Part shown: piece after piece, positions 1 through 64,000 of the stretch
Layout: each line of letters starts with the position of its first letter
Numbering within the stretch: position 1 is the first letter of the stretch
DNA from: Phreatobacter sp.
GTDB lineage: Bacteria; Pseudomonadota; Alphaproteobacteria; Rhizobiales; Phreatobacteraceae
DNA length: 64,000 nt
NCBI RefSeq assembly: GCF_022843985.1
Contig: NZ_JALHMP010000002.1
Location: 1 to 64,000 of the forward strand
Direction: 5' to 3'
The notes under the pieces: generated by a model
What the model saw: only the letters and a program-made list of their open reading frames with translations
Told to the model about the DNA's origin: nothing
Database searches by the model: none
Translations under genes and position numbers: made by a program

Positions 1-117
1 CGCCCTTCATCCCCCCTCCACCGCTCAAAAATGAACGGCGAAGCTCATGGTCCAAAGGGGTCAAAATTGAACGCCTATCCCCTCGCTCAGGGGGTCAATA
101 TTGCGTGCCGATTCACA
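1..117. mobile_element. IS21-family terminus (partial, transposase off-window)
   Basis: Three related imperfect repeats are spaced through this stretch: CTCAAAAATGAACGGCG from about 24, GGTCAAAATTGAACGCC from about 59, and GGTCAATATTGCGTGCC from about 93. The last runs on to GATTCACA and ends in CA at 117. Serial GGTCAAAATTG-type repeats closing in a TG...CA tip are the hallmark of IS21-family ends (istA/istB elements). Only the end is in the window; the transposase and helper genes would lie to the left. The DNA just inside holds a decayed gene (151-372), which fits insertion damage. The family assignment rests on the terminal repeats alone. Confidence 0.6.
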
Positions 118-150
118 GGGGGGCGGCACCGCCCCCTGCCCAGGCCCGCG

Positions 151-372
151 TCAGTTGGTGATCCGCAGCGTCGGCATTCCGGCCGGCCGTTGCGCCAGCT
201 CCCGGGCGATCGCCTCCTTCGTGACCGCGGTCTTCTCCGTATAGAACTGTTCAAGCCGCGGCTGCCGGATGACATCGGGCAGTACCGCATCGCTCAGTTT
301 CGTGCCCTGGGCGTTGACCAAACGCAGATGCGGCCAGACGACGGTCCTGAAGCCGGCGTCGGGGGCGATCTG
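151..372 (-). pseudogene. C-terminal remnant of an unidentified gene next to the IS end
   Basis: On the minus strand a frame is open from just after a TGA at 375-373 down to a TGA at 153-151, about 73 codons. It reads like real coding sequence, with phrases such as GFRTVVWPHLRLVNAQG, KLSDAVLPDVI and RPAGMPTLRITN, but has no start codon of its own. Upstream, a different minus frame carries a protein-like stretch (GGGTTILGVLMAAAG), so at least one frameshift is likely. I do not recognise the family. The position beside an IS21-like end suggests a gene broken and eroded after insertion. Confidence 0.45.
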
Positions 373-616
373 TCATTCCCCGGTGTCAGCATGCGCAGCC
401 CTGCAGCGGCCATCAAGACTCCGAGGATCGTCGTTCCGCCACCATACGCCTCAGGGCCAACCTGCGGGCTTGACCCGCGGCAGGCCGTAACGATCGGACC
501 GCCCACCCCGAACATAGCGTGCAGGTCTTGAACCGCCCGGGTCGATGGCGATCCTCGCGGCCGATGCGGGGTCACCGGTTTCAAGGACTGCGCGGAAACC
601 TTCAGGAGGCAGCGAG

Positions 617-670
617 ATGCAGTTCCGATCCCACCCATTGGTCCGTCTGACGCGGAGTTTTGCAGCATGA
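617..670 (+). CDS. Possible 17-codon leader peptide coupled to the DUF302 gene
   Basis: A strong Shine-Dalgarno (AGGAGG, about 604-609) precedes an ATG at 617 that opens a 17-codon frame, MQFRSHPLVRLTRSFAA. Its TGA overlaps the ATG of the DUF302 gene as ATGA at 667-670. The DUF302 start itself has no good ribosome-binding site, so this mini-ORF could deliver ribosomes to it by translational coupling. Chance cannot be excluded for so short a frame. Confidence 0.35.
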   Translation: MQFRSHPLVRLTRSFAA

Positions 671-1140
671 GCCGTGTCCTTATCGCCCTGGCGGCGGCCT
701 GCACGCTCGTCGCAACCGCCCTCCCGGCATCGGCCCAGCAGGCCGGCATGGTGACGCGCCCGAGTGCCCACGCGCTGCGCGCCACGCTCGACCGCTTCGG
801 CGCCGCCGTGCGGGAGGCCGGCTGGATCGTGTTCAACGAGGTCGACCATTCCGCTGCCGCCCAGGCGGCGGGCCTGACACTGCGCGCACGCACTGTCGTC
901 CTCTTCGGCAATCCCCGCGCCGGCACGCCGGGCATGGCGGCCAATCCGACCCTCGCGCTCGACCTTCCGATGCGTGTGCTGATCTGGGAGGACGAGAGCG
1001 GCCGCATCCAGGTCACCCGCAGCACCGGCGAGGACATTGCCGAGCGGGTCTTCGCGCGCCACGGCGTGGTGGTGCCGCCCGAGGCCCGCCGCAACACCGA
1101 GACGTTGCTCGACGGGCTTGTCCGCAAGGCGGCGGAATAG
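667..1140 (+). CDS. Secreted DUF302-family protein
   Basis: 157 residues. Residues 1-23 form a signal peptide (hydrophobic core, cleavage after ASA), so the product is probably periplasmic. The rest matches the DUF302 fold: a first strand with an amphipathic helix (SAHALRATLDRFGAAVREAGWIVFNEVDHSAAAQAAGL), then RTVVLFGNPRAGTPGMA, then a LPMRVLIWEDESG strand. DUF302 proteins are small alpha/beta proteins of unclear function, often near redox or sulfur genes. The gene stands alone; its neighbour to the right is convergent. Start at 667 is favoured because the signal peptide begins there. Family call is firm; biochemical role unknown. Confidence 0.8.
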   Translation: MSRVLIALAAACTLVATALPASAQQAGMVTRPSAHALRATLDRFGAAVREAGWIVFNEVDHSAAAQAAGLTLRARTVVLFGNPRAGTPGMAANPTLALDLPMRVLIWEDESGRIQVTRSTGEDIAERVFARHGVVVPPEARRNTETLLDGLVRKAAE

Positions 1141-1193
1141 GCCGCAGGACCTCGCGTCCCGAACCAGGCGGCGCCGGCTACGCCCTGTGCGGC

Positions 1194-2075
1194 TCAGCCG
1201 GTGCCTGACCGTCGCCGCGCCGACGCTGCTGGCCAGAAGCGGGTGACCGGCTGCAGCGCCACGCCGCGGCTGGCTCTCTCAGCCGGGGGGAGGACGTCCT
1301 CCGAGGGCCAGAGACCGGTCTCCAGGGCGGCGGCATAGCCCTCGGGGAGCCGCGCCGCGCGCATCGCAGCGGCGGCGCCAGCCTGGTCATAGGTCAGCGG
1401 GTGGATCTCGACGCCGAGGCCGTCGGGCTCAGGCGTGAGGATGGAAAACCAGACGCGCGGGGTGCCGTCATGGGCGGGCATGCCGATGGCTCCGGCATTG
1501 AGCCAGAGACCGGCCCCGACATCGCGGACGAAAGGGATGCCGCAATGGCCGGCGACGACACCGTGGCAACCGGTGGCCGCGATCTCGTCCGCCAGAACCG
1601 TGTCGTCCGTTGAGGCGAAGAGGAAGCGGCTGATATCCGCGGCGCCGCCATGGATCACCGCGAGGCGGCGCCCGTCCGGCAGGTCGATGGTGATGCGCTG
1701 CGGGCAGGCTGCCATGAAGGCCCGGTGAGCGGGCGAAATCTGCCTGTCCGCATAGGCATACCACGCGCTCGACAAGCGGTCGCATTCCGTGCCCTCGTCG
1801 AAGCCGCACCCGCAATCGGCACTGCCGGCCGCAAGGTTCTGCTCGCAATTGCCCATTAGCACATGCATGCCGCTGGCCATCGCCAGGTCGCAACAGGCGG
1901 AGGGATCGGCGCCATAGGCGACGATATCGCCGGTGCAGATGATCCTCTCCGCCGCAATGCCGCGGCGGTCGGCTTCGGCGAGCAGGGCCTGCATCGCCTG
2001 GAGGTTGGAATAGGGCCCGCCGAAGACAAGGAGCGGGGCGTTCGCAGAAAGGGTGAGGCTGTCAGGGGAGATCAT
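1194..2075 (-). CDS. Metallophosphoesterase family protein with degenerate motif I
   Basis: 293 residues, calcineurin-like phosphoesterase fold. Visible motifs: CTGD (47-50), MGNCE (74-78), HGG (142-144) and GHCGIPF (176-182), the usual GD, GN, H and GHx metal-ligand sites of YfcE-like phosphodiesterases. The first motif, normally SDxHGN, reads GGPYSN at 19-24, so the canonical Asp and His ligands are replaced by Gly and Tyr. The lone gene is convergent with the DUF302 gene and divergent from the sugar-acid operon. Likely a cytosolic phosphodiesterase or phosphatase; substrate not predictable. A Cys-rich stretch (CGCGFDEGTEC, 88-98) is unusual. Confidence 0.8.
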   Translation of the reverse strand: MISPDSLTLSANAPLLVFGGPYSNLQAMQALLAEADRRGIAAERIICTGDIVAYGADPSACCDLAMASGMHVLMGNCEQNLAAGSADCGCGFDEGTECDRLSSAWYAYADRQISPAHRAFMAACPQRITIDLPDGRRLAVIHGGAADISRFLFASTDDTVLADEIAATGCHGVVAGHCGIPFVRDVGAGLWLNAGAIGMPAHDGTPRVWFSILTPEPDGLGVEIHPLTYDQAGAAAAMRAARLPEGYAAALETGLWPSEDVLPPAERASRGVALQPVTRFWPAASARRRSGTG

Positions 2076-2250
2076 CAGGCTTCCGTTCTACCGCAAAAGC
2101 CCATGGGAAAGGGTCATCGCGGGTCCATGTCGCCGATTCTGTGAGATCCGGGTGAAGATCCCGCTCGGCTGGCACTGTTTCGTCCGGTGCCTGGGAAACG
2201 TTACACGCGCACCGGCGGGTCCGCGACCTGTGGGTCTGCTCCGCATCCGC

Positions 2251-2280
2251 TTGACTTCGCCCTCTCCCTCTTTGTAAGTA
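2251..2280 (+). promoter_or_regulatory. Candidate promoter of the sugar-acid operon
   Basis: TTGACT at 2251-2256 is a good -35 hexamer. Acceptable -10 sequences TGTAAG (2273-2278, spacer 16) or TAAGTA (2275-2280, spacer 18) follow. The -10 region runs straight into the shared motif at 2278, the right placement for repression by a bound regulator. The first gene starts at 2363. Confidence 0.45.
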
Positions 2281-2292
2281 ACCAGTGAGTGA
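2278..2292. promoter_or_regulatory. Putative TetR operator, copy 1
   Basis: The sequence GTAACCAGTGAGTGA recurs as GTAACCAGTGGGTGA at 9950-9964, 14 of 15 bases identical. The two copies sit upstream of the two outward ends of the same catabolic cluster. The cluster encodes its own TetR regulator (7131-7796), the natural candidate binder. The copy at 9950 reads as an imperfect inverted repeat, GTAACC-AGTG-GGTGAC. Confidence 0.55.
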
Positions 2293-2362
2293 ATTACGGC
2301 TCCGTCAGAGAGCCGACGGGAGAGACGCTTATGGTTCGGGTGACGACAGGATCGGGGGCGCG

Positions 2363-3763
2363 ATGAACGCGCCGCGCGTCCGCTTGCACGATGTCGAGGC
2401 CTTCGAGCGCTGGACGCCCTTCGTCCGGCCGTTCCGCTTCGGTGCGGTCACCGTGGAGGGCGCCTTCCAGGCTTTCCTGCGTGTGGTCGTGGAGGTCGAG
2501 GGCCATGGCCGGGCGACCGGCATGGCGGCCGAGCTCATGCCGCCGAAATGGTTCGACAAGCGGTCTGAACGGACGCCGGACGACACGGTCCGTGACCTCA
2601 AGGCGAGCCTCGCCCATGCGGTGCACGAGGCTGGCGGTCTGCGCCGCGCCGACACGGCCTTTGGCCATCATGTCGCGTTGCAGGAACGCCAGCTCGCCTG
2701 GGCGCGCGCGGCGGATGTCACCCCGCTTTCGGCCTCCTTCGGGGTGTCGCAGGTCGACAAGGCCGTGCTCGACGGCCTGTCCAGGGCGCTCGGCCGCAGC
2801 TTCGTCCCGGTGCTGGCCGCGAATGGGGTCGGGCTCGACGCCCGCCTGACGCCGGACCTCGGCCAGGCCGCCATCGACGCGCGGCTGGCGGCCGTTGCGC
2901 CCGGCCGCAGCATCGCCTTGCGCCACACGGTCGGTCTGATGGACCGGATCGAGGGGCCTGACAGTCTCGCCGGCGAACTCGATGCCGCCGCCCTGCGCTT
3001 CTTCAAGCTCAAGCTCGGCGGCGAGCCCGAGGCGGATTGCAGGCGGCTCGTCGAGATCGCGGCACTGCTTGACCGGCGCTGCGCGGACTATCGCGTCACC
3101 GTCGACGCCAACGAGCAATATACGCCCGAGGCGCTTGCCGACCTCTTCGCCCGCACGCAAGCGGAGCCACGCCTCGCCGCCCTAATGCCGCGGCTCCTCT
3201 TCGTCGAGCAGCCCTTCGACCGGCGCGTCACCTTCGAACAGCCGCTGGATGCGACGGTCGCCGCCCGCGGCGTCATCATCGACGAGGCGGACGACAGCTA
3301 CGACGCCTTCCCGCGGTCCAGGGCGCTCGGCTATCGCGGCGTGTCGTCCAAGTGCTGCAAGGGCTTCTACAAGGCGCTGCTCAATGCTGCCCGCGTCGCG
3401 GTCTGGAATGCCGAGGCGGGCCAGCCGCTCTACCTCGTCTCGGCGGAGGACCTGACCTGCCAGCCGGGGCTTGCCGTGCAGCAGGACACGGCTTTCGTCG
3501 CGGCTCTCGGCCTCACCCATGTCGAACGCAATGGCCACCATTACGTCGACGGTTTCGGCCCGGCGCCCGAGGCGGAGGCGGATGGCTTCGTCGCGGCCCA
3601 TCCCGGCCTCTACGACCGGACTGACCGGGTGCGTCTCGCCGTTGCCAGCGGCACCCTCGACCTCTCCAGCCTCGACCGTCCGGGCTTCGCCACAGGCGCC
3701 GCGCCGGATCTTTCGTCTCTCCTGCCTCTTTCGATGCTCTCCCCAGAAGGACAACCCGCATGA
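2363..3763 (+). CDS. Enolase-superfamily (mandelate racemase/muconate lactonizing-type) dehydratase
   Basis: 466 residues from ATG 2363. An in-frame upstream start at 2285 lies inside the promoter/operator and is unlikely. The N-terminal capping domain covers about 1-150; a TIM barrel follows. Barrel signatures: KLKLGG with Lys215/217 (acid-base KxK), DANEQY (Asp248), FVEQPF (Glu282) and IDEADDS (Asp307/Glu308), the three metal-ligand positions, plus SSKCCKG (Lys330, Lys333). Enzymes of this class abstract an alpha proton from a carboxylate, typically dehydrating or racemising sugar acids. It opens an operon: its TGA overlaps the next ATG by 4 nt. Substrate unassigned. Confidence 0.8.
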   Translation: MNAPRVRLHDVEAFERWTPFVRPFRFGAVTVEGAFQAFLRVVVEVEGHGRATGMAAELMPPKWFDKRSERTPDDTVRDLKASLAHAVHEAGGLRRADTAFGHHVALQERQLAWARAADVTPLSASFGVSQVDKAVLDGLSRALGRSFVPVLAANGVGLDARLTPDLGQAAIDARLAAVAPGRSIALRHTVGLMDRIEGPDSLAGELDAAALRFFKLKLGGEPEADCRRLVEIAALLDRRCADYRVTVDANEQYTPEALADLFARTQAEPRLAALMPRLLFVEQPFDRRVTFEQPLDATVAARGVIIDEADDSYDAFPRSRALGYRGVSSKCCKGFYKALLNAARVAVWNAEAGQPLYLVSAEDLTCQPGLAVQQDTAFVAALGLTHVERNGHHYVDGFGPAPEAEADGFVAAHPGLYDRTDRVRLAVASGTLDLSSLDRPGFATGAAPDLSSLLPLSMLSPEGQPA

Positions 3764-4908
3764 CCAGGACCCTCGGTGTCGTGATGCACGGCGTGACCGG
3801 CCGCATGGGCACCAACCAGCATCTTGTGCGCTCCGTCGCCGCCATTCGCGCCCAGGGCGGCGTGCTGATGTCGGACGGCAGCCGCGTCCAGCTCGACCCG
3901 ATCCTCATCGGGCGGAACGCCGACAAGGTGGCGCAACTCGCCAAGGCCAACGGCGTCGAGCGCTGGTCGACCGATCTCGATGCGGCGATCGCCGATCCGC
4001 AGAACCAGATCTTCTTCGACGCGGCGACGACGCAGATGCGTCCGACCCTGCTGGAACAGGCGATCCATGCCGGCAAGCACATCTATTGCGAGAAGCCGAT
4101 CTCGACCAACCTTCCCGAGGCGCTGCGCATCGTGAAGCTCGCCCGTGACAAGGGCGTCAAGAACGGCACGGTGCAGGACAAGCTCTTCCTCCCCGGTCTG
4201 ATGAAGCTGAAGTCGCTGCGCGACAGCGGCTTCTTCGGCAAGATGCTCTCGGTGCGCGGCGAGTTCGGCTACTGGGTCTTCGAGGGCGACTGGCAGGCGG
4301 CCCAGCGACCCTCGTGGAACTACCGCAACGAGGACGGCGGCGGCATGATCCTCGACATGGTCTGCCACTGGCGCTACGTGCTCGACAACCTCTTCGGTGC
4401 GGTGAAGTCGGTCTCCTGCCTCGGAGCCACCCATATTCCCGAGCGCTGGGACGAGGGCGGCAAGCCCTACAAGGCGACCGCCGACGACGCAGCCTATGCC
4501 ACCTTCGAACTTGAGGGCGGCGTCATCGCCCACATGAACATGAGCTGGGTGACCCGCGTCTATCGCGACGATCTCGTCACCTTCAATGTTGACGGTACGC
4601 TCGGCTCGGCGGTGGCCGGTCTCCACGACTGCATGATCCAGCCGCGCAACGCCACGCCGCGCCCGGTGTGGAATCCCGACCAGAAGCAGACCATCGACTT
4701 CCGCTCCACCTGGCAGAAGATGCCGGACAATCAGGTTTACGACAACGGCTTCAAGACCCAGTGGGAGATGTTCATCCGCCACGTGGTCGAGGACGCACCC
4801 TATTCCTACACGCTGATGGAAGGCGCCAAGGGCGTGCAGCTGGTGGAATGCGCGCTGCAGAGCTGGAAGGAGCGCCGTTGGATCGACGTTCCGAAACTGA
4901 CCGTGTGA
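3760..4908 (+). CDS. Gfo/Idh/MocA-family NAD(P)-dependent oxidoreductase
   Basis: 382 residues. N-terminal Rossmann fold begins GVVMHGVTGRMG (6-17), a glycine-rich dinucleotide loop. The family signature EKPIST is at 111-116, with Lys112 the catalytic lysine. The C-terminal half is the alpha/beta substrate domain with conserved GGGMILDMVCHW. The family oxidises or reduces sugars, inositols and their derivatives at a hydroxyl/keto carbon. ATG overlaps the previous stop (ATGA), with AGAAGGA upstream as ribosome-binding site. It is second in the operon and probably makes or uses a keto-sugar intermediate shared with the DUF993 protein and the isomerases. Confidence 0.9.
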   Translation: MTRTLGVVMHGVTGRMGTNQHLVRSVAAIRAQGGVLMSDGSRVQLDPILIGRNADKVAQLAKANGVERWSTDLDAAIADPQNQIFFDAATTQMRPTLLEQAIHAGKHIYCEKPISTNLPEALRIVKLARDKGVKNGTVQDKLFLPGLMKLKSLRDSGFFGKMLSVRGEFGYWVFEGDWQAAQRPSWNYRNEDGGGMILDMVCHWRYVLDNLFGAVKSVSCLGATHIPERWDEGGKPYKATADDAAYATFELEGGVIAHMNMSWVTRVYRDDLVTFNVDGTLGSAVAGLHDCMIQPRNATPRPVWNPDQKQTIDFRSTWQKMPDNQVYDNGFKTQWEMFIRHVVEDAPYSYTLMEGAKGVQLVECALQSWKERRWIDVPKLTV

Positions 4909-4923
4909 TTGGGGGAGGCGACC

Positions 4924-6108
4924 ATGCTCGACAAGCCGAAGACCGCCGCCAGCCTGCGGCTGCCCACCGCCGGCGGGGGCATCGAGAGCTACCGGCTCTC
5001 GGTGCCGAAGAATTTCCCCGCGAAGATCACCCGGCCACTCAACCGCGTGGCGCTGGCGGCGACCCACATGGTCGCCGACCCGCTCGCCGATAACGATCCC
5101 TGGCTCACCAACGCCATCGACTGGGACCGCACCATGGCCTATCGCGACTATCTCTGGGGCCTCGGCCTCGGCGTCGCTGAAGCCATGGACACCGCGCAGC
5201 GCGGCATGGGCCTCGACTGGACCGGCGCACTCGACCTCATCGGCCGTTCGGTGCGGCAGGCCAGGGCGACGCCTGGGGCGGTGGTGTTTTCAGGCGCCGG
5301 CACCGACCATCTCGATCCCGCCGCGGCACGCTCGGTCGACGACGTCATCGGCGCCTACGAGACCCAGTTCGAGGCCATCGAGGCGCTCGGCGGGCGGATC
5401 ATCTTCATGGCCTCGCGGGCTCTCGCCCGTGTGGCGAAGAGCCCCGATGATTACGGCCGCGTCTATGACCGGATCCTGTCGCAATCGGCCCAGCCGGTGA
5501 TCATCCACTGGCTCGGCGACATGTTCGACCCGGCGCTGGCCGGCTACTGGGGTACGGCTGATATCGACGCCGCCATGGATACCGCCGTCGACGTCATCAA
5601 CCGCAATGCGACCAAGGTGGACGGAGTCAAGATCTCGCTGCTCGACAAGGACAAGGAGATCGCCATGCGCCGCCGGCTGAACCCGGCGGTGAAGATGTAT
5701 ACCGGCGACGACTTCAACTATGCGGAACTGATCGCCGGCGACGACATGGGCTTTTCCCACGCCCTGCTCGGCATCTTCGACGCTATCGCTCCTGCGGCCG
5801 CCGGGGCGTTATCTGCGCTTGCCGATGGCGATCTCGCCAGTTTCCACGACATTTTCGCACCGACGGTGCCGCTGTCACGTCACATCTTCAAGGCGCCAAC
5901 GCGCTTCTACAAGACCGGCGTCGTCTTCGTCGCCTATCTCAACGGCCACCAGGACCATTTCACCATGGTGGGCGGCCAGGAGAGCACCCGCTCGACCCAG
6001 CACCTTGCCGAGCTGTTCCGTCTCGCCGACCAGGCCGGCATCCTGCGGGACCCCGACCTGGCCGCGGCGCGTATGGCGGCGGTGATGGCAACGCGCGGCG
6101 TGGCGTGA
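4924..6108 (+). CDS. DUF993 protein (dihydrodipicolinate synthase-like family)
   Basis: 394 residues from ATG 4924, preceded by GGGGGAGG; a TTG at 4909 directly after the previous stop is less likely. The sequence matches the DUF993 family, usually annotated as dihydrodipicolinate-synthase-like, a (beta/alpha)8 class I aldolase relative. Features include VVFSGAGTDHLDP (about 119-131), HWLGDMFDPALAGYWG (about 200-215), VDGVKISLLDKDKE (about 233-246) with a lysine suitable for a Schiff base, and KMYTGDDFNY. Members often sit beside Gfo/Idh/MocA dehydrogenases and TIM-barrel isomerases, suggesting retro-aldol cleavage or dehydration of a keto-sugar acid. No biochemical role is assigned here. Confidence 0.75.
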   Translation: MLDKPKTAASLRLPTAGGGIESYRLSVPKNFPAKITRPLNRVALAATHMVADPLADNDPWLTNAIDWDRTMAYRDYLWGLGLGVAEAMDTAQRGMGLDWTGALDLIGRSVRQARATPGAVVFSGAGTDHLDPAAARSVDDVIGAYETQFEAIEALGGRIIFMASRALARVAKSPDDYGRVYDRILSQSAQPVIIHWLGDMFDPALAGYWGTADIDAAMDTAVDVINRNATKVDGVKISLLDKDKEIAMRRRLNPAVKMYTGDDFNYAELIAGDDMGFSHALLGIFDAIAPAAAGALSALADGDLASFHDIFAPTVPLSRHIFKAPTRFYKTGVVFVAYLNGHQDHFTMVGGQESTRSTQHLAELFRLADQAGILRDPDLAAARMAAVMATRGVA

Positions 6109-6134
6109 GCCGGGACAAAAGGCTCTGACCTCCT

Positions 6135-6223
6135 CGTCATGCCCGGGCTGGTCCCGGGCATCCACGAATTCCTGTGATGCCGTGTTCAAGTCGTGGATGC
6201 CCGGGACGAGCCCGGGCATGACG
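6135..6223. repeat. REP-like long inverted repeat inside the operon
   Basis: Arms at 6135-6167 and 6191-6223 are 33 nt each and inverted copies of one another with one mismatch, around a 23-nt loop. Each arm holds a smaller palindrome built on CCCGGG...CCCGGG. This layout is typical of repetitive extragenic palindromes in Rhizobiales. It lies between the DUF993 gene and the isomerase gene, so the transcript could fold into a strong hairpin that affects mRNA stability or downstream expression. Confidence 0.85.
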
Positions 6224-6257
6224 CGACGAGGGCGACGGCCCCACCCCGGGGCGTTCC

Positions 6258-7124
6258 ATGCGCGATTTCTCCACCGATCACTCCCTGCTCTCCATCAACA
6301 CCGCGACGGTGAGGAAGCAGGGCGACCTCCTCGCCATCATGGCGGCCTGCGCCCGCCATGGCATCCAGGCGATCGCGCCCTGGCGTGACCAGGTGACGAC
6401 GGTGGGCCTCGATGCCGCGGTCAAGGCGGTCAGGGCCCACGGCCTGAAGCTCTCCGGTTATTGCCGCGGCGGCATGTTCCCCGCCGATGCGGCACGGCGG
6501 CAGGAGGCGCGCGACGACAACCGCCGGGCCGTCGATGAGGCCGCGGCTCTGGGGGCCGCCTGTCTGGTTCTGGTGGTCGGCGGCCTGCCGCAATTCTCGC
6601 GGCCAGGCTCGGCGGTCTCGCATGATCTCGGCGCGGCGCGGGCCCAGGTCGAGGACGGCATCGCCGAACTCCTCGAATATGCCAGGGCATCGGCCATGCC
6701 GCTCGCCATCGAGCCGCTGCATCCGATGTATGCCGCCGACCGGGCCTGCGTGAACACGCTCGAACAGGCCCTCGACATCTGCGACCGGCTGGACCCCGGC
6801 CGGACCGGTGCACTGGGCGTGGCGGCCGACGTCTATCACATCTGGTGGGATCCGAACCTCTTCCGGGACATCCGGAGGGCCGGGCGGGAGCGGCTCCTCG
6901 CCTATCACGTCTGCGACTGGCTGGTGCCGACCCGTGATCTCCTTACCGACCGCGGCATGATGGGCGACGGGGTGATCGAGCTGAAAAAGATCCGCAGGGC
7001 GGTAGAGGCCGAAGGCTTCTCCGGCTTCTCCGAGGTCGAGATCTTCTCCGAGCTCGACTGGTGGCGGCGGCCGATGGACGAGGTGCTGGCGACCTGCATC
7101 GCCCGGCACAAGGCTGTGGTGTGA
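6258..7124 (+). CDS. Sugar phosphate isomerase/epimerase (xylose-isomerase-like TIM barrel)
   Basis: 288 residues. AP endonuclease family 2/xylose-isomerase-like barrel. Conserved stretches: FSTDHSLLSINTATVRKQG at the N-terminus, LAIEPLHPMY (Glu and His metal ligands), GVAADVYHIWWDP (Asp/His ligands) and YHVCDWLVPT, ending with SGFSEVEIFSEL. Such proteins bind a divalent metal and interconvert keto- and aldo-sugars or act on inosose-type compounds. It is the last gene of the plus-strand operon, after the REP-like hairpin, and ends 6 nt from the end of the convergent TetR gene. Partner to the second barrel protein at 7855-8694. Confidence 0.85.
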   Translation: MRDFSTDHSLLSINTATVRKQGDLLAIMAACARHGIQAIAPWRDQVTTVGLDAAVKAVRAHGLKLSGYCRGGMFPADAARRQEARDDNRRAVDEAAALGAACLVLVVGGLPQFSRPGSAVSHDLGAARAQVEDGIAELLEYARASAMPLAIEPLHPMYAADRACVNTLEQALDICDRLDPGRTGALGVAADVYHIWWDPNLFRDIRRAGRERLLAYHVCDWLVPTRDLLTDRGMMGDGVIELKKIRRAVEAEGFSGFSEVEIFSELDWWRRPMDEVLATCIARHKAVV

Positions 7125-7130
7125 GGCCCC

Positions 7131-7796
7131 TCAGGCCTTCACGCCCCTGAGGACGAACTCGACCACGTGGGCCCGCCGCTCGGCGATCGACCCCGCCGCC
7201 TCCATGTCGGCGTCGAAAATCACCGACAGGGTGTAGATGTTGGAGAAGAAGAAATAGCAGATGCCGATGATGGTGATCCAAAGCTGGCGGGCATCGAGGC
7301 CGTCCCGGATCGAACCATCGGCTGTGCCACGGGCGATGATGCGGCCGATGGCATCGATCACCGGCGAGTTCATCGTGTTCACCTGTGCGGATTTCTTCAG
7401 CACCTTGGCGCGCTGGCGGTTCTCGGTGGCCAGCAGGTTGATGAAGGTGCGGTCGCGGACGAAGCTGTCGAAGGTGAATTCCGTGAACCGGGTCAGGGCC
7501 TCGAGCGGCGCGATCTGCTCAAGCTCCAGCTTCTGCTCCGCCGACCGCGCCCGGTCATAGGCGGCTTCGAGGACCGAGAGATAGAGCTGCTCCTTCGACG
7601 AAAAGTAGTGATAGATCATGCGCTTGTTGATGCGCGCACGGTCGGCGATGTCGTCGGTCTTGGCGCCCTCATAGCCCTTGTTGGCAAATTCGCGGGTGGC
7701 GACGTTGAGGATGCGCGCGCGCGTGCCGGCGCTGTCACGCTTGCGCACCGGCTTGGCCGCCATCATCTCGTCAGTCACGCTCTTGCCATCGGGCAT
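7131..7796 (-). CDS. TetR-family transcriptional regulator of the sugar-acid cluster
   Basis: 221 residues from ATG at 7796, which has AAGGACC upstream; the open frame extends further 5' but the extra residues are low-complexity. The N-terminal TetR HTH is clear: TRARILNVATREFANKGYEGAKTDDIA then RINKRMIYHYFSSKEQLYLSVLEAAY. The C-terminal ligand domain resembles the TetR_C group seen with catabolic clusters. It sits in the middle of the cluster, convergent with the isomerase gene and downstream of the second isomerase. The shared GTAACCAGTG motif outside both ends of the cluster is its likely operator. Confidence 0.9.
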   Translation of the reverse strand: MPDGKSVTDEMMAAKPVRKRDSAGTRARILNVATREFANKGYEGAKTDDIADRARINKRMIYHYFSSKEQLYLSVLEAAYDRARSAEQKLELEQIAPLEALTRFTEFTFDSFVRDRTFINLLATENRQRAKVLKKSAQVNTMNSPVIDAIGRIIARGTADGSIRDGLDARQLWITIIGICYFFFSNIYTLSVIFDADMEAAGSIAERRAHVVEFVLRGVKA

Positions 7797-7854
7797 CCGC
7801 TGGTCCTTGCCCGATTCGACGGGATCCCGACACTGGCACGCCGCGCCGACCCCG

Positions 7855-8694
7855 TCATGGCGCGGCGTCCAGCCCCTCCCAGACACCGCGCACATAGCCC
7901 GCGGCCCGCGCGGCGCAGGCGGGCCCGTTCGGTTCGTAGATGAAGGGCTCGATGGCGATGTCGCCGTCATAACCGCTGTCGCGCAGCGCCTTCAGGGCGC
8001 CGGCGAAGCGATCCTTGCCTTCGCCCGGACCGCGACGGTTGGCATCGTTGAGCTGCACATGGCCGATCAGCCCGGTCGGCACCCAGCGGCGGATGAGATC
8101 GGCGACCGGCTCGGCCTCGTGGGCGGAGGTCGCCGAGGTGTCGATCATGGTGCGCAGGGCGGGATGGCCGATCGCCGCGACCATGCGGGCCGCTTCGGCG
8201 ACGGTCTGGATGAAGATATTGTCAGGCGGGGCGAGCGGTTCGATGCAATAGGTCAGTCCGCGCGCTGAGGCCGCCGGTGCGATCTCGGCCAGGAGATCGC
8301 GCGCCCGTGCCCAGGCATCGTCCTGGGACTGGCCTTCCGCCGGGCGGCGCTGGACAGGTGAGCCATGGACCATCACGCGGGCGCCGAGCCCTGCCGCGAG
8401 GTCAAGGAGGCCGAGGATGACGTCGCGGGTCCGGCCGCGCACGGCCGCGTCGGGGCTGGTGATCGACAGCCCCTCCGGCGTCACCAGCAGCCAGTGCAGT
8501 CCTGTCACCGCGAGGCCATGGTCCTGGACAATGCGGCGTGTCGCCGCGATGTCGGGGGCCGCCAGCTGATGGGGAGCCTCCGACAGGGTGAAGGGCGCGA
8601 TCTCCAGCCCGTCATAGCCGACAGCCTTCGCGAAGGCGCATTGGCGGACGAGATCAAAGGGGCGGAGCACTTCGTTGCACAGAGAAAGGCGCAT
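7855..8694 (-). CDS. Second sugar phosphate isomerase/epimerase (TIM barrel)
   Basis: 279 residues from ATG 8694 (MRLSLCNEVLRPFDL). The open frame runs much further upstream, but only this start gives a family-length protein. Barrel motifs: YDGLEIAPFTLSEAP, GLHWLLVTPEG, MVHGSPVQR, YCIEPLAPPDNIF (Glu ligand), MIDTSATSAHEAEP (Asp/His) and GHVQLNDANRRGPGEG (His), then YDGDIAIEPFIY. This resembles D-tagatose/D-psicose 3-epimerase and hydroxypyruvate isomerase-like proteins. It lies between the TTT receptor and TetR genes on the same strand and probably shares the receptor's transcript. Confidence 0.85.
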   Translation of the reverse strand: MRLSLCNEVLRPFDLVRQCAFAKAVGYDGLEIAPFTLSEAPHQLAAPDIAATRRIVQDHGLAVTGLHWLLVTPEGLSITSPDAAVRGRTRDVILGLLDLAAGLGARVMVHGSPVQRRPAEGQSQDDAWARARDLLAEIAPAASARGLTYCIEPLAPPDNIFIQTVAEAARMVAAIGHPALRTMIDTSATSAHEAEPVADLIRRWVPTGLIGHVQLNDANRRGPGEGKDRFAGALKALRDSGYDGDIAIEPFIYEPNGPACAARAAGYVRGVWEGLDAAP

Positions 8695-8836
8695 GGAGGG
8701 ATCGAACTCCGGCGGCAAGGGCTCCCCCGGATCAGGGGTTTGCGTCCTTTGAGGCTGGCCTCTGCACCGTGTGGACCCGGCATGCCTTCGCTTCCCGGGT
8801 TCGCGCGGTGTGATGGATGCGTCCCAAGCGATGCCC

Positions 8837-8857
8837 GCCGGCCAATGCAAGGCCGGC
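8837..8857. repeat. Small hairpin between TTT receptor and isomerase genes
   Basis: GCCGGCC at 8837-8843 and GGCCGGC at 8851-8857 form a perfect 7-bp stem with a 7-nt loop. It lies 31 nt past the receptor stop in the 193-nt gap. No U-tract follows on the minus strand, so it is more likely an mRNA-stabilising or partial-attenuation hairpin than a full terminator. Confidence 0.4.
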
Positions 8858-8887
8858 AAGGTCCGACTGCGACCGATCCTCCGCCCC

Positions 8888-9865
8888 TTACTGGATGCGG
8901 ATATTCGCCGCGCGGATGACGTCGCCCCACTTCTGGACATCGCCAGCATGGACGGCCCGCAGGGCTTCGGGCGTCCGCTGCGCCTCCGCCGGAGCCTCGG
9001 CGCCGAGCTGCAGGAAGCGTTCCCGGGCCGTGGGATCATCGATCGCCCTGCGCAGGGCGGCGTTGAGCGCGGCGATGACCGGCGCCGGGGTGCCCTTGGG
9101 TGCGAAAACGGCGTTCCAGACCACCATGTCGACACCGGCCATGCCAGCCTCGGCGGCCGTCGGGACATTCGGCAGGACCGGCGAGCGCGTGGGGGCGAGG
9201 ACGGCCAGCGGTGTGATCGTGCCGCCCTGGACCTGGCTCATCAGGCTCGTCACCTGGTCGCAGATGTAGCCGACATTGCCGGCGACGAGGTCCTGGATGG
9301 CCGGGCCGGTGCCGCGATAGGGCACGAGAGTCGGGGTGACGCCGAGGCGCTGGTTGAGCAGGGTGCAGGCGAGATGCGAGGTCGAGCCGACCCCGGCATT
9401 GCCGTTGTTCACCGTGGCGGCATTGGCCTTCAGATGGGCGGAGAACTCGGCGAGTGTCGTTGCCGGCAGCTTCTTGGCCGAGACGAGCATGATCGGCGCG
9501 GACGCAGCGATGCCCACCGGCTCGAAATCAGTCAGCGGGTTGAAGGCGAGGTTGGGGTAGAGCGCTGGCGAGAAACTCATGGTGCTCATCGGCCCCATGA
9601 GGATGGTGTGGCCGTCAGGTTCGGCCCTGGCCACGCGGGCGGCGCCGGTCGTGCCGGCGGCGCCGGCGACATTTTCCACAACGACCTGCTGGCCGAGCGT
9701 CTGCGACATGCGCTCCGCGACCAGCCGGGCCACGATGTCCGTCGGGCCGCCGGGCGCGAAGGGCACCACCATGGTGACGGGGCGCGAAGGATAGGTCTGG
9801 GCGACCGCCGGGGCCGCCGCGACGCTTGCGAGAAGGGCGGCGAGCGCCAGCCTTTTGGTGATCAC
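8888..9865 (-). CDS. TTT-family (Bug) periplasmic substrate-binding protein
   Basis: 325 residues with GTG start at 9865, fixed by GGGAGGAAGACC just upstream. Signal peptide 1-22 ends AVAQ. Bug/TctC family signatures: YPSRPVTMVVPFAPGGPTD (25-43), GAAGTTGAARVARAEPDGHT and the late TPAPVIAALNAALRRAIDDP. These receptors bind carboxylates for tripartite tricarboxylate transporters. No TctA/TctB membrane genes are nearby, so it is an orphan receptor. Its position with the enolase, dehydrogenase and isomerase genes suggests it captures the acidic sugar handled by the cluster. A copy of the putative TetR operator lies 85 nt upstream. Confidence 0.9.
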   Translation of the reverse strand: MITKRLALAALLASVAAAPAVAQTYPSRPVTMVVPFAPGGPTDIVARLVAERMSQTLGQQVVVENVAGAAGTTGAARVARAEPDGHTILMGPMSTMSFSPALYPNLAFNPLTDFEPVGIAASAPIMLVSAKKLPATTLAEFSAHLKANAATVNNGNAGVGSTSHLACTLLNQRLGVTPTLVPYRGTGPAIQDLVAGNVGYICDQVTSLMSQVQGGTITPLAVLAPTRSPVLPNVPTAAEAGMAGVDMVVWNAVFAPKGTPAPVIAALNAALRRAIDDPTARERFLQLGAEAPAEAQRTPEALRAVHAGDVQKWGDVIRAANIRIQ

Positions 9866-9949
9866 GGTCTTCCTCCCAATGCCGGATGCGTCAAGCGCAT
9901 CTCTTGCCGAGGACGATAGCCACCGGTTCGGCCAGCGTCAATCAAGTAT

Positions 9950-9964
9950 GTAACCAGTGGGTGA
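9950..9964. promoter_or_regulatory. Putative TetR operator, copy 2
   Basis: GTAACCAGTGGGTGA, differing at one position from 2278-2292. As an inverted repeat it reads GTAACC-AGTG-GGTGAC with one mismatch between arms. It is upstream of the TTT receptor gene, which runs leftward. The decarboxylase gene runs rightward 240 nt away and is less likely to be controlled from here. Confidence 0.55.
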
Positions 9965-10006
9965 CTAAGAGTAGCGCGTAGAGCGTTCGAGCCGGCGCGC
10001 AGGGAC

Positions 10007-10037
10007 GGAGACGAGCACCAGGGCGGGCCTCGTCTCC
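10007..10037. repeat. Inverted repeat in the 9866-10203 intergenic region
   Basis: GGAGACGAG (10007-10015) and CTCGTCTCC (10029-10037) form a perfect 9-bp stem around a 13-nt loop. It lies about 165 nt before the decarboxylase start in a 338-nt divergent intergenic region, which also holds the operator at 9950. It might be a leader hairpin. I see no further clear promoter. Confidence 0.4.
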
Positions 10038-10203
10038 CGGCCTGCGGCGAAGGCGGCGGTCCATGCCGCTACTGGCATAGGCGGCTCCCCGCACCGGCGG
10101 CGGACAGGGCCGCGCGCGCGTGGTATCGCGTGTCGCCGGCCTGCGTCACCCTGATGTCACCAAAGGCTTCGACACAGATCGGCCGAACCGGAGCAGGATC
10201 CCG

Positions 10204-12561
10204 ATGGACTATTTCAAGCGCTTCAACTTCCTCTTCGCGACTCCCGCCTTCGACGAGGAGGATCTGGAGGGCCAGCGTTTCCACCAGATCGTCGACCAGA
10301 TCGAGAAATCCGGCTTCGAGGTGGTCAAGGCGCCGAAGCTTGAGGATGCGGAGATTGCCGTCCAGACCGATGCGGCCATCGGCTGCATGGTGGTCGACTG
10401 GGGCAAGAAGGGCCTCGAGGGCCGTACCTCGGCGCTGATCAACCTCATGCGCCGGCGCGGCCTCGACTTCCCCATCATCCTGCTGATCCGCCGCAAGCGC
10501 TTCGAGGACCTGCCGGTTGAGGTCCTCGACTTCATCGACGGCTATGTCTTCCTCTCGGAGGAAACGCCGGCCTTCATCGCCAAGAACCTGATCAGCCGAC
10601 TGAAGCAATATGCCGAGACACTGAAGACGCCTTTCTTCGGCCAGCTCGTCGACTATGCCGAGGAGGGCAACCAGCTCTGGACCTGCCCGGGCCACAATGG
10701 CGGTGTCTTCTACAGCCGCAGCCCGATCGGCCGGGTGTTCATGGAGCACCTGGGCGAGGCCGTGTTCCGCGACGACCTCGACAATTCCGTCCTCGATCTC
10801 GGCGACCTCCTGACCCACGAGGGCCCCGCCCTGCATGCCCAGAAGGAGGCGGCCAAGATCTTCGGTGCGGAGAAGACCTATTTCGTGCTGAACGGCACCT
10901 CCTCTTCCAACAAGATCGCCCTCGGGGCGCTGGTGACCGACGGCGACCTCGTCCTTTTCGATCGCAACAACCATAAGGCTGCCCACCATGGCGCCCTGAT
11001 GATGGCAGGCGGCATCCCCGTCTACGTCCCGACGGCCCGCAATGCCTGGGGCCTGATCGGCCCGATGTGCCACGGCGCTTTCGACGAGAGCGTGTTGCGC
11101 GAACGCATCCGCTCCCACCCCCTGGTCAAGGATCCGGAGGCCTGGAAGAGGCAGCGGCCGTTCCGCGTCGCCGTCATCGAGCAATGCACCTATGACGGGA
11201 CGATCCACAATGCCGAGATCATCCTCGACCGCATCGGCCACCTCTGCGACTACATCCTGTTCGACGAGGCCTGGGCGGGCTTCATGAAGTTCCACCCGCT
11301 CTATGTCGGCCGCTTCGCCATGGGCCTCGGCGAACTCGGGCCGGAGGCGCCGGGCATCATCGCCACGCAGTCGACGCACAAGCAGCTCGCGAGCTTTTCA
11401 CAGGCCTCGCAGATCCACATGAAGGATCGCCACATCAAGGGCCAGAAGCGGCGCGTCGAGCATCGTCGCTTCAACGAGAGCTTCATGCAGCATGCCTCGA
11501 CCTCGCCCTTCTATCCGCTGTTCGCCTCGCTCGACGTCGGTGCTCAGATGATGAAGGGCCGGTCCGGCGTGGTCCTCTGGGACGACACCATCCGGCTCGG
11601 CATCGAACTGCGCAAGAAGATCCGCGCCGTCAGGCGCGAGTTCGAGGAAAAGGAACAGCGGCCGGAGCGGCGCTGGTTCTTCGAGCCCTTCGTCCCGGAC
11701 CGCGTGACGATTCCGGACGCGGCCCGCCCGGGCGCCTTCCACGATGTTGCCTGGGAATCGGTCAGCACCGACCAGCTCGTCGCTGATCCGTCATTCTGGG
11801 AACTGGCGCCGGGGGCCGGCTGGCACGGCTTTCCCGACATGGCGCCCGGCTTCGCCATCACCGATCCCAACAAGCTGACCCTTCTGACGCCCGGCTTCGA
11901 TCGCGCCACCGGCGCCTATGCCGATCACGGGATTCCCGCGCCGATCGTCGCCCAGTATCTGCGCGAGAACCGCATCGTCCCGGAGAAGAACGATCTCAAC
12001 TCGCTGCTCTTCCTGCTGACTCCGGGCGTCGAGGCCAGCAAGGCGGGCACCCTCGTCAGCGGGCTCGTCGCCTTCAAGAGGCTCCATGACGACAACGTCA
12101 CCATCGAGGAGGCCATCCCCGAATTCTTCCGCCGCCGGCCGCAGCGCTACGCGGGCGTGCGCCTGCGCGAACTGTGCGCCGACATGCACCGCTTCTTCCG
12201 CCAGGCTGATGTCAGCGCCCTGCAGGCGCGGCAGTTCTCGATCGAACATCTGCCGGAGATGGCGATGTCGCCGCATGACGCCGCACGGTGCCTGGTGCGT
12301 AACGATGTCGACTACCTGCCGATCGACCAGATCGCCGGACGCATCGCGACGACGCCCTTCGTGGTTTATCCTCCCGGTATCGCAACCGTGGTGCCGGGCG
12401 AGCGCCTGACCGAGAAGGCGCAGCCGATGATCGACTATCTCAAGATGTTCGAGGCCAGTTTCAACACTTTTCCGGGGTTCGAGGTCGAGATCCAGGGCGT
12501 CTATCGCGAGATCGACGAGGCCGGGCGCATCCGCCTCCATACCTATGTCGTGACGGAATAG
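10204..12561 (+). CDS. Orn/Lys/Arg decarboxylase (PLP-dependent, acid-resistance type)
   Basis: 785 residues from ATG 10204 (MDYFKRFNFLFATP). A longer open frame from 10120 lacks a ribosome-binding site; GGAGCAGG precedes 10204. N-terminal flavodoxin-like wing domain about 1-125, PLP fold type I domain about 140-560, C-terminal domain to the end. The PLP lysine is Lys393 in STHKQLASF; WTCPGHNGG, NGTSSSNK and FDEAWAG are further cofactor-domain signatures. The family decarboxylates arginine, lysine or ornithine, consuming a proton and yielding a polyamine. Substrate cannot be told from sequence alone. It is followed by an acetyltransferase after 10 nt, possibly acting on the amine product. Confidence 0.9.
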   Translation: MDYFKRFNFLFATPAFDEEDLEGQRFHQIVDQIEKSGFEVVKAPKLEDAEIAVQTDAAIGCMVVDWGKKGLEGRTSALINLMRRRGLDFPIILLIRRKRFEDLPVEVLDFIDGYVFLSEETPAFIAKNLISRLKQYAETLKTPFFGQLVDYAEEGNQLWTCPGHNGGVFYSRSPIGRVFMEHLGEAVFRDDLDNSVLDLGDLLTHEGPALHAQKEAAKIFGAEKTYFVLNGTSSSNKIALGALVTDGDLVLFDRNNHKAAHHGALMMAGGIPVYVPTARNAWGLIGPMCHGAFDESVLRERIRSHPLVKDPEAWKRQRPFRVAVIEQCTYDGTIHNAEIILDRIGHLCDYILFDEAWAGFMKFHPLYVGRFAMGLGELGPEAPGIIATQSTHKQLASFSQASQIHMKDRHIKGQKRRVEHRRFNESFMQHASTSPFYPLFASLDVGAQMMKGRSGVVLWDDTIRLGIELRKKIRAVRREFEEKEQRPERRWFFEPFVPDRVTIPDAARPGAFHDVAWESVSTDQLVADPSFWELAPGAGWHGFPDMAPGFAITDPNKLTLLTPGFDRATGAYADHGIPAPIVAQYLRENRIVPEKNDLNSLLFLLTPGVEASKAGTLVSGLVAFKRLHDDNVTIEEAIPEFFRRRPQRYAGVRLRELCADMHRFFRQADVSALQARQFSIEHLPEMAMSPHDAARCLVRNDVDYLPIDQIAGRIATTPFVVYPPGIATVVPGERLTEKAQPMIDYLKMFEASFNTFPGFEVEIQGVYREIDEAGRIRLHTYVVTE

Positions 12562-12571
12562 GCGGGACACC

Positions 12572-13129
12572 ATGACCGAGCTCCTCCCGATCACCGTACG
12601 CCCCTCACGCGATTCCGACGTCGAGGACATGCTGGCGATCTACCGGCATCACATTCGCCGTGGCGTCGAGGAAGGCGTCGACGATGCGGAAACGCCGGAG
12701 CCCGATGACCTGCGCGAGCGGCGGAAGAATTTCCGGGCCCGGCGCTATCCGCATCTGGCGGCAACCGTCGAGGGCCGCGTCGTCGGCTATGCCTATGTGG
12801 TGCTGTTCCGCAAGCGGCCGGCCTATCGCTACACTGTCAAGCACTCGATCTATGTGCACCAGGACCATCTGGGGCGGGGTATAGGTCGTGCGCTGCTGAA
12901 GGAGTTGATCGATGCCTGCGCCGCTGCCGGTTTCCGGCAGATGATCGGTTATGTCGATGCCGACAATGCCGCCTCGCTCGGCTTGCACGAGTCGTTCGGA
13001 TTCGTCCGTGTCGCCCATCTCCCCGGCGTCGCCTACCGTTACGGGCGTTGGGCCGACAGTGTCATGGTGCAACGCTCGCTCGGCCCGGGTACAACCACGC
13101 CGCCGCCGCCCCTGCCGCTGTCCCGCTAG
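12572..13129 (+). CDS. GNAT-family N-acetyltransferase
   Basis: 185 residues. GNAT fold with the acetyl-CoA pyrophosphate loop in HQDHLGRGIGRALLKELI (about 96-113) and a C-terminal QMIGYVDADNAASLGLHESFGF motif like that of phosphinothricin/arsinothricin acetyltransferases. The N-terminus (VRPSRDSDVEDMLAIYRHHI) also matches that subgroup. The gene starts 10 nt after the decarboxylase stop, so the two are likely cotranscribed. A role in acetylating a polyamine or amino acid is inferred from this pairing only. The C-terminus carries a proline run (PPPPLPL). Confidence 0.85.
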   Translation: MTELLPITVRPSRDSDVEDMLAIYRHHIRRGVEEGVDDAETPEPDDLRERRKNFRARRYPHLAATVEGRVVGYAYVVLFRKRPAYRYTVKHSIYVHQDHLGRGIGRALLKELIDACAAAGFRQMIGYVDADNAASLGLHESFGFVRVAHLPGVAYRYGRWADSVMVQRSLGPGTTTPPPPLPLSR

Positions 13130-13161
13130 GAAGGCTCACCTCGCCGGGAGGCGGCGGGCAT

Positions 13162-13177
13162 TCCTCCTGCAGGAGGA
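13162..13177. repeat. Perfect 16-bp palindrome between convergent genes
   Basis: TCCTCCTGCAGGAGGA is a perfect palindrome in the 104-nt gap between the convergent acetyltransferase and GntR genes. It could act as part of a bidirectional end signal, but no flanking T-tract supports a classic terminator. Confidence 0.35.
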
Positions 13178-13233
13178 GGTCGCGCCCCACGTTCCCGCTG
13201 CCACGGACAGGGCCGCTGTCGGCGCATTCCGCG

Positions 13234-13971
13234 CTATTCGGCAGCAATGCTCTTGAGGATCCCGGGAAAGGCGGTAGGCTCCGTGCTCAGGAACTGGCCG
13301 GCATTCTGGATGACGTTTTCCGTTGTTTCGCGAATGTGGCGCTCGATCAGGTTCTTGGCGGCCGGCGCGTCGCGCGCGATGACCGTCTCCATCAAGGTGC
13401 GGTGCTCGACATCCTTCGGTCGCCATTTTGTCCGGAACTGGCATGACATGCGGCGATAGCGATGGGCCCGCTGGAACAGCTTGTCACGAAAGTCGAGCAG
13501 CGTCGGCGACCGGCAGGCACTGACCAGCGAGCGGTGAAAATCGCCATGGAGCACCGCCCACTCGTCCGACATGAAATAGAGGTCGTTCAGCCGCGCCTTG
13601 AGGCGGTCCATGCGATGGAAGGCAGCGATGATCTGCGCCTCCCATTCATCGTCGCCGTGAAGGATCGAGCGGCCGATACATTCCTGGTCGACGAGCACCC
13701 GGACGTCGGTGAGATCCTGGAGATCGGACAGATAGAGGGGCGCGACCATGAAGCCGCGCTGCCCCTCGCTGATCACCAGGCCCTCGGCGACGAGGCGCTG
13801 CAGGGCCTCCCTCAAGGTCGAGAAGCTGACGGCGTACAGTTCCTTCAGCGTTTCGAAACGCATGCGCGTCCCCGGCTTCAGGGCGCAACTGATGATGTCG
13901 AGGCGCATGCGGTGGAGAACGTCTCCCGCCCGCGTCTCGTCGGTTCCCTTGATGTCTGTCTTCGCGGCCAT
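13234..13971 (-). CDS. GntR-family (FadR/FCD) transcriptional regulator
   Basis: 245 residues from ATG at 13971 (MAAKTDIKG); the open frame continues 34 codons further but has no family similarity there. Winged helix about 15-75: VLHRMRLDIISCALKPGTRMRFETLKELYAVSFSTLREALQRLVAEGLV. The FCD domain about 85-220 includes DLTDVRVLVDQECIGRSI, HGDFHRSLVSAC and EHRTLMETVIARD, giving the Asp/His metal-site pattern of FCD. It is divergent from the VOC-hydrolase-dehydrogenase-receptor operon and is its probable regulator, responding to an organic-acid effector. Confidence 0.9.
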   Translation of the reverse strand: MAAKTDIKGTDETRAGDVLHRMRLDIISCALKPGTRMRFETLKELYAVSFSTLREALQRLVAEGLVISEGQRGFMVAPLYLSDLQDLTDVRVLVDQECIGRSILHGDDEWEAQIIAAFHRMDRLKARLNDLYFMSDEWAVLHGDFHRSLVSACRSPTLLDFRDKLFQRAHRYRRMSCQFRTKWRPKDVEHRTLMETVIARDAPAAKNLIERHIRETTENVIQNAGQFLSTEPTAFPGILKSIAAE

Positions 13972-14272
13972 CGAACGGCTCCGTGGGCCAAGCGGCGGTC
14001 CGCACGGCATCGCGGAGGCGATGCGGCATGCGGCGACCACTCCTTGTATCGCAGCTTCGCGGGCACAGCGCAAATCCCTTGGAATATCGAAAATGAGCGG
14101 ACGAGCAGACTTGCGCTAAACCCGATCATCCGGCCGAAGCGATCGCTTTGATGCCGCGAGCCCAGGGACACCACTGATTTTCGAAAATGTGAGCATCAGT
14201 CGAAAACGGATTGATCGTGGCCGCGGACTGCGCTACCAAAATCGCCAGCAGACCTAGCGGGAGGGCGCACGA
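13972..14272. promoter_or_regulatory. Divergent regulatory region with repeated TCGAAAA and a palindrome
   Basis: This 301-nt gap separates the GntR gene from the VOC operon. It holds three copies of TCGAAAA (14087-14093, 14181-14187, 14200-14206). The second is inside a perfect TTTTCGAAAA palindrome (14178-14187), and the first two are followed by TG(TG)AGC. A separate perfect 12-bp palindrome AAGCGATCGCTT lies at 14137-14148. Either motif could be the GntR operator. A GGGAGG ribosome-binding site precedes the ATG at 14273. Confidence 0.4.
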
Positions 14273-15178
14273 ATGACGCACCTGGTGCACGCCATCGGCC
14301 ACATGAAGATCAATACCAACGTGGTCGACGCCGTCGTCCGCGAGGCGACCGAGATCCTCGGTCTGAAGGTCACCCACAAGGGTGACGGCCAGACCTGGCT
14401 GAGTTCAAACGGTCGTGCAGTCGAACTCGTGCTGGTCCATGCCGCCGAAAACTCCGCCCATACCATCGGGCTCGAGGCGCTGACCGTCGATGCGGTCCGC
14501 GCCGCCGAAGCCAATGTCGCTGCCGCCGGCTGCACCGTCGTCAGCCGCGAGCCGAGCCTGTCCTGCATGGCGGCCGGTTTCACCTTCGTCACGCCCGAGG
14601 GGCTCCGCTTCGAGATCCACACCCCGATCCGCGATGATCTGGCGGCGCGCCGTCATCCGACCTATGGCGTCAGCGCCAACCGGATGGACCACATCAACCT
14701 GCTGACCCCCGATCCCGCCGCGACGCGCCGGCAGCTTGAGATTATCGGCGGGCTGCGGCTGTCCGAGCGGCTCGTCAACGACAGCCTCAGCTGGATGTAT
14801 GGCGGCAACCGCCAGCACCACATCCTCGGCCTCGTGAAGGGCAGGGGGGCGGGCGTGCACCACATCTCGTTCGAGTTCCTCGACGCCAGCCAGTTCATCC
14901 GCCTCGGCGACACGCTGGACCGCTTCGACAAGCAGATGCTGTGGGGCCCAGGCCGCCATCGTCCCGGCGACAATGTCTATTCCTATTACATCGATCCCGC
15001 CGGTGCGATGATCGAGTGTTCCAGCGGCATGTCGCTGATCGCCGACGACGCCAATTTCACGGCGAATGTCATCACCAATCTGGAGCGCCCGGGGAACGTT
15101 CGCGCGATGAACGTGTGGGGCACGCCGGCGCCCCTCGAATGGCGCGAGTTCCATTTTCCCTTCGCGCAACTCGGCTGA
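14273..15178 (+). CDS. Two-domain VOC protein (extradiol dioxygenase/glyoxalase-like)
   Basis: 301 residues with two vicinal-oxygen-chelate modules, about 1-125 and 135-285. The second holds the likely metal site: His in MDHINLL, His in VHHISFEFL and Glu in MIECSSG, the His-His-Glu triad of type I extradiol dioxygenases. A basic/aromatic pocket segment (GPGRHRPGDNVYSYYIDPAG) follows the family layout. It may cleave a catechol or carry out a related metal-dependent reaction. First gene of an operon with an alpha/beta hydrolase, an Ldh-family dehydrogenase and a TTT receptor, consistent with ring cleavage followed by hydrolysis. Substrate unknown. Confidence 0.8.
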   Translation: MTHLVHAIGHMKINTNVVDAVVREATEILGLKVTHKGDGQTWLSSNGRAVELVLVHAAENSAHTIGLEALTVDAVRAAEANVAAAGCTVVSREPSLSCMAAGFTFVTPEGLRFEIHTPIRDDLAARRHPTYGVSANRMDHINLLTPDPAATRRQLEIIGGLRLSERLVNDSLSWMYGGNRQHHILGLVKGRGAGVHHISFEFLDASQFIRLGDTLDRFDKQMLWGPGRHRPGDNVYSYYIDPAGAMIECSSGMSLIADDANFTANVITNLERPGNVRAMNVWGTPAPLEWREFHFPFAQLG

Positions 15179-15237
15179 CGGCGACCGCCCGCCGCCGCCA
15201 TCAGCGCCAAAACCAAGCATTGCCCGAGGATCGCCCC

Positions 15238-16119
15238 ATGGAAGAAAAGCTCTCGTTCCAGTCGGATGGCTTGAAGCTCTCCGCCGTCCTGCATGTTCCG
15301 GCAGGACGCAAGCCCGGCCAGAAGCTGCCGGCCTTCATCGTCCTGCACGGCTTCGTCGGCTCCAAGGACGAGTCGCATGCCGAGATCCAGGCGCGCATGC
15401 TTGAGGAGATGGGCTATGTGGCTCTGCGCTTCGACTTCCGCTGCTGCGGCGAGAGTGAAGGCGAGCGGGCCCAGGTGCGCTGCTTTGATCAGGTGGCCGA
15501 TGCGAAGAACGCCCTGACCTTCCTGCAGTCCCGCGAGGAGGTCGATCCCGACCGCATCGGCGTCCTCGGACACAGCTTCGGCGCGGCTGTCGCCGTCTAT
15601 GCCGCTGGCATCGACAGCCGCTTCGCCTGCGTGATCTCGTCCTGCGGCTGGGGCGACGGCGAGCGCAAGTTCCGCGGCCAGCATCCGACGCCCGAAGCCT
15701 GGGCCAAGTTCACCGGCCTTCTCGAAAAGGGCCGCCGCCACAAGCAGGAGACCGGCGAGAGCATGTGGATCTCGCGCTTCGACGCGGTGCCCATCCCTGA
15801 ACATCTGCGCAAGAACCTCTCGCCCAAGGCGATCATGGAGATTCCGGTCGAGACGGCCTGGAGCATGTACAATTTCCGCGCCGACGATGTGGTCGGCGAC
15901 ATCTCCCCCCGCCCGATCCTGTTCTTCCACACCGCCAACGATATCATTACGCCGACCGAACAGTCGCTGCGCATGTACGAGAAGGCGGGACAGCCGGCAG
16001 AGCTCCTTATCGTCACGGGGACCTCGCATTTCCCCCTGTCGCCCCAGGATGCGCCGCGCACCAAGGCTATTCTGAAGGGCTGGCTCGACAAGTTTATCCC
16101 GAGCCCCCTGGGAGCCTGA
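15238..16119 (+). CDS. Alpha/beta hydrolase (dienelactone hydrolase/peptidase S9-like)
   Basis: 293 residues from ATG 15238, with GAGGATC upstream; a longer frame from 14941 overlaps the VOC gene and is rejected. Nucleophile elbow GHSFGAA (about 105-111), oxyanion region LHGFVGSKDE near residue 35, acid in FFHTANDIITP and His in TGTSHFPLS form the triad. The protein resembles carboxyl-ester hydrolases and C-C hydrolases with a cap inserted between the elbow and the acid. It follows the VOC gene by 59 nt and probably hydrolyses its ring-cleavage or lactone product. Confidence 0.85.
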   Translation: MEEKLSFQSDGLKLSAVLHVPAGRKPGQKLPAFIVLHGFVGSKDESHAEIQARMLEEMGYVALRFDFRCCGESEGERAQVRCFDQVADAKNALTFLQSREEVDPDRIGVLGHSFGAAVAVYAAGIDSRFACVISSCGWGDGERKFRGQHPTPEAWAKFTGLLEKGRRHKQETGESMWISRFDAVPIPEHLRKNLSPKAIMEIPVETAWSMYNFRADDVVGDISPRPILFFHTANDIITPTEQSLRMYEKAGQPAELLIVTGTSHFPLSPQDAPRTKAILKGWLDKFIPSPLGA

Positions 16120-16121
16120 GA

Positions 16122-17171
16122 ATGGCGAAGCCCGCGGCCAGGCGCATCGCGGCATCGACGCTGGAGCGCTATGCCTGCGCGCTCCTCGAGGCCGGCGGTT
16201 TTGCACCCGACCATGCCGCCCAGACCGCGGAAATGCTGGTCTGGGCCAATCTGCGCGGCGTCGAGTCCCACGGCGTTCTGCGGATCCCCCGCTATGTCGA
16301 GATGGTGGAACTGGGACTGATCAATCCCGCGGCATCCATCCGCCAGGTCGCCGGACGCGGGGCGGTCAGCGTTCTCGATGCCGACCGGGCTCCGGGAGCC
16401 GTGGCGATGAACGCCGCTGGGGACAAGGCCATCGCCCAGGCCCGCGATCACGGTGTCGGCTGGTGCGTCGTGAAGCGCATCACCCATGCTGGCGCCATCG
16501 GCATCTACGCCGAGAAGATCGCCGCGGCAGGTTACGCGGCCATGGTCATGACGGCATCGAAGCCGTTGATGATCTATCACGGGTCCCGCTCCGAAGGCGT
16601 TTCCACCAACCCCCTGGCCATTGCTGTGCCGACGGCCGATCCGGCGCACCCGATGATCTTCGACATGTCGACGGCGGCCGTCGCTGCCGGCAAGATCACA
16701 GCCGCGAAGGATGCCGGCCGCGCCATCCCGCTCGGCTGGGCGGTCGACGCAGAGGGCCGCGAGACGACCGATCCGGCGCAGGTCAAGGCTGTCTTGCCGA
16801 TGGCCGGACCGAAAGGCACGGGCCTGTCCCTGATGATCGAGATTCTGGCCAGCGTGCTGGTGGGCAACCCGCTCATCGCGCTCGCCCTGCGCGACGGGAC
16901 CGAGCCCGGCGGCAACGGGATCGTCGTCGCACTCGACCCCTCCGCTTTCGGCGCGGCCGACCAGTTTCCCGCCGGCGTGAGCGATCTGGCCGCCGCCATC
17001 AAGGCGCTGGAGCCCACGGCTGGTGGCACAGTTCTCCTGCCCGGAGAGCGCGGTGACGGCGAACGGCTCCGCCGGCTCGCCGACGGTGTGCCCGTTGCCG
17101 ACGGGACGCGCTCACGTCTCTCGGCACTCGCCGAGAAGCTCGGCGTCCCAGTGCCTGCCCCATTGGCCTGA
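16122..17171 (+). CDS. Ldh-family (malate/L-lactate type) NAD(P)-dependent dehydrogenase
   Basis: 349 residues. Signatures of the YbiC/YiaK/AllD/Mdh2 family: NLRGVESHGVLRIPRYVE (about 43-60) with the conserved His, THAGAIGIYAEKIAAAG, SRSEGVSTNPLAIAVP and GPKGTGLSLMIEIL. The fold is distinct from classical LDH/MDH and acts on 2-hydroxy or 2-keto acids such as malate, lactate, ureidoglycolate or sulfolactate. It begins 2 nt after the hydrolase stop, so translation is probably coupled. A second member of the family is at 34536-35645 in another operon. Confidence 0.9.
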   Translation: MAKPAARRIAASTLERYACALLEAGGFAPDHAAQTAEMLVWANLRGVESHGVLRIPRYVEMVELGLINPAASIRQVAGRGAVSVLDADRAPGAVAMNAAGDKAIAQARDHGVGWCVVKRITHAGAIGIYAEKIAAAGYAAMVMTASKPLMIYHGSRSEGVSTNPLAIAVPTADPAHPMIFDMSTAAVAAGKITAAKDAGRAIPLGWAVDAEGRETTDPAQVKAVLPMAGPKGTGLSLMIEILASVLVGNPLIALALRDGTEPGGNGIVVALDPSAFGAADQFPAGVSDLAAAIKALEPTAGGTVLLPGERGDGERLRRLADGVPVADGTRSRLSALAEKLGVPVPAPLA

Positions 17172-17248
17172 AAGGCCACGACCTGTTTCGCGGCGGCTCC
17201 AAGGCCGCCCCGAGGCGCGCAAAGACAAAAACTGATCTGGAGGACACA

Positions 17249-18211
17249 ATGCGCAGATATCTCGCCGCCCTGCTGATGGGCCTGGTGGCTCTGGCGACCC
17301 CCGCCATGGCCAATGACTTTCCCAACCGTCCGATCCGCATCCTTCATGGCTTCGCCGCCGGCGGCAATGCCGACATCGTTGCCCGCATCATGGCCGAGGA
17401 GATGCGCAAGACCCTGGGCCAGACCCTCGTCGTCGAGCCGCGTCCCGGTGCCGGCGGCAACATCGCCTCCCAGGCGGTGGCCCGGTCGGACGCCGACGGC
17501 TACACGATCGTACTCCTGACAACCGCCCACGCAATTTCCCCGGCGCTGATCAGAACGCTGAATTTCGATCCGGTGGGCGATTTCCAGTTCCTCTCGATGG
17601 TCACCGACTTCCCCTTCTTCATCGTCGTCAACGAGGCCTCCCGCTTCAAGACGATCCAGGATCTCGTTGCGGAAGCCAAGGCGAAGCCAGGTGTCCTGAC
17701 CGCGGGCACGGCCGGCGTCGGAACGGGTCACCATATGGGCCTTGAGCTGATGTCGAGTTCGCTCGGCGTGAAGTTCGTCCATGTGCCCTATCGGGGCGAT
17801 TCCGGCTCGATCACCGGCGTTCTTGGCAACAGCGTCGACTTCATCATCGCTCCCGGTGCAGCCGTCCTCTCGTCGATCGAGGGTGGCAAGCTGCGGGCTC
17901 TCGCCGTCACCGGGCCGCAGCGCTGGCCGGCCACGCCGACCGTCCCGACCCTGTCCGAAAGCGTCTCGCCGGGCCTTGAGATGATGGCCTGGATCGGCTT
18001 CGCCGCGCCGAACAATGTTCCGCGCCCGATCGTTGACCGGCTCAACACGGCGATCCGTCAGGCTGTCGAATCGCCGGAGGTTCGCGCGCGACTCGCCAGT
18101 CTCGGCGGCTACCCCAGCGCCAGCACGCCCGAGGAGATGACGCGGAAGGTCGCGGCCCAGATCGCCCTCTGGAAGGACGTTGCCGCCAAGGCGGGCATGC
18201 AGGCCCAGTAG
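17249..18211 (+). CDS. TTT-family (Bug) periplasmic substrate-binding protein
   Basis: 320 residues from ATG with CTGGAGG upstream. Signal peptide 1-22 ends AMAN. Family motifs: FPNRPIRILHGFAAGGNADIVARI, GAGGNIASQAVARSDADGYT, GTAGVGTGHHMGLELM and PRPIVDRLNTAIRQAV. It closes the VOC-hydrolase-dehydrogenase operon and should bring its carboxylate substrate to a TTT transporter whose membrane parts are encoded elsewhere. A strong hairpin follows the stop. Confidence 0.9.
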   Translation: MRRYLAALLMGLVALATPAMANDFPNRPIRILHGFAAGGNADIVARIMAEEMRKTLGQTLVVEPRPGAGGNIASQAVARSDADGYTIVLLTTAHAISPALIRTLNFDPVGDFQFLSMVTDFPFFIVVNEASRFKTIQDLVAEAKAKPGVLTAGTAGVGTGHHMGLELMSSSLGVKFVHVPYRGDSGSITGVLGNSVDFIIAPGAAVLSSIEGGKLRALAVTGPQRWPATPTVPTLSESVSPGLEMMAWIGFAAPNNVPRPIVDRLNTAIRQAVESPEVRARLASLGGYPSASTPEEMTRKVAAQIALWKDVAAKAGMQAQ

Positions 18212-18226
18212 GCTCTCCGGATCGAC

Positions 18227-18254
18227 CGGGGCTCGCGGCGACAGGCGAGCCCCG
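18227..18254 (+). terminator. Rho-independent-like terminator after the TTT receptor
   Basis: CGGGGCTCGC (18227-18236) and GCGAGCCCCG (18245-18254) make a perfect 10-bp GC-rich stem with an 8-nt loop, 15 nt past the stop, followed by ATCTCCTTTGG. The T-run is weak but the position is right. The next 250 nt to the TTG at 18506 hold no gene I can support. Confidence 0.65.
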
Positions 18255-18505
18255 ATCTCCTTTGGTCATCTCGTCGCCGCTCTGCAGACGCGAGGGCGGG
18301 CTAGGCTTTGGTCGGTCCGGACGCTTGCTGGTCGCCGCGCCCAACGGTCAGTTGCCACTGGTCAAATCCGCGCGATCGGCTTGCCGAACCACGGTCCTGC
18401 CCTCCTTATGGTCGAAGGAGACTGATCGCGGAGGGGTGAGGGCGGCGGCTGAGCCGGGCGAACCGAACCTCGCAGCCTCCGGAACCGGACACAGGAGACA
18501 CTGCG

Positions 18506-19000
18506 TTGACCAACGACCGATCCACGCGCCGCCGCTTCCTCGCCACAAGCACGGCGCTCGCCGGCACCGCCTTGCTGACCCCGCCATCGGGGCTTCTGGC
18601 CCGGGCACAGGGCCTGGCGCCGACGCCGACCATGCGCGGTGGAGCGAACAATTACATTCCCGGTGCGCCGATCGTCAGCCGTATCGGCGGCGGCGGTTTC
18701 TGGATGAATGGCACGGTGCGCCGCGCCGGCGATGGCGCGCCTTTGCCGGGCATTCGCATCCAGATCTGGGCTCACACCACGGAGGGGCGCGAATCCGACC
18801 CGCACAGCCATGGCGCGACCCTGACTGGCCCGGACGGTAGCTTCCGCCTGGAGATGCCGCAGATTGTTCCCATCTTCGGTCAGCCCCACGGCCATCTCGC
18901 CTATGAGGGGGCGGGCTTCAGGACCGTCTTCTTGCGTCCGGTGATGGCCAGCGCGCGGGATACGAGCTTGAGCGCCGATTTCGTGTTGCAGCCGGTCTGA
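18506..19000 (+). CDS. Tat-exported intradiol-dioxygenase-fold protein
   Basis: 164 residues with TTG start at 18506, supported by AGGAG about 8 nt upstream. A twin-arginine signal (RRRFLATSTALAG, 8-20) ends near LLARAQG, so it is exported folded, probably with a cofactor. The mature part resembles the core of intradiol ring-cleavage dioxygenases: GTVRRAGDGAPLPGIRIQIWAH, DPHSHGATLTGPDGSFRLEMP and QPHGHLAYEGAGFRTVFLR, with His residues placed like iron ligands. It is shorter than catalytic family members and the usual Tyr ligands are not obvious. The next gene starts 5 nt later, so the two likely work together at the membrane. Confidence 0.7.
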   Translation: MTNDRSTRRRFLATSTALAGTALLTPPSGLLARAQGLAPTPTMRGGANNYIPGAPIVSRIGGGGFWMNGTVRRAGDGAPLPGIRIQIWAHTTEGRESDPHSHGATLTGPDGSFRLEMPQIVPIFGQPHGHLAYEGAGFRTVFLRPVMASARDTSLSADFVLQPV

Positions 19001-19005
19001 GCCTG

Positions 19006-19614
19006 GTGCCGTCCATCCGTGCCGTTCTGATCTGGGCGGCGCTGGCCGTCGCCGTGTGTGTGCCGATCGCGATCGCCGCGTGGAGCCCTTTGCTGGCCTG
19101 GCGCGAGCCCGTCTATATCGGCGCCGGCTTTGCCGGCATCGTGGCCATGGCGCTCTTGCTGATCCAGCCCCTGCTGGCTGGCGGACATTTGCCCGGTCTT
19201 CCCGGCCGCCCGGGACGCCAAGTGCACCGGTGGTTCGGCATCGCCCTGGTCTTGCTGGTTATGGCCCATGTCGGCGGGCTCTGGGTGACAAGCGCGCCGG
19301 ACGTCATCGATGCGCTGCTTTTCGCATCACCCACGCCGTTTTCCGTCTGGGGCGTCGTCGCCATGTGGGCGGTCTTCGCGGCGGCCCTGCTGGCCCTGTT
19401 CCGGAAAAGCCTGCGCCTGTCGCCGGCCGTCTGGCGCATCGGCCATACGGGACTGGCGGTGGTCATCGTCGTGGGAACTGTCGTCCATGCGCTGCTGATC
19501 GAGGGCGCGATGGGGGTTGTCTCGAAAGCCCTGTTCTGTCTCGCGCTTGCCGTCGTCATGACCAAGGTCGTGATGGACCTGGCGATCGGGGCTTTGAAAA
19601 GACGCCGGCGGTGA
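19006..19614 (+). CDS. Ferric-reductase-like di-heme transmembrane protein
   Basis: 202 residues with GTG start. About six membrane helices (near 6-26, 35-56, 73-93, 113-133, 145-165, 172-192). Two histidine pairs, His74/His88 and His147/His161, each follow the H-x13-H spacing that holds stacked hemes b in ferric reductase/NADPH-oxidase domains. No FAD/NAD domain is attached, as in MsrQ/YedZ-type proteins. It starts 5 nt after the Tat-exported protein and probably moves electrons across the membrane to or from it. The electron donor is unknown. Confidence 0.8.
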   Translation: MPSIRAVLIWAALAVAVCVPIAIAAWSPLLAWREPVYIGAGFAGIVAMALLLIQPLLAGGHLPGLPGRPGRQVHRWFGIALVLLVMAHVGGLWVTSAPDVIDALLFASPTPFSVWGVVAMWAVFAAALLALFRKSLRLSPAVWRIGHTGLAVVIVVGTVVHALLIEGAMGVVSKALFCLALAVVMTKVVMDLAIGALKRRRR

Positions 19615-19707
19615 GGCACCGCCGCCGAGGCTCCTGATGTGCTCTGGCGGTCCACACCGCCATGACCCCTGCTGGTCAGCATCGGCAAAGTCGCGAAACG
19701 GTACGCT

Positions 19708-20025
19708 TCAACTGACGGTCACCTGCTGCGCCGCCCGATATTCCCTGCCATCCTCCTCCCGCCACAGGAAGCTGATCGTCGTCGTTTGCGCGAGCCGGGC
19801 GTGGAAGGCGACATACGGATTGGCCGAAGTCCCATTGCGGAAATCGGCGGTGAACAGAAGAGCCCCATCCGCCTGCGCCTCGAAGCGGGTGATCATGCGG
19901 CGGGCGACGGTCTGGCCGGTCTGATGCCGCAGTCCCGTTTCCATCGGATGGTCGATCAGCGTCCGGATCTCGAAAGGCTCGCCGGCCTTGACACTGGACG
20001 GCACCCTGATGCGGGGCGTGGTCAT
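19708..20025 (-). CDS. soxZ: Thiosulfate oxidation carrier protein SoxZ
   Basis: 105 residues, typical SoxZ length. The Ig-like fold shows PRIRVPSSVKAGEPFEIRTLIDHPMETG, then NPYVAFHARLAQTTTISFLWREEDG, both characteristic. SoxZ pairs with SoxY to form the periplasmic carrier on which sulfur intermediates ride. It has no signal peptide, as usual, and leaves the cell bound to Tat-exported SoxY. It is the last gene of the five-gene sulfur operon, 10 nt after soxY. Confidence 0.93.
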   Translation of the reverse strand: MTTPRIRVPSSVKAGEPFEIRTLIDHPMETGLRHQTGQTVARRMITRFEAQADGALLFTADFRNGTSANPYVAFHARLAQTTTISFLWREEDGREYRAAQQVTVS

Positions 20026-20035
20026 CGGGACATCC

Positions 20036-20494
20036 TCACGTCAGACAACCGCCGGTGGTTACGGCGACACGCGCGACGGCACGGCGCACCGAGCCGTCGG
20101 CCATTTCGGCATAGGCGAGCAGCATCTGGCCTTCGGCCAGCCGGACCCGCACGCTGACCTCGGCACGCGCAATACCCGCGCCGAAGCGGTAGCTCGCCAC
20201 GCCCGGGGTTGGATTGCGCGTGGCGAACAGGTGGATCGCAAGACAGCGGTCGTCGCCGGCCATGGCGGAGTGCACGGAGACTGTCACCGGAACGAAGGCG
20301 CCGTTCTCGGCCGTCTCCGGCGCGCGCAGGGCGATCCCGCCTTCAGTGGCGGCGGCACCGCCGACCTGTTCGCGAATGGCGGCCGCCACGTCCGGCGGCA
20401 GGGCGTCTCCGGCGCGCGATGTCGGCATGGCGACGAGCATGAGTGTGACCCCGAGCACGCTGCGCCGGTCCAGGCCCGCGGCGCACCGTGTCAT
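20036..20494 (-). CDS. soxY: Thiosulfate oxidation carrier protein SoxY, with variant C-terminus
   Basis: 152 residues from ATG 20494, which overlaps the upstream flavoprotein stop as ATGA. A Tat-type signal (DRRSVLGVTLMLVAMP, 9-24) precedes the mature domain: NGAFVPVTVSVHSAMAGDD, LAIHLFATRNPTPGVASYRF and RVRLAEGQMLLAYAEMADGS. SoxY carries sulfane sulfur on a cysteine in a C-terminal swinging arm, normally ending GGCGG. Here the end is GGCLT with Cys150 kept. A further Cys in DDRCLAIHL is unusual. An in-frame upstream extension overlaps the flavoprotein and is not used. Confidence 0.9.
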   Translation of the reverse strand: MTRCAAGLDRRSVLGVTLMLVAMPTSRAGDALPPDVAAAIREQVGGAAATEGGIALRAPETAENGAFVPVTVSVHSAMAGDDRCLAIHLFATRNPTPGVASYRFGAGIARAEVSVRVRLAEGQMLLAYAEMADGSVRRAVARVAVTTGGCLT

Positions 20495-21783
20495 GAGAAG
20501 GCATCCTTGGTGATGGCGCCGTACCAGGCGTCGGCATGAAGCGCCTCGAGCCGGCGATGCTCGCGCTGCTCGGCAAGTGGCCCGCGCGGCGAGACGCCGC
20601 CGGCATTGGCGGTCTCGACAAAAGCTGTCTCGCCGGGCCGGAAGATGCCGACCACGGAGATCCCGTATTCCGGGCCGACATGGCTGTAGCAGGTGTTGAA
20701 ATAGACGGTCGGTGCCGGCGCCGGCCGCCCCTCGAGCGCCGCGACGGCCGCAGCCACCGCCACTTTCGACGTCGAATTGGCAATATAGCCCGATTTCGGC
20801 ATGGGTTGGCCGATATTGGCGTCGCCGATCACATGGATGTCGCGCGCGCGCGTGGCCTCGAAGGTCAGCGGATTGACCGGGACCCAGCCGGTCTCGTTGG
20901 TCAGGCCGGCGTCGATGGCGATCTTCGCCGCCGACTGTGGCGGGATGACATTGCCGACGTCGATCCTGTGCCGCGATCCGAGTTCGGTCTCGAACTGCTT
21001 CTCCCGCGCGTCCACCCGGGTAACCTTGCCGTCCTTGTTCAGCGGGACCCATTCGATCATGCCCGGATAGAGCTCGTTCCACGCGTCCTGGAACAGCCCC
21101 TGCTTCGAGAAGGCGTCCTTGGCGTCGAGCGCCAGGATCTTGGCACGCGGCTTGTGAGCCTTCAGGTAGCTGGCGACCATGCTGATCCGCTCATAGGGGC
21201 CTGGCGGGCAGCGGAACGGATTGGGGGGGATGGCAAAGCCGACGACACCGCCGTCCGGCAGAGCCTCGAGTTGCCGGCGCAGCAGGGCGGTCTGCGCCCC
21301 CGTGCCGGGAATCCACGCATGCGGGAAGGTCTCGGCCGCCGCTTCGCCATAGCCCTCGATCGCGTTCCAGCGGATGGCGATGCCCGGCGAGAGGATGAGC
21401 TTGTCGTAGGGAACATTCTGCCCGTTCCGCAGCCGCACTGTCCTGGCTGTGGCATCGATCGCCTCGGCCCAGTCGTGAACCAGGCGAACGCCGCGCGCCT
21501 TCAGCCCCTCATAGGAGTGGGTGATCTGCGGCAGCGTGCGCTCCCCCGCCAGCAGGAGGTTGCCATAGGGGCAGGTGACGAAACTGGTCTGCGGCTCGAT
21601 CAGCGTCACGGCGAGGCGGGGGAACGCCATGCGCGCATAGCGGGCGGCGGAGGCGCCGCCGAAGCCGCCGCCGATCACCACCAGCCTGGCGGAGGTCTGG
21701 GCATGGAGCACCGAGGGGGCGGCGAGGGCGAGACCGGCGGCGGTCGTGGCCAGGCCGAAGGTGCGGCGGGTCAGGTTGGTCAT
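20491..21783 (-). CDS. fccB: Flavocytochrome c sulfide dehydrogenase flavoprotein (FccB/SoxF-like)
   Basis: 430 residues. Tat signal TRRTFGLATTAAGLALAAPS (5-24), then an FAD-binding GGGFGGASAARYAR loop (38-51). Redox cysteines occur in FVTCPYGN and NTCYSHVGPEYG, with another in FRCPPGPYER. The C-terminal FCSD-flavin domain is recognisable from NTCYSHVGPEYGISVVG. The enzyme oxidises sulfide or polysulfide in the periplasm and passes electrons to a c-type cytochrome, here the gene just upstream. The stop overlaps soxY by 4 nt; a 12-nt gap separates it from the cytochrome gene. It probably feeds sulfur to SoxYZ. Confidence 0.92.
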   Translation of the reverse strand: MTNLTRRTFGLATTAAGLALAAPSVLHAQTSARLVVIGGGFGGASAARYARMAFPRLAVTLIEPQTSFVTCPYGNLLLAGERTLPQITHSYEGLKARGVRLVHDWAEAIDATARTVRLRNGQNVPYDKLILSPGIAIRWNAIEGYGEAAAETFPHAWIPGTGAQTALLRRQLEALPDGGVVGFAIPPNPFRCPPGPYERISMVASYLKAHKPRAKILALDAKDAFSKQGLFQDAWNELYPGMIEWVPLNKDGKVTRVDAREKQFETELGSRHRIDVGNVIPPQSAAKIAIDAGLTNETGWVPVNPLTFEATRARDIHVIGDANIGQPMPKSGYIANSTSKVAVAAAVAALEGRPAPAPTVYFNTCYSHVGPEYGISVVGIFRPGETAFVETANAGGVSPRGPLAEQREHRRLEALHADAWYGAITKDAFS

Positions 21784-21795
21784 GGTTCGTCCCCC

Positions 21796-22110
21796 TCAGC
21801 GCACGGACGCGAAATAATCGGCCATCTGCGCCACCTCGGCATCGGTGAATCCACGCGCGATCCGGTTCATGATCGTCGCCGGCCGTTCATTCGCGCGGAA
21901 GGCGGACCATGTCTGGACGAAGGCCTGCCGGTCATAGCCGGCAATGCGCGGCACGGACCCTTCACCGGCCCCCTGGGGCCCGTGGCATCCGGCGCAGGAC
22001 AGCGCGATCGCCGGTGCCGTCACGGCTTCGGCGCGCAAGGGAGAGCAAGGTGCCATGGACAGGACGAGCGCGAGGGCTGTGCCGCTGACAGCAGGTGTCG
22101 AGAAGGTCAT
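21796..22110 (-). CDS. Small periplasmic cytochrome c (FccA/SoxE-like)
   Basis: 104 residues with signal peptide (cleavage near LRAEA). One heme site CAGCH at 39-43; Met81 in PATIMNRIARGFTD is the probable sixth ligand, followed by EVAQMADYFASV typical of class I cytochromes. It is the expected electron acceptor of the flavoprotein encoded next. Its ATG overlaps the end of the YeeE gene by 4 nt, so all five genes appear translationally linked. Confidence 0.9.
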   Translation of the reverse strand: MTFSTPAVSGTALALVLSMAPCSPLRAEAVTAPAIALSCAGCHGPQGAGEGSVPRIAGYDRQAFVQTWSAFRANERPATIMNRIARGFTDAEVAQMADYFASVR

Positions 22111-23312
22111 CGGGACAAGGCTCCATCAAGACCGAAAAGGGGCCTCAGCTTCAGGCCGAGCCAGTTTCCCGGCAGTGCGGCGGCAATCCAGAGCCAGCCG
22201 TGCAGGCTGCCGGAGGCGATGCCGGAGAAGAAGGCGCTGATATTGCAGCCTGTCGCCACGATGGCACCGGCCCCGATCAGCAGGCCGCCGATGACGCTGC
22301 CCAGGACGGCTCCCGCCGGAACGCGGACCGATGGCGCGAAGCGGCCCGCGAGAAGGGCAGCGACCAGAGCCCCGGCCATCACCGCGACATTCATGACGCT
22401 CGTCGCATCGGCGGTGAGGGGCCGTAGCAGCGCCTCGACCCGCGTCGGTTCCTCCCAGAAGGCCCAGAACACGGGATCGGCCAATCCGGTCGACTCGATT
22501 GCCTTCGACCCCCAGAGGGCGAAAGCCTGCGTCACGCCCCAGGGACGGCCGGCAACGAGCAGCGTGGCGAAGTTGAGGATGGCGAGGGCGAGAGCCGCCC
22601 AGGCGAAGGGCCAGGGACCGGTCAGCCAGTTCCCGCGCCCGCCGATGGCCTCGACGGTGCCGGTGCGGCGGCGCTCGATGGCGACGAGTCCCACATAGGC
22701 CGCGGCGAAGAGGACGAGGTGAAGTACCAGAGCGGGCCAGAGCCCCAGGACGGCAGGCACCGACACGGCCGGCAACTGCGGCAGCGCCTCCCAGAGCGGG
22801 AAGAAGAAGGCCGCGAGCGTGGCGCCCGCGACGGCTGACAGCAGTGTGATCCACATGCGCACCGAGCCGCCCCCCGCCGTGTAGAGCGTTCCGGAGACGC
22901 AGCCGCCCGAAATCTGCATGCCGATGCCGAAGGCGAAGGCGCCGATCGCGATGCTCACACCGAGCGGGAAGGTGAAACCGCGTACCGGCTGGCCGAAGAC
23001 CTCGCCCATGGCGAGGGCCGGCAGAAACAACAGCACCGCCGCCGCGAGCATGAGGATTTGCGCACGGATATGGGCGCTGCGGCCCTGCGCGAAGAGCATC
23101 CTGTAGCCATGGCTGAAACCGAAAGCGGCGTGATAGAGCGCGAGGCCCATCAGCATGCCGATCACCCCCAGCGCGATCAGGCGTCCCGAACCGAAGCCGG
23201 CGAGGGCGCCGACAGCGACGCATCCTGCCAGCCCGGCCGCCAGAAGGCGGGCGGCGAGGGGCGGAAAGGCGGCGCGGAACGCGGGTTTGGGCAGCAGCCA
23301 GACGAACGACAT
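22107..23312 (-). CDS. YeeE/YedE-family (TsuA-like) sulfur-compound transporter
   Basis: 401 residues, mostly hydrophobic, with some ten membrane segments in two homologous halves. Each half carries the conserved cysteine motif: GMQISGGCVSGTLYTAGG (Cys138) and GAIVATGCNISAFFSGIASG near residue 370. In TsuA such cysteines pass thiosulfate through the membrane by transient hydrogen bonding. It heads the sulfur operon, so it probably moves thiosulfate or another sulfur species made or used by FCSD-SoxYZ. AAGGGGCC precedes the ATG. Confidence 0.88.
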   Translation of the reverse strand: MSFVWLLPKPAFRAAFPPLAARLLAAGLAGCVAVGALAGFGSGRLIALGVIGMLMGLALYHAAFGFSHGYRMLFAQGRSAHIRAQILMLAAAVLLFLPALAMGEVFGQPVRGFTFPLGVSIAIGAFAFGIGMQISGGCVSGTLYTAGGGSVRMWITLLSAVAGATLAAFFFPLWEALPQLPAVSVPAVLGLWPALVLHLVLFAAAYVGLVAIERRRTGTVEAIGGRGNWLTGPWPFAWAALALAILNFATLLVAGRPWGVTQAFALWGSKAIESTGLADPVFWAFWEEPTRVEALLRPLTADATSVMNVAVMAGALVAALLAGRFAPSVRVPAGAVLGSVIGGLLIGAGAIVATGCNISAFFSGIASGSLHGWLWIAAALPGNWLGLKLRPLFGLDGALSR

Positions 23313-23666
23313 GGCCCCTTAAGAGAAGACCAAATCCGGCATTGGCAAGGGGTTGAAAAAGAAAGAAAAACTGCGCGTGTCCAAGGTTCTGCGGAGAGAA
23401 GAATCCGCTCGGACGATCCCGCCCGCGGAGAAGAATTGCCTGTGCATTGCAGCATGGACCCAGGCGATTGGGCTTGGACCGGAACACGGTTCGCGGCCTG
23501 CAACCGCCGACACGGTTGGACGTGCTTCCGCGGTTGACATCGATCTGGCAGCGCGGGGAGAGCGCATCCGCCGGCCAAGACCTGTCATCACCTGTTACAG
23601 TGGCGAGACAGCCGCGATACGCTGCATGGCTATTGCGGACCGACCCATCACAGGACCTGCTCTCGC
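23313..23666. promoter_or_regulatory. Divergent intergenic region between sulfur operon and two-component system
   Basis: 354 nt with promoters for both directions expected. GTTACAG at 23594-23600 (CTGTAAC on the other strand) recurs as CTGTAAC at 25762-25768 before the metal-efflux adaptor. This makes it a candidate box for the OmpR-type regulator encoded at 23667. No open frame here looks real. Confidence 0.35.
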
Positions 23667-24395
23667 GTGGACATCAACGGCGGACCGGCCAGCGCGGCGT
23701 CGACCCTTCTCGTCGTCGACGACGACGGCGAGATTCTCGTGCTCGTCGCCAAGTTTCTGCGTGGCCACGGCTTTCGCGTTCACACGGCCCGCAATGGCGT
23801 GGAGATGCAGGAGGTCCTCGGGCGGCTGCCGATCGACCTCATCATCCTCGATCTCATGTTGCCGGGGACGAGCGGCCTCGACCTCTGCCGCAGCCTCCGC
23901 AGGGTCTCATCCGTGCCGGTCGTGATGCTGACCGCCAAGGGCGACGACATCGACCGCATCATCGGGCTCGAGGTGGGGGCCGACGACTACCTGCCGAAGC
24001 CGTTCAATCCCCGGGAACTGCTCGCGCGGGTCAACGCCGTGCTGCGTCGCGCGCGCGGGGATGCGGCGCCCGCGGGCCGTGCTGGACGTGGCTTCAGCTT
24101 CGACGGATGGCGGCTGGATACGCTGAAGCGGGAGCTGATCAATCCATCTGGCGTCGTCGTTGATCTGTCGACCGGCGAGTACGATCTCCTCGTCGCCTTT
24201 CTCGAGGCGCCGCAGCGGGTCCTGTCCCGCGACTTCCTGCTGGATGCCGCGCGCAACCGCATTGCCGAGGCCTTCGATCGCACCATCGACGTCCAGGTCA
24301 GCCGTCTGCGCCGCAAGATCGGCGGACCGCTCGACCTCATCAAGACCGTCCGCGGCGCCGGCTACATGTTTACATCCGATGTCGCCCGTTTCTGA
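23667..24395 (+). CDS. OmpR-family response regulator
   Basis: 242 residues, GTG start. Receiver domain 10-125 with acidic pocket DDD (18-20), phospho-acceptor Asp62 in ILDLMLPG, MLTAKGDD and KPFNPREL. Winged helix about 140-238, with STGEYDLLVAFLEAPQRVLSRDFLLDAAR, then RTIDVQVSRLRRKI and TVRGAGYMF, the standard OmpR/PhoB recognition region. It overlaps the kinase gene by 17 nt. Downstream metal-efflux genes suggest it answers to metal or envelope stress, but the divergent sulfur operon is another possible target. Confidence 0.93.
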   Translation: MDINGGPASAASTLLVVDDDGEILVLVAKFLRGHGFRVHTARNGVEMQEVLGRLPIDLIILDLMLPGTSGLDLCRSLRRVSSVPVVMLTAKGDDIDRIIGLEVGADDYLPKPFNPRELLARVNAVLRRARGDAAPAGRAGRGFSFDGWRLDTLKRELINPSGVVVDLSTGEYDLLVAFLEAPQRVLSRDFLLDAARNRIAEAFDRTIDVQVSRLRRKIGGPLDLIKTVRGAGYMFTSDVARF

Positions 24396-25755
24396 GCCGC
24401 GGCCACCATCCCGGCTCGGCCGCCTGTTGGCGCGCTTCGACAGCCTGACGGCGAGGACCGTTCTCGTCGTCCTTCTGGGCATCGGCATCGTCCACATCGT
24501 CAGCCTCTGGACCTACCAGATCAGCCTCGACCGCGAGGTCGCCCTGTCCAGTGACGCCCGCCTCGCCGATCGCCTCCTCGCCATCAAGCGGGCGGTGATG
24601 CGGGTCCCGCCCGAGGAACGCGAAGCGGTGGCGCACGACCTCTCGGGCGGAACCGTCGATGCCCACTGGAGCCGGGCCGAACATGCCGTCGCTGGGGGGG
24701 CCGATGCTGCCCGATGGGAGAGCCTCGGCCGGAGGCTGCGAGAAGTCCTGCCCGAACTCGCGGAGGAAGGTCTCGTCATCGGCGCCAACCGCCGCGGCGC
24801 CGACGATCCGCATCTGGCACTGATCTCGATACGCCTGCCCGACCAGAGCTGGGTCAATATCGGGCTGGTCGCCCCGCCGGTGCGATCCACCCACGCGCAT
24901 GGCGCCCTGCTCTCCACCTCGCTCATGGCGCTGGGCGCGCTCGTCGTATCGATCCTGCTTGTCGGCTGGCTGACCCGGCCGATGTCCGTCTTCGCCGAGG
25001 CGGCGAAGAGCTTCTACCGCACGAAATCGGTGATACCGCTGCCCGAGACCGGTCCCCGCGAGGTGCGGGACCTCGCCGCCGCCTTCAATGATATGCAGCG
25101 GCGGATCGCCTCCCTGATCGACGACCGGACGCAGGCCCTTGCGGCCGTTTCCCACGACCTCAAGACGCCGATCACCCGGTTGCGGTTCAGGGTGGAGGAT
25201 GTTGCCGATCCCGGCACGCGGACCGCCATCGCCGCCGATCTCGACGACATGGAGCGGATGATTGACCAGACCCTCGCCTATCTGCGCGGCGACCGGGCCG
25301 ATGAGGAGATGCGCAGCGTCGATGTCGTCGCGATCCTCCAGACCATCACCGACGAATTCGCCGATCGCGGACGCGCCATCGGCCTCGGCGGCTTGCCGGC
25401 GGCCGTCATCGCCGGGCGGCATCTCGCGCTGAAACGTGCCCTCGGGAATCTGGTTGAGAATGCCGTCAAATATGCCGGAACCGTCGACGTGGCGGTGAAT
25501 CGAGACGGCGACTGCTTCGTCGTCTCGATCCTCGACGATGGTCCCGGCATCGCGCCGGGCGATGTCGACAGGGCCATGTCGCCCTTCGTGCGGCTCGAAC
25601 CCTCGCGCAACCAGGGCACCGGCGGGTTCGGCCTCGGCTTGCCCATCGCCAAGGCGATCATCGAGGGCCATGGTGGTACGTTGAGCCTTGGGCCGCGGCC
25701 GGAGGGCGGCCTCGCCGTCACTGTTGCACTGCCCGAGGGCGGCCCGGTCTCCTGA
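24379..25755 (+). CDS. Membrane sensor histidine kinase (EnvZ-like)
   Basis: 458 residues from ATG 24379 inside the end of the regulator gene. TM1 about 24-45, periplasmic sensor about 46-170, TM2 about 175-198, HAMP about 199-250 (RPMSVFAEAAKSFYR...VRDLAAAFNDMQRRI), HisKA with His259 in AVSHDLKTPITRLRF. The catalytic domain has NLVENAVKYA (N box), DDGPGIAP (G1) and GTGGFGLGLPIAKAI (G2). It phosphorylates the cotranscribed regulator. The periplasmic part has no metal-ligand cluster that I can see. Confidence 0.93.
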   Translation: MSPVSEPRPPSRLGRLLARFDSLTARTVLVVLLGIGIVHIVSLWTYQISLDREVALSSDARLADRLLAIKRAVMRVPPEEREAVAHDLSGGTVDAHWSRAEHAVAGGADAARWESLGRRLREVLPELAEEGLVIGANRRGADDPHLALISIRLPDQSWVNIGLVAPPVRSTHAHGALLSTSLMALGALVVSILLVGWLTRPMSVFAEAAKSFYRTKSVIPLPETGPREVRDLAAAFNDMQRRIASLIDDRTQALAAVSHDLKTPITRLRFRVEDVADPGTRTAIAADLDDMERMIDQTLAYLRGDRADEEMRSVDVVAILQTITDEFADRGRAIGLGGLPAAVIAGRHLALKRALGNLVENAVKYAGTVDVAVNRDGDCFVVSILDDGPGIAPGDVDRAMSPFVRLEPSRNQGTGGFGLGLPIAKAIIEGHGGTLSLGPRPEGGLAVTVALPEGGPVS

Positions 25756-25761
25756 TACATT

Positions 25762-25768
25762 CTGTAAC
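25762..25768. promoter_or_regulatory. Candidate OmpR-type box before the efflux operon
   Basis: CTGTAAC, matching the inverted copy at 23594-23600 upstream of the regulator gene. It lies in the 57-nt gap between the kinase stop and the adaptor start and is followed by GATCGCGTCAC. Seven bases is short, so this is suggestive only. Confidence 0.25.
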
Positions 25769-25812
25769 GATCGCGTCACGCGAGGTGGCGGCCCGCCAGG
25801 TATTCGGACGGC

Positions 25813-27513
25813 ATGAAAGCCGCCGTGACGACCCGCGTTTCTCTCCTGATCCTGATCCTCGCCGCCCTGTGCCTGGCCGTCATGGTTCCCTCCGGGCCGT
25901 CCCGGGCCCACGAGGGTCATGATCATGGGGCGCCGCCCCCGCCTGTCTCCACCACCATCGCGCCGCGCGCCGATGCCTCTTCCGAGGAGTTCGAGATCGT
26001 CCTGGTGGCCCGCGACGGCCGGCTACAGGTCTTTCTCGACACATTCCGCGGCAATGAGCCGGTACAGGATGCCACGATCGAGATCGATGGGCCGGAGGGC
26101 ACCGTCAAGGCCGAGCCGGACGGCACCGGATCCTATGGCGTGGCTGCGCCCTGGATCGCGCAGCCCGGTGACTACGCTCTGGCGATCACCGTCCAGGCGA
26201 GGGGGACGGTCGACGTCCTCACGGCCTCGCTGACCATCCCCGCGCCCGTGGCGGCGTCGCCGCCTGCGGCTGGGCGCTGGGCCGCCTTCGTCGACGGGGT
26301 ACTCGCGGCGGATCTGCGCAGCCGAGCCGCCGAAGGAGGCATGGCGGTCTACGGCGCCCTCGCCATCGCCTTTGCTACCGGCTTCTGCGCGGCGCTTCTG
26401 CTGCGCCGCCGCCCTGCTGCCGCTGCCGTTCTCCTTGCTTTCGCTCTGGTTGCCTCGGACGGCGCCCGGGCTGCTCCGCCATCCGGAGCCGCCCCGGGAC
26501 CAGCCGCCGCCGTGGCCGCGCGCGACATCGCCCAGCGCTTTCCCGACGGTGCACTCTTCGTGCCGAAGGCGACGCAGCGCATCCTGGCGATCCGCACGCT
26601 CTTCACCGAGGAGCGCACCTATCCGCGCAGCGTCGAACTGCCCGGTCGCGTCATTCCTGATCCGAACCGCGCCGGCTATGTCCAGGCTTCCGTCGCCGGT
26701 CGCCTCGCGCCGCCGCCAGGCGGCTTCCCGCGCCTCGGTGCGCGCGTCACCGCCGGTGACGTCCTCGCTCTCGTCCAGCCGGCCATCAACGCCACCGACG
26801 CCACCACGCAGCAATTGCAGGCGCGCGAACTCGAACAGCAGATGACCCTCGTGGAGCGGCGCCTGGAGCGGTTGAGGCAGATCCAGTCGGTGGTGGCGCG
26901 GGCCCAGATCGAGGATGCGGAGCTTGAACTGGCGGGTCTTCGCCTGCGCCGTGCCAATCTCGACCGCGCGCCGCGGGAACCGGAGCGCCTCGTCGCCCCC
27001 GTCAGCGGTGTCGTCGCTTCGGTTCAGGCAATCGCCGGGCAGATCGCCGATCCCGGCACGGCGATCTATCTCATCATCGATCCCGACGCCCTGTGGGTCG
27101 AGGCGCTCTCCTTCGAAGTGCGCGCCCTGGCCGCGGAGGCCTCCGGCCGGCTGGCGGAGGGCGGCGCGCTCAGCCTCGTCTATCGCGGCAGCGGCCTCGC
27201 CGATCGCAATCAGGCCGTCCCCATCCAGTTCGGCATCGAGGGTAAGGCGGGCGCCCTGCGTCCCGGCCAGTTGCTCACCGTCCTCGCGCGCTCCACCGAG
27301 GAGCGTCGTGGCATCGCCCTGCCGCGCACCGCTGTCGTGCGCGGCGCCAACGGCCAGTCCATCGTCTATGCCCATACCAATGCCGAGCGCTTCGTGCCGC
27401 TCGAAATCCGCGTCGAGCCGCTGGATGGCGACCGGGTTCTCGCCGTCTCCGGGGTCGAGCCTGGCCGGCGCATCGTCGTCCAGGGCGCCGAACTCCTGAA
27501 CCAGGTTCGCTAG
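25813..27513 (+). CDS. Heavy-metal RND efflux adaptor (MFP) with fused membrane-anchored N-terminal domain
   Basis: 566 residues, far longer than usual CusB/CzcB adaptors. Residues 1-32 look like a signal peptide; HEGHDHG at 33-39 is a metal-binding-like stretch. An Ig-like beta domain spans about 57-143. Two hydrophobic segments follow (178-197 and 201-219) with a second cleavage-like ARAAPPSGAA. The classical adaptor begins near 248: LFVPKATQRILAIRT, barrel-sandwich halves (YVQASVAGRLAPP, LVAPVSGVVASVQAI) around a coiled coil at about 330-385, then beta barrel and proximal domain. It delivers substrate to the RND pump 8 nt downstream. The architecture looks like a fusion of a periplasmic protein with an adaptor. 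Confidence 0.85.
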   Translation: MKAAVTTRVSLLILILAALCLAVMVPSGPSRAHEGHDHGAPPPPVSTTIAPRADASSEEFEIVLVARDGRLQVFLDTFRGNEPVQDATIEIDGPEGTVKAEPDGTGSYGVAAPWIAQPGDYALAITVQARGTVDVLTASLTIPAPVAASPPAAGRWAAFVDGVLAADLRSRAAEGGMAVYGALAIAFATGFCAALLLRRRPAAAAVLLAFALVASDGARAAPPSGAAPGPAAAVAARDIAQRFPDGALFVPKATQRILAIRTLFTEERTYPRSVELPGRVIPDPNRAGYVQASVAGRLAPPPGGFPRLGARVTAGDVLALVQPAINATDATTQQLQARELEQQMTLVERRLERLRQIQSVVARAQIEDAELELAGLRLRRANLDRAPREPERLVAPVSGVVASVQAIAGQIADPGTAIYLIIDPDALWVEALSFEVRALAAEASGRLAEGGALSLVYRGSGLADRNQAVPIQFGIEGKAGALRPGQLLTVLARSTEERRGIALPRTAVVRGANGQSIVYAHTNAERFVPLEIRVEPLDGDRVLAVSGVEPGRRIVVQGAELLNQVR

Positions 27514-27521
27514 GGCGCGCC

Positions 27522-30500
27522 ATGTTCAACGCCCTCGTCACCCAGTCCCTGAAAAACCGGCTCTTCGTCCTCGCCGTCGCGGCGATGCTGGTGATCTATG
27601 GCGCCTTCACCGCGTCGCGCCTCCCCGTCGACGTGTTCCCGGACCTCAACCGCCCGACGGTCACGATCATGACGGAGGCGGACGGTCTCGCTCCCCCCGA
27701 GGTCGAGCAGCTCGTCACCTATCCGATCGAGACGCAGATGAACGGGTTGCCGGGCGTCTCGCGCGTGCGCTCGACCTCGGGGATCGGCCTGTCCATCGTC
27801 TATGTCGAATTCGACTGGGGAACGGAGATCTTTCGCAACCGACAGCAGATCGCCGAGAGACTGTCGCTGATCCAGCCGCAACTGCCGACGGGCGTCGTGC
27901 CGCAGATGGGCCCGATCAACTCGATCATGGGTCAGATCATGCTCGTGGCGGTCACCGGGCCGGACACTGTCGCGCCGATGGACCTGCGGGAACTCGCCGA
28001 CTTCACCGTCCGGCCGCGGCTCCTCGCCATTCCCGGCGTCGCCCAGGTCATCCCCATCGGCGGCGAGGTCCGGCAGTTCCGCGTCGCGCCGAATGCCGCC
28101 GCCATGCGCGCTTTCGGGATCGGCCTCGAACAGGTCGAGCGCGCGCTCGGCCAGTTCGGGACCAATACCGGCGGCGGCTTCGCAGACCAGTACGGCCGCG
28201 AGTTCCTTATCCGCAACATCGGGCGCAGCCGCAGCCTCGAGGATCTGCGGGGCGTCGTTGTCGCGAGCGTCTCCGGCCAGCCCGTCCGGCTCGGCCAGGT
28301 CGCCGAGGTCGGCTATGCCGCACGGGTGAAGCGGGGCGAGGCGGGCTATCAGGGACGTCCGGCCGTCATCGTATCAATCGAGAAACAGCCGGGCATCGAT
28401 ACGATCCGCCTCACCGCGACCATCGAGCAGGCGCTTCGGGAGATCACAGCGACCCTGCCGAACGGCATCCGGGCTGATCAGGTGCTGTTCCGCCAGGCGA
28501 CCTTCATCCAGACCTCCATCGACAACGTCATGAAGGTCCTCGTCGAGGCGATCATCGTCGTCGCCATCGTCCTCTTCGTCTTTCTGTTGAACGTGCGGAC
28601 GACGGTCATCTCGCTCACCGCCATTCCCGTCTCCATCCTGATGACCGCCATCGTCTTCCAGCTGATGGGTCTGTCGATCAACACCATGACCCTCGGGGGC
28701 CTCGCGATCGCCATCGGCGAACTCGTCGACGATGCGGTCGTCGATATGGAGAACATCCTGCGGCGGCTGCGTGAGAATCGCGAGGCTGGGAATCCACGCT
28801 CCGCTTTCGCCGTGGTCGTCGCGGCGAGCCAGGAGGTCCGGTCCGGGATCGTCTACGCGACCATGGTCATCGTCCTCGTCTTCGTTCCGCTCTTTGCGCT
28901 GACCGGCATAGAGGGGCGGCTGTTTGCGCCGCTCGGACTGGCCTACATCATCTCGATCCTGTCCAGCCTGATCGTCGCGGTGACCCTCACGCCCGTCATG
29001 GCCTTTTATCTCCTGCCCGGCATGCGCAGGCTCGATGCGCGCGAGAGCTGGCTGATCCGCCGCCTGAAGGCCGGCAACGCGGCGCTGCTTGCCATGGCCT
29101 TCGGCCGGCCACGCCTGCTGATCGCAAGCGTCCTCGCGGCCGTCCTCGGCGCCGGGGCCCTGGCGTCCCAGTTGCCGCGCGCGTTCCTGCCGCCCTTCAA
29201 CGAGGGCACGCTGACCATCAACATGCTCTTCAACCCCGGCATATCGCTGGCCGAAAGCCATCGCGTCGGCCTCATCGCCGAGCGCTTGATCCTCGAGGTT
29301 CCGGAGGTCGAGCGGGTGGGGCGGCGCACCGGGCGCGCCGAACTCGACGAGCATGCGGAGGGCGTCCATGCGTCGGAGGTCGAGGTCGCCCTGAAACCCG
29401 GCCGGCCGAAGGACGTCATCATCGCGGATATCCGCTCCCGGCTCGCCGTCCTGCCGGTGGCGACCAATATCGGCCAGCCGATCTCCCATCGGCTCGACCA
29501 CATGCTGTCCGGCGTACGGGCACAGATCGCCCTGAAGATTTTTGGCGAGGACCTCGACACCCTGCGCGCGCTGGCCGAGGACATGAGGCAGAAACTGGCC
29601 GCCATTCCCGGCATCGTCGATCTCCAGGTCGAACGGCAGGTGCGCGTGCCGCAGCTTGAGATCATCGTCGATTACCGCCGTGCGGCGCTGTTCGGAATCC
29701 AGCCGGCAGCGGTCACCGAGCAGCTCGAGCGTCTCTCCAACGGTCGCGTAGTGTCGCGCATCGTCGACGGCAACCGCCGCTTCGATGTCGTGCTGCGGCT
29801 CGACGATGTCGAGCGTACCACCCAGGGCCTGGCCGACCTGCTGATCCAGACACCGGCGGGCTGGGTTCCGGTCCGCCAGTTTGCCGATGTCGTGGAAACC
29901 GACGGTCCGAACCAGATCCTGCGCGAGAACGGGCGTCGCCGGGTGGTGGTCCTCGCCAATGCCGACGGAGGTGCCGACATGGCCGTCGTGATCGCGAGGG
30001 TGCGCGAGGCCATTGCCGCTACAACTCTTCCTCCCGGCTTCTTCGCCAGTCTGGAAGGAACGTTCCAGGCGCAGGAAGACTCGGTGAGGACCATCGGCCT
30101 GCTCTCGCTCGTCTCCTTCGCGATGATCTTCGCCATTCTCTTCGCGCGCTACCGCTCGGTGGTGTTCGTCGCCATCATCATGACCAGCGTCCCGCTGGCG
30201 CTGATCGGCTCGGTGGTGGCCCTGTGGATCGCCGGCCAGCCACTGTCCGTGGCTTCGATGATCGGCTTCATCACCCTGACCGGGATCGCCACGCGGAACG
30301 GCATCCTGAAGATCAGCCACACGATCAACCTGGCGATCCACGAGGGCATGCCCTTCGGACGCGACCTCATCGTGCGCGGCAGCCTCGAACGGCTGACGCC
30401 CGTCCTGATGACGGCGCTCTCCGCCGGTGTCGCTTTGATCCCGCTGATGATCGACCCGACCGCACCGGGCAAGGAGATCCTTCATCCCGTGGCGGTGACC

Positions 30501-30659
30501 ATCTTCGGCGGCCTCGTCAGCGCCACCCTGCTCGACACGCTTCTCACCCCGACCCTGTTCCTGCGCTACGGTCGTCCGTCGCTGGAGCGGCTTGTCGCCG
30601 AAGCCAGGAGCGCGAAGGACGAGACAGCAACCCGCCACCAGGCCCCCGTGGCCTTCTAG
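27522..30659 (+). CDS. Heavy-metal RND efflux permease (CusA/CzcA family)
   Basis: 1045 residues. Twelve-helix RND layout: TM1 at 11-30, a large periplasmic loop with TYPIETQMNGLPGVSRVRS, TM2-6 about 335-530, the second loop, then TM7-12 after about 855. Helix 4 carries GELVDDAVVDMENI, the acidic proton-relay signature of the heavy-metal branch. It exchanges protons for metal ions and works with the adaptor and an outer-membrane channel not present here. Cu/Ag, Zn/Co/Cd or Ni cannot be settled; the downstream DUF305 protein mildly favours copper. Confidence 0.93.
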   Translation: MFNALVTQSLKNRLFVLAVAAMLVIYGAFTASRLPVDVFPDLNRPTVTIMTEADGLAPPEVEQLVTYPIETQMNGLPGVSRVRSTSGIGLSIVYVEFDWGTEIFRNRQQIAERLSLIQPQLPTGVVPQMGPINSIMGQIMLVAVTGPDTVAPMDLRELADFTVRPRLLAIPGVAQVIPIGGEVRQFRVAPNAAAMRAFGIGLEQVERALGQFGTNTGGGFADQYGREFLIRNIGRSRSLEDLRGVVVASVSGQPVRLGQVAEVGYAARVKRGEAGYQGRPAVIVSIEKQPGIDTIRLTATIEQALREITATLPNGIRADQVLFRQATFIQTSIDNVMKVLVEAIIVVAIVLFVFLLNVRTTVISLTAIPVSILMTAIVFQLMGLSINTMTLGGLAIAIGELVDDAVVDMENILRRLRENREAGNPRSAFAVVVAASQEVRSGIVYATMVIVLVFVPLFALTGIEGRLFAPLGLAYIISILSSLIVAVTLTPVMAFYLLPGMRRLDARESWLIRRLKAGNAALLAMAFGRPRLLIASVLAAVLGAGALASQLPRAFLPPFNEGTLTINMLFNPGISLAESHRVGLIAERLILEVPEVERVGRRTGRAELDEHAEGVHASEVEVALKPGRPKDVIIADIRSRLAVLPVATNIGQPISHRLDHMLSGVRAQIALKIFGEDLDTLRALAEDMRQKLAAIPGIVDLQVERQVRVPQLEIIVDYRRAALFGIQPAAVTEQLERLSNGRVVSRIVDGNRRFDVVLRLDDVERTTQGLADLLIQTPAGWVPVRQFADVVETDGPNQILRENGRRRVVVLANADGGADMAVVIARVREAIAATTLPPGFFASLEGTFQAQEDSVRTIGLLSLVSFAMIFAILFARYRSVVFVAIIMTSVPLALIGSVVALWIAGQPLSVASMIGFITLTGIATRNGILKISHTINLAIHEGMPFGRDLIVRGSLERLTPVLMTALSAGVALIPLMIDPTAPGKEILHPVAVTIFGGLVSATLLDTLLTPTLFLRYGRPSLERLVAEARSAKDETATRHQAPVAF

Positions 30660-30680
30660 GCCCACCCGAGGAGACGACAC

Positions 30681-31052
30681 ATGCCCCAATGGATCGCTGC
30701 CGCCCTGGCCTTGATGCTCACCGTCGGGGCGGCCCTGGCCCATGAGCCTCGCCCGGGCCCCAACGGCGGCAAGCTCGTTGATGCCGGCACCCGCTATCAT
30801 GCCGAACTCGTGACGACCGGCACGACCGAGGTGGTGGTCCACATGAGCGATGCCAACGACCGGCCGATCCCGTCCGACGGCTTCCGCGCCAACGCCATTC
30901 TGGTGGTGAACGGACAGACCATCCGCTTTCCGCTCCAGCCCGCCGGTGGCTCGCGTCTGGTCGGAATCGCGCCGGTTCCTGTGCCCGCCGGCGCGCGCGG
31001 CGCAGTCCAGATCACCTCCCCGCAGGGTGCGACGGCCCAGGCGCGATTCTAG
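30681..31052 (+). CDS. Small secreted protein of the metal-efflux operon
   Basis: 123 residues. Signal peptide 1-20 ends ALAHE. The mature protein starts HEPRPGPNGGKLVDAGTRYH and then shows alternating beta-strand patterns (HAELVTTGTTEVVVHMSD, NAILVVNGQTIRFPLQP), suggesting an Ig-like or cupredoxin-like sandwich. The amino-terminal His and GPNGGKLVDAG phrase are typical of small periplasmic proteins beside CusA/CzcA pumps. It follows the permease by 21 nt, so it probably binds or hands over metal. Exact function unknown. Confidence 0.7.
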   Translation: MPQWIAAALALMLTVGAALAHEPRPGPNGGKLVDAGTRYHAELVTTGTTEVVVHMSDANDRPIPSDGFRANAILVVNGQTIRFPLQPAGGSRLVGIAPVPVPAGARGAVQITSPQGATAQARF

Positions 31053-31103
31053 GTCCTCCGCCGTGACTTTCCTGCATTTTCAGCCGCGAAAGGGTATTCC
31101 GCC

Positions 31104-31529
31104 ATGTTGAGATCCGTTATCGCCCCCAGTGTCGCCACTTTCGCCCTCCTCGGGGCGATGAGCCTCGCGGGCGCCCAGCACCAAGGCCACGGCCACGGCC
31201 AGCATCACGGCACGACGGTGCCCGCGCCACATCAGCATGGTGCTGCGCCGTCCGCGTCGTCGGCAGGGGACCCGCCCTCTGTCGCCGCCTTCAAGGCCGC
31301 CAACGACCGGATGCATCGCGACATGGACATCCCCTTCTCGGGCCATGCCGATATCGATTTCGTCCGCGGTATGATCCCGCACCATCAGGGCGCCATCGAC
31401 ATGGCCAAGATCGTGCTCGAACACGGCAAGGATGAACAGGTCCGCAAATGGGCTGCCGACATCATTCGCGAGCAGGAGCGCGAGATCGCCGAGATGCGGG
31501 CTTGGCTTGTCCGGCATGGACAGCGGTAG
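31104..31529 (+). CDS. DUF305 (CopM-like) periplasmic protein
   Basis: 141 residues. Signal peptide 1-24 ends LAGAQ. A histidine-rich linker (HQGHGHGQHHG, then HQHG) precedes the DUF305 helical domain, with DFVRGMIPHHQGAIDMAKIVLEHGKDEQVRKWA and EIAEMRAWL. HHQGAIDMA is the family signature; CopM relatives bind copper or silver in the periplasm. Last gene of the metal operon, 51 nt after the small secreted protein and convergent with the TRAP genes. Confidence 0.88.
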   Translation: MLRSVIAPSVATFALLGAMSLAGAQHQGHGHGQHHGTTVPAPHQHGAAPSASSAGDPPSVAAFKAANDRMHRDMDIPFSGHADIDFVRGMIPHHQGAIDMAKIVLEHGKDEQVRKWAADIIREQEREIAEMRAWLVRHGQR

Positions 31530-31609
31530 GGCGGGGCAGCTCCACCTTGGTTCTCGCAGCAGTCACTGTGTCGGAAAGATGGGCCGCGCGCCCGGGCTGG
31601 AGCGGTCAT

Positions 31610-31674
31610 GCGCCACAGCCTGTCATTGCCGGCTGACATGGGAGAGCCAAGCATGGCCATGGCGCCACAGCCTG
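31610..31674. repeat. 13-bp direct repeat in a convergent intergenic gap
   Basis: GCGCCACAGCCTG occurs at 31610-31622 and 31662-31674. Between them TGTCA (31621-31625) and TGACA (31634-31638) can pair. The 149-nt gap separates the DUF305 gene from the convergent dctM-like gene. No function is apparent. Confidence 0.4.
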
Positions 31675-31678
31675 ACGG

Positions 31679-32962
31679 TCACCGCGCGAACATCATGTTG
31701 GGAATCCACAGCACCAGGGCGGGCATGAACACCAGGAGCAGGGTAATGCCGCAGACCGCGGCGAAAAAGGGCAGGGATTCGCGGGTATATTCCGCAATCG
31801 ACACTTTCAGGATGGTGCAGACGGCGAACATCGCGGCGCCGACCGGCGGCGTGAAATTCCCGATCGTCGCCGCGATGATGAAGACGATGCCGAAATGGAC
31901 GGGATCGCCGCCCAGGCTCAGGATCAGCGGCAGGAAGATCGGTGTGAGCATGACGATCAGGATCGCCCCGTCGATGACGAAACCCGCCACGACGACGAGC
32001 AGGACGATGATGACCATGACCGTCTCAAGGTCGCGGCTGATCCCCAGCACCCAGCGCGAGATCGTGTCCGGCACCTGCTCGTAGACGATCCCATAGCTGA
32101 AGATGGCGGCGAGCGAGAGCAGGAACATGACCGCGCCGACATCCCTCAGGCTCATCTCCAGCCCTTCGATGAAGCCGGCACGCGTGAGCGCGCGGTGGGC
32201 GAAAACGCCGACGCCGACGGCATAGACCACGGCGAAGGCGCCGACCTCGGATGGCGTGAAGACGCCCCAGCGCAGGCCGAGGAGGAGGAAGACCGGGAAG
32301 AGGATCGCCCAGATGCTGGCGCGGAACGCGCTGGCGATCTGGCCAATCGTCGGCCGCTTGGACAGTTCGGCGTCATAGCCCCGCCGGCGCGCCACCACCC
32401 AGATGACCGCCGCCATGGCCGCCCACAGCAGGAAAGCCGGCACGAAGCCGGCGGCGAAAAGCCGGCCGATGGAGACCTGACCCACGGTGCCGTAGAGGAT
32501 CATACCGATTCCGGGCGGGATCACCGGCGTCAGCAGAGACGAGAAGGAGATGATGCCTGCGACGAAGCCCTTCGACATGCCCCGGCGGATCATGTTGGGG
32601 CCAAGCATCCGCGCCGACATGGCGGCGTCGGCGATCGCCGATCCGGAGACGCCGCCCATCAGGCCGGAGAGGGCGAGGTCGACCTGGGCGAGACCGCCCT
32701 TCAGCCGCCCGACCAGGACGGTGGCGAGCTGGATCATCCGTTCGGTGATGGCAGCCTGGTTGAGGAAATTGCCCGCCATGATGAAGAGCGGGATCGCGAG
32801 CAGGGCAAAATTCTGTGTCTGCGAGACCGTCAGCTGGACCGGGACGGTGAAGGGGATGTCAGGGTTCAGAACAAAGAAGATGGCGCCCGAGATGCCGAGC
32901 GCGAAGGCGACGGGCACGCCGATGAGCGTGAGCACGACGAAGACGATGAAGACGGTCAGCAT
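31679..32962 (-). CDS. TRAP transporter large permease (DctM-like)
   Basis: 427 residues of almost continuous membrane helices. Characteristic TRAP-M stretches: FVVLTLIGVPVAFALGISG, AIPLFIMAGNFLNQA, GLMGGVSGSAIADAAMSARMLGPNMIRRGMS, PPGIGMILYG and the late GNFTPPVGAAMFAVC. With the small subunit it couples sodium-driven uptake to a periplasmic receptor. Start ATG is 9 nt after the DctQ stop. It is the last gene of the minus-strand operon SDR-Ldh-DctP-DctQ-DctM. Confidence 0.95.
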   Translation of the reverse strand: MLTVFIVFVVLTLIGVPVAFALGISGAIFFVLNPDIPFTVPVQLTVSQTQNFALLAIPLFIMAGNFLNQAAITERMIQLATVLVGRLKGGLAQVDLALSGLMGGVSGSAIADAAMSARMLGPNMIRRGMSKGFVAGIISFSSLLTPVIPPGIGMILYGTVGQVSIGRLFAAGFVPAFLLWAAMAAVIWVVARRRGYDAELSKRPTIGQIASAFRASIWAILFPVFLLLGLRWGVFTPSEVGAFAVVYAVGVGVFAHRALTRAGFIEGLEMSLRDVGAVMFLLSLAAIFSYGIVYEQVPDTISRWVLGISRDLETVMVIIVLLVVVAGFVIDGAILIVMLTPIFLPLILSLGGDPVHFGIVFIIAATIGNFTPPVGAAMFAVCTILKVSIAEYTRESLPFFAAVCGITLLLVFMPALVLWIPNMMFAR

Positions 32963-32971
32963 CGCCCGGCC

Positions 32972-33457
32972 TCACTGCTCAGCGGCGGGTTGGGGAGGGG
33001 GGCCGATCAGGTCGCGCAGCTTGAGCACCGAGGTCAGGAACATCAGGGCGCAGCCGACCGGCAGGCTGAGCGTGACGATGGAATAGCTGACGTTCGGAAG
33101 CCCCTGGAAGGTTCGGGCACGGCTGATCCAGGCCAGCCACAGCCCCGCCACCACGATGAAGGCTAGGAACGCCAGCACGATCAGGTGATTGACGATCACC
33201 ATGGCGCGCCGTGCCGAGGGCGACAGTCGGTCGAGCAGCAGCCCGACCGACATCAGGGCATTGTTGCGCCAGGCGATGTCGGCGCTCAGGAAACAGGCCC
33301 AGGCGAAAAGCGCCGTGGCCATGTCGCCCGACCAGTTCAGCGGATAGCCGGCCAGCCGGCCGACGCCGCCCGCGAAGATGAGCACCACCATCAGCACGAG
33401 GAAGCTTCCGGCGATCACGGCCTCGACCCGGCCGAGATGGCGATGGAAGGATCGCAT
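32972..33457 (-). CDS. TRAP transporter small permease (DctQ-like)
   Basis: 161 residues, four helices at about 14-36, 46-66, 88-110 and 128-150. LVLMVVLIFAGGVGRL and WSGDMATALFAWACFLSADIAWRNNALMSVGLL match the DctQ signature. GGGGAAACG lies before the ATG. Standard partner of DctM. The receptor gene ends 27 nt upstream. Confidence 0.93.
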   Translation of the reverse strand: MRSFHRHLGRVEAVIAGSFLVLMVVLIFAGGVGRLAGYPLNWSGDMATALFAWACFLSADIAWRNNALMSVGLLLDRLSPSARRAMVIVNHLIVLAFLAFIVVAGLWLAWISRARTFQGLPNVSYSIVTLSLPVGCALMFLTSVLKLRDLIGPPPQPAAEQ

Positions 33458-33484
33458 GGTCGTTTCCCCGTGCTGGCTGTGTGG

Positions 33485-34480
33485 TCAGCGCTGCTTGCCG
33501 ATCTCACGATGAACGGCGTCGCGCACTTCCAGCAGGTTGAGCGCCTGATAGGCGCGCTCGCCCGCCCGGCGGAAGGCCGCGAGATCGACGTCGGTGACCA
33601 GCGTCATCCCGCGCTCGCGCAGGGTCTGGCGCACCTGCGCCTCGGAGGCGAGGATCTTCTCCGAGGTTTCGCGACCGGCCTTCTGGCACTCCTCCACGAG
33701 GGCCGTCTGCAGCTCAGCCGGCAGACGGTTGAAGAACTGTGCTCCGACGACCTGGAAGTTGATCAGAAGGATGTGCGACGTTTCGTTGGCGTGGTTCAGC
33801 ACCTCCCAGAAGCGGCGACCGGGAATGTTGTTGTGGACCAGCTCGACCCCGTCGATCGCCCGCTGTTGCAGGGCGGGATACATGTCGCCGAAGGCCATGG
33901 CGACCGGCGATGCGCCGAGGGCACGGATCGATTCCTGCCAGATCGGCGCCGGGGGCGTGCGGATGCGCAGGCCCGCGAGGTCTTCCGGCTTGCGAACGGG
34001 CTTGTTGGTATAGAAATGGCGCATCCCCTGCACCCAGTCGAAGCAGACGACGCGCAGCCCGTGCTGGGTCGCGAGCTCGTCGACGAAGCGCTTGATGGTC
34101 GGCGATTCCCTGAGCTTCGCCACCTCGTCGAGCGTTTCGGCGAAATAGGGGCCGTTCATCACCGCGATGCCGCGGACATAGGTCCCGAGGCGTGCGGCAT
34201 CGGTGTTCTGGGCGATATTCGCGCCCTGGCGCATCTGCTCGATGATGTCCTCCTCGACGCCCAGCTGCGCCGAGTGGAAGACCTGCATGCGCAGGGCGCC
34301 ACGGGTGCGCTCTTCGACCCGTCGCGCCCAGAGCTGGAAGCCTTCATGGAAGGGTTCTGTCGGAGCGAGCACGTGGTTCAAGCGCAGTGTGAACTGCTGC
34401 GCGGCCGCCGGTGCCTGCATGGCGAGCGAGAATGCAGCGCCGGCGAGGAGGCCGGCCATGGCCTTAAGTCCCGTCTTCAT
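33485..34480 (-). CDS. TRAP transporter periplasmic receptor (DctP-like)
   Basis: 331 residues, signal peptide 1-28 (cleavage after AAA). DctP fold with FTLRLNHVLAPTEPFHEGFQLWARRVEERT, FHSAQLGVEEDIIEQMRQG, KPVRKPEDLAGLRIRTPPAPIW and GDMYPALQQRAIDGVE. The Arg in GLRIRTP is the conserved carboxylate-binding arginine, so the ligand should be an organic acid. Neighbouring Ldh-family dehydrogenase and SDR suggest a hydroxy or keto acid. Confidence 0.95.
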   Translation of the reverse strand: MKTGLKAMAGLLAGAAFSLAMQAPAAAQQFTLRLNHVLAPTEPFHEGFQLWARRVEERTRGALRMQVFHSAQLGVEEDIIEQMRQGANIAQNTDAARLGTYVRGIAVMNGPYFAETLDEVAKLRESPTIKRFVDELATQHGLRVVCFDWVQGMRHFYTNKPVRKPEDLAGLRIRTPPAPIWQESIRALGASPVAMAFGDMYPALQQRAIDGVELVHNNIPGRRFWEVLNHANETSHILLINFQVVGAQFFNRLPAELQTALVEECQKAGRETSEKILASEAQVRQTLRERGMTLVTDVDLAAFRRAGERAYQALNLLEVRDAVHREIGKQR

Positions 34481-34535
34481 CGTTTCGTCTCCCTGTCTTG
34501 CCGTCCTCGGGCGGACGGTCGTGATGGCTGCTGCG

Positions 34536-35645
34536 TCATGCCTTCCGATCGAAGCCCGGCAGGGTGATGCCGAAGCGCCCAGCCAATGCGGTGAAGTCTT
34601 CGATCGTCACCGGATCCACCGGGATTCCGTTCTTCTGCCGCAGGGCGGCTTCCCCCCATTCCCGGTCGCCGGGCGCGAGCACCGCGCCCTGCGCAACGGT
34701 CCGCGACGTTCTCAACCGGTCGACATAGCGGCGCATGGCCGCGTCGAATTCTGGACGGGGGATGAAGGCTTCCGGCGCGACGGCGAGGACGAAGGCGCCC
34801 ATGCCGCGCGGAGCGGTGAAGTCCGGCCCGCCCATCGGGGCGATGTCGAAGGAGAGCTTCATGCCGGTGAGCACTGCCGACAGGATCTCCACCAGCCCTG
34901 CGAGCCCGGCACCCTTGTGGCCGAAGGCGGCGCCGAGCGGCGCCAGCATTTCCACCCCGTGCGGGTCATTGACGTCGATCCCGTCACCGTCGGACGCCAC
35001 GCCCTCGGGCAGGGGTAGCCCGAGGCTGCGGTAGAGCAGGACGCGGTTATAGGGGATGGCGCTGGTCGCCATGTCGAGAAGCCAGGGGCGTTCGCCGGCC
35101 AGTGGCACAGCGGCGGCGATCGGATTGGTGCCATGGAAACGCTCGGCGCCGCCGTGCAGCCGCATGAAACTGTCGGAGTTGCAGACCGTGAGCCCGATCA
35201 GGCCCGCCTCCGCGGCCGCCAGCGCATAGGCGCCCGCAGCGCCAAAATGCGACGACCGGCGGATGGTCACGGCGCCGATGCCGTTGATGCGGGCGAGTTC
35301 GCAGGCCTTGTCCATGGCGGCGAAAGTCACGAGCGCGCCATGGCCGTTATCGCCGTCCAGAATCGCGGCGGCGGGTGCGGTCTGGGTAACCGCGAGGCTC
35401 GGACGGCCATTGACCCGCCCGCCCTCGATGGCCTTCACGTAATGGCTGGTGAGCCTGACGCCGTGGCTGTCGATGCCGAGCAGCGAGCCGTGCATCATGG
35501 CCCGTGTCGCGGCGGCGGCCGTGTCCGTGTCCGCACCGGCCGCGGCAAGAACCTGCCGGCAGAAGGACGCCAGGGACTCCGGCGCAGCCCGGGCCGATCC
35601 GGCAGTGTCGGCTGTTGGTGACCTGTGGAGCGCCTCTGCCGTCAC
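34536..35645 (-). CDS. Ldh-family (malate/L-lactate type) dehydrogenase
   Basis: 369 residues from GTG 35645. That start overlaps the SDR stop as GTGA; the much longer upstream frame overlaps the SDR and is rejected. Family motifs: LLGIDSHGVRLTSHYVKAIEGG, RRSSHFGAAGAYALAAAEAGLIG, GTNPIAAAVPLAGERP, GHKGAGLAGLVEILSAVL. A 2-hydroxyacid oxidation using NAD(P) is expected. It lies between SDR and TRAP receptor genes, so substrate uptake and two oxidation steps are encoded together. It is the second such enzyme in the window but differs considerably from the one at 16122. Confidence 0.9.
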   Translation of the reverse strand: MTAEALHRSPTADTAGSARAAPESLASFCRQVLAAAGADTDTAAAATRAMMHGSLLGIDSHGVRLTSHYVKAIEGGRVNGRPSLAVTQTAPAAAILDGDNGHGALVTFAAMDKACELARINGIGAVTIRRSSHFGAAGAYALAAAEAGLIGLTVCNSDSFMRLHGGAERFHGTNPIAAAVPLAGERPWLLDMATSAIPYNRVLLYRSLGLPLPEGVASDGDGIDVNDPHGVEMLAPLGAAFGHKGAGLAGLVEILSAVLTGMKLSFDIAPMGGPDFTAPRGMGAFVLAVAPEAFIPRPEFDAAMRRYVDRLRTSRTVAQGAVLAPGDREWGEAALRQKNGIPVDPVTIEDFTALAGRFGITLPGFDRKA

Positions 35646-36388
35646 AGCGTCTGCCCCCCGTCGATGACCAGCAACTGCCCTGTCATGAAGGCGCTTTCGT
35701 CGCTGACGAGGAACACGGCCGCAGCCGCCATTTCGTCGACCGTCGCGAGGCGACCGATGGGATGACGGGCGATCATCGCCTGGCGGGCTGTCGCGGCATC
35801 GCCGGTCGTCGCGATGCGCTCGGCGAGCGAGGGTGTGTCGGTCGTGCCCGGGCACAGCACGTTGCATCGGATGCCGCGGCCGATGAAATCGCGCGCGACG
35901 GCCTTGCTGAGACCGATCAGCGCGGCCTTGCTGGCGCCATAGGCGGCACGGTTGGCGACGCCGGTCAGGCTGGACGCGACGGAGGCGACGTTGACGATGG
36001 TGCCGCGCCCCCGCTGCAGCATGCCGGGGAGCACTTCCCGCATGACCCGATAGGCGGACGTGACGTTCTGGTCGAGGCTGCGGGCCCAGTCTTCGGGGGA
36101 GCAGTCGAGGATCGTTCCGGCATGCACCCATCCGGCCGCGTGGACCAGCGCATCGACAGGCCCTGCCGTGGCCACGACGGATGCGACGGCAGATGCGTCG
36201 GTGACGTCGAGGGCGGCGGTGCGGATCCGGGAGGAGAGACGCGGCAGATCCTCGAGCTTCGACAGCGTCCGGCTCGTCGCGAGAACCTGGGCACCATCCC
36301 GCTCGCAGGCGAGCGCGATGGCGCGGCCTATTCCCTGGCCCGCACCCGTGACCAGAACCGTCTTGCCGGCAAGTCGCCCTAGCACCAT
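35642..36388 (-). CDS. Short-chain dehydrogenase/reductase (SDR)
   Basis: 248 residues from ATG 36388 (MVLGRLAGKTVLVTGAG). Another in-frame ATG at 36412 would start within 9 nt of the operator palindrome, so the inner start is preferred, but not proven. Classical SDR: TGAGQGIGRAIA cofactor loop (about 14-25), NVASVASS with catalytic Ser, YGASK with Tyr and Lys, CPGTTDTPS, and the C-terminal LVIDGG. NAD(P)-dependent alcohol/ketone oxidoreductase. First gene of the TRAP operon, divergent from the GntR regulator. Confidence 0.9.
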   Translation of the reverse strand: MVLGRLAGKTVLVTGAGQGIGRAIALACERDGAQVLATSRTLSKLEDLPRLSSRIRTAALDVTDASAVASVVATAGPVDALVHAAGWVHAGTILDCSPEDWARSLDQNVTSAYRVMREVLPGMLQRGRGTIVNVASVASSLTGVANRAAYGASKAALIGLSKAVARDFIGRGIRCNVLCPGTTDTPSLAERIATTGDAATARQAMIARHPIGRLATVDEMAAAAVFLVSDESAFMTGQLLVIDGGQTL

Positions 36389-36420
36389 CCCCACCGCATC
36401 CCCGAATGTCATTTTTTGAT

Positions 36421-36434
36421 TAGTGTATACACTA
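36421..36434. promoter_or_regulatory. Operator palindrome for the divergent GntR regulator
   Basis: TAGTGTATACACTA is a perfect 14-bp palindrome containing GTATAC, matching the TNGTNNACNA-type half-site pattern of FCD-branch GntR regulators. It sits 33 nt before the SDR start and about 117 nt before the GntR start, within an AT-rich pocket. Its TATACA/TATACT core could also serve as a -10 element, so binding would block transcription directly. Confidence 0.7.
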
Positions 36435-36550
36435 GACATTTGGAGAGGACGGGCAACCCCTGTTTCTGCGGCTGCGTGTCGCGCTAGTGTCCCCGGGCAA
36501 ATGCGGTCGAACGTGGCCATTGTCACGCGACGGGGAGGGGAGACGGCCAG

Positions 36551-37537
36551 GTGCAGGAGCAGGATGCACCGCAGGGCAAGGCGCCGCGGATCTTCGAACA
36601 GCTGGTTTCGGTGTTGTCGCAGCGGCTGGCTTCCGGCGCGATTCCCGCCGGTACCCTATTCCGCACGGCTGCGGTGGCGCGCGAGTTCGGGACAAGCCGG
36701 GGACCGGTGCGTCGCGCCCTCGATGAACTGAAGGAGGCGGGGTGGCTCGCGCCACGCGGACTGGCCTATGTCGTCAGGCCGCTGGAGGGTCAGCCGGCAT
36801 CGGACCCGATCTCCCCCGCAGACCGTGATCTGCCGCGCGTCTCGGCCGAGGCGAGTTGGGCCCGCATCTACCGTGAAGTCGAGCCGAACCTCGTGGCGCG
36901 AATGTCATTCGGGACCTGGCGGGTCGTCGAGGCCGACCTCGCCGAGCATTATGGCGTCTCGCGGACCGTGGCGCGGGAGGTCCTTGGCCGGCTCCAGCAG
37001 CGCGGGATCGTCAAGAAGGACGACCGGTCGCGCTGGTTCGTCCCGGGTCTCGGGCGCGATTATGTGGCCGATCTCTACGAGATGCGCAGGACCCTCGAGC
37101 CTCAGGCCCTGATCAACGCCGCGCCGCGGCTTCCGCCCGGACTGGCTGAATCACTGCTCGCCAGCCTCGACGCATCGATAGCCCGCGCCGAATGTCTCGA
37201 TGGCGCCGATCTCGACCGTCTGGAGCACGAACTCCACGTCAATCTCATCGGTCATTGCGGCAACCGCACGATGATGGAGGCGATCGGGCTCTACCAATCA
37301 CTGCTTAGCGCCCACAGCTTCCTCTACATGACCGCACCGCGGATCTTTCCGACCGAACCGTTCCTGCCCGAACATCGCGAGGTGCTGGCGCGCCTCGTGG
37401 CCGGACATGCGGAGGCAGCAGCAGCCGCATTGCGTGAGCATCTCGCGCTGTCGCTGGATCGCGCCGTCTATCGCATTGAAGCCGTCACGAGTCTCGTTTC
37501 CCCACAGCCCCTCGGATATCTCGTCCGGATCACCTGA
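36551..37537 (+). CDS. GntR-family regulator with two tandem winged-helix domains and FCD domain
   Basis: 328 residues, GTG start after GGGGAGGGGAG. About 80 residues longer than usual FCD regulators. First wHTH about 12-75: IFEQLVSVLSQRLASGAIPAGTLFRTAAVAREFGTSRGPVRRALDELKEAGWL. Second wHTH about 103-165: FGTWRVVEADLAEHYGVSRTVAREVLGRLQQRGIV. The FCD domain follows: RDYVADLYEMRRTLEPQALINAA, LEHELHVNLIGHCGN, FLPEHREVLARLVAGHAEAA. It probably represses the SDR-Ldh-TRAP operon from the palindrome at 36421 until an acid ligand binds FCD. Confidence 0.88.
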   Translation: MQEQDAPQGKAPRIFEQLVSVLSQRLASGAIPAGTLFRTAAVAREFGTSRGPVRRALDELKEAGWLAPRGLAYVVRPLEGQPASDPISPADRDLPRVSAEASWARIYREVEPNLVARMSFGTWRVVEADLAEHYGVSRTVAREVLGRLQQRGIVKKDDRSRWFVPGLGRDYVADLYEMRRTLEPQALINAAPRLPPGLAESLLASLDASIARAECLDGADLDRLEHELHVNLIGHCGNRTMMEAIGLYQSLLSAHSFLYMTAPRIFPTEPFLPEHREVLARLVAGHAEAAAAALREHLALSLDRAVYRIEAVTSLVSPQPLGYLVRIT

Positions 37538-37977
37538 CAGGACAGGAGGCGGACGCGGCGACCGCGCAGCGAATGAAGCTGCGGCCGAGGGTCATCTGCC
37601 GCGTCAAGGCCCGTCCGCCATGGAAATCCGCCCCTCGTGCCTTGTTCCTGAGTCCGGACGCGCAGCCTTGAAAAGAGGCCATGTATTAACGCTGATATAA
37701 ATATAATTTATATCCGAATTTCGAACAATGACTGCGTGACAACGTAGAAAATAGCAATCGGTTCCGGTAGGAGAGTTTGTGTTTGCGAATCGAAAGGTTT
37801 GCGGCGGGAAAAATGCGAAATTTACTGATTTTTCGCGTAAAATACGATGACGTACGGCAGTGAATGGAGGCGCATACATAATAATATAACTCGTGTTTTT
37901 ACGGGAACTCTTATTGATGGTGATAAACAAGAAATTGAGACAGTCGTATAAGCAATAAATAGAAAAGGATCAGGGGC
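37538..37977. other. AT-rich intergenic region upstream of the LysR gene
   Basis: 440 nt. From about 37690 to 37970 the base composition drops sharply toward A+T, unlike the rest of the window, with runs such as TATAAATATAATTTATAT and TACATAATAATATAAC. No convincing gene is present on either strand. It may hold several promoters or be a nucleoid-protein (H-NS-like, MucR/Ros) target, and it marks possible acquired DNA. Confidence 0.6.
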
Positions 37978-38925
37978 TTGTCGGCAAAGGCATCAGGGGA
38001 TCGGCGCAATTTGCTGAGGCGCATCGACGTCACGCTTCTGCTCGTCTTTCTCGGATTGATGCGTCATCGCAAGTCGTCAGAGGTCGCGCGGGAGCTTGGA
38101 CTCACGCAACCGGCGATCAGTCAGGCCCTCAAGCGCCTGCGCGAGATTTTTGAGGATGAACTGTTTCTGCGGCGGTCGCATGGCATGGAGCCGACCGCTC
38201 TGGCGCTCGGGATCGAGCCCGCGGTCGCGCAGGCGGTCGACTCCCTGCGGGCGGCGGTCGTCCTGCCGCGGCGTTTCGATCCCGCCGAGGCCCAGGGCCT
38301 GATCCGGATCGCCGCCTTTGACGCCGAACAGGTTGTCATTCTCCCTCGCCTCGTCTCGCTGCTCTCGCGGAAGGCGCCGGGGCTGAAACTGTCGGTTCAG
38401 CCCTTCGATCGTCAGGCGGCCGTCGACGCGCTGATGGAGGGCGAGATCGATATCGCGGTGGGCACCATCTGGAACCCGCCTCAGGCCGCCCTGGCGGAAA
38501 AGATGTATGACGAGGAATATCGCGTCGTCGGCCGGCCGGAGACGCTGCAGAACGCGCAGCGCCTCTCCATCGAGGACTATTGCTCTGCCGGGCATGTGCT
38601 GGTGTCGTTTCGCGGCACGATGACCGGCATCGTCGACGAGACCTTGGAAATGCGCGGCTTGCGCCGTGACATCAAGGTGGGCGTGCCGTCCATCCTGACC
38701 GCGTTGATCATCGTTGCCGAGACAGGCATGATCACGACGATTCCCGCTTCTGTCGCGGACGCTTTCGCCGAGCATTTCCGGCTCGCGACGGCTTTTCCTC
38801 CCATTGAGATCCGGCGGTTTCCCGTATCGGTCTTCTGGCACAGGCGGCATCAGGGAGATCCCCGGATCGGATGGCTGTGCGACCAGGTCAGGGAGGGGTG
38901 CCCGCGGGCTACTCCCCTCGCGTGA
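37978..38925 (+). CDS. LysR-family transcriptional regulator
   Basis: 315 residues with TTG start at 37978; AAAGGATCAGG precedes it and no nearer ATG fits. N-terminal HTH about 16-75: DVTLLLVFLGLMRHRKSSEVARELGLTQPAISQALKRLREIFEDELFLRRSHGMEPTALAL. The effector domain follows, with GLIRIAAFDAEQVVILPRLVSLL. No enzyme gene is beside it: the GntR gene lies upstream and a chemoreceptor downstream, so its target is unclear. Flanked on both sides by AT-rich DNA, which suggests horizontal acquisition or silencing. Confidence 0.92.
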   Translation: MSAKASGDRRNLLRRIDVTLLLVFLGLMRHRKSSEVARELGLTQPAISQALKRLREIFEDELFLRRSHGMEPTALALGIEPAVAQAVDSLRAAVVLPRRFDPAEAQGLIRIAAFDAEQVVILPRLVSLLSRKAPGLKLSVQPFDRQAAVDALMEGEIDIAVGTIWNPPQAALAEKMYDEEYRVVGRPETLQNAQRLSIEDYCSAGHVLVSFRGTMTGIVDETLEMRGLRRDIKVGVPSILTALIIVAETGMITTIPASVADAFAEHFRLATAFPPIEIRRFPVSVFWHRRHQGDPRIGWLCDQVREGCPRATPLA

Positions 38926-39309
38926 CCGCGATGGCAACGCTCATTGCCGCTCCCCCAACAATGTCCTGACCGTCGCCTTGCGAGAATGGGCACGGTGACT
39001 GGACGAAATCGGCGCCTGATGGGCTGCAGCCTGCAATGTCCCTGTGCTCGGCACGAGTGCAGCAAGATGGCGAATGCTGTTCTCATATAAGAACCGCTAA
39101 TATTCGTATTTTCTTAAAGAGAGATATCGATGAAAACAGTTTAAATTCGATTTTCGCACGTTCTATATCAATTTCACAGGATCGTAATTTGCGAAAATAT
39201 GACATATAAGCAAAGTTAACGTGGGGGAATGGTCGGAAATGCGCATTTTTAATATGTTTTTAACGATTATACTCCGGGATGTTGTGCGAGCATCCTCAGG
39301 AGAAAACGC
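38926..39309. promoter_or_regulatory. AT-rich intergenic region with chemoreceptor promoter
   Basis: 384 nt; the right half (about 39080-39290) is A+T rich. TATACT at 39268-39273 is a near-perfect -10 for the chemoreceptor gene, with a weak ATTTTT at the -35 position (39245-39250). CAGGAGAAAAC gives a clear ribosome-binding site before ATG 39310. No gene seen. Confidence 0.4.
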
Positions 39310-41016
39310 ATGGCGATCCTCGGCCGATTCCGCACCACCCCGAAAATTCTGGCGGTGGTCATCTTTCTCAATGCATTGATCTGCGCCCTCGGGTGGATGG
39401 CGTTTTCGTCCCTGTCGCATGTCGCGCGGGAGGCGCAGGAGTCATCCGAGGCGGGCGCGCGGGCGGTTGCCGCAGCGCGTGCAAATCTCGCCCTCGTCCT
39501 GATCAACCGCTACGAGATGGTCGCCGCGAGCCAAGCGGATGGGGAATCGTTCAGGCGCTCCGCTGAGCTTGTCCGTCCGCTCATTACCGAAGTGCAGCGC
39601 GAGTTCGACCATATCCGAGGCTATGCGTATCCTCAGGTGCAGGAGGTGCTGCGCCGAACGGAACAGGCGGCGGACCAGGCCATCTCCGGCACCAACCGGA
39701 CCCTGGCTTTCGGCCTCTCGATCCAGGGCAAGGCGACCGCCGAACAGAGCGCGCGGCTGGAAGAACTGACAAGGGTCAGCGAGCCCTTGATCGCCGAGGC
39801 CCGCAAGCGCGCCCAGGAACTGGTCACCCTGCTCGTCAACCGCAGCCAGACAATGGCGAAGGAATTGCAGGCCGAGAAGGACAGCCAGGCGCGATTGATC
39901 GTCTCACTCGTCGTGGTCGCGGTGCTCCTCGGCACGGGGTTGGCGATGGTCATCGGCCAGTTCGGCATCGCCCGGCCGATCCGCGCCATCAACGAGACAT
40001 TGACGGCCCTCGCGGCGGGCAATTTCGATGTCAAGATCGCCGGTGCCGAGCGCAAGGACGAGGTCGGCGACATCGCCCGCTCCGCCGAAGTTTTCCGGGC
40101 CAGCGGTCTTGAGACTGCGCGCCTGCGTGCCGAGCAGGAAGCATCCAAAGCCCAGCAGGAGCAACAGCAGAAGGCGATGATGCGCGAGATGGCTGACCGC
40201 TTCGAAGCCTCCGTCGGCGGCATCGTCGACATGGTGTCGGCGGCGGCCACCGAGATGCAGGCCACCGCCACGCAGCTCACCGCCTCCGCCCAGGAAGCCT
40301 CGGCCCAGTCGACCTCGGTCGCCAGCGCCGCCGAAGAGGCCGGTGCCAACGTCACGGCGGTGGCGGGTTCTGCGGAGGAACTCGGCGCTTCGGTGCAGGA
40401 GATCGGCCGCCAGGTGCAGCATTCGGCCGGGCTTGCCCGTGGCGCCGTCAAGGAAGCGGATTCGACGGGCGGCATCGTCTCCGAACTGTCGCAGGGCGCC
40501 GCCCGCATCGGCGCCATCGTCGAGATGATCTCGAACATTGCCAGCCAGACCAATCTTCTGGCCCTCAACGCCACCATCGAGGCCGCCCGCGCCGGCGAGG
40601 CCGGCAAGGGCTTCGCCGTCGTCGCCCAGGAGGTCAAGGGCCTCGCCGAGCAGACGGCGAAGGCCACCAGCGAGATCGGTTCGCAGATCGTCTCCATCCA
40701 GGAAACGACCAAGAGGGCGGTCGATGCCATTGCCGGTATCACGGGTAGCATTCGGTCGATTGACGAGGCGACCTCATCGATCGCCTCGGCAGTGGAGCAG
40801 CAGGGCGCCGCGACGCGGGAGATCGTCAACTCGGTCGGCCAGGCCTCGACCGGCACCAACGAGGTTTCCTCGGCGATCACCTCCGTCGCCCAGGCCGCAG
40901 CCGAGACCGGCCACGGTGCCTCCCAGGTGCTCAGCGCCTCGGCCGATCTCGCCCGTCAGGCCGAGCGCCTCTCGGCTGAGGTGAGGCAGTTCCTCGCCAA
41001 CGTCAGGGCGGCCTGA
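39310..41016 (+). CDS. Methyl-accepting chemotaxis protein
   Basis: 568 residues. TM1 about 13-35, periplasmic four-helix-bundle-like sensor about 36-195, TM2 about 197-219, HAMP about 220-275 ([24 protein letters not shown]), signalling domain to the end. The hairpin tip signature is [46 protein letters not shown]. Glutamine/glutamate-rich helices offer methylation sites. It signals to a CheA/CheW complex encoded elsewhere. A terminator-like hairpin follows the stop. Confidence 0.95.
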
Positions 41017-41032
41017 TCACCACCGTCCCCTG

Positions 41033-41063
41033 GCGGGTCGGTCTTTCGCAAAGGCCGACCCGC
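41033..41063 (+). terminator. Rho-independent-like terminator after the chemoreceptor
   Basis: GCGGGTCGG (41033-41041) pairs with CCGACCCGC (41055-41063) as a perfect 9-bp stem with a 13-nt loop. It starts 16 nt past the stop and is followed by GGGGTTTCTCC. Good position, modest T-run. Confidence 0.7.
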
Positions 41064-41144
41064 GGGGTTTCTCCGCCACCCTAGCTCAGCCTGTGTTCTG
41101 CGCTGATGAAGGCCTGTGCATGCACCCGGAGCAGGATCAATGTC

Positions 41145-41432
41145 ATGATCAATACTGACCAGTCGGGCGGTCGAGATTTCAACGTCGTCAAGATGCGCAC
41201 GCACGTCCTCGAGGATGAGGGCACCAACGCGAAGATCGAAATCCTCGAAGTGCTGACGATGATGGCAAAATCCTACCATATGCTTGCGCAGTCGATCATC
41301 GATCTGGATAGCAACGTCGATGATCGCCTGGATGCACTCTTGGTGATCGAGAAAAACATCAAGGATCTGTCGATCATCCGCGACAAGGTGGTGCGGGTCT
41401 GCCCTGGGAACAGGCCTCCTCACGCCGTATGA
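41145..41432 (+). CDS. Small helical protein of unknown function
   Basis: 95 residues from ATG 41145 (AGGAT upstream; another ATG at 41106 is possible). The middle is strongly amphipathic and helical: KIEILEVLTMMAKSYHMLAQSIIDLDSNVDDRLDALLVIEKNIKDLSIIRDKVVRV, with Leu/Ile heptad-like spacing suggestive of a coiled coil. No signal peptide, membrane helix or cysteine cluster. Codon use matches real coding sequence. It lies between a chemoreceptor and a hybrid kinase, so a signalling accessory role is possible but not shown. I do not recognise a family. Confidence 0.55.
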   Translation: MINTDQSGGRDFNVVKMRTHVLEDEGTNAKIEILEVLTMMAKSYHMLAQSIIDLDSNVDDRLDALLVIEKNIKDLSIIRDKVVRVCPGNRPPHAV

Positions 41433-41586
41433 GCATGCACTCTGCGACGCATGCCCTCGCGCCGGGGTTGTGATCGAAAGAGCCGCGATGGGGGAGGGCG
41501 CCACGCATGGCGGGCTGCACCGCCAGTCTCGAAAGGCTCCCGTCCTGCGGCCATTCCCGCCGGACGGGCGGCAACGCCCGGAGGCC

Positions 41587-44439
41587 TCAGGCGGCAGCGC
41601 GCAGATCGAGCTTCTCCGCCGCCAGATAGGCCTCCAGCCGCGTTGCGAAGCTCTGCAACGTCGCGCTGTCGGCGAAATCTCCTGCGGGCGTTTCAGCAAG
41701 GGCGACGATGCCGAGATGGCCCAGATTGGCAGCCGCGCCTTTCAACTGGTGCAGCAGGCCGGCGACAGGGACACTATCGCCCGCCGTGGCCGCGGCCTGG
41801 ATTTCGCAGAGCAGGCGCTGCGCCTCGGCGATGAAGGTCTTGAGCAGCATGACGGAGGCGTCGGGCCCGATCTCATCAAAGAGCGCGCTGCGGAACGCCT
41901 GATCGACATTGCCCTTTGGCGCCGTCTTGGATGCGATGGACGGGGGATTTTTCGCCAGTTCCGCTAGGGTCGCATCCAGCTTCTCCCGGGTCACGGGCTT
42001 GGCGAGGAAATCGTCCATGCCAGCATCGAGGCAGGCTTGCCGGTCTGAGGCGAAGGCATTGGCGGTGAGGCCTATGATGGCGGTCTGGCGGTTCGGTCCG
42101 GTGCCGCTGCGCAAGGCGCGCGCCGTCTGCGTCCCGTCCATGACGGGCATTTGCATGTCCATCAGGATCACGTCGAAGGCCTGGTCAGCGGCAAGATCCA
42201 AAGCCACCCGGCCGTGTTCGGCGACCGTCACCACGTGGCCCATGGCCGTGAGGAGCAGGGTTGCGACTTGCTGGTTGACGGGATTGTCCTCGACAAGAAG
42301 GACGCTGAGCCGGGCCGGAAGCTGGGTCCGCGAGCTCCGTGTCGGTTCGGACAGCACAACGGCGACTGCGCGGGCCGGGACATCGAACCAGAAGGTCGAG
42401 CCCTTGCCCAGGGTGCTGTCGACACCGATCTCGCCGCCGAGGGCCTGGACGATGCGCTTGCAGATGGCCAGGCCCAGGCCCGTTCCACCGAAGCGGCGGG
42501 TGATCGAGGCGTCGACCTGCGAGAACTCCTTGAAGAGGCGTGTGCGGGATTCGTCGGCGATGCCGATGCCGGAATCGATGACGGAGAAGCGCAGACCCGG
42601 CCGCCCTCCCGAAAGGCTGCGTGTCGCCACCGAGACGACGACACCGCCCGAGAGCGTGAATTTCAGGGCGTTGGCGACCAGATTGATGAGAACCTGTCGG
42701 ATGCGCGTCCCGTCCGTCTCGATCCACGTGGGCACGTCGTCGGCCACCACGAGATCAAAGCGGAGGTTCTTCTCCAGCGCCCGGGGACCCAGCATCTCCT
42801 TCACCGAGGTTGCGAGGCCGCGGACTTCGACCGCCATCTGCTCCAGCACGACGGCGCCGGAATCGAGCTTGGCGTAGTCGAGCACGTCGTTGACGATGTC
42901 GAGCAGAGCCTCGCCGCACTCATGGATGGTCTTCAGGTAGCCGCGCTGGTCGGGCGACAGTTGCGTCGCTTCCAGGATCGAGGACATGCCGATGATGCCG
43001 TTCAGGGGCGTACGGATTTCATGGCTCATGGTTGCGAGGAAGGCGGTGCGAACCTGCGATGCTTTCTCGGCAATGTCGCGCGCATCCCGCAGCGCCTGTT
43101 CGGAGCGCTTGCGCTCGGTGATATCGGTATAGGTCTGCACGAAGCCGCCGCCGGGGAGATGCCGTGTGCAGATCTCGAGAACCTTTCCTCCTGCGCATTG
43201 GCATTCACGGACGGACAGGTCGTCAGACTCGGGCGGTGATCCGCCATGGACGTCGGAAACGATACGGTCGCCCGTTTTGCCTTCGTGCTCCAGAAGATCC
43301 GCCAGCAGGAACCCCTCGCGGGTGAAGCTCGCAGGCAGGCCCAGAAGGTTCAGTGCGTTCTGGTTGATCACGGCGACCTGGCCGTTGCCGTCGACCATCA
43401 GGATGCCCTGGGTCATGTTGTTCAGCGTCAGATCGAGTTCGTGCGTCGCCGCCTTGGCGGCCGCCCGGCTCTTGGTGAGAGCCGTCAGCGCTTCCCCGAA
43501 ACGCCGCCAGTAGGCGATGCCGAGAAGGATCGCCGCCAGGACGACGATGGACAGGGCCGTCGAGATGAGGCGCGTCTGCGCGGCGGCGGTGATCCGCCTC
43601 TGGCGTGCGTCGCTGTCATCGACACGGACGGCGACGACAAGAGGCCAGTCGGTGATCGCCCGATAGGCGGTGGCGCGCCCGGTTTCCTGTCTCTCGCCCA
43701 TGCTGACAAAGAAGCTGTCGCGCAGCGCCCGTGTGAGCGACGGCTCGTCGGCGTAGCGGCTTCCGAGAGTCTGCTGGGACAGACCGGCCATGGCCCGGAC
43801 GACCTGGTCGCGGCCGACCACCGTGATGCCACCCCCCTTGCCGAGGTCGATCGATTCATAGAATCGCGAGAGATAGTAGGGGTCTAGCGAGGCCACGATG
43901 ACCCCTCGGAACTGGCCGGCCTCATCCGTGATCCGCCGTGTCAACTGGATCGACCAGCGGCCCGAGGCCCGGCCGAGAACCGGCCGGCTGATGAAGAGCG
44001 AGTCAATGGTGCTGGCGACATGGACCCGGAAATGCTCGCGGTCGCTGAGATCGACGCGCGGCGTGGCCCCTGCCGTGGTTGTCGTTTCCATGCGCCCGTC
44101 GGCGCCGATGATCGTGAATTGCAGCGCGAGGTCCTTGAAGCTGTATTGGTTCCGGACCCAGGCCTGCAGATCGAAATTGCCCGCCTCACGCAGGTAATCG
44201 TGGCGGATGAACTTGATCGTGTTGTCGGTCTCGTTGATCGCCTGGCGGATATGCTCATCGAACAGCCGGGCATAGTTTTCCGCGCTCTGGACGGCCTTTC
44301 GCTCGGCAAAGGTGCGCTCCTGCCGGATGTCCATTTCCGTAGCGGCCCAGATCATGCCGATCACCGCGAACCCGAGGGCCGTTGCGAGAAGGATGATGCG
44401 GCGAACTGATTTTTGAGCGCTGACCTGGGACTGAAGCAC
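41587..44439 (-). CDS. Hybrid sensor histidine kinase with Cache-like sensor, PAS, REC and Hpt domains
   Basis: 950 residues. TM1 about 14-33, extracytoplasmic double-Cache-like sensor about 35-285 (DREHFRVHVASTIDSLFISRPVLG), TM2 about 295-315, PAS about 330-450, HisKA with His473 in ATMSHEIRTPLNGI. The ATPase has NLVANALKFT, DSGIGIAD and FGGTGLGLAICK. A receiver follows with Asp761 in ILMDMQMPVMDG, then C-terminal Hpt with His897 in LLHQLKGAAANLG. It can run a full His-Asp-His relay alone; the final Asp acceptor is probably the divergent HD-GYP regulator at 44657. Sensing a small organic molecule is typical for Cache domains. Confidence 0.93.
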   Translation of the reverse strand: MLQSQVSAQKSVRRIILLATALGFAVIGMIWAATEMDIRQERTFAERKAVQSAENYARLFDEHIRQAINETDNTIKFIRHDYLREAGNFDLQAWVRNQYSFKDLALQFTIIGADGRMETTTTAGATPRVDLSDREHFRVHVASTIDSLFISRPVLGRASGRWSIQLTRRITDEAGQFRGVIVASLDPYYLSRFYESIDLGKGGGITVVGRDQVVRAMAGLSQQTLGSRYADEPSLTRALRDSFFVSMGERQETGRATAYRAITDWPLVVAVRVDDSDARQRRITAAAQTRLISTALSIVVLAAILLGIAYWRRFGEALTALTKSRAAAKAATHELDLTLNNMTQGILMVDGNGQVAVINQNALNLLGLPASFTREGFLLADLLEHEGKTGDRIVSDVHGGSPPESDDLSVRECQCAGGKVLEICTRHLPGGGFVQTYTDITERKRSEQALRDARDIAEKASQVRTAFLATMSHEIRTPLNGIIGMSSILEATQLSPDQRGYLKTIHECGEALLDIVNDVLDYAKLDSGAVVLEQMAVEVRGLATSVKEMLGPRALEKNLRFDLVVADDVPTWIETDGTRIRQVLINLVANALKFTLSGGVVVSVATRSLSGGRPGLRFSVIDSGIGIADESRTRLFKEFSQVDASITRRFGGTGLGLAICKRIVQALGGEIGVDSTLGKGSTFWFDVPARAVAVVLSEPTRSSRTQLPARLSVLLVEDNPVNQQVATLLLTAMGHVVTVAEHGRVALDLAADQAFDVILMDMQMPVMDGTQTARALRSGTGPNRQTAIIGLTANAFASDRQACLDAGMDDFLAKPVTREKLDATLAELAKNPPSIASKTAPKGNVDQAFRSALFDEIGPDASVMLLKTFIAEAQRLLCEIQAAATAGDSVPVAGLLHQLKGAAANLGHLGIVALAETPAGDFADSATLQSFATRLEAYLAAEKLDLRAAA

Positions 44440-44656
44440 CGAACGGACCCTGTATCTTCCGGAAGATCGAAGCTGTCATACCCACGCTTCCGATGCGTAA
44501 AAATCAGCCCGGAATATTCCGGTTCTGGAGATGAAGCTAACGAATCCTTCTCCGCGCCGCCGGATTCGCTGGAGGGAGCCGTGAACTCTTCGTTCACCGC
44601 AGGCGTTTTTTGGCTCTTGTCCGCTGGAAACACGCGAGGCATCATCGACTGCAAGG

Positions 44657-45721
44657 ATGGATGGGCCGATGACTGTGATGATTGTTGACGATGCGGAGAC
44701 CAATCTCCTCGTCATCAAATCTCTCGTGAATGCCTGCGGCATCGTCGGGGCGACGACGTTCAAGAGCCCGGTCGAGGCCCTGGCGCGGATCGATGATCTC
44801 GGACCCTCGCTCATCCTCGTCGACTATATGATGCCCGATCTCGACGGGATCGATTTCATCCGTGCGGTGCGCGACCGGGACCGTTTCCAGGACACGCCGA
44901 TCATCATGGTGACGACCACGGATCAGCGGTCAGTCCGGCTGGAAGCCCTCCAGGCCGGTGCGACGGACTTCATCCACAAGCCGATCGATCCGGCCGAGTT
45001 CAAGGCCCGCGTCCGCAACCTCATGCATCTCGCCGATGTGCAGATGAAGCTGAAGGATCAGGCGGCGTGGTTGTCGCTGGAGGTGGAAAAGGCCCTGGCT
45101 GTGGCGCGGGGCCGCGAGGCCGAAATCGTCACGCGTCTCGCCCGCGCTGCGGAGTTGCGCGATCCCGAGACCGGCGAGCATCTTGAGCGGATGTCGCGTT
45201 ATTCCGAGAAGATCGCGCGGGCCATGGGCCTGGACGATGCATTCTGCGAGCGGTTGCGGATCGCCGCCCCCATGCATGACATCGGCAAGATCGGCATTCC
45301 CGATTCCATTCTTCTGAAACCGGGACCGCTCACCCCGGACGAGCGGCATGAGATGCAGAAACATGCCCAGCAGGGCGGCGAGATCCTCGAGCGCTCGTCG
45401 TCGGAACTCATCCGGCTCGCCGGCGAGATCGCCATCTCGCATCATGAGCGCTATGACGGCTCCGGTTATCCATTCCGTCTCGCGGGTGATGCGATCCCGA
45501 TCGCCGGGCGGATCACTGCGCTCGCCGATGTGTTCGATGCCCTCACCTCGGTACGCCCCTACAAGGCGGCCTGGCCGACGGAACAGGCGCGCGCCTATAT
45601 TCTCGCCGAGCGCGGCCGTCATTTCGATCCCGCATGTGTCGATGCCATGATCTCGGTCTGGCCGGAAATTCTCGCCATTCATGCCGAGCGCGTTAATGCC
45701 GCCACGGCCGAGCGGGTCTGA
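44657..45721 (+). CDS. Response regulator with HD-GYP c-di-GMP phosphodiesterase domain (RpfG-like)
   Basis: 354 residues from ATG 44657; the ATG at 44669 (MTVMIVDD) is an equally good start. Receiver 6-125 with Asp56 in LVDYMMPD and Lys in FIHKPID. A short coiled linker joins the HD-GYP domain (about 150-345): HD at 207-208 in PMHDIGKIGIPD, SHHERYDGSGYP with GYP at 270-272, and DVFDALTSVRPYK. All metal and GYP motifs are intact, so active cleavage of c-di-GMP is expected on phosphorylation. Divergent from the hybrid kinase with an intergenic of 217 nt, mirroring RpfC/RpfG logic. Confidence 0.93.
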   Translation: MDGPMTVMIVDDAETNLLVIKSLVNACGIVGATTFKSPVEALARIDDLGPSLILVDYMMPDLDGIDFIRAVRDRDRFQDTPIIMVTTTDQRSVRLEALQAGATDFIHKPIDPAEFKARVRNLMHLADVQMKLKDQAAWLSLEVEKALAVARGREAEIVTRLARAAELRDPETGEHLERMSRYSEKIARAMGLDDAFCERLRIAAPMHDIGKIGIPDSILLKPGPLTPDERHEMQKHAQQGGEILERSSSELIRLAGEIAISHHERYDGSGYPFRLAGDAIPIAGRITALADVFDALTSVRPYKAAWPTEQARAYILAERGRHFDPACVDAMISVWPEILAIHAERVNAATAERV

Positions 45722-46117
45722 CCGGAATCTGCGGCCGGCCGCCGGGGACGACGCACCTCCTTCTCCTGCGCGATCGGGCGATGAAGGTTATCCGGCGGGC
45801 GCAGGACGGCGAGCATGGCCGTCACCGACCGGTCGACAGGCGATGCGTCGCTGAAGTGGGCTGTCAGGCGGGAGCGCCCGCCAGAACAAGGTGCCGAACC
45901 TTCGCCCGACGCATAGCCGGATCTCCACCCACCGGCGTCTTCGTCGCTGGGGCGCGGCGCGGGATATGGCGACGGCGAGGGGGATAGGTGCTGTCGTGCA
46001 GCTTTCGCGCCGTCGCACAAGTCGCCCCTGGTTGTGGCCGGCGAAGAAGGCGACAAGCCGGCCGGGCCCTGTCCGGGGCCCGGCGGCCGACTGCAAGAGG
46101 TGGTGACCAAAAGAACG
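45722..46117. other. Convergent intergenic region with terminator hairpin
   Basis: 396 nt between the HD-GYP gene and the second chemoreceptor. GCCGGGCCC (46060-46068) and GGGCCCGGC (46075-46083) form a perfect 9-bp stem with 6-nt loop, 35 nt past the chemoreceptor stop, a likely terminator for that gene. Several open frames exist here, but none has family similarity or clean codon bias, so I call no gene. Confidence 0.5.
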
Positions 46118-47806
46118 TCAGGCTGCCCGCACCGTCGCGAGGAACGAGTCGACCTGGGTCTTCAGACGGCTGCCCTGCTGTGACAGTTCCTGGGATGCCG
46201 ACAGCACCTGGGCGGAGGCCGAGCCGGTCTCGACGGCGCCCTGGTTCACCTCCACGATGGAGGAGGCAACCTCGACGGTGCCCTTGGCGGCTTCCTGGAC
46301 ATTGCGTGCGATCTCCTGGGTCGCGACGCCCTGTTCCTCCACCGCTGCCGCAATGGCCGTCGCGGTGTCGGCGACCTCGACAATCGTTGTGCCGATGGAC
46401 CGGATCGAGGCGGCCGCTTCGCGCGTCGCCGACTGGATGGCAGATATCTCTGCGCCGATCGCGTCGGTGGCTTTTGCGGTTTGCCCGGCCAGGGCCTTCA
46501 CTTCCGACGCGACGACCGCGAAACCCTTGCCGGCCTCTCCGGCGCGTGCCGCCTCGATCGTTGCGTTGAGCGCGAGCAGGTTGGTCTGCTCAGCCACCGC
46601 CGTGATCAGCTTCACCACCTCGCCGATGCGCCCGGCAGCATCCAGGAGGGCCGAGACCTTCGCATCAGTTGCCTTCGCCTCGGCGACGGCGGCATTCGCT
46701 TTTTCGGTCGATTGCAGGACCTGGCGGGCGATCTCGTGGATGGAGGAGGTCATTTCGTCGGTGGCGGCCGCCACCGCCTGGACATTGCCGGAGGCCTGTT
46801 CCGAGGCTGCTGCCACCATACCCGATTTCGCCTGCGTCGCCTCGGCGGTGCCCGTCAAGGTGCCGGCCGCGGCCTCAAGTTCGGCCGAAGCCGAGGTGAC
46901 GGTCGAGACGATTTCGCTGACCGACTTTTCAAACTCGGACACCGCGGCGGCAACAACATTCGCACGACGCTCCTTGGCGGCCCGCTCCTTTGCCTGTTCG
47001 GCTTCCAGACGGCGGCTCTCGATGAGGTTGGCCTTGAAGGTCTCGAGCGCGCCGGCGAGCTTGCCGATTTCGTCGCGCTGTCCGAGCGCCGGGACGGCGG
47101 TAGTCACATCACCGTCGGCAACCTTCAGCATGGCGCTGGTCATGGCACCGAGCGGTCGCGTGATGAAGCCGATGACGAGCCAGGCCGTGAGCGCCAGGCT
47201 CAGCGCGCCGCCGATCGCCAAAGCTGCCATCATCATCCATGTCGCCTGCGAATAGGCGGAATCGGCCGCCTTGACCGCCTCCTGTTGACGCGCCGAGGCA
47301 CGCTGTTCAATGCCGCGAAGGACGTCGCGGATCTGGGCGATGATCGGCGCGGCCGTGAAGGCGAGCTTGCCGGCCTCGTCATAGGCCCCGTCGCGCGACA
47401 TTGTCCGGATCTTCGACGCCTCCGCTAGATGCTGCGCGGCCAGCCGGCGCATTTTTTCAACATCCTCACGCCCCACGGTCGTGCGCGACGTCTGCTCGAG
47501 TTGGGTGACCCGGACGAGGAATCGCCGATATTCGTCGTTCGTCCAGTTCTCGAACGTTTCCCGCTGTGAAACGGGCATCTCGATCGGCAGAAACTCGACG
47601 GCGCGCGCATAGGACAGCAGGTTTGCCGTTGCCCGCCCACCCGCCTCGACCCGCGTGGCAGATGCCGCGACTTCGCGGGTCGCCGAATTCATGGCGGCGA
47701 AGTTCCAGAATGCGAGCAGCGCCACAGTCACAGACGTCGCAAGGAGAAGAACGATGGCCGTGAAGATCTTGGGGGCGATGGGCAGATTGCGAATAAGAGT
47801 TTGCAT
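46118..47806 (-). CDS. Methyl-accepting chemotaxis protein
   Basis: 562 residues. TM1 about 13-35, periplasmic helical-bundle sensor about 36-185, TM2 about 188-212, HAMP about 213-265 ([38 protein letters not shown]), signalling domain to the end with [46 protein letters not shown] at the tip. Related to but clearly different from the receptor at 39310. No chemotaxis signalling genes are adjacent. The start is preceded by a 656-nt region with a hairpin. Confidence 0.95.
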
Positions 47807-48462
47807 GACTGCTGGCTTCTGCTTTTGTGGAGTGAGCGCACCAATGCATGCAGCGATTGCTGCATTCTGGTGCTTGATGTCGCGCCGTTGCGACTACGCC
47901 GCGTCTTTGCAGCGAGCGCCATAAAAGACGGGCATTTGATTAAAAATGACTTTGCGTAATGCTCTGAAAGTTGGCGCAATGTGCACGTGCGGTTGAAGGC
48001 ATCAAGTCTCTGATAAAAATAAGAAATTTGACTGCGTCGGCTGATCTGGTGGCTCTTGCACGTCTGGCATGCGCTGGATGCGTGGGAGGTCATGACGCGC
48101 GCGCGTTCGTTCCCGAAGCCGAGATCGCGCAGTGCAAAAGATCGTGATCGGGAAGCGGCTTGGTCCCGGGTGGCAATCCACGTCCAGATCTCACGCAGAT
48201 GCACCAGCCGATGGATGTTGGCGCTCCGCAGCGCGGAACAGGCCTTTGGGCTGGGCCGCCTCCGGCCTTTTCGACATGCCCGGCGGCGAGGCAACCGGCT
48301 GCTGTAGAACGTCCACGCAGTCCGTCCCTGCTCAATTCCGCGTCAAGCCCGGGCGGCCGTCGCAGTTTCCGGGCATCAAGCCTCGGAAACGGGTTGACGC
48401 TTGGGGGAAACTTCCCAGTATCCCCCGCACGGTCAAACCCATCTGTCTGCGAACGAGGCTTC
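47807..48462. other. Long divergent intergenic region with a leader hairpin
   Basis: 656 nt between the chemoreceptor (leftward) and the RND adaptor (rightward). ATGCAGC (47848-47854) and GCTGCAT (47859-47865) form a perfect stem with GATT loop. CACCA and TGGTG farther out extend it with bulges; in the chemoreceptor leader this could affect translation. A moderately AT-rich patch lies near 47935-48035. No efflux-pump regulator gene is found here, and no open frame looks real. Confidence 0.45.
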
Positions 48463-49674
48463 ATGGCACGAGTATCCGGAGCAAAGCTGCAGGGCCATGT
48501 GCCCCGCCTGGCTCCTCCAGGGCGACCGCTGGGGATCCTGGCGCTCGGCGCGATCCTGATGGTCTCGTCCGGCTGTAACGACCAACCGACGCGCGCCGCC
48601 GCCAACCCTGCGGTTCCGGCCCCTGTGGCTGTGACGGTGGTGACACTGGAGCGCCGCGAGATTCCCGTGACATCGGTGATGCCCGGTCGCACCGCGCCCT
48701 ATCGGGCTGCAGAGGTCCGTCCGCAGGTGGGCGGTCTTCTCCGCGAACGCCATTTCGCCGAGGGGGAAGCGGTGAAGGCGGGCCAGTCGCTGTTCCAGAT
48801 CGATCCGGCGCCGTTCGAGGCTGCCGTGCGGCGTGCCGAGGCGGCGCTCTCCCGCATCGAGGCCGCCGAGCAGGCCGCGTCCAGTACCGCCAATCGCTTG
48901 CGCACGCTGGCGCGGGCGCAGGTCGTGAGCGAGCAGACCCTCGAAAATGCCGAAGCGACGCTGCGCCAGACCCGGGCCGACATCATCTCGGCCCGGGCCG
49001 CCCTTGAGACCGCCCGCATCGACCTCAGCTACACCCGCGTCGCCTCGCCGATCGACGGCCGCACCGGTCGCGCCAGCGTCACGCCCGGCGCGCTCGTCAC
49101 GGCCAACCAGACCACCGCGCTCGTGACGGTCACCCAGCTCGATCCGATCTATGTCGACCTGACGCAGCCCAGCGCCGTCCTGCTGCAGCAGCGGCGCGAC
49201 GTTGCCAGCGGCGTTCTGCGCCGCGACTCGGCAGACCGCGCGACGGCGCGGCTGCTCCTCGAGGACGGCTCCGAATATCCCCATGCCGGCGAGGTCCAGT
49301 TCTCCGAGGTGATCGTCGATCAGGGCACCGGCTCGGTCACGGTGCGGGCAGTGTTCCCCAATCCCGACCAGCTTCTGCTGCCCGGCATGTTCGTCCGCGC
49401 CCGCGTCGAGGAGGGGGTGACCGACCGCGCCATCCTCGTCCCGCAGCGGGCCGTGCTACGGACGCCGCGCGGTGAGCCCATGGCCTTCGTGGTCAACACC
49501 GAAGGGGTCGTCGAACAGCGCGTGTTGCGCGCCAGCCGGACCGTCGGCAACGACTGGCTGGTGACGGATGGTGTGACGGCGGGCGAACGAGTGGTCTTCG
49601 AGGGGCTACAGCGCATCCGCCAGGGTACCCGCGTCCAGGCCACCGAGCGCCCCGCCGCCCCGGCCGGGACATAG
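48463..49674 (+). CDS. RND multidrug efflux periplasmic adaptor (AcrA/MexA family)
   Basis: 403 residues from ATG 48463 with GAGG upstream; longer upstream frames are rejected. Lipoprotein signal with lipobox ending SSGC (Cys40 region), so it is anchored to the inner membrane. Barrel-sandwich halves YRAAEVRPQVGGLLRERHFAEGEAVKAGQ and YTRVASPIDGRTGRASVTPG flank an alpha-hairpin coiled coil; beta-barrel and membrane-proximal domains follow (LLLPGMFVRARVEEG, ILVPQRAVLRTPRGEP). It bridges the HAE1 pump 7 nt downstream and an outer-membrane factor encoded elsewhere. Confidence 0.95.
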   Translation: MARVSGAKLQGHVPRLAPPGRPLGILALGAILMVSSGCNDQPTRAAANPAVPAPVAVTVVTLERREIPVTSVMPGRTAPYRAAEVRPQVGGLLRERHFAEGEAVKAGQSLFQIDPAPFEAAVRRAEAALSRIEAAEQAASSTANRLRTLARAQVVSEQTLENAEATLRQTRADIISARAALETARIDLSYTRVASPIDGRTGRASVTPGALVTANQTTALVTVTQLDPIYVDLTQPSAVLLQQRRDVASGVLRRDSADRATARLLLEDGSEYPHAGEVQFSEVIVDQGTGSVTVRAVFPNPDQLLLPGMFVRARVEEGVTDRAILVPQRAVLRTPRGEPMAFVVNTEGVVEQRVLRASRTVGNDWLVTDGVTAGERVVFEGLQRIRQGTRVQATERPAAPAGT

Positions 49675-49681
49675 CCCGCCC

Positions 49682-52600
49682 ATGGCTCGCTTCTTCATCG
49701 ACCGGCCGGTCTTCGCCTGGGTCATCGCGATCGCCATCATGATCGCCGGCCTGCTGGCCCTGCGCAACATGGCGGTGGCGCAGTACCCGGCCATTGCGCC
49801 GCCCGCCATCTCCATCAATGTGGTGTTCCCCGGTGCCTCCGCGGAGACCGTCCAGACCACTGTGGTGCAGGTCATCGAGCAGCAGTTGAGCGGCATCGAC
49901 AACCTGCTCTACTTCGATTCACAGACCTCCAAGGATGGCGCGGCCCGTATCCAGCTGACCTTCGCGCCCGGCACCAATGCCGATACGGCCCAGGTGCAGG
50001 TCCAGAACCGCGTGCAACTTGCGGTTCCCCGTCTGCCGCTGACGGTGCAGCAGCAGGGCCTGCGCGTCGTCAAATCCTCCGGCAATTTCCTGCTCGTGGT
50101 CGGGTTCATATCGACCGACGGCCGGATGGAACGCACGGACATTTCCGATTTCCTTGTTGCCAATGTGCAGGATCCGATCAGCCGGACTCCCGGCGTCGGC
50201 GATTACCAGGTCTTCGGGGCGCAGTTCGCCATGCGCATCTGGCTCGACCCCGCCAGACTGATCAATTTCGGGCTGACGCCCTCGGATGTCGCGGCAGCGG
50301 TGCGGGCGCAGAACGTGCAGGTCTCCAGCGGCGAGATGGGCGGGCTCCCTGCGGTGCCCGGCCAGCAGCTCAACGCCACCATCGTCGGACCTTCCTATCT
50401 GCAGACCGTGGAGGAGTTCGGGGCCATCCTCATGCGCGTCCGCCCCGACGGATCGCAGGTGCGCCTGCGCGACGTAGCGCGCGTCGAGATCGGCGGCGAG
50501 AACTACTCCATCACCACCCAGTTGGATGGAAAGCCCTCCAGCGGCATCGGCATCCGCCTCGCCAGCGGCGCCAATGCGCTCGATACGGCCGCGGCGGTCC
50601 GCGCCACCATCGACCGGCTCCGACCGAGCTTCCCGCCGGGTCTGGAGGTCGCCTATCTCCAGGACACTACCCCTTTCGTGCAGCGCTCCATCAAGAGCGT
50701 CATCCTGACCTTGCTGGAGGCGGTGGCCCTGGTCTTCGTCGTGATGTTCATATTCCTGCAGAACTTCCGCGCGACCCTTATCCCGACCATGGCGATCCCT
50801 GTGGTCCTTCTGGGCACCTTCGCGGTGCTGCAGGCGCTGGGTTTCAGCGTCAACACCCTGACGATGTTCGGGCTCGTGCTGGCCATCGGCCTGCTGGTCG
50901 ATGACGCCATCGTCGTCGTCGAGAATGTCGAGCGCGTCATGGCGGAGGAACATCTCTCTCCGCTGGAAGCCACGCGGAAGTCGATGGACCAGATCACCGG
51001 CGCCCTCGTGGGCATCGGCCTGGTGCTGTCGGCGGTTTTCCTGCCGATGGCCTTCTTCGGTGGATCGGTGGGCGTCATCTACCGGCAGTTCTCCGTAACC
51101 ATCGCCACGGCCATGACCTTGTCGGTCCTCGTGGCGATCTTCTTCACGCCGGTCCTCTGCGTCTCCTTGCTGCGGCCGCACAAGCCGGGCCAGGGCACGC
51201 GCGGCGTCTACGGCTGGTTCAACCGTGGCTTCGACCGCATCACCCGCGGCTATGTCGGCGGCGTTCGCGCCAGCATGCGCCGGCCGGCGCGGATGCTGGT
51301 GATCTACGTCGCCTTGCTGGGCGCCCTCGGCTACAGCTTCCTGCGGCTGCCCGGCGGGTTCCTGCCGAATGAGGACCAGGGTATCGCCTTCGCGCAGGTG
51401 ACCACGCCACCCGGTGCAACCGCTGACCGCACCCAGCGCGCGCTGGACGATCTGGGTCGCTATCTCCGTGAGGAAGAGAGCGCCGTTGTCGACAATTTCT
51501 TCGCCATCAACGGGTTCAGCTTCGGCGGCCGCGGGCAGAATTCGGGGCTCGGTTTCATCACGCTGCGTGACTGGGACGTGCGGCCCGGCCAGCAGAACAG
51601 CGTCCAGGCCCTGACGGAGCGGGTCAACGCGCGCTTCGCGCGCTACCAGGACGCCCTGATCACCGCCTCGGCGCCGCCAGCCGTCCGCGAGCTGGGCAAT
51701 GCCTCCGGCTTCGCCCTGCAGCTTCTCGATCGCGGCGGTCTCGGCCACGGCGCGCTGATGGCCGCGCGCGATCAGTTGCTGCGGCTCGCCGCGGCGAGCC
51801 CGGTCCTGTCGCGCGTGCGCGCCAATGGTCTGAACGACGAGGCACAGTTCCGCCTCATCGTGGATTGGGAACGTGCCAGCGCCCTCGGCCTGTCAGTCAC
51901 CGAGGTGAACTCCACCCTGGCCACCGCCTGGGGCGCGACCTATGTCAACGACTTCCTCGACCGCGGGCGGGTCAAGCGCGTCTTCATGCAGGGGCAGCCG
52001 GATGCCCGCATGGTCCCCGGCGATCTCGACAAATGGTTCGTGCGCAACGCGCAGGGGCAGATGGTGCCGTTCTCCGCCTTCGGCCGCACCGAATGGGAAT
52101 TCGGTTCGCCCCGTCTCGAACGGTTCAACGGGATTGCGTCGCGGGAGATCCAGGGCTTGCCGGCGCCCGGCTACACCACCGGCCAGGCCATGGACGAGAT
52201 GGAACGGCTTGTGGCGCAACTGCCCGGCGGCTTCGGCTTCGAGTGGAGCGGCATCTCGTTCCAGGAGCGGCAATCCTCCGGCCAGGCCCTGGCGCTCTAC
52301 CTGCTGTCGCTTCTGGTGGTCTTCCTCTGCCTGGCGGCACTCTACGAGAGCTGGTCGATCCCGACCGCCGTCTTGCTGGCGGTCCCGCTCGGCGTGCTGG
52401 GGGCCGTGCTCGCCTCTCTGTATGGCGGCATGTCCAATGACGTCTACTTCCAGGTCGGCCTGTTGGCCACGATCGGTCTGACCGCCAAGAACGCCATCCT
52501 CATCGTGGAGTTTGCCCGCGAGGGCTATAACCGTGGCCTGTCGCTCGTCGATGCCGCGGAGGAGGCGGCGCGCCAGCGGCTGCGGCCAATCATCATGACC

Positions 52601-52834
52601 TCGCTCGCCTTCACCCTCGGTGTCGTGCCGCTGGCCATCGCCAGCGGTGCAGGTTCGGGCGCCCAGAATGCGATCGGCGTCGGTGTGATCGGCGGGGTGG
52701 TCGCCGGCACGGTGCTCGCGGTTCTGTTCGTGCCCGTCTTCTTCGTCCTCGTTCTGCGCATGTTCCGCACCAGGCGGTCCGGTGAAGGGGCTGCGGCGGT
52801 GGCCCGGGTCGAGGCCGCTCCGGCGGGCGAGTAG
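49682..52834 (+). CDS. RND multidrug efflux permease (AcrB/HAE1 family)
   Basis: 1050 residues. Starts MARFFIDRPVFAWVIAI, the standard HAE1 opening. Helix 4 has GLLVDDAIVVVENVERVM, with the paired Asp of the proton relay; periplasmic porter and docking domains occupy both loops; FFGGSVGVIYRQFSVTI and LEAVALVFVVMFIFLQNFRATLIPT are further hallmarks. A proton-driven trimeric exporter of drugs, detergents or dyes. Operon is adaptor-permease only, with no outer-membrane channel or TetR regulator in the window. Confidence 0.96.
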   Translation: MARFFIDRPVFAWVIAIAIMIAGLLALRNMAVAQYPAIAPPAISINVVFPGASAETVQTTVVQVIEQQLSGIDNLLYFDSQTSKDGAARIQLTFAPGTNADTAQVQVQNRVQLAVPRLPLTVQQQGLRVVKSSGNFLLVVGFISTDGRMERTDISDFLVANVQDPISRTPGVGDYQVFGAQFAMRIWLDPARLINFGLTPSDVAAAVRAQNVQVSSGEMGGLPAVPGQQLNATIVGPSYLQTVEEFGAILMRVRPDGSQVRLRDVARVEIGGENYSITTQLDGKPSSGIGIRLASGANALDTAAAVRATIDRLRPSFPPGLEVAYLQDTTPFVQRSIKSVILTLLEAVALVFVVMFIFLQNFRATLIPTMAIPVVLLGTFAVLQALGFSVNTLTMFGLVLAIGLLVDDAIVVVENVERVMAEEHLSPLEATRKSMDQITGALVGIGLVLSAVFLPMAFFGGSVGVIYRQFSVTIATAMTLSVLVAIFFTPVLCVSLLRPHKPGQGTRGVYGWFNRGFDRITRGYVGGVRASMRRPARMLVIYVALLGALGYSFLRLPGGFLPNEDQGIAFAQVTTPPGATADRTQRALDDLGRYLREEESAVVDNFFAINGFSFGGRGQNSGLGFITLRDWDVRPGQQNSVQALTERVNARFARYQDALITASAPPAVRELGNASGFALQLLDRGGLGHGALMAARDQLLRLAAASPVLSRVRANGLNDEAQFRLIVDWERASALGLSVTEVNSTLATAWGATYVNDFLDRGRVKRVFMQGQPDARMVPGDLDKWFVRNAQGQMVPFSAFGRTEWEFGSPRLERFNGIASREIQGLPAPGYTTGQAMDEMERLVAQLPGGFGFEWSGISFQERQSSGQALALYLLSLLVVFLCLAALYESWSIPTAVLLAVPLGVLGAVLASLYGGMSNDVYFQVGLLATIGLTAKNAILIVEFAREGYNRGLSLVDAAEEAARQRLRPIIMTSLAFTLGVVPLAIASGAGSGAQNAIGVGVIGGVVAGTVLAVLFVPVFFVLVLRMFRTRRSGEGAAAVARVEAAPAGE

Positions 52835-52857
52835 AGCGCCTGCCGCAGCAGCCGCGC

Positions 52858-54924
52858 TCATGCCGGCCGAGGACGCCCGCCCGTCGATGCTGCCACGGGC
52901 GTCCCGGCCGAGAACAGGAAACCCTGGCCCGCATCGCAGCCAGCCCCCCGCAGGAAGTCCCGCTGATCTTCGGTTTCGATCCCCTCGGCGACCACCTTGA
53001 TGTCGAGGGCATGGGCGAGATCGATCATCGCCTTGACGATTGTCCCGCTGCGGCCGACGAGCGACATGCCGCTGACGAAGGACCGGTCGATCTTGATCCA
53101 GTCGATCGGATAGTCGCGCAGGTGGATGAGTGATGCGTGGCCGGTGCCGAAATCGTCGAGCGCGATCGACACTCCCGCGCGCGCGAGTTCGGCGATCGCC
53201 GCCTCGACGGCCTGCGAGTTCTCGCCCAGGAACACCGTCTCGGTCACCTCGATCCGCAATGAGGACGGCGGCAGGGCGAGCTGCTCCAGCCGGTCAAGCA
53301 CGGTCCGGGCATAGTCGCCACCGTTGAACGTATGTTCGGACGCGTTCAATGCGACGATCCCGGGGTCTTTCCCGGCCTGGCGCCAAATGGCCATCTGTTC
53401 CGTCACCAGGATCAGCATGCGCTCGTCGATAATGCGCAGGCTCTCGGGATCGGACATCGCCGCCCAGAATGCCGAGGGGCCCACCAATTCGCCGCCACCG
53501 GTGCGCAGCCGCACCAAGGCCTCGCATCCGAGTTCACGCCCGTCGGCGAGGTCGAGACAGGGTTGGAAGGCGGGGACGATGCCGCCGGCAAGGCCGGCTT
53601 CGCGAACCATCTCGATGGCCCCGCGCCGCGCGGTGAACTGAGCGCCGATATTTGGGCTGTAGCTGCTCGTTCGCGCCCGGCCTGAACGCTTGGCCGCATA
53701 GAGGGCAAGGTCAGCAAAGCGGAGAAGATCCTCGGCCGTCGCTGCATCGAACGGGTAGTAGGCGATGCCGATCGACCCCGAGACATAGAGCCAGTCTCCG
53801 CAGAACGGCACCCCGCGTCGGACGGCGTTGAGGATGGCCTCGGCCCGCGCCTCGACTGCCGATCGATCCTCCGTGTTGGCGAGCAGGATCGCGAACTCGT
53901 CGCCGCCGAGGCGCGCGCAGTCCAGTTCGGGGAACAGGGCTCTCAGCCGTCCCGCCACCGACCGCAGCACCTCGTCGCCCGCATCGTGACCGCGCGTATC
54001 GTTCACCTCCTTGAAGCCGTCGAGATCGAGCAGCAGAAGCGCGACGCTGCCGGTTGCTCCGGCCGCGCCGATCATCTCACGCAGCCGCTTCTGGAATAGC
54101 GTGCGATTGGGGATGCCGGACAGCCCGTCGATATGGGCACTGCGCCACAGCTGAAGCTCGGCTTCATGCTGCTCGGTGACGTCCTGGACGACGCCCACAA
54201 GCCGCTTGGGCCGTCCGCCCCAGCGCTCGAGTTCGCCCGTCGCACGCACATATCTGAGCCGGCCCTTGGCGGTGACCAGCCCGGCATCAAAGCGAAAGGG
54301 CAGGCCCGTCGCGCGCGTTTGCGCGAGGTGACGGCGCACACGCTCCCTGTCCTCCTCGAGGTAGAACAGCAACGCCTCGCCGGTGGTCGGCAGGGCACCG
54401 ATCGGCAGGTCATGCAGGATGAAGACCTGATCCGACCACGTCATCTCCTTCGTGTCGAGGTCGATCGACCAGGCCCCGATGGAGGCGAGGCCCTCGACCT
54501 GTCGCAGCCACGAACTGCGGGTCTCCGCCACCTCCCTCAAGGCGGCGAGTTCCCGCTCGTAGACGCGCCGCTGCCGCGCCTCGAACACGACGAACTGGAT
54601 CGCGTCGGCATCGGCGGCCGCCGTGACCAGAACATCGAGGCGCGTGTTGTCCGGACCCATCAGTGTCAGGGCAACCTCCCGGAAACCCCTGTCGAGCCGG
54701 AGCATCGGGGAGAGATGGGTCTCGAAGAACGTCCGGCCCGCGACCGAAAGAAAGTCGGAGAAGCGGAGCTGCCCGACCACATCCTCGGCGGTCCGGCCGA
54801 TCCAGCCGAGCAATGTACTGTTGGCAACGCGGACCACGCCTTCGACATCGGTCGACAGAAGACCGGCGGGAGCCTGATCGAAGAAGTTGTCGGCGAACGA
54901 CCGGTCAGACCCGTCCATGGGCAT
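52858..54924 (-). CDS. PAS-PAS-GGDEF-EAL bifunctional c-di-GMP protein
   Basis: 688 residues, no membrane helix. PAS1 about 10-125 (FDQAPAGLLSTDVEGVVRVANSTLLGWIGRTAEDVVGQ), PAS2 about 145-255 with EHEAELQ linker, GGDEF about 262-425 with intact LGGDEF (340-344), EAL about 435-675. The EAL set is complete: CEALVRL (Glu468), NASEHTF, EVTET, DDFGTG, KIDRSFV, EGIE. Both synthesis and breakdown of c-di-GMP are possible. The ATG lies inside the end of the RsbQ-like hydrolase gene (20-nt overlap), so the two are co-translated. PAS1 begins only about 10 residues in and is the likely docking or ligand site for the hydrolase or its product. Confidence 0.93.
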   Translation of the reverse strand: MPMDGSDRSFADNFFDQAPAGLLSTDVEGVVRVANSTLLGWIGRTAEDVVGQLRFSDFLSVAGRTFFETHLSPMLRLDRGFREVALTLMGPDNTRLDVLVTAAADADAIQFVVFEARQRRVYERELAALREVAETRSSWLRQVEGLASIGAWSIDLDTKEMTWSDQVFILHDLPIGALPTTGEALLFYLEEDRERVRRHLAQTRATGLPFRFDAGLVTAKGRLRYVRATGELERWGGRPKRLVGVVQDVTEQHEAELQLWRSAHIDGLSGIPNRTLFQKRLREMIGAAGATGSVALLLLDLDGFKEVNDTRGHDAGDEVLRSVAGRLRALFPELDCARLGGDEFAILLANTEDRSAVEARAEAILNAVRRGVPFCGDWLYVSGSIGIAYYPFDAATAEDLLRFADLALYAAKRSGRARTSSYSPNIGAQFTARRGAIEMVREAGLAGGIVPAFQPCLDLADGRELGCEALVRLRTGGGELVGPSAFWAAMSDPESLRIIDERMLILVTEQMAIWRQAGKDPGIVALNASEHTFNGGDYARTVLDRLEQLALPPSSLRIEVTETVFLGENSQAVEAAIAELARAGVSIALDDFGTGHASLIHLRDYPIDWIKIDRSFVSGMSLVGRSGTIVKAMIDLAHALDIKVVAEGIETEDQRDFLRGAGCDAGQGFLFSAGTPVAASTGGRPRPA

Positions 54925-55789
54925 CGCTCAGATAGCGACGCATCTGCGCGACGACCTCTTCGGGATGGCTGACATGCGGACAATGTCCCGTCGCCGCGAG
55001 CTGGACGAACTGTGCCTGAGGCAGGTTGTCGGCGACGTATCGGCCGACAACCTCCGACGCGATCACGTCCTGCGAGCATTGCAGGACGAGCGCCGGCTTG
55101 CCCATGCGGGGCAGGTCATCCCGCGTATCCGAGAAAAAGGTGACACGCGCGAAATGGGCGGCGATAGCGGGATCGGTCCGGCAGAAGCTCTCCTCAAGTT
55201 CGGCTGCAAGGTCCGGACGATCGGGATTGCCCATGATCGCAGGCGCCATCGTGCTCGACCAGCCAAGGAAGTTGCTCGACAGCAGGTCGAGCATCTCCTC
55301 CAGCGCATCCACCGAGAAACCGCCACGGTAGTCGCCATCGTCGAGATAGCATGGGGACGGCCCGATGAGGATCAGGTCCGAGAAGCGCTCGGGGCGGAGA
55401 AGCGCGGCGCGGATTCCAATGCTGGCGCTGACCGAATGGCCGACGAACACGACGTCGCGGAGATCCAGAGCCTCACAGATCGACACCACGTCCTCGGCAT
55501 AGCCGTCGAGCGTCGCATAGCGTGCTGGGTCGAATGCAGCGAGGTCCGATCTGCCGGCGCCGACGTGGTCGAAGAGGATCAGCCGAAAGTCGTCCTGAAA
55601 GGCGGGCACCAAGGCCTTCCACATGTTCTGGTCACAGCCGAAACCATGGGCGAACACCATGGGCCCCGCGCCGGATCCGACGATGCGAATGGCGTGGCGC
55701 TGCCTCACCGCGTTCGCGTCTCCGTCGCTGGCGCGCGGATGGGACGACCGCGCCATGGAGACGGAAGCTTTCTCGAGCGCCATCGTCAT
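54905..55789 (-). CDS. RsbQ-like alpha/beta hydrolase
   Basis: 294 residues from ATG 55789. A GTG at 55708 with GGAG upstream would give a more typical RsbQ length, so the start is uncertain. FAHGFGCDQNMWKALVPAF, FDHVGAGRSD and VGHSVSASIGIRAA match RsbQ closely. The triad is Ser119, Asp241, His269; its spacing is nearly that of RsbQ (Ser96, Asp219, His247). In Bacillus, RsbQ turns over a small hydrophobic molecule and activates the PAS-bearing phosphatase RsbP; plant KAI2/D14 receptors share the fold. Here the downstream overlapping gene is a PAS-containing c-di-GMP protein, so the hydrolase probably supplies its signal. Confidence 0.88.
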   Translation of the reverse strand: MTMALEKASVSMARSSHPRASDGDANAVRQRHAIRIVGSGAGPMVFAHGFGCDQNMWKALVPAFQDDFRLILFDHVGAGRSDLAAFDPARYATLDGYAEDVVSICEALDLRDVVFVGHSVSASIGIRAALLRPERFSDLILIGPSPCYLDDGDYRGGFSVDALEEMLDLLSSNFLGWSSTMAPAIMGNPDRPDLAAELEESFCRTDPAIAAHFARVTFFSDTRDDLPRMGKPALVLQCSQDVIASEVVGRYVADNLPQAQFVQLAATGHCPHVSHPEEVVAQMRRYLSDAHGRV

Positions 55790-55871
55790 TCATCCGGTAT
55801 CGCGATTGCCATACAAGCGACGGGCCCTTTCGAATCGGGCACGTTTCCAGGGCAATATACATCAGTGAATC

Positions 55872-56320
55872 GTGTTTATGGCGCTCGACAAGTGGGTGCT
55901 GCGCCGGATTGTGACGGCTGAGAGGATCGCACCGGCGCCATGGGGCCGTCCCACCGTCAGCGAGGCCTGTGAGAGGGCATGCCGCGACGAAGGTGGCCAT
56001 GACAACGCCCAGCGCTGGGCACTTGACCATTTCGCCCGCACGCGGCACGAGCCCTTCGACGCCTGCTTCACCGTCACGCCGGAACGGTTGGGGCGTGCCG
56101 GTCATGGCCTGCATGACGTGATGCACGTTGCACAGAGCCAGTACCACGACATCGCCGTGGCCCGGCAACGCGGCCAAAAGGTCTGCTGGATCGAGCGCCG
56201 GGCCGGCAAGCCGATTCGGGCGGGACGATCGATGCCGCCTTCACCGAGCCGGACTACCGCTTCACCACCCTGACGGGTCTCGCCGACGCCTGCGATGCCG
56301 GTGCGATCCGGATGACATGA
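55872..56320 (+). pseudogene. Frameshifted C-terminal remnant of a HAD-superfamily (haloacid dehalogenase type II-like) hydrolase
   Basis: The plus frame from 55872 reads with strong third-position GC through HVAQSQYHDIAVARQRGQ and KVCWIERRAGKPI. It then must shift by one frame near 56220 to continue GGTIDAAFTEPDYRFTTLTG to a TGA at 56318-56320. HVAQSxYHD...A...G.....WI.RR.G...GG is the C-terminal signature of type II haloacid dehalogenase-like proteins, including the motif with the conserved Asp. The N-terminal half with the DxD/T nucleophile is missing. Both truncation and frameshift argue for a dead gene. Confidence 0.7.
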
Positions 56321-56401
56321 CCGCAGTCGGGATCGAGACCCAGCATGACGCGGCTTCCGGAATCGGTATTCATGAAAAGGCGCGTCCGCAGCAGACGAGC
56401 G

Positions 56402-57397
56402 TCAGTGCGCCGCCTGCCGAAAGGCAGGGATCACCTCGCGGGCGAACAAGCGCATGGCCTGGAGCGCGGGCTCAGTGCCGACAACGCCGTTGCCATTGAA
56501 GACGCAGCGGATCTGGTCGATCCCGCGCCGCCGTGCCAACGCGGCCAATTGCCGGTGGCATTGATCGGGATCGCCCCAGATGAAGCGTTCAGCCAAAAGC
56601 TGCGCGCGACCAACCGGGGGACTGGCGCGTCCCTGCAGCGTTGCGAAATGGCGACGGCGCGCCTCCAGTCCTGCCAGCAGCGGATCGAGCTGGCCGGCCG
56701 CCTCGGCCACTGTGCGGCCGATGACGACATAGCGCGACAGCGAGGACGAGGCGAGCCTCGGCGCGATCGCCCGGGTCTCGGCCAGGGCGAGATAGATGGC
56801 GAGCTGGCGGTCTTCCGGGGGCTCGAGGCTCAGCAGAAGCGGCAAGCCTTCGGCAAGGGCGAAGCCCAGGGTTTCCGGCGTCGATCCCGCGACATAGATG
56901 GGCGGGTGAGGCACCTGCACTGGCCGCGGGCCGATCATCGCCTCCCCGTAATGCCAGGGTCCTCGTGCCGTGGGGACGCCGCCTGTGGTGAGCGCCTGGC
57001 GCAGCAGGCAATAGGCCTGCTCGAACCGGGCGCGGGCCTCCTCATGGGGAATGCCCAGCGTTGCGAAAGTGGCAGGATCGGTGCCGCGTCCGATCCCGAT
57101 GTCGAGGCGGCCGCCGCTCTGCAGGTCGAGTTGGCCGATCTCCTCGGCGAGGGTCAGCGGATGGTGCAGCGGCAAAACCAGCACCGATGTGCCGACCCGC
57201 AACCGTTCGGTGCGGGCAAAGATCGCGGCGGCCAGCAGATGCGGCGAGGGATAGGCAATGCGCGGCTGGTGAAACCGGAACTCGTTGAACCAGACCCCGT
57301 CGAAGCCGAGTCTGTCCGCCTCCTCGAAAATGGCGAGAAAGTCGCGATGGTCCATCGCTGTGGCTTCGCGCGTCCAGCCGGCCAGGTCGATGCGCAT
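56402..57397 (-). CDS. LLM-class (luciferase-like) flavin-dependent oxidoreductase in the B12 operon
   Basis: 331 residues. Bacterial luciferase-like TIM barrel: FDGVWFNEFRFHQPRIAYPSP, RLRVGTSVLVLPLHHPLTLAEEIGQLDLQSGGRLDIGIGRGTDP and PHPPIYVAGSTPETLGFA are typical of FMN- or F420-binding LLM proteins. The ATG overlaps the stop of the ABC ATPase by 1 nt (ATGA-type TGATG), so it is the last gene of the cobalamin-riboswitch operon. Reduced-flavin monooxygenase or a corrinoid/base modifying role is conceivable; no B12 function is established for this family as far as I know. Confidence 0.85.
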   Translation of the reverse strand: MRIDLAGWTREATAMDHRDFLAIFEEADRLGFDGVWFNEFRFHQPRIAYPSPHLLAAAIFARTERLRVGTSVLVLPLHHPLTLAEEIGQLDLQSGGRLDIGIGRGTDPATFATLGIPHEEARARFEQAYCLLRQALTTGGVPTARGPWHYGEAMIGPRPVQVPHPPIYVAGSTPETLGFALAEGLPLLLSLEPPEDRQLAIYLALAETRAIAPRLASSSLSRYVVIGRTVAEAAGQLDPLLAGLEARRRHFATLQGRASPPVGRAQLLAERFIWGDPDQCHRQLAALARRRGIDQIRCVFNGNGVVGTEPALQAMRLFAREVIPAFRQAAH

Positions 57398-58149
57398 CAG
57401 TCCCTCCCGCAGACAGGGCGGGCGATGGTGACGCCGCCGGACACCATCGTCTCGAAGGCGACGCCGAACACCGTGGCGAGGACGCCCGAACGCACCACGG
57501 CACCGGCAGTGTCAACCGCGACGAGGCGGCCTTCATCCATCACCAAAAGCCGGTCGCACCAGGCGGTCGCGAGCTCGATATCGTGCAGCACGGCGACGAC
57601 GAGGCGCGTGCGGCCACGCGCCGCCAGCCGGCCCATGAGCCGGATACGGTGGCCGATGTCGAGGCTGGCACCGGGCTCGTCGACGACGAGGACGGCCGGG
57701 TCGGCGACAGTGACCGCGGCGAACAGGGCGCGGGCCTTCTCGCCGCCGGAGAGGGTCGACCAGAGGCGGTCGCCATGGCCGTCGAGGCCAGCCTCCGACA
57801 GCGCCGATCGCACGATTCCCGGGGGCAGGTCGGGCCGGCGCGCTGCGCCCATCTCCACCAGCATGCGGGGGCTGATGTCCCAGTGGGGCGTGAAGGCCTG
57901 CGGCATGTAGCCGATCATCGCCGCGCGGCGCGCCGCAGCCAGCGCAGTCACGTCCTCCTCGCCGATCCGGATCGCGCCGGCATGGGCTTCGGGCTGGCCG
58001 GCCAGGAGGCGGGCCAGCGTCGATTTGCCTGCCCCGTTTGGACCGAGAAGACCGACGAGCCCTTGGCCGGGGCAGGTGAAGCTGACGTCGTCGAGGATCG
58101 GGCGGCCGGCCCGCATGACCGTCAGCTTGTGGACCACGAGACCGGTCAT
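57397..58149 (-). CDS. btuD: ABC transporter ATPase, cobalamin/iron-chelate type (BtuD/FecE-like)
   Basis: 250 residues from ATG 58149; longer upstream frame overlaps the permease and is rejected. Walker A GPNGAGKST (about 34-42), Q-loop YMPQAF, signature LSGGEKARA, Walker B AVLVVDEP, H-loop VLHDIE. The family powers BtuCD/FecCD importers. ATG overlaps the permease stop (ATGA). The B12 assignment comes from the riboswitch and gene order, not from the ATPase itself. Confidence 0.92.
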   Translation of the reverse strand: MTGLVVHKLTVMRAGRPILDDVSFTCPGQGLVGLLGPNGAGKSTLARLLAGQPEAHAGAIRIGEEDVTALAAARRAAMIGYMPQAFTPHWDISPRMLVEMGAARRPDLPPGIVRSALSEAGLDGHGDRLWSTLSGGEKARALFAAVTVADPAVLVVDEPGASLDIGHRIRLMGRLAARGRTRLVVAVLHDIELATAWCDRLLVMDEGRLVAVDTAGAVVRSGVLATVFGVAFETMVSGGVTIARPVCGRD

Positions 58150-59165
58150 GGCCGCAGCCGCCGGGCGAGCAGAACCAGAAAGAAGGGGCCGCCGGCGAGG
58201 GCCGTGATGAGCCCGAGCGGGATTTCCGCCGGTGGCAGGGCTGCCCGGGCGAGAGCGTCTGCCAGCACGACCGCGATGGCCCCGATCAGCGCCGAGGCGA
58301 GGATCAGGGGGCGATGCCGCGGCCCGACGAGGCTGCGGCCGAGATGCGGCGCCGCAAGGCCGATGAAGGCGACCAGTCCACCGAAGGCGACGGCGACGGC
58401 AACCACTGCGGATCCGACGAGGATCGTCACCGCGATGAAGCCCTTCACATCGAGACCAAAGCTGCGTGCCATGTCCTCGCCGAGGCCGAGGAGATCCAGC
58501 CCGCGCGCGGTGGTCAGCGCCAGAAGGAGGCATGCTCCGGTCAGAACGGCGAGGGCTGCGAGCCCGGCTGTCCCCGGCGTCTGGATGCCGCCGAGCATCC
58601 AGCTCAGCACGACCTGGAGGCTGATGCTCTCGTCGGAGAGGGCGAGCATGAGGAAGGAGCGCAGCGCCCCGAGGATCGCCGCGACGGCGACCCCGGCCAG
58701 CAGCAGGCCGGCGGCATCGACGACCCCGGAGACGCGGCCGATGAGCAGAACCATGACGGTGGCGCTCCAGGCGCCGCAGAAGGCGAGCACCGGGAGGGTC
58801 ACGGCTTGTGGCATGCCGAGCGGCACGAGCAGGGCGACAGTCGCCCCGACCGCGGCGCCGCCCGCCGATCCCAGGAGATAGGGCTCGGCCAGGGGGTTGC
58901 GGAACAGGCCCTGGAACAGGCAGCCACCGATGCCGAGCAATGCCCCGACAAAGGCAGCCGCCAGCACGCGCGGCAGGCGCCAGTCGGTGATGAGGCGGCT
59001 GTCGAGGGAACCATCCCCGGTCAGCGCTGCCAGCAGACGGGCCGGCGAGGCCCAGTCATGGCCGGCCGCGAGCCCCACACAGACGGCCAATGCCAGACCG
59101 AGGCCCAGCAACATCGCGAGCCGGATGGTGAAGCCGTCCCGGGGGGGTGTGATCGCCGCATTCAT
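58146..59165 (-). CDS. btuC: ABC transporter permease, FecCD/BtuC family
   Basis: 339 residues with about ten helices. FecCD motifs: RLPRVLAAAFVGALLGIGGCLFQGLFRNPLAEPYLLGSAGGAA near the first third, and FGGLVAFIGLAAPHLGRSLVGPRHRPLI toward the C-terminus, which contacts the ATPase. ATG overlaps the binding-protein stop by 4 nt. Forms the inner-membrane channel for the corrinoid delivered by the periplasmic protein. Confidence 0.93.
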   Translation of the reverse strand: MNAAITPPRDGFTIRLAMLLGLGLALAVCVGLAAGHDWASPARLLAALTGDGSLDSRLITDWRLPRVLAAAFVGALLGIGGCLFQGLFRNPLAEPYLLGSAGGAAVGATVALLVPLGMPQAVTLPVLAFCGAWSATVMVLLIGRVSGVVDAAGLLLAGVAVAAILGALRSFLMLALSDESISLQVVLSWMLGGIQTPGTAGLAALAVLTGACLLLALTTARGLDLLGLGEDMARSFGLDVKGFIAVTILVGSAVVAVAVAFGGLVAFIGLAAPHLGRSLVGPRHRPLILASALIGAIAVVLADALARAALPPAEIPLGLITALAGGPFFLVLLARRLRP

Positions 59166-60064
59166 GCCGGCCGCTCCCAGGCGACGTCGCCGAGTCGCGT
59201 GGCGAGAGCTTCGATGCCGTCGACGACCCGCGGGCCGGGAATGAGGAACGCGGCACGGTTGACGGCGAAGAGCCGTCCGGTCCGGCGTGCCGCAAGGCCT
59301 GCCCAGGCCGGGGCGTCGAAGAGGTCCCGCATCGCCGCTTCGGTGCCGGCGAAGAGGATGCAGTCAGGATCGGCGCGAAGGATGGCTTCGGGGGAGACCT
59401 GCGGCAGGAGCCGTCGGCCTTCCAGGGCGTCCCGCGTGCCGGCGGCGCGCGCCGCATCGGCCGTATAGCTGTCCGGCCTGGCGACGAGCAGCAGGCCTGT
59501 AGAAACCCGGCCGGTGATCATCAGAGCCCTCGGGCGAGGCCGCGAGGCGGTCCGGGCGGCCACTGCGGCCAGACGCCTCTCGAGGTGCCGTGCCATGGTC
59601 TCGCCCGCCTCGGGGACACCGCCGGCGCGGGCGACGAGGCGCAGATTGGCAAGCACCGCGGCGAGGGTGGGGTGGGTCAGCACCATGACCGGAATGCCCA
59701 GGCGCTCCAGCGGGTCAACCAGTTGGTGGACGGCCTGCCGCGCCGGCGTGACGATGACGAGGTCCGGCCGCAGGCCGGCAATGCGGTCCACGGAAAAGCC
59801 AAGCCTTCCGCCGACCTGCGGCAGGCCCGCAATGGCCGGCGGAAACCGGGTATAGGCTTCGACGCCGACGATCCGGTCGGTGAGACCGGCCGCAACCACC
59901 AGTTCGGTGTTGGAGGCGAAGATGGGAACGATCCGCCGCGGCGGGGTGGGGAGTACGATCCGTCGTCCGAGCGCGTCGACGATCTCCTCCGATGCGGCGA
60001 CAGGCGCGGCGAGGGTCATCCCCGCCGCGCCGAGAGCCATGACAAATCCGCGGCGGCTTGTCAT
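59162..60064 (-). CDS. btuF: Periplasmic cobalamin/iron-chelate-binding protein (BtuF-like)
   Basis: 300 residues from ATG 60064; the longer frame overlaps the receptor gene. Tat-like signal (TSRRGFVMALGAAGMTLAAPVAAS, 2-25). Class III binding-protein fold: RRIVLPTPPRRIVPIFASNTELVVAAGL, VGVEAYTRFPP, LRPDLVIV and, after the long linker helix, SPEAILRADPDCILF. It starts 5 nt after the btuB stop. Tat export of such a protein is unusual though the RR is not followed by the perfect consensus. Confidence 0.9.
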   Translation of the reverse strand: MTSRRGFVMALGAAGMTLAAPVAASEEIVDALGRRIVLPTPPRRIVPIFASNTELVVAAGLTDRIVGVEAYTRFPPAIAGLPQVGGRLGFSVDRIAGLRPDLVIVTPARQAVHQLVDPLERLGIPVMVLTHPTLAAVLANLRLVARAGGVPEAGETMARHLERRLAAVAARTASRPRPRALMITGRVSTGLLLVARPDSYTADAARAAGTRDALEGRRLLPQVSPEAILRADPDCILFAGTEAAMRDLFDAPAWAGLAARRTGRLFAVNRAAFLIPGPRVVDGIEALATRLGDVAWERPA

Positions 60065-60069
60065 GGCGC

Positions 60070-62241
60070 TCAGAATGCCGCCTTGAGGCCGAAGACGATT
60101 TCCCGGCCCGGCATGGAATTTCCCATGTTGCCGATGCCGTTGGTATTGGCGACCGCGGGGTTGCCAAGGAAGGGCTGCTGGTCGAGCGCGATGAACAAGG
60201 CGTGCTGGTTGACGTTGAAGATGTTGTTCACCGCGACATAGGCGGTCAGGCCCTTGCGCAATTCGCCCTCCAGCCTGGCGTTCCAGACCCAATAGCTGGG
60301 CTTCTGATGGATGAAGGTGCTGGACGGCTCGCCTGCCGGGATCAGCAGCGCCTCCTCGGTGTCGTACCAGATCGGTCCGCGCAGGATGCCGGTCACAGAG
60401 AAGGTCCAGGGAATGGCGGCCCCGGTCCTCTGGCCGAAGCGGGTGCCGATCGCCGCCTGGAATTTGTAGGCCCGCTGGACCTGACGGGAATTGGCGGTGG
60501 GGGCGGCGCCGAAGTCCCTCATATCGAAATTGTAGCCGCCATTGGCGAAGATCGACCAATGCCAGCCGCCGGGCTGTGCCACGAAGGCGCGCATGACGTC
60601 GAGGTTCGCCTGGAGTTCCAGACCGCGGATGACGATGTCACCGGGATTGTTGACGAAATCGGAGACGTTGAGCGCCCCCGCCCGCCGCTGCGAGATGATC
60701 CGCTGCGAGATCGTGTTCTGGAACAGGGCGGCGTCGATGCTGAGACCGTTCCAGGCGAAGGTGGTTCCGATCTCGTACTGGCGGCTCGTTTCGGGCCGAA
60801 GATTGGAATTGCCGAAGACCAGGCCGCCGGCAAGGACCGTGTAATTGCCGGCGAGTTCCGTCGCAGTCGGTGCGCGGAAACCGGTCGACAGGCCAGTGCG
60901 GAAGCTCAGGTGCTCGGTGGCCCTGACAGTCCCGCCGACGGTGTAGGTGGTGGATGTGTAGGGCCGCGAGCCGGTCTGCTGGTTGGCAAGGTTGGGTGTC
61001 GGGTCGAAGCTGGTGGAGCCCCGGGTGTGGCGAAGGCCTGCCCGCAGCACCAGCCGGTCGTCGAAGAGCCGCTGGCTGCTCTCGGCATAGAAGGCCATCA
61101 GCGATTCGGTCTGGTTCGCATCCTGCGGTGCGACCTGGGCCATGGTGTAGGGCGGATTGATCGCTTCCCGGTAACGGGCGGACCGCAGCCAGCTGCGCTC
61201 CAGATTGACGCCAAGCAGCAGTTCATTGCCGGGGAACAGGGTGAAGATGGGCTCGAACTTCGTCCCCATGATGGTCAGGTGGCGGCGGTTGATGTCGAGC
61301 CGCGTGCCGCCGCCGCGCGAGGCCCAGCGGAAGATGTCCTGGTCCTCGACGAGGTAGCTGTGCGAGGTCCATCTGGCGAAATCGGTTGCCGCCCGGCCTG
61401 TATAGACGAAGTCGAACGACGCGTTGGTGCGCTGGTCGCGGTTGAACGTGCTCCACGACGACCCGCGGAAACCGGCATTGTAAATGCCGTCGGAGCGAAC
61501 CGTGATGTCGATGCGGTTGAGGTCGTTCAACTGGTGGCCGAAGGCGCCGGTAACGCCGAGGCGCTGCCATTGGGTGTTGCCCATCAGGCCGCCTCCGGCG
61601 CCCGACGAATAGCTGTCGCGCCTCCCGCCGGAGAGGCCGATATAATAGTCCATCGTGCCATGCTGGCCGGCCGTGTGGGCGCGCCCCTGCACGAGGCCCC
61701 ATGAGCCGCCCTGGATCTCGGCGGCGCTGCCGGAGGTGTTGCGGCCGTTGCGCAGGATGATGTTGATGACGCCGCCCATGGCGCCCGACCCGTAGATCAC
61801 CGAGGCTGGCCCGCGGATCACCTCGATCCGCTCGACATCGGCCGGCGAAAGCTTCGAGATGTTGGCGGTGCCGGCGCGACGGCCGTTGATCAGGACGAGC
61901 ACCTGACTGCGGAAATCCTTACCCTGACCGTCCGAGGCCCCGCCGCGGATGTTGATGGAGGTCTGGCCGGGCGTCCATTCGGAGAAGAAGCCGACGGCGT
62001 TGTCCGAGAGGAGTTCGGTCACTGAGCGGGCGTTCGACCGGCTGATGGCTTCGCTGTCGATCACCTGGACGGTGCCGGTGGTGCGGCTGCGCGGCTCGGG
62101 TCGGCCTGTCGAGGTGACCACGATCTCATCGAGGATGGTCGGCGGCGTCGTTCGGTCTTGCGCAGCGGCGGGAGACGAAAAGGCACACAAAAAAGCAATG
62201 AGCGGGGCAGCCGGCCGGCGCCCGCAGACAAGAATAGACAT
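60070..62241 (-). CDS. btuB: TonB-dependent outer-membrane receptor, cobalamin type (BtuB-like)
   Basis: 723 residues from ATG 62241, fixed by AAGGAGAAATCG; the open frame upstream runs through the riboswitch. Signal peptide 1-27, TonB box around DEIVVTS (38-44), plug domain to about 150 with NIRGGASDGQG, LVLINGRRAG, ERIEVIRGPASVIYGSGAMGGVINI, then the 22-strand barrel ending in Phe (GLKAAF). The upstream cobalamin riboswitch and downstream BtuFCD-type genes identify vitamin B12 or a related corrinoid as the likely cargo. Confidence 0.93.
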   Translation of the reverse strand: MSILVCGRRPAAPLIAFLCAFSSPAAAQDRTTPPTILDEIVVTSTGRPEPRSRTTGTVQVIDSEAISRSNARSVTELLSDNAVGFFSEWTPGQTSINIRGGASDGQGKDFRSQVLVLINGRRAGTANISKLSPADVERIEVIRGPASVIYGSGAMGGVINIILRNGRNTSGSAAEIQGGSWGLVQGRAHTAGQHGTMDYYIGLSGGRRDSYSSGAGGGLMGNTQWQRLGVTGAFGHQLNDLNRIDITVRSDGIYNAGFRGSSWSTFNRDQRTNASFDFVYTGRAATDFARWTSHSYLVEDQDIFRWASRGGGTRLDINRRHLTIMGTKFEPIFTLFPGNELLLGVNLERSWLRSARYREAINPPYTMAQVAPQDANQTESLMAFYAESSQRLFDDRLVLRAGLRHTRGSTSFDPTPNLANQQTGSRPYTSTTYTVGGTVRATEHLSFRTGLSTGFRAPTATELAGNYTVLAGGLVFGNSNLRPETSRQYEIGTTFAWNGLSIDAALFQNTISQRIISQRRAGALNVSDFVNNPGDIVIRGLELQANLDVMRAFVAQPGGWHWSIFANGGYNFDMRDFGAAPTANSRQVQRAYKFQAAIGTRFGQRTGAAIPWTFSVTGILRGPIWYDTEEALLIPAGEPSSTFIHQKPSYWVWNARLEGELRKGLTAYVAVNNIFNVNQHALFIALDQQPFLGNPAVANTNGIGNMGNSMPGREIVFGLKAAF

Positions 62242-62251
62242 CGATTTCTCC

Positions 62252-62270
62252 TTCCGGCCCACCGCCGGAA
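62252..62270 (-). promoter_or_regulatory. Shine-Dalgarno-sequestering hairpin (riboswitch expression platform)
   Basis: On the transcript, TTCCGGC and GCCGGAA (plus positions 62264-62270 and 62252-62258) pair around a 5-nt loop. The 3' arm flows directly into GGAAGGAG, the btuB ribosome-binding site. This is a plausible translational OFF switch used when cobalamin binds upstream. Confidence 0.6.
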
Positions 62271-62280
62271 CAGGGTTGCA

Positions 62281-62462
62281 CACGTCCTCGGCCGGTCTCC
62301 TGGCTCGCGGGTCGACGCGCTCGATCACCCTTCCCGGCCCGAAGGCCAGTGGATATGCGAGGAGCACTCGCCGCTTACAGTTGCGGGGGCAGCCGTGGCT
62401 TTGGACGCGAAGGTCCGCACCACATTCCCGTTTCACTCCCCTGCAGGGGGGGAGCACCGAAA
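62281..62462 (-). promoter_or_regulatory. Cobalamin riboswitch
   Basis: Read on the minus strand, all landmarks occur in order: GAAACGGGAATGTGGTGCGG (5' core), CCACGGCTGCCCCCGCAACT, GTAAGCGGCGAG, ATCCACTGG, CCGGGAAGGGTGATCGAGCG and the B12 box GCCAGGAGACCGGCC (plus 62290-62304). It ends about 40 nt before the btuB start. Binding of adenosylcobalamin or a related corrinoid should turn off btuB and the four genes behind it. Confidence 0.93.
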
Positions 62463-62610
62463 GACGCATACACATGAGCAGACAATCTTGAGTGGAGCAA
62501 GACCGTCATGTGAAAAATGTTATACTATTACTCTTTACCCGCAAGCCCGGGCAGCCCTGGGAGCGTGCACGGGGCAGGTGGTAATCGATGCGACAGACAC
62601 CGGCATGAGT

Positions 62611-62664
62611 GGGGAATGCGGGAGCTTTTCCGGCAGGGTTCGGCTCGTGCCGGTCTCATTCCCC
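62611..62664. repeat. Nested inverted repeat in the intergenic region upstream of the riboswitch
   Basis: GGGGAATG (62611-62618) pairs with CATTCCCC (62657-62664). Inside it CCGGCA (62630-62635) pairs with TGCCGG (62648-62653). CACC at about 62599 and GGTG at about 62665 can extend the outer stem with a bulge. The gap 62463-62885 between riboswitch and FAD oxidoreductase otherwise shows no gene; TATACT at 62521-62526 is an isolated -10-like hexamer on the plus strand. Function unknown; a structured RNA or a terminator of the upstream gene are options. Confidence 0.45.
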
Positions 62665-62885
62665 GGTGTTTCCAGGCCCGGCGAGGGGATGCGCACCGCG
62701 GCTATCAAGGAAGCTTGCCAGGGCCCGGAATCCTTGGTCACCCGCTCCATCCCTTGTGGATTACTCTTGCCCGTTAGGGTGAGGCTCACATCCGCAGCAC
62801 GATATCGGCCGGGCACGTGGCCGGGCCAACCTGGCCGTCTGGTCACGTTGCTCCGGCAGGGTGCGTGGAACGGTCGGGCCGTAGC

Positions 62886-64000
62886 CTAGTCGACCGCGGA
62901 ACGCTCACCGGTGTCCGACAAGGACGCGATCTGCGCCACGGTTACTGGCTTGACCGGCGCGCGAAGGCGCATGTGTCCGATGTCGCTGGGCGACTGTCCC
63001 GTCTCCGCGGCAATGATCGCGACGGTGGTCAGTCCGCACATCCGCGATTGGCATGGCCCCATGCCTGCCCGCGTGAAGGCCTTGACCTGATTCGGCCCCA
63101 TTGCCCCGCGGCGAACAGCCTTGCGGATGTCCCCCGCCGTCACCTCTTCGCAACGACAGACGATCACGTCGTCGGGCGGGCTGAGATGCGACTGTCGCGG
63201 TGCATAGAGCGCGTCGAGGAAGGCGCGGCCGCGCAAGCTGACGGCGAGACGACGTCGCCATTGCCTTTCTGTCCGATCGTCATCTCCCGCTGTTCCCCGC
63301 AGCATGCGCAAGACGCCGAACGCCGCGAGCGCCCCTTCGGCCTCGGCGGCCTGGGCGCCACCGATCCCGCCGGAATCGCCGGCAATGAACAGACCGGGCA
63401 CATCGGTCTGGCCGCTCGCATCACGAACCGGCTCGAAAGCCAGCCGCGCCGCGTTCCAACGGTGCTGGGCGCCAGCGGACCATGTCAGATTGATCTGCGG
63501 GACCACGCCATGGTGCAGCAGCAGAACATGCGCGGGGATTGTTCTTTCCGTGGCGCCCTTGCGGTAGGCGACAGCCGACAGGCGCGTGTCCCCGATCGCG
63601 GCGACCGCCTCCACGCCGCGAATGATGCGCGTCGCCGCAAGCGCCTTGCAGAGGAGGCCGAGCCCCTTGAAGGCGTAGCGGCTGGCCAGGAAGCCGGGGA
63701 CATGGCGCAAAGCCCGCCGCCAGTTCCCGGGGGCTGCCGTATCCAGCAGCGTGTCGATGGCGACGCCCAGCGCTGCATATTGCGCTGCCAGCAGGTAGAG
63801 CAGGGGACCGGTGCCGGCGAGCACCACCGGCCCGTCCGGCACAACCCCGTCGGCCTTCAGCATGGTCTGGGCGGCGCCTGCGGTCATGACACCCGGCAAT
63901 GTCCAGCCGTCGATGGGGAACGGTCGCTCCTGGGCTCCCGTTGCCGCGATGACCACCTTCGCCCTGATGACGACCGCCTTGTCATGGCCGGTTGCGACAC
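62886..64000 (-). CDS. FAD-dependent oxidoreductase with C-terminal [2Fe-2S] domain (opine oxidase A/HcnB-like), 5' end off-window
   Basis: At least 371 residues; the frame is open to the window edge, so the N-terminal FAD loop is missing. Visible: VVIAATGAQERPFPIDGWTLPGVMTAGAAQ, a second Rossmann loop VVLAGTGPLLYLLAAQ, LFIAGDSGGIGGAQAAEAEG, and near the C-terminus a BFD-like cysteine cluster VCRCEEVTAGDI...GMGPCQSRMCG for a [2Fe-2S] centre. This layout matches subunit A of opine/octopine oxidases, hydrogen cyanide synthase HcnB and related amine dehydrogenases, which act with a DAO-type subunit. Partner genes should lie further right. Confidence 0.88.
   Translation of the reverse strand, partial: VATGHDKAVVIRAKVVIAATGAQERPFPIDGWTLPGVMTAGAAQTMLKADGVVPDGPVVLAGTGPLLYLLAAQYAALGVAIDTLLDTAAPGNWRRALRHVPGFLASRYAFKGLGLLCKALAATRIIRGVEAVAAIGDTRLSAVAYRKGATERTIPAHVLLLHHGVVPQINLTWSAGAQHRWNAARLAFEPVRDASGQTDVPGLFIAGDSGGIGGAQAAEAEGALAAFGVLRMLRGTAGDDDRTERQWRRRLAVSLRGRAFLDALYAPRQSHLSPPDDVIVCRCEEVTAGDIRKAVRRGAMGPNQVKAFTRAGMGPCQSRMCGLTTVAIIAAETGQSPSDIGHMRLRAPVKPVTVAQIASLSDTGERSAVD

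What the first reader, a model, noticed from the sequence alone, without database searches (positions are those of the whole stretch)
52858..55789. RsbQ-like hydrolase translationally coupled to a PAS-PAS-GGDEF-EAL protein
The hydrolase keeps RsbQ landmarks (FAHGFGCDQNMW, GHSVSAS) and triad spacing (Ser119, Asp241, His269), and its gene overlaps by 20 nt a soluble protein whose first domain is PAS. In Bacillus the RsbQ-RsbP pair uses the same hydrolase-plus-PAS logic to control sigma-B. Here the output is c-di-GMP turnover with intact GGDEF and EAL motifs. This would link an RsbQ/KAI2-like small-molecule signal directly to biofilm/motility control. Hydrolase-PAS pairs have been noted in bacteria, but the ligand and this c-di-GMP output look little described.
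Basis: partly seen in the sequence, partly recalled or inferred. Interest (0 to 1): 0.8.

Follow-up and report, generated by a model that had tools for sequence, protein, structure and literature searches.

The report
RsbQ hydrolase paired with c-di-GMP enzyme
A bacterial hydrolase related to the plant karrikin receptor sits in front of, and probably controls, an enzyme that makes and breaks the messenger c-di-GMP; this kind of pairing was described in 2011, so the gene pair looks like a new example of a known signalling module rather than a new kind of system.

Summary
In detail: a 294-aa RsbQ-like hydrolase (Ser119/Asp241/His269) overlaps by 20 nt a 688-aa PAS-PAS-GGDEF-EAL protein. Membership holds: PAS1 scores 118 bits against an RsbP-PAS profile built without Phreatobacter, PAS2 none; seven of nine published positions fit, including the four null ones. 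Each of the 80 nearest hydrolase loci has the PAS partner (one frame-broken): 56 kinase, 22 phosphatase, 1 GGDEF-EAL, 1 cut off. In the genus, hydrolase and RsbP-PAS occur together (2 of 12 genomes) or not at all. In another proteobacterial family 19 of 19 newly fetched loci have GGDEF output (query biased to it), and one genome carries an RsbQ-PAS-GGDEF fusion. c-di-GMP-linked hydrolases are not one clade (AU p=0.004). Over 76 kinase loci the hydrolase co-varies with PAS1 (r=0.70) more than with the kinase domain (0.42). Structure prediction left the contact undecided. Ligand, direction and physiological output are untested.

The parts
54905..55789 (-). RsbQ-family alpha/beta hydrolase, 294 aa, catalytic triad S119/D241/H269
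   Evidence: ORF; triad; PDB 1wom RsbQ E 5.6e-96, KAI2 about 1e-57; Pfam Abhydrolase_6
52858..54924 (-). PAS-PAS-GGDEF-EAL protein, 688 aa, no clear membrane stretch
   Evidence: ORF; Pfam; hydropathy
54905..54924 (-). 20-nt overlap of the two genes, in different frames
   Evidence: same overlap in L007
54541..54894 (-). PAS1, RsbP-PAS type (residues 11-128), the presumed docking site for the hydrolase; Falpha segment residues 64-73 (RTFFETHLSP)
   Evidence: 117.7 bits to an RsbP-PAS profile built from 74 loci without Phreatobacter; alignment A4
54187..54438 (-). PAS2, PAS_3 fold (residues 163-246), followed by D-V-T as in ordinary PAS domains
   Evidence: Pfam PAS_3; no match to the RsbP-PAS profile
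53674..54138 (-). GGDEF domain (residues 263-417), GGDEF at 340-344, no canonical I-site
   Evidence: Pfam 1.4e-39; motif check
52909..53610 (-). EAL domain (residues 439-672) with catalytic motifs present
   Evidence: Pfam 4.4e-57; motifs; aligns with PDB 4rnh, a 'motility regulator'

Best explanation
This is an RsbQ-PAS bipartite sensory module wired to c-di-GMP turnover. The hydrolase binds, and probably turns over, an unidentified small molecule in its Ser-His-Asp pocket. It then contacts PAS1 of the partner protein, most likely through the conserved Falpha face (F66 and H70, at the places of RsbP F55 and Y59). That contact changes PAS1 and the following helix, the change passes through PAS2, and it resets the balance of the GGDEF and EAL activities. 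Shown by computation here: the two genes, their families, the RsbP-type PAS1, pairing in the 80 nearest homologous loci, joint presence and absence in the genus, and co-variation of hydrolase with PAS1. Known from B. subtilis (PMC3183031), not from this organism: RsbQ-PAS binding and the need for the triad. Inferred: that the hydrolase regulates this enzyme, the route through PAS2, and that the dominant output is c-di-GMP breakdown (complete EAL motifs, no I-site).
For: RsbQ as best PDB match. PAS1 is RsbP-type, 117.7 bits, while PAS2 gives no hit; in the own genome the next best RsbP-PAS match is 32 bits against 143. Signature positions 7 of 9 by my mapping, with the four null positions kept in class: L59, F66, H70 (for Tyr) and E83. 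Downstream gene with a PAS1-like domain in 79 of the 80 nearest loci; in the 80th (L043) the PAS lies in a short frame before a kinase frame. Hydrolase in 2 of 12 Phreatobacter genomes and RsbP-PAS over 100 bits in the same 2 of 12. Natural RsbQ-PAS-GGDEF fusion in L113. Hydrolase distances follow PAS1 (r 0.70) more than the kinase domain in PAS1's protein (r 0.42; difference 0.27, 2.5-97.5% of 70% subsamples 0.17-0.34; 76 loci). RsbQ-RsbP contact by two-hybrid and pull-down in B. subtilis (PMC3183031).
Against: No experiment in this organism. Two AlphaFold2 runs on hydrolase joined to PAS1 gave pTM 0.74 and 0.75 with two well-folded domains; I judge that to be little above what two independent domains of these sizes would give (no control was run), so no interface is shown. 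Two signature positions are not kept: C10 is A20 and P86 is D97. A coiled coil was not looked for, and PAS2 stands between PAS1 and the output. Only 1 of the 80 nearest hydrolases, itself Phreatobacter, has GGDEF output. Ten of 12 congeners lack the pair. In more distant homologues the pairing is looser: 21 of 23 matches in the phylum sample have an RsbP-PAS partner or fusion, and 6 of 8 in the class sample, own genome counted in both. In the 20 phosphatase-linked pairs the excess of hydrolase-PAS over hydrolase-output correlation (0.60 against 0.40) has a subsample range that includes zero.
Confidence: 0.78

Rival explanations
1. Enzyme version of the best explanation: the hydrolase makes a product that it hands to the PAS1 pocket, and PAS1 is the real sensor (Model 1 of Nadezhdin et al.). 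Contact is needed only for delivery.
For: The catalytic triad is intact here and was needed for signalling in B. subtilis (PMC3183031 section 11).
Against: The 2011 paper says that no ligand had been found with RsbP-PAS; the conserved positions include the Falpha face whose mutation disrupts binding. Sequence data cannot separate this from the receptor version.
Confidence: 0.4
2. Receptor version of the best explanation: the hydrolase acts like the plant receptors KAI2/D14; ligand occupancy alone changes its contact with PAS1, and hydrolysis only resets it (Model 2 of the same paper).
For: Related to KAI2 and D14 by sequence; hydrolase co-varies with PAS1, more with its C-terminal half (r 0.73) than its N-terminal half (r 0.56).
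Against: Co-variation is also expected from joint inheritance and from the enzyme version; no bacterial ligand is known to me.
Confidence: 0.4
3. The two genes are only operon neighbours; the hydrolase is a metabolic esterase and does not regulate the GGDEF-EAL protein.
For: Compact bacterial genomes often overlap unrelated genes; no interface was predicted with confidence; 10 of 12 congeners live without the pair.
Against: Pairing in the 80 nearest loci from many phyla, joint presence in the genus, PAS1 more tied to the hydrolase than to its own kinase domain in kinase-linked relatives, and one natural fusion.
Confidence: 0.08
4. The pair feeds a sigma-B-type partner switch, as in Bacillus.
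For: Homology of the sensory half with RsbQ and RsbP-PAS.
Against: No phosphatase domain in the partner and no SpoIIE family match in the held draft genome (53 contigs, 100% complete by its listing), while the same search rang in B. subtilis among the controls.
Confidence: 0.02

Closest known systems
RsbQ-PAS bipartite sensing module (Nadezhdin, Brody, Price 2011, PMC3183031), in particular Psychromonas ingrahamii A1SX34
   Same: RsbQ homologue immediately upstream; RsbP-type PAS at the N-terminus; tandem GGDEF and EAL joined through a second, unrelated PAS (text of the paper)
   Different: Other organism and lineage (Phreatobacter); two of nine signature positions differ from the consensus; A1SX34 itself was not in hand and was not aligned
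RsbQ-RsbP of Bacillus subtilis
   Same: Hydrolase family and triad, PAS type, gene order
   Different: Output is GGDEF-EAL, not a PPM phosphatase; no SpoIIE family match in this genome
KAI2/D14 plant receptors
   Same: Related alpha/beta hydrolases; E about 1e-57 for KAI2
   Different: Weaker match than to RsbQ; partner is a PAS protein; ligand unknown
RsbU N-terminal domain with RsbT on a GGDEF protein in Moorella thermoacetica (named in PMC12143880, passages)
   Same: A stress-response input module moved onto a diguanylate cyclase
   Different: Different input proteins; no hydrolase

Membership tests
RsbQ-PAS module | RsbQ homologue encoded immediately upstream, same strand | tested here: met
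   20-nt overlap; RsbQ best PDB match
[quoted passage not shown]
   117.7 bits over residues 11-128; PAS2 no match
RsbQ-PAS module | Nine distinguishing positions (C10 L13 L48 Q53 F55 C56 Y59 E72 P86, or their 75% consensus classes) | tested here: met
   7 of 9: A20(no) L23 L59 R64 F66 F67 H70 E83 D97(no). Mapped by consensus and near-constant offset; RsbP was not in hand, and which class belongs to which position is my reading of the legend, as figures are not held.
RsbQ-PAS module | No DIT motif at the end of RsbP-PAS | tested here: met
   PAS1 ends ...FVVFEARQRR; PAS2 ends ...VVQDVTEQ (read off)
RsbQ-PAS module | Output is PPM phosphatase, histidine kinase or GGDEF | tested here: met
   GGDEF-EAL
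RsbQ-PAS module | Coiled coil between RsbP-PAS and output | not tested
   The 2011 paper lists proteins with extra PAS domains or with EAL among those lacking it
RsbQ-PAS module | Direct hydrolase-PAS contact | tested here: inconclusive
   AlphaFold2 pTM 0.74 and 0.75
RsbQ hydrolase family | Ser-His-Asp triad | tested here: met
   S119, D241, H269
RsbQ-RsbP sigma-B pathway | PPM phosphatase output | tested here: not met
KAI2/D14 receptor | Butenolide or lactone ligand and receptor action | not testable with these tools
   sequence kinship only
Bifunctional GGDEF-EAL enzyme | Catalytic motifs of both domains | tested here: met
   GGDEF, EAL, EVTE, DDFG, KID, AEGIE, QG; that these are the catalytic motifs is recalled; activity not testable

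The most novel reading that the evidence does not exclude
The RsbQ-PAS pair is a transferable small-molecule receptor cassette that has been placed on c-di-GMP enzymes several times independently. In Phreatobacter it stands where a congener's closest relative carries a GAF domain on a PAS-GGDEF-EAL chassis, so that a KAI2-like bacterial ligand would directly set c-di-GMP. The natural RsbQ-PAS-GGDEF fusion would make this testable in one polypeptide.
Probability: 0.35. Interest if true: 0.55.

Novelty: new member of a known kind. Interest (0 to 1): 0.3.

Why it matters
The ligand of bacterial RsbQ is unknown, and only the B. subtilis target was known when the module was defined (PMC3183031). 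A c-di-GMP enzyme should be an easier read-out than the sigma-B cascade: purified protein, GTP or c-di-GMP, with and without hydrolase. The natural fusion found here and the co-variation of hydrolase with PAS1 give concrete material for finding the contact and the ligand. The gene pair itself is an additional example, not a new mechanism.

Tried and rejected
Sigma-B output: rejected, no SpoIIE family match in the genome. Chance neighbours: judged unlikely. One clade of c-di-GMP-linked hydrolases: rejected by the AU test on 10 rows (p 0.004; short-search tree, and the group was named after seeing the tree, which weakens the test); L122 and L127, two distant GGDEF neighbours without RsbP-PAS, were not in it. 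The four alphaproteobacterial rows (window, L007, L114, L123) are one group in the best tree with support 55, so neither shown nor rejected. Contact by structure prediction: tried twice, inconclusive. A solved RsbP-PAS: none found by profile; the best PDB hit is a sensor-protein PAS at 29.7 bits. Papers on Phreatobacter and c-di-GMP: none in the library.

Known faults of my own scripts: the wrong downstream ORF was taken for L041; one search corrects it (phosphatase), but the tree still labels L041 'none', and the gap count uses the wrong ORF for it. The tree lost L018 because the wrong matched stretch was cut. Before the tree I left out 25 loci (second copies or shorter versions of loci kept, and L030 and L043); the co-variation sets leave out those and L018 and L094, 27 in all, and the 76-pair set also leaves out phosphatase- and GGDEF-linked loci. 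Gap lengths between genes use the first start codon after a fixed point and lean towards overlaps.
Full report
What is there. The hydrolase is 294 aa with S119, D241 and H269. Its best PDB match is B. subtilis RsbQ (1wom, E 5.6e-96), then an Oleispira hydrolase (3qvm) and the plant KAI2 and D14 families. The partner is 688 aa with PAS_3, GGDEF and EAL matches over Pfam cut-offs and a first PAS just under them. No clear membrane stretch was seen, the motifs of both output domains are kept, and the RxxD inhibition site is missing. The genes overlap by 20 nt, and so do those of a second Phreatobacter genome. The genus is named through that second genome: L007 (record title Phreatobacter sp., contig of 90411 bases) is G007, a congener of the window's genome.

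What is already known. A literature search with RsbQ, PAS domain and hydrolase gave ten papers. Nadezhdin, Brody and Price 2011 (PMC3183031; outline, abstract, section 4 parts 1 and 2, section 11 part 1 and find-passages seen) found 45 RsbQ/RsbP-PAS pairs with phosphatase, kinase or diguanylate cyclase output; three of the cyclases carry EAL, and P. [quoted passage not shown] That is the window's architecture. The eLife 2025 paper (PMC12143880, passages seen) models 2RsbP/2RsbQ by AlphaFold2 and cites the GGDEF coupling. Searches with RsbQ+GGDEF, RsbQ+diguanylate cyclase and hydrolase+PAS+diguanylate cyclase+RsbP gave two, four and three papers; RsbQ alone gave 121, of which 40 were listed, many about a Rett syndrome questionnaire. 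From these listings I saw no experimental test of an RsbQ-linked cyclase; I opened only the two papers named, and most subscription papers are not in the library.

Membership of PAS1. A profile built from 74 downstream PAS domains without Phreatobacter scores PAS1 at 117.7 bits and does not match PAS2. In the alignment the published positions map to A20, L23, L59, R64, F66, F67, H70, E83 and D97; seven fit the consensus classes of the paper, among them the four whose alanine change was null in B. subtilis, with His for Tyr at H70. The mapping uses the consensus and offsets of 10 or 11; RsbP itself was not in hand, and the class of each position is my reading of the legend. PAS1 lacks the DIT motif and PAS2 has D-V-T.

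Survey. Each of these 80 has an RsbP-type PAS downstream, 79 in an intact gene and one, L043, in a short frame followed by a kinase frame. Outputs: 56 kinase (L043 counted), 22 phosphatase, 1 GGDEF-EAL (the other Phreatobacter), 1 cut by a contig end (Pfam tallies on the 80, with the wrong ORF for L041). With the mechanical choice of start codon, 49 of 80 pairs overlap and 22 more lie 0-10 nt apart. In even samples, hydrolases of this type were found in 8 of 385 genomes of the class (E 1e-50) and 20 of 398 of the phylum (E 1e-40), own genome counted. Of the 23 phylum matches, 21 have an RsbP-PAS partner or fusion, 15 with kinase and 6 with GGDEF output, and 2 have none; of the 8 class matches 6 have such a partner, one has a kinase and one a GGDEF neighbour without recognisable RsbP-PAS. 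Among plasmids 68 records match at E 1e-40, 24 of them predicted conjugative.

c-di-GMP outputs elsewhere. L123, from the same order, has RsbQ + PAS-PAS-GGDEF-EAL (both PAS by my profiles; Pfam sees only GGDEF and EAL); L124 has PAS-GGDEF-EAL; L114 (Rhizobium rosettiformans plasmid) PAS-PAS-GGDEF; L115, L126, L133 and L142 PAS-GGDEF. In the family of genome G636 (unnamed; same phylum, another class), 37 of 196 genomes match, G636 included, and all 19 newly fetched loci, the best-scoring ones, are RsbQ + PAS-GGDEF. The query there was the fusion, which contains GGDEF, so this set leans towards GGDEF output. One gene of G636, L113, is a natural fusion of hydrolase, RsbP-PAS and GGDEF, 582 aa; its paralogue in the same genome is two genes in one frame separated by a TGA and 6 nt. 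Six other genomes have the same stretch in one frame with one or two stops; no other listed place spans it without a stop, so the fusion is a single case.

Origin. On the hydrolase tree (116 rows, short search) c-di-GMP output, 12 rows, needs six changes, two forced by starred branches; holding ten c-di-GMP-linked rows together is rejected (p 0.004; the group was chosen after seeing the tree). Among the loci fetched, the window's PAS1 is nearest, after its Phreatobacter copy, to phosphatase- and kinase-linked PAS domains (39-47% identity in the next nine), while its PAS2-GGDEF-EAL part is nearest to a congener's protein, 40% (L147), which has a GAF in the place of PAS1 and whose genome has no such hydrolase (G001). 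In the genus the hydrolase occurs in 2 of 12 genomes and RsbP-PAS over 100 bits in the same two; the other ten have matches of 35 bits or less. The block from about 49.9 to 55.9 kb, with the RND pump, is 90.6% identical between the two, and synteny ends near 56.3 kb.

Contact. In 76 kinase-linked pairs, hydrolase distances follow PAS1 (r 0.70) more than the kinase domain in PAS1's own protein (r 0.42), and PAS1 follows the hydrolase more than its own kinase domain (0.70 against 0.47) (a cruder version gave 0.69 and 0.38, and for 20 phosphatase pairs 0.60 and 0.40, where the subsample range of the difference includes zero). This says that hydrolase and PAS1 move as a unit; it does not by itself prove contact. 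AlphaFold2 on the natural fusion and on the window's hydrolase joined to PAS1 gave mean pLDDT 91.8 and 95.2 and pTM 0.74 and 0.75: both domains fold, their orientation is not decided. Most alignment rows were unpaired, no control run was made, and the tool gives no interface score.

Mechanism and verdict. The best reading is an RsbQ-PAS module that regulates c-di-GMP turnover through direct contact with PAS1. Receptor and enzyme versions cannot be told apart from sequence. The pair is a new member of a known kind; interest is modest because the biochemistry is open and easy to test here.

Noticed in passing
L113 583-2331 (-) (also L125, L141): Natural fusion RsbQ-PAS-GGDEF in one 582-aa frame; the paralogue L126 in the same genome is two in-frame genes separated by a TGA and 6 nt.
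   Followed up: partly
L147 1459-3708 (-): Congener protein GAF-PAS-GGDEF-EAL (its PAS under the Pfam cut-off), nearest non-RsbQ relative among fetched loci of the window's PAS2-GGDEF-EAL part: a GAF stands where the window has RsbP-PAS.
   Followed up: partly
window 57397-62475 (-): ABC ATPase, FecCD permease, periplasmic binding protein and TonB-dependent receptor: looks like an iron-complex uptake set upstream of the module (Pfam).
   Followed up: no
window 48463-52834 (+): HlyD-type fusion protein and AcrB-type RND pump, convergent with the module; the pump is syntenic with it in the second Phreatobacter.
   Followed up: partly
window 56067-56322: Stretch 88% identical to the end of a 236-aa gene upstream of the hydrolase in L007 (HAD-like by eye, not searched), where synteny ends: perhaps a gene remnant.
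   Followed up: partly
window 56402-57397 (-): Luciferase-like monooxygenase gene between module and iron-uptake set.
   Followed up: no
   Followed up: partly
L114 1-3913: Two more genes with GGDEF and EAL matches directly upstream of the RsbQ + PAS-PAS-GGDEF pair on a plasmid typed as conjugative, Rhizobium rosettiformans.
   Followed up: no
L116, L120: Catalase genes (and a superoxide dismutase family gene in L120) near plasmid-borne RsbQ + PAS-kinase pairs in Paracoccus marcusii and Variovorax paradoxus; a possible hint at oxidative stress.
   Followed up: no
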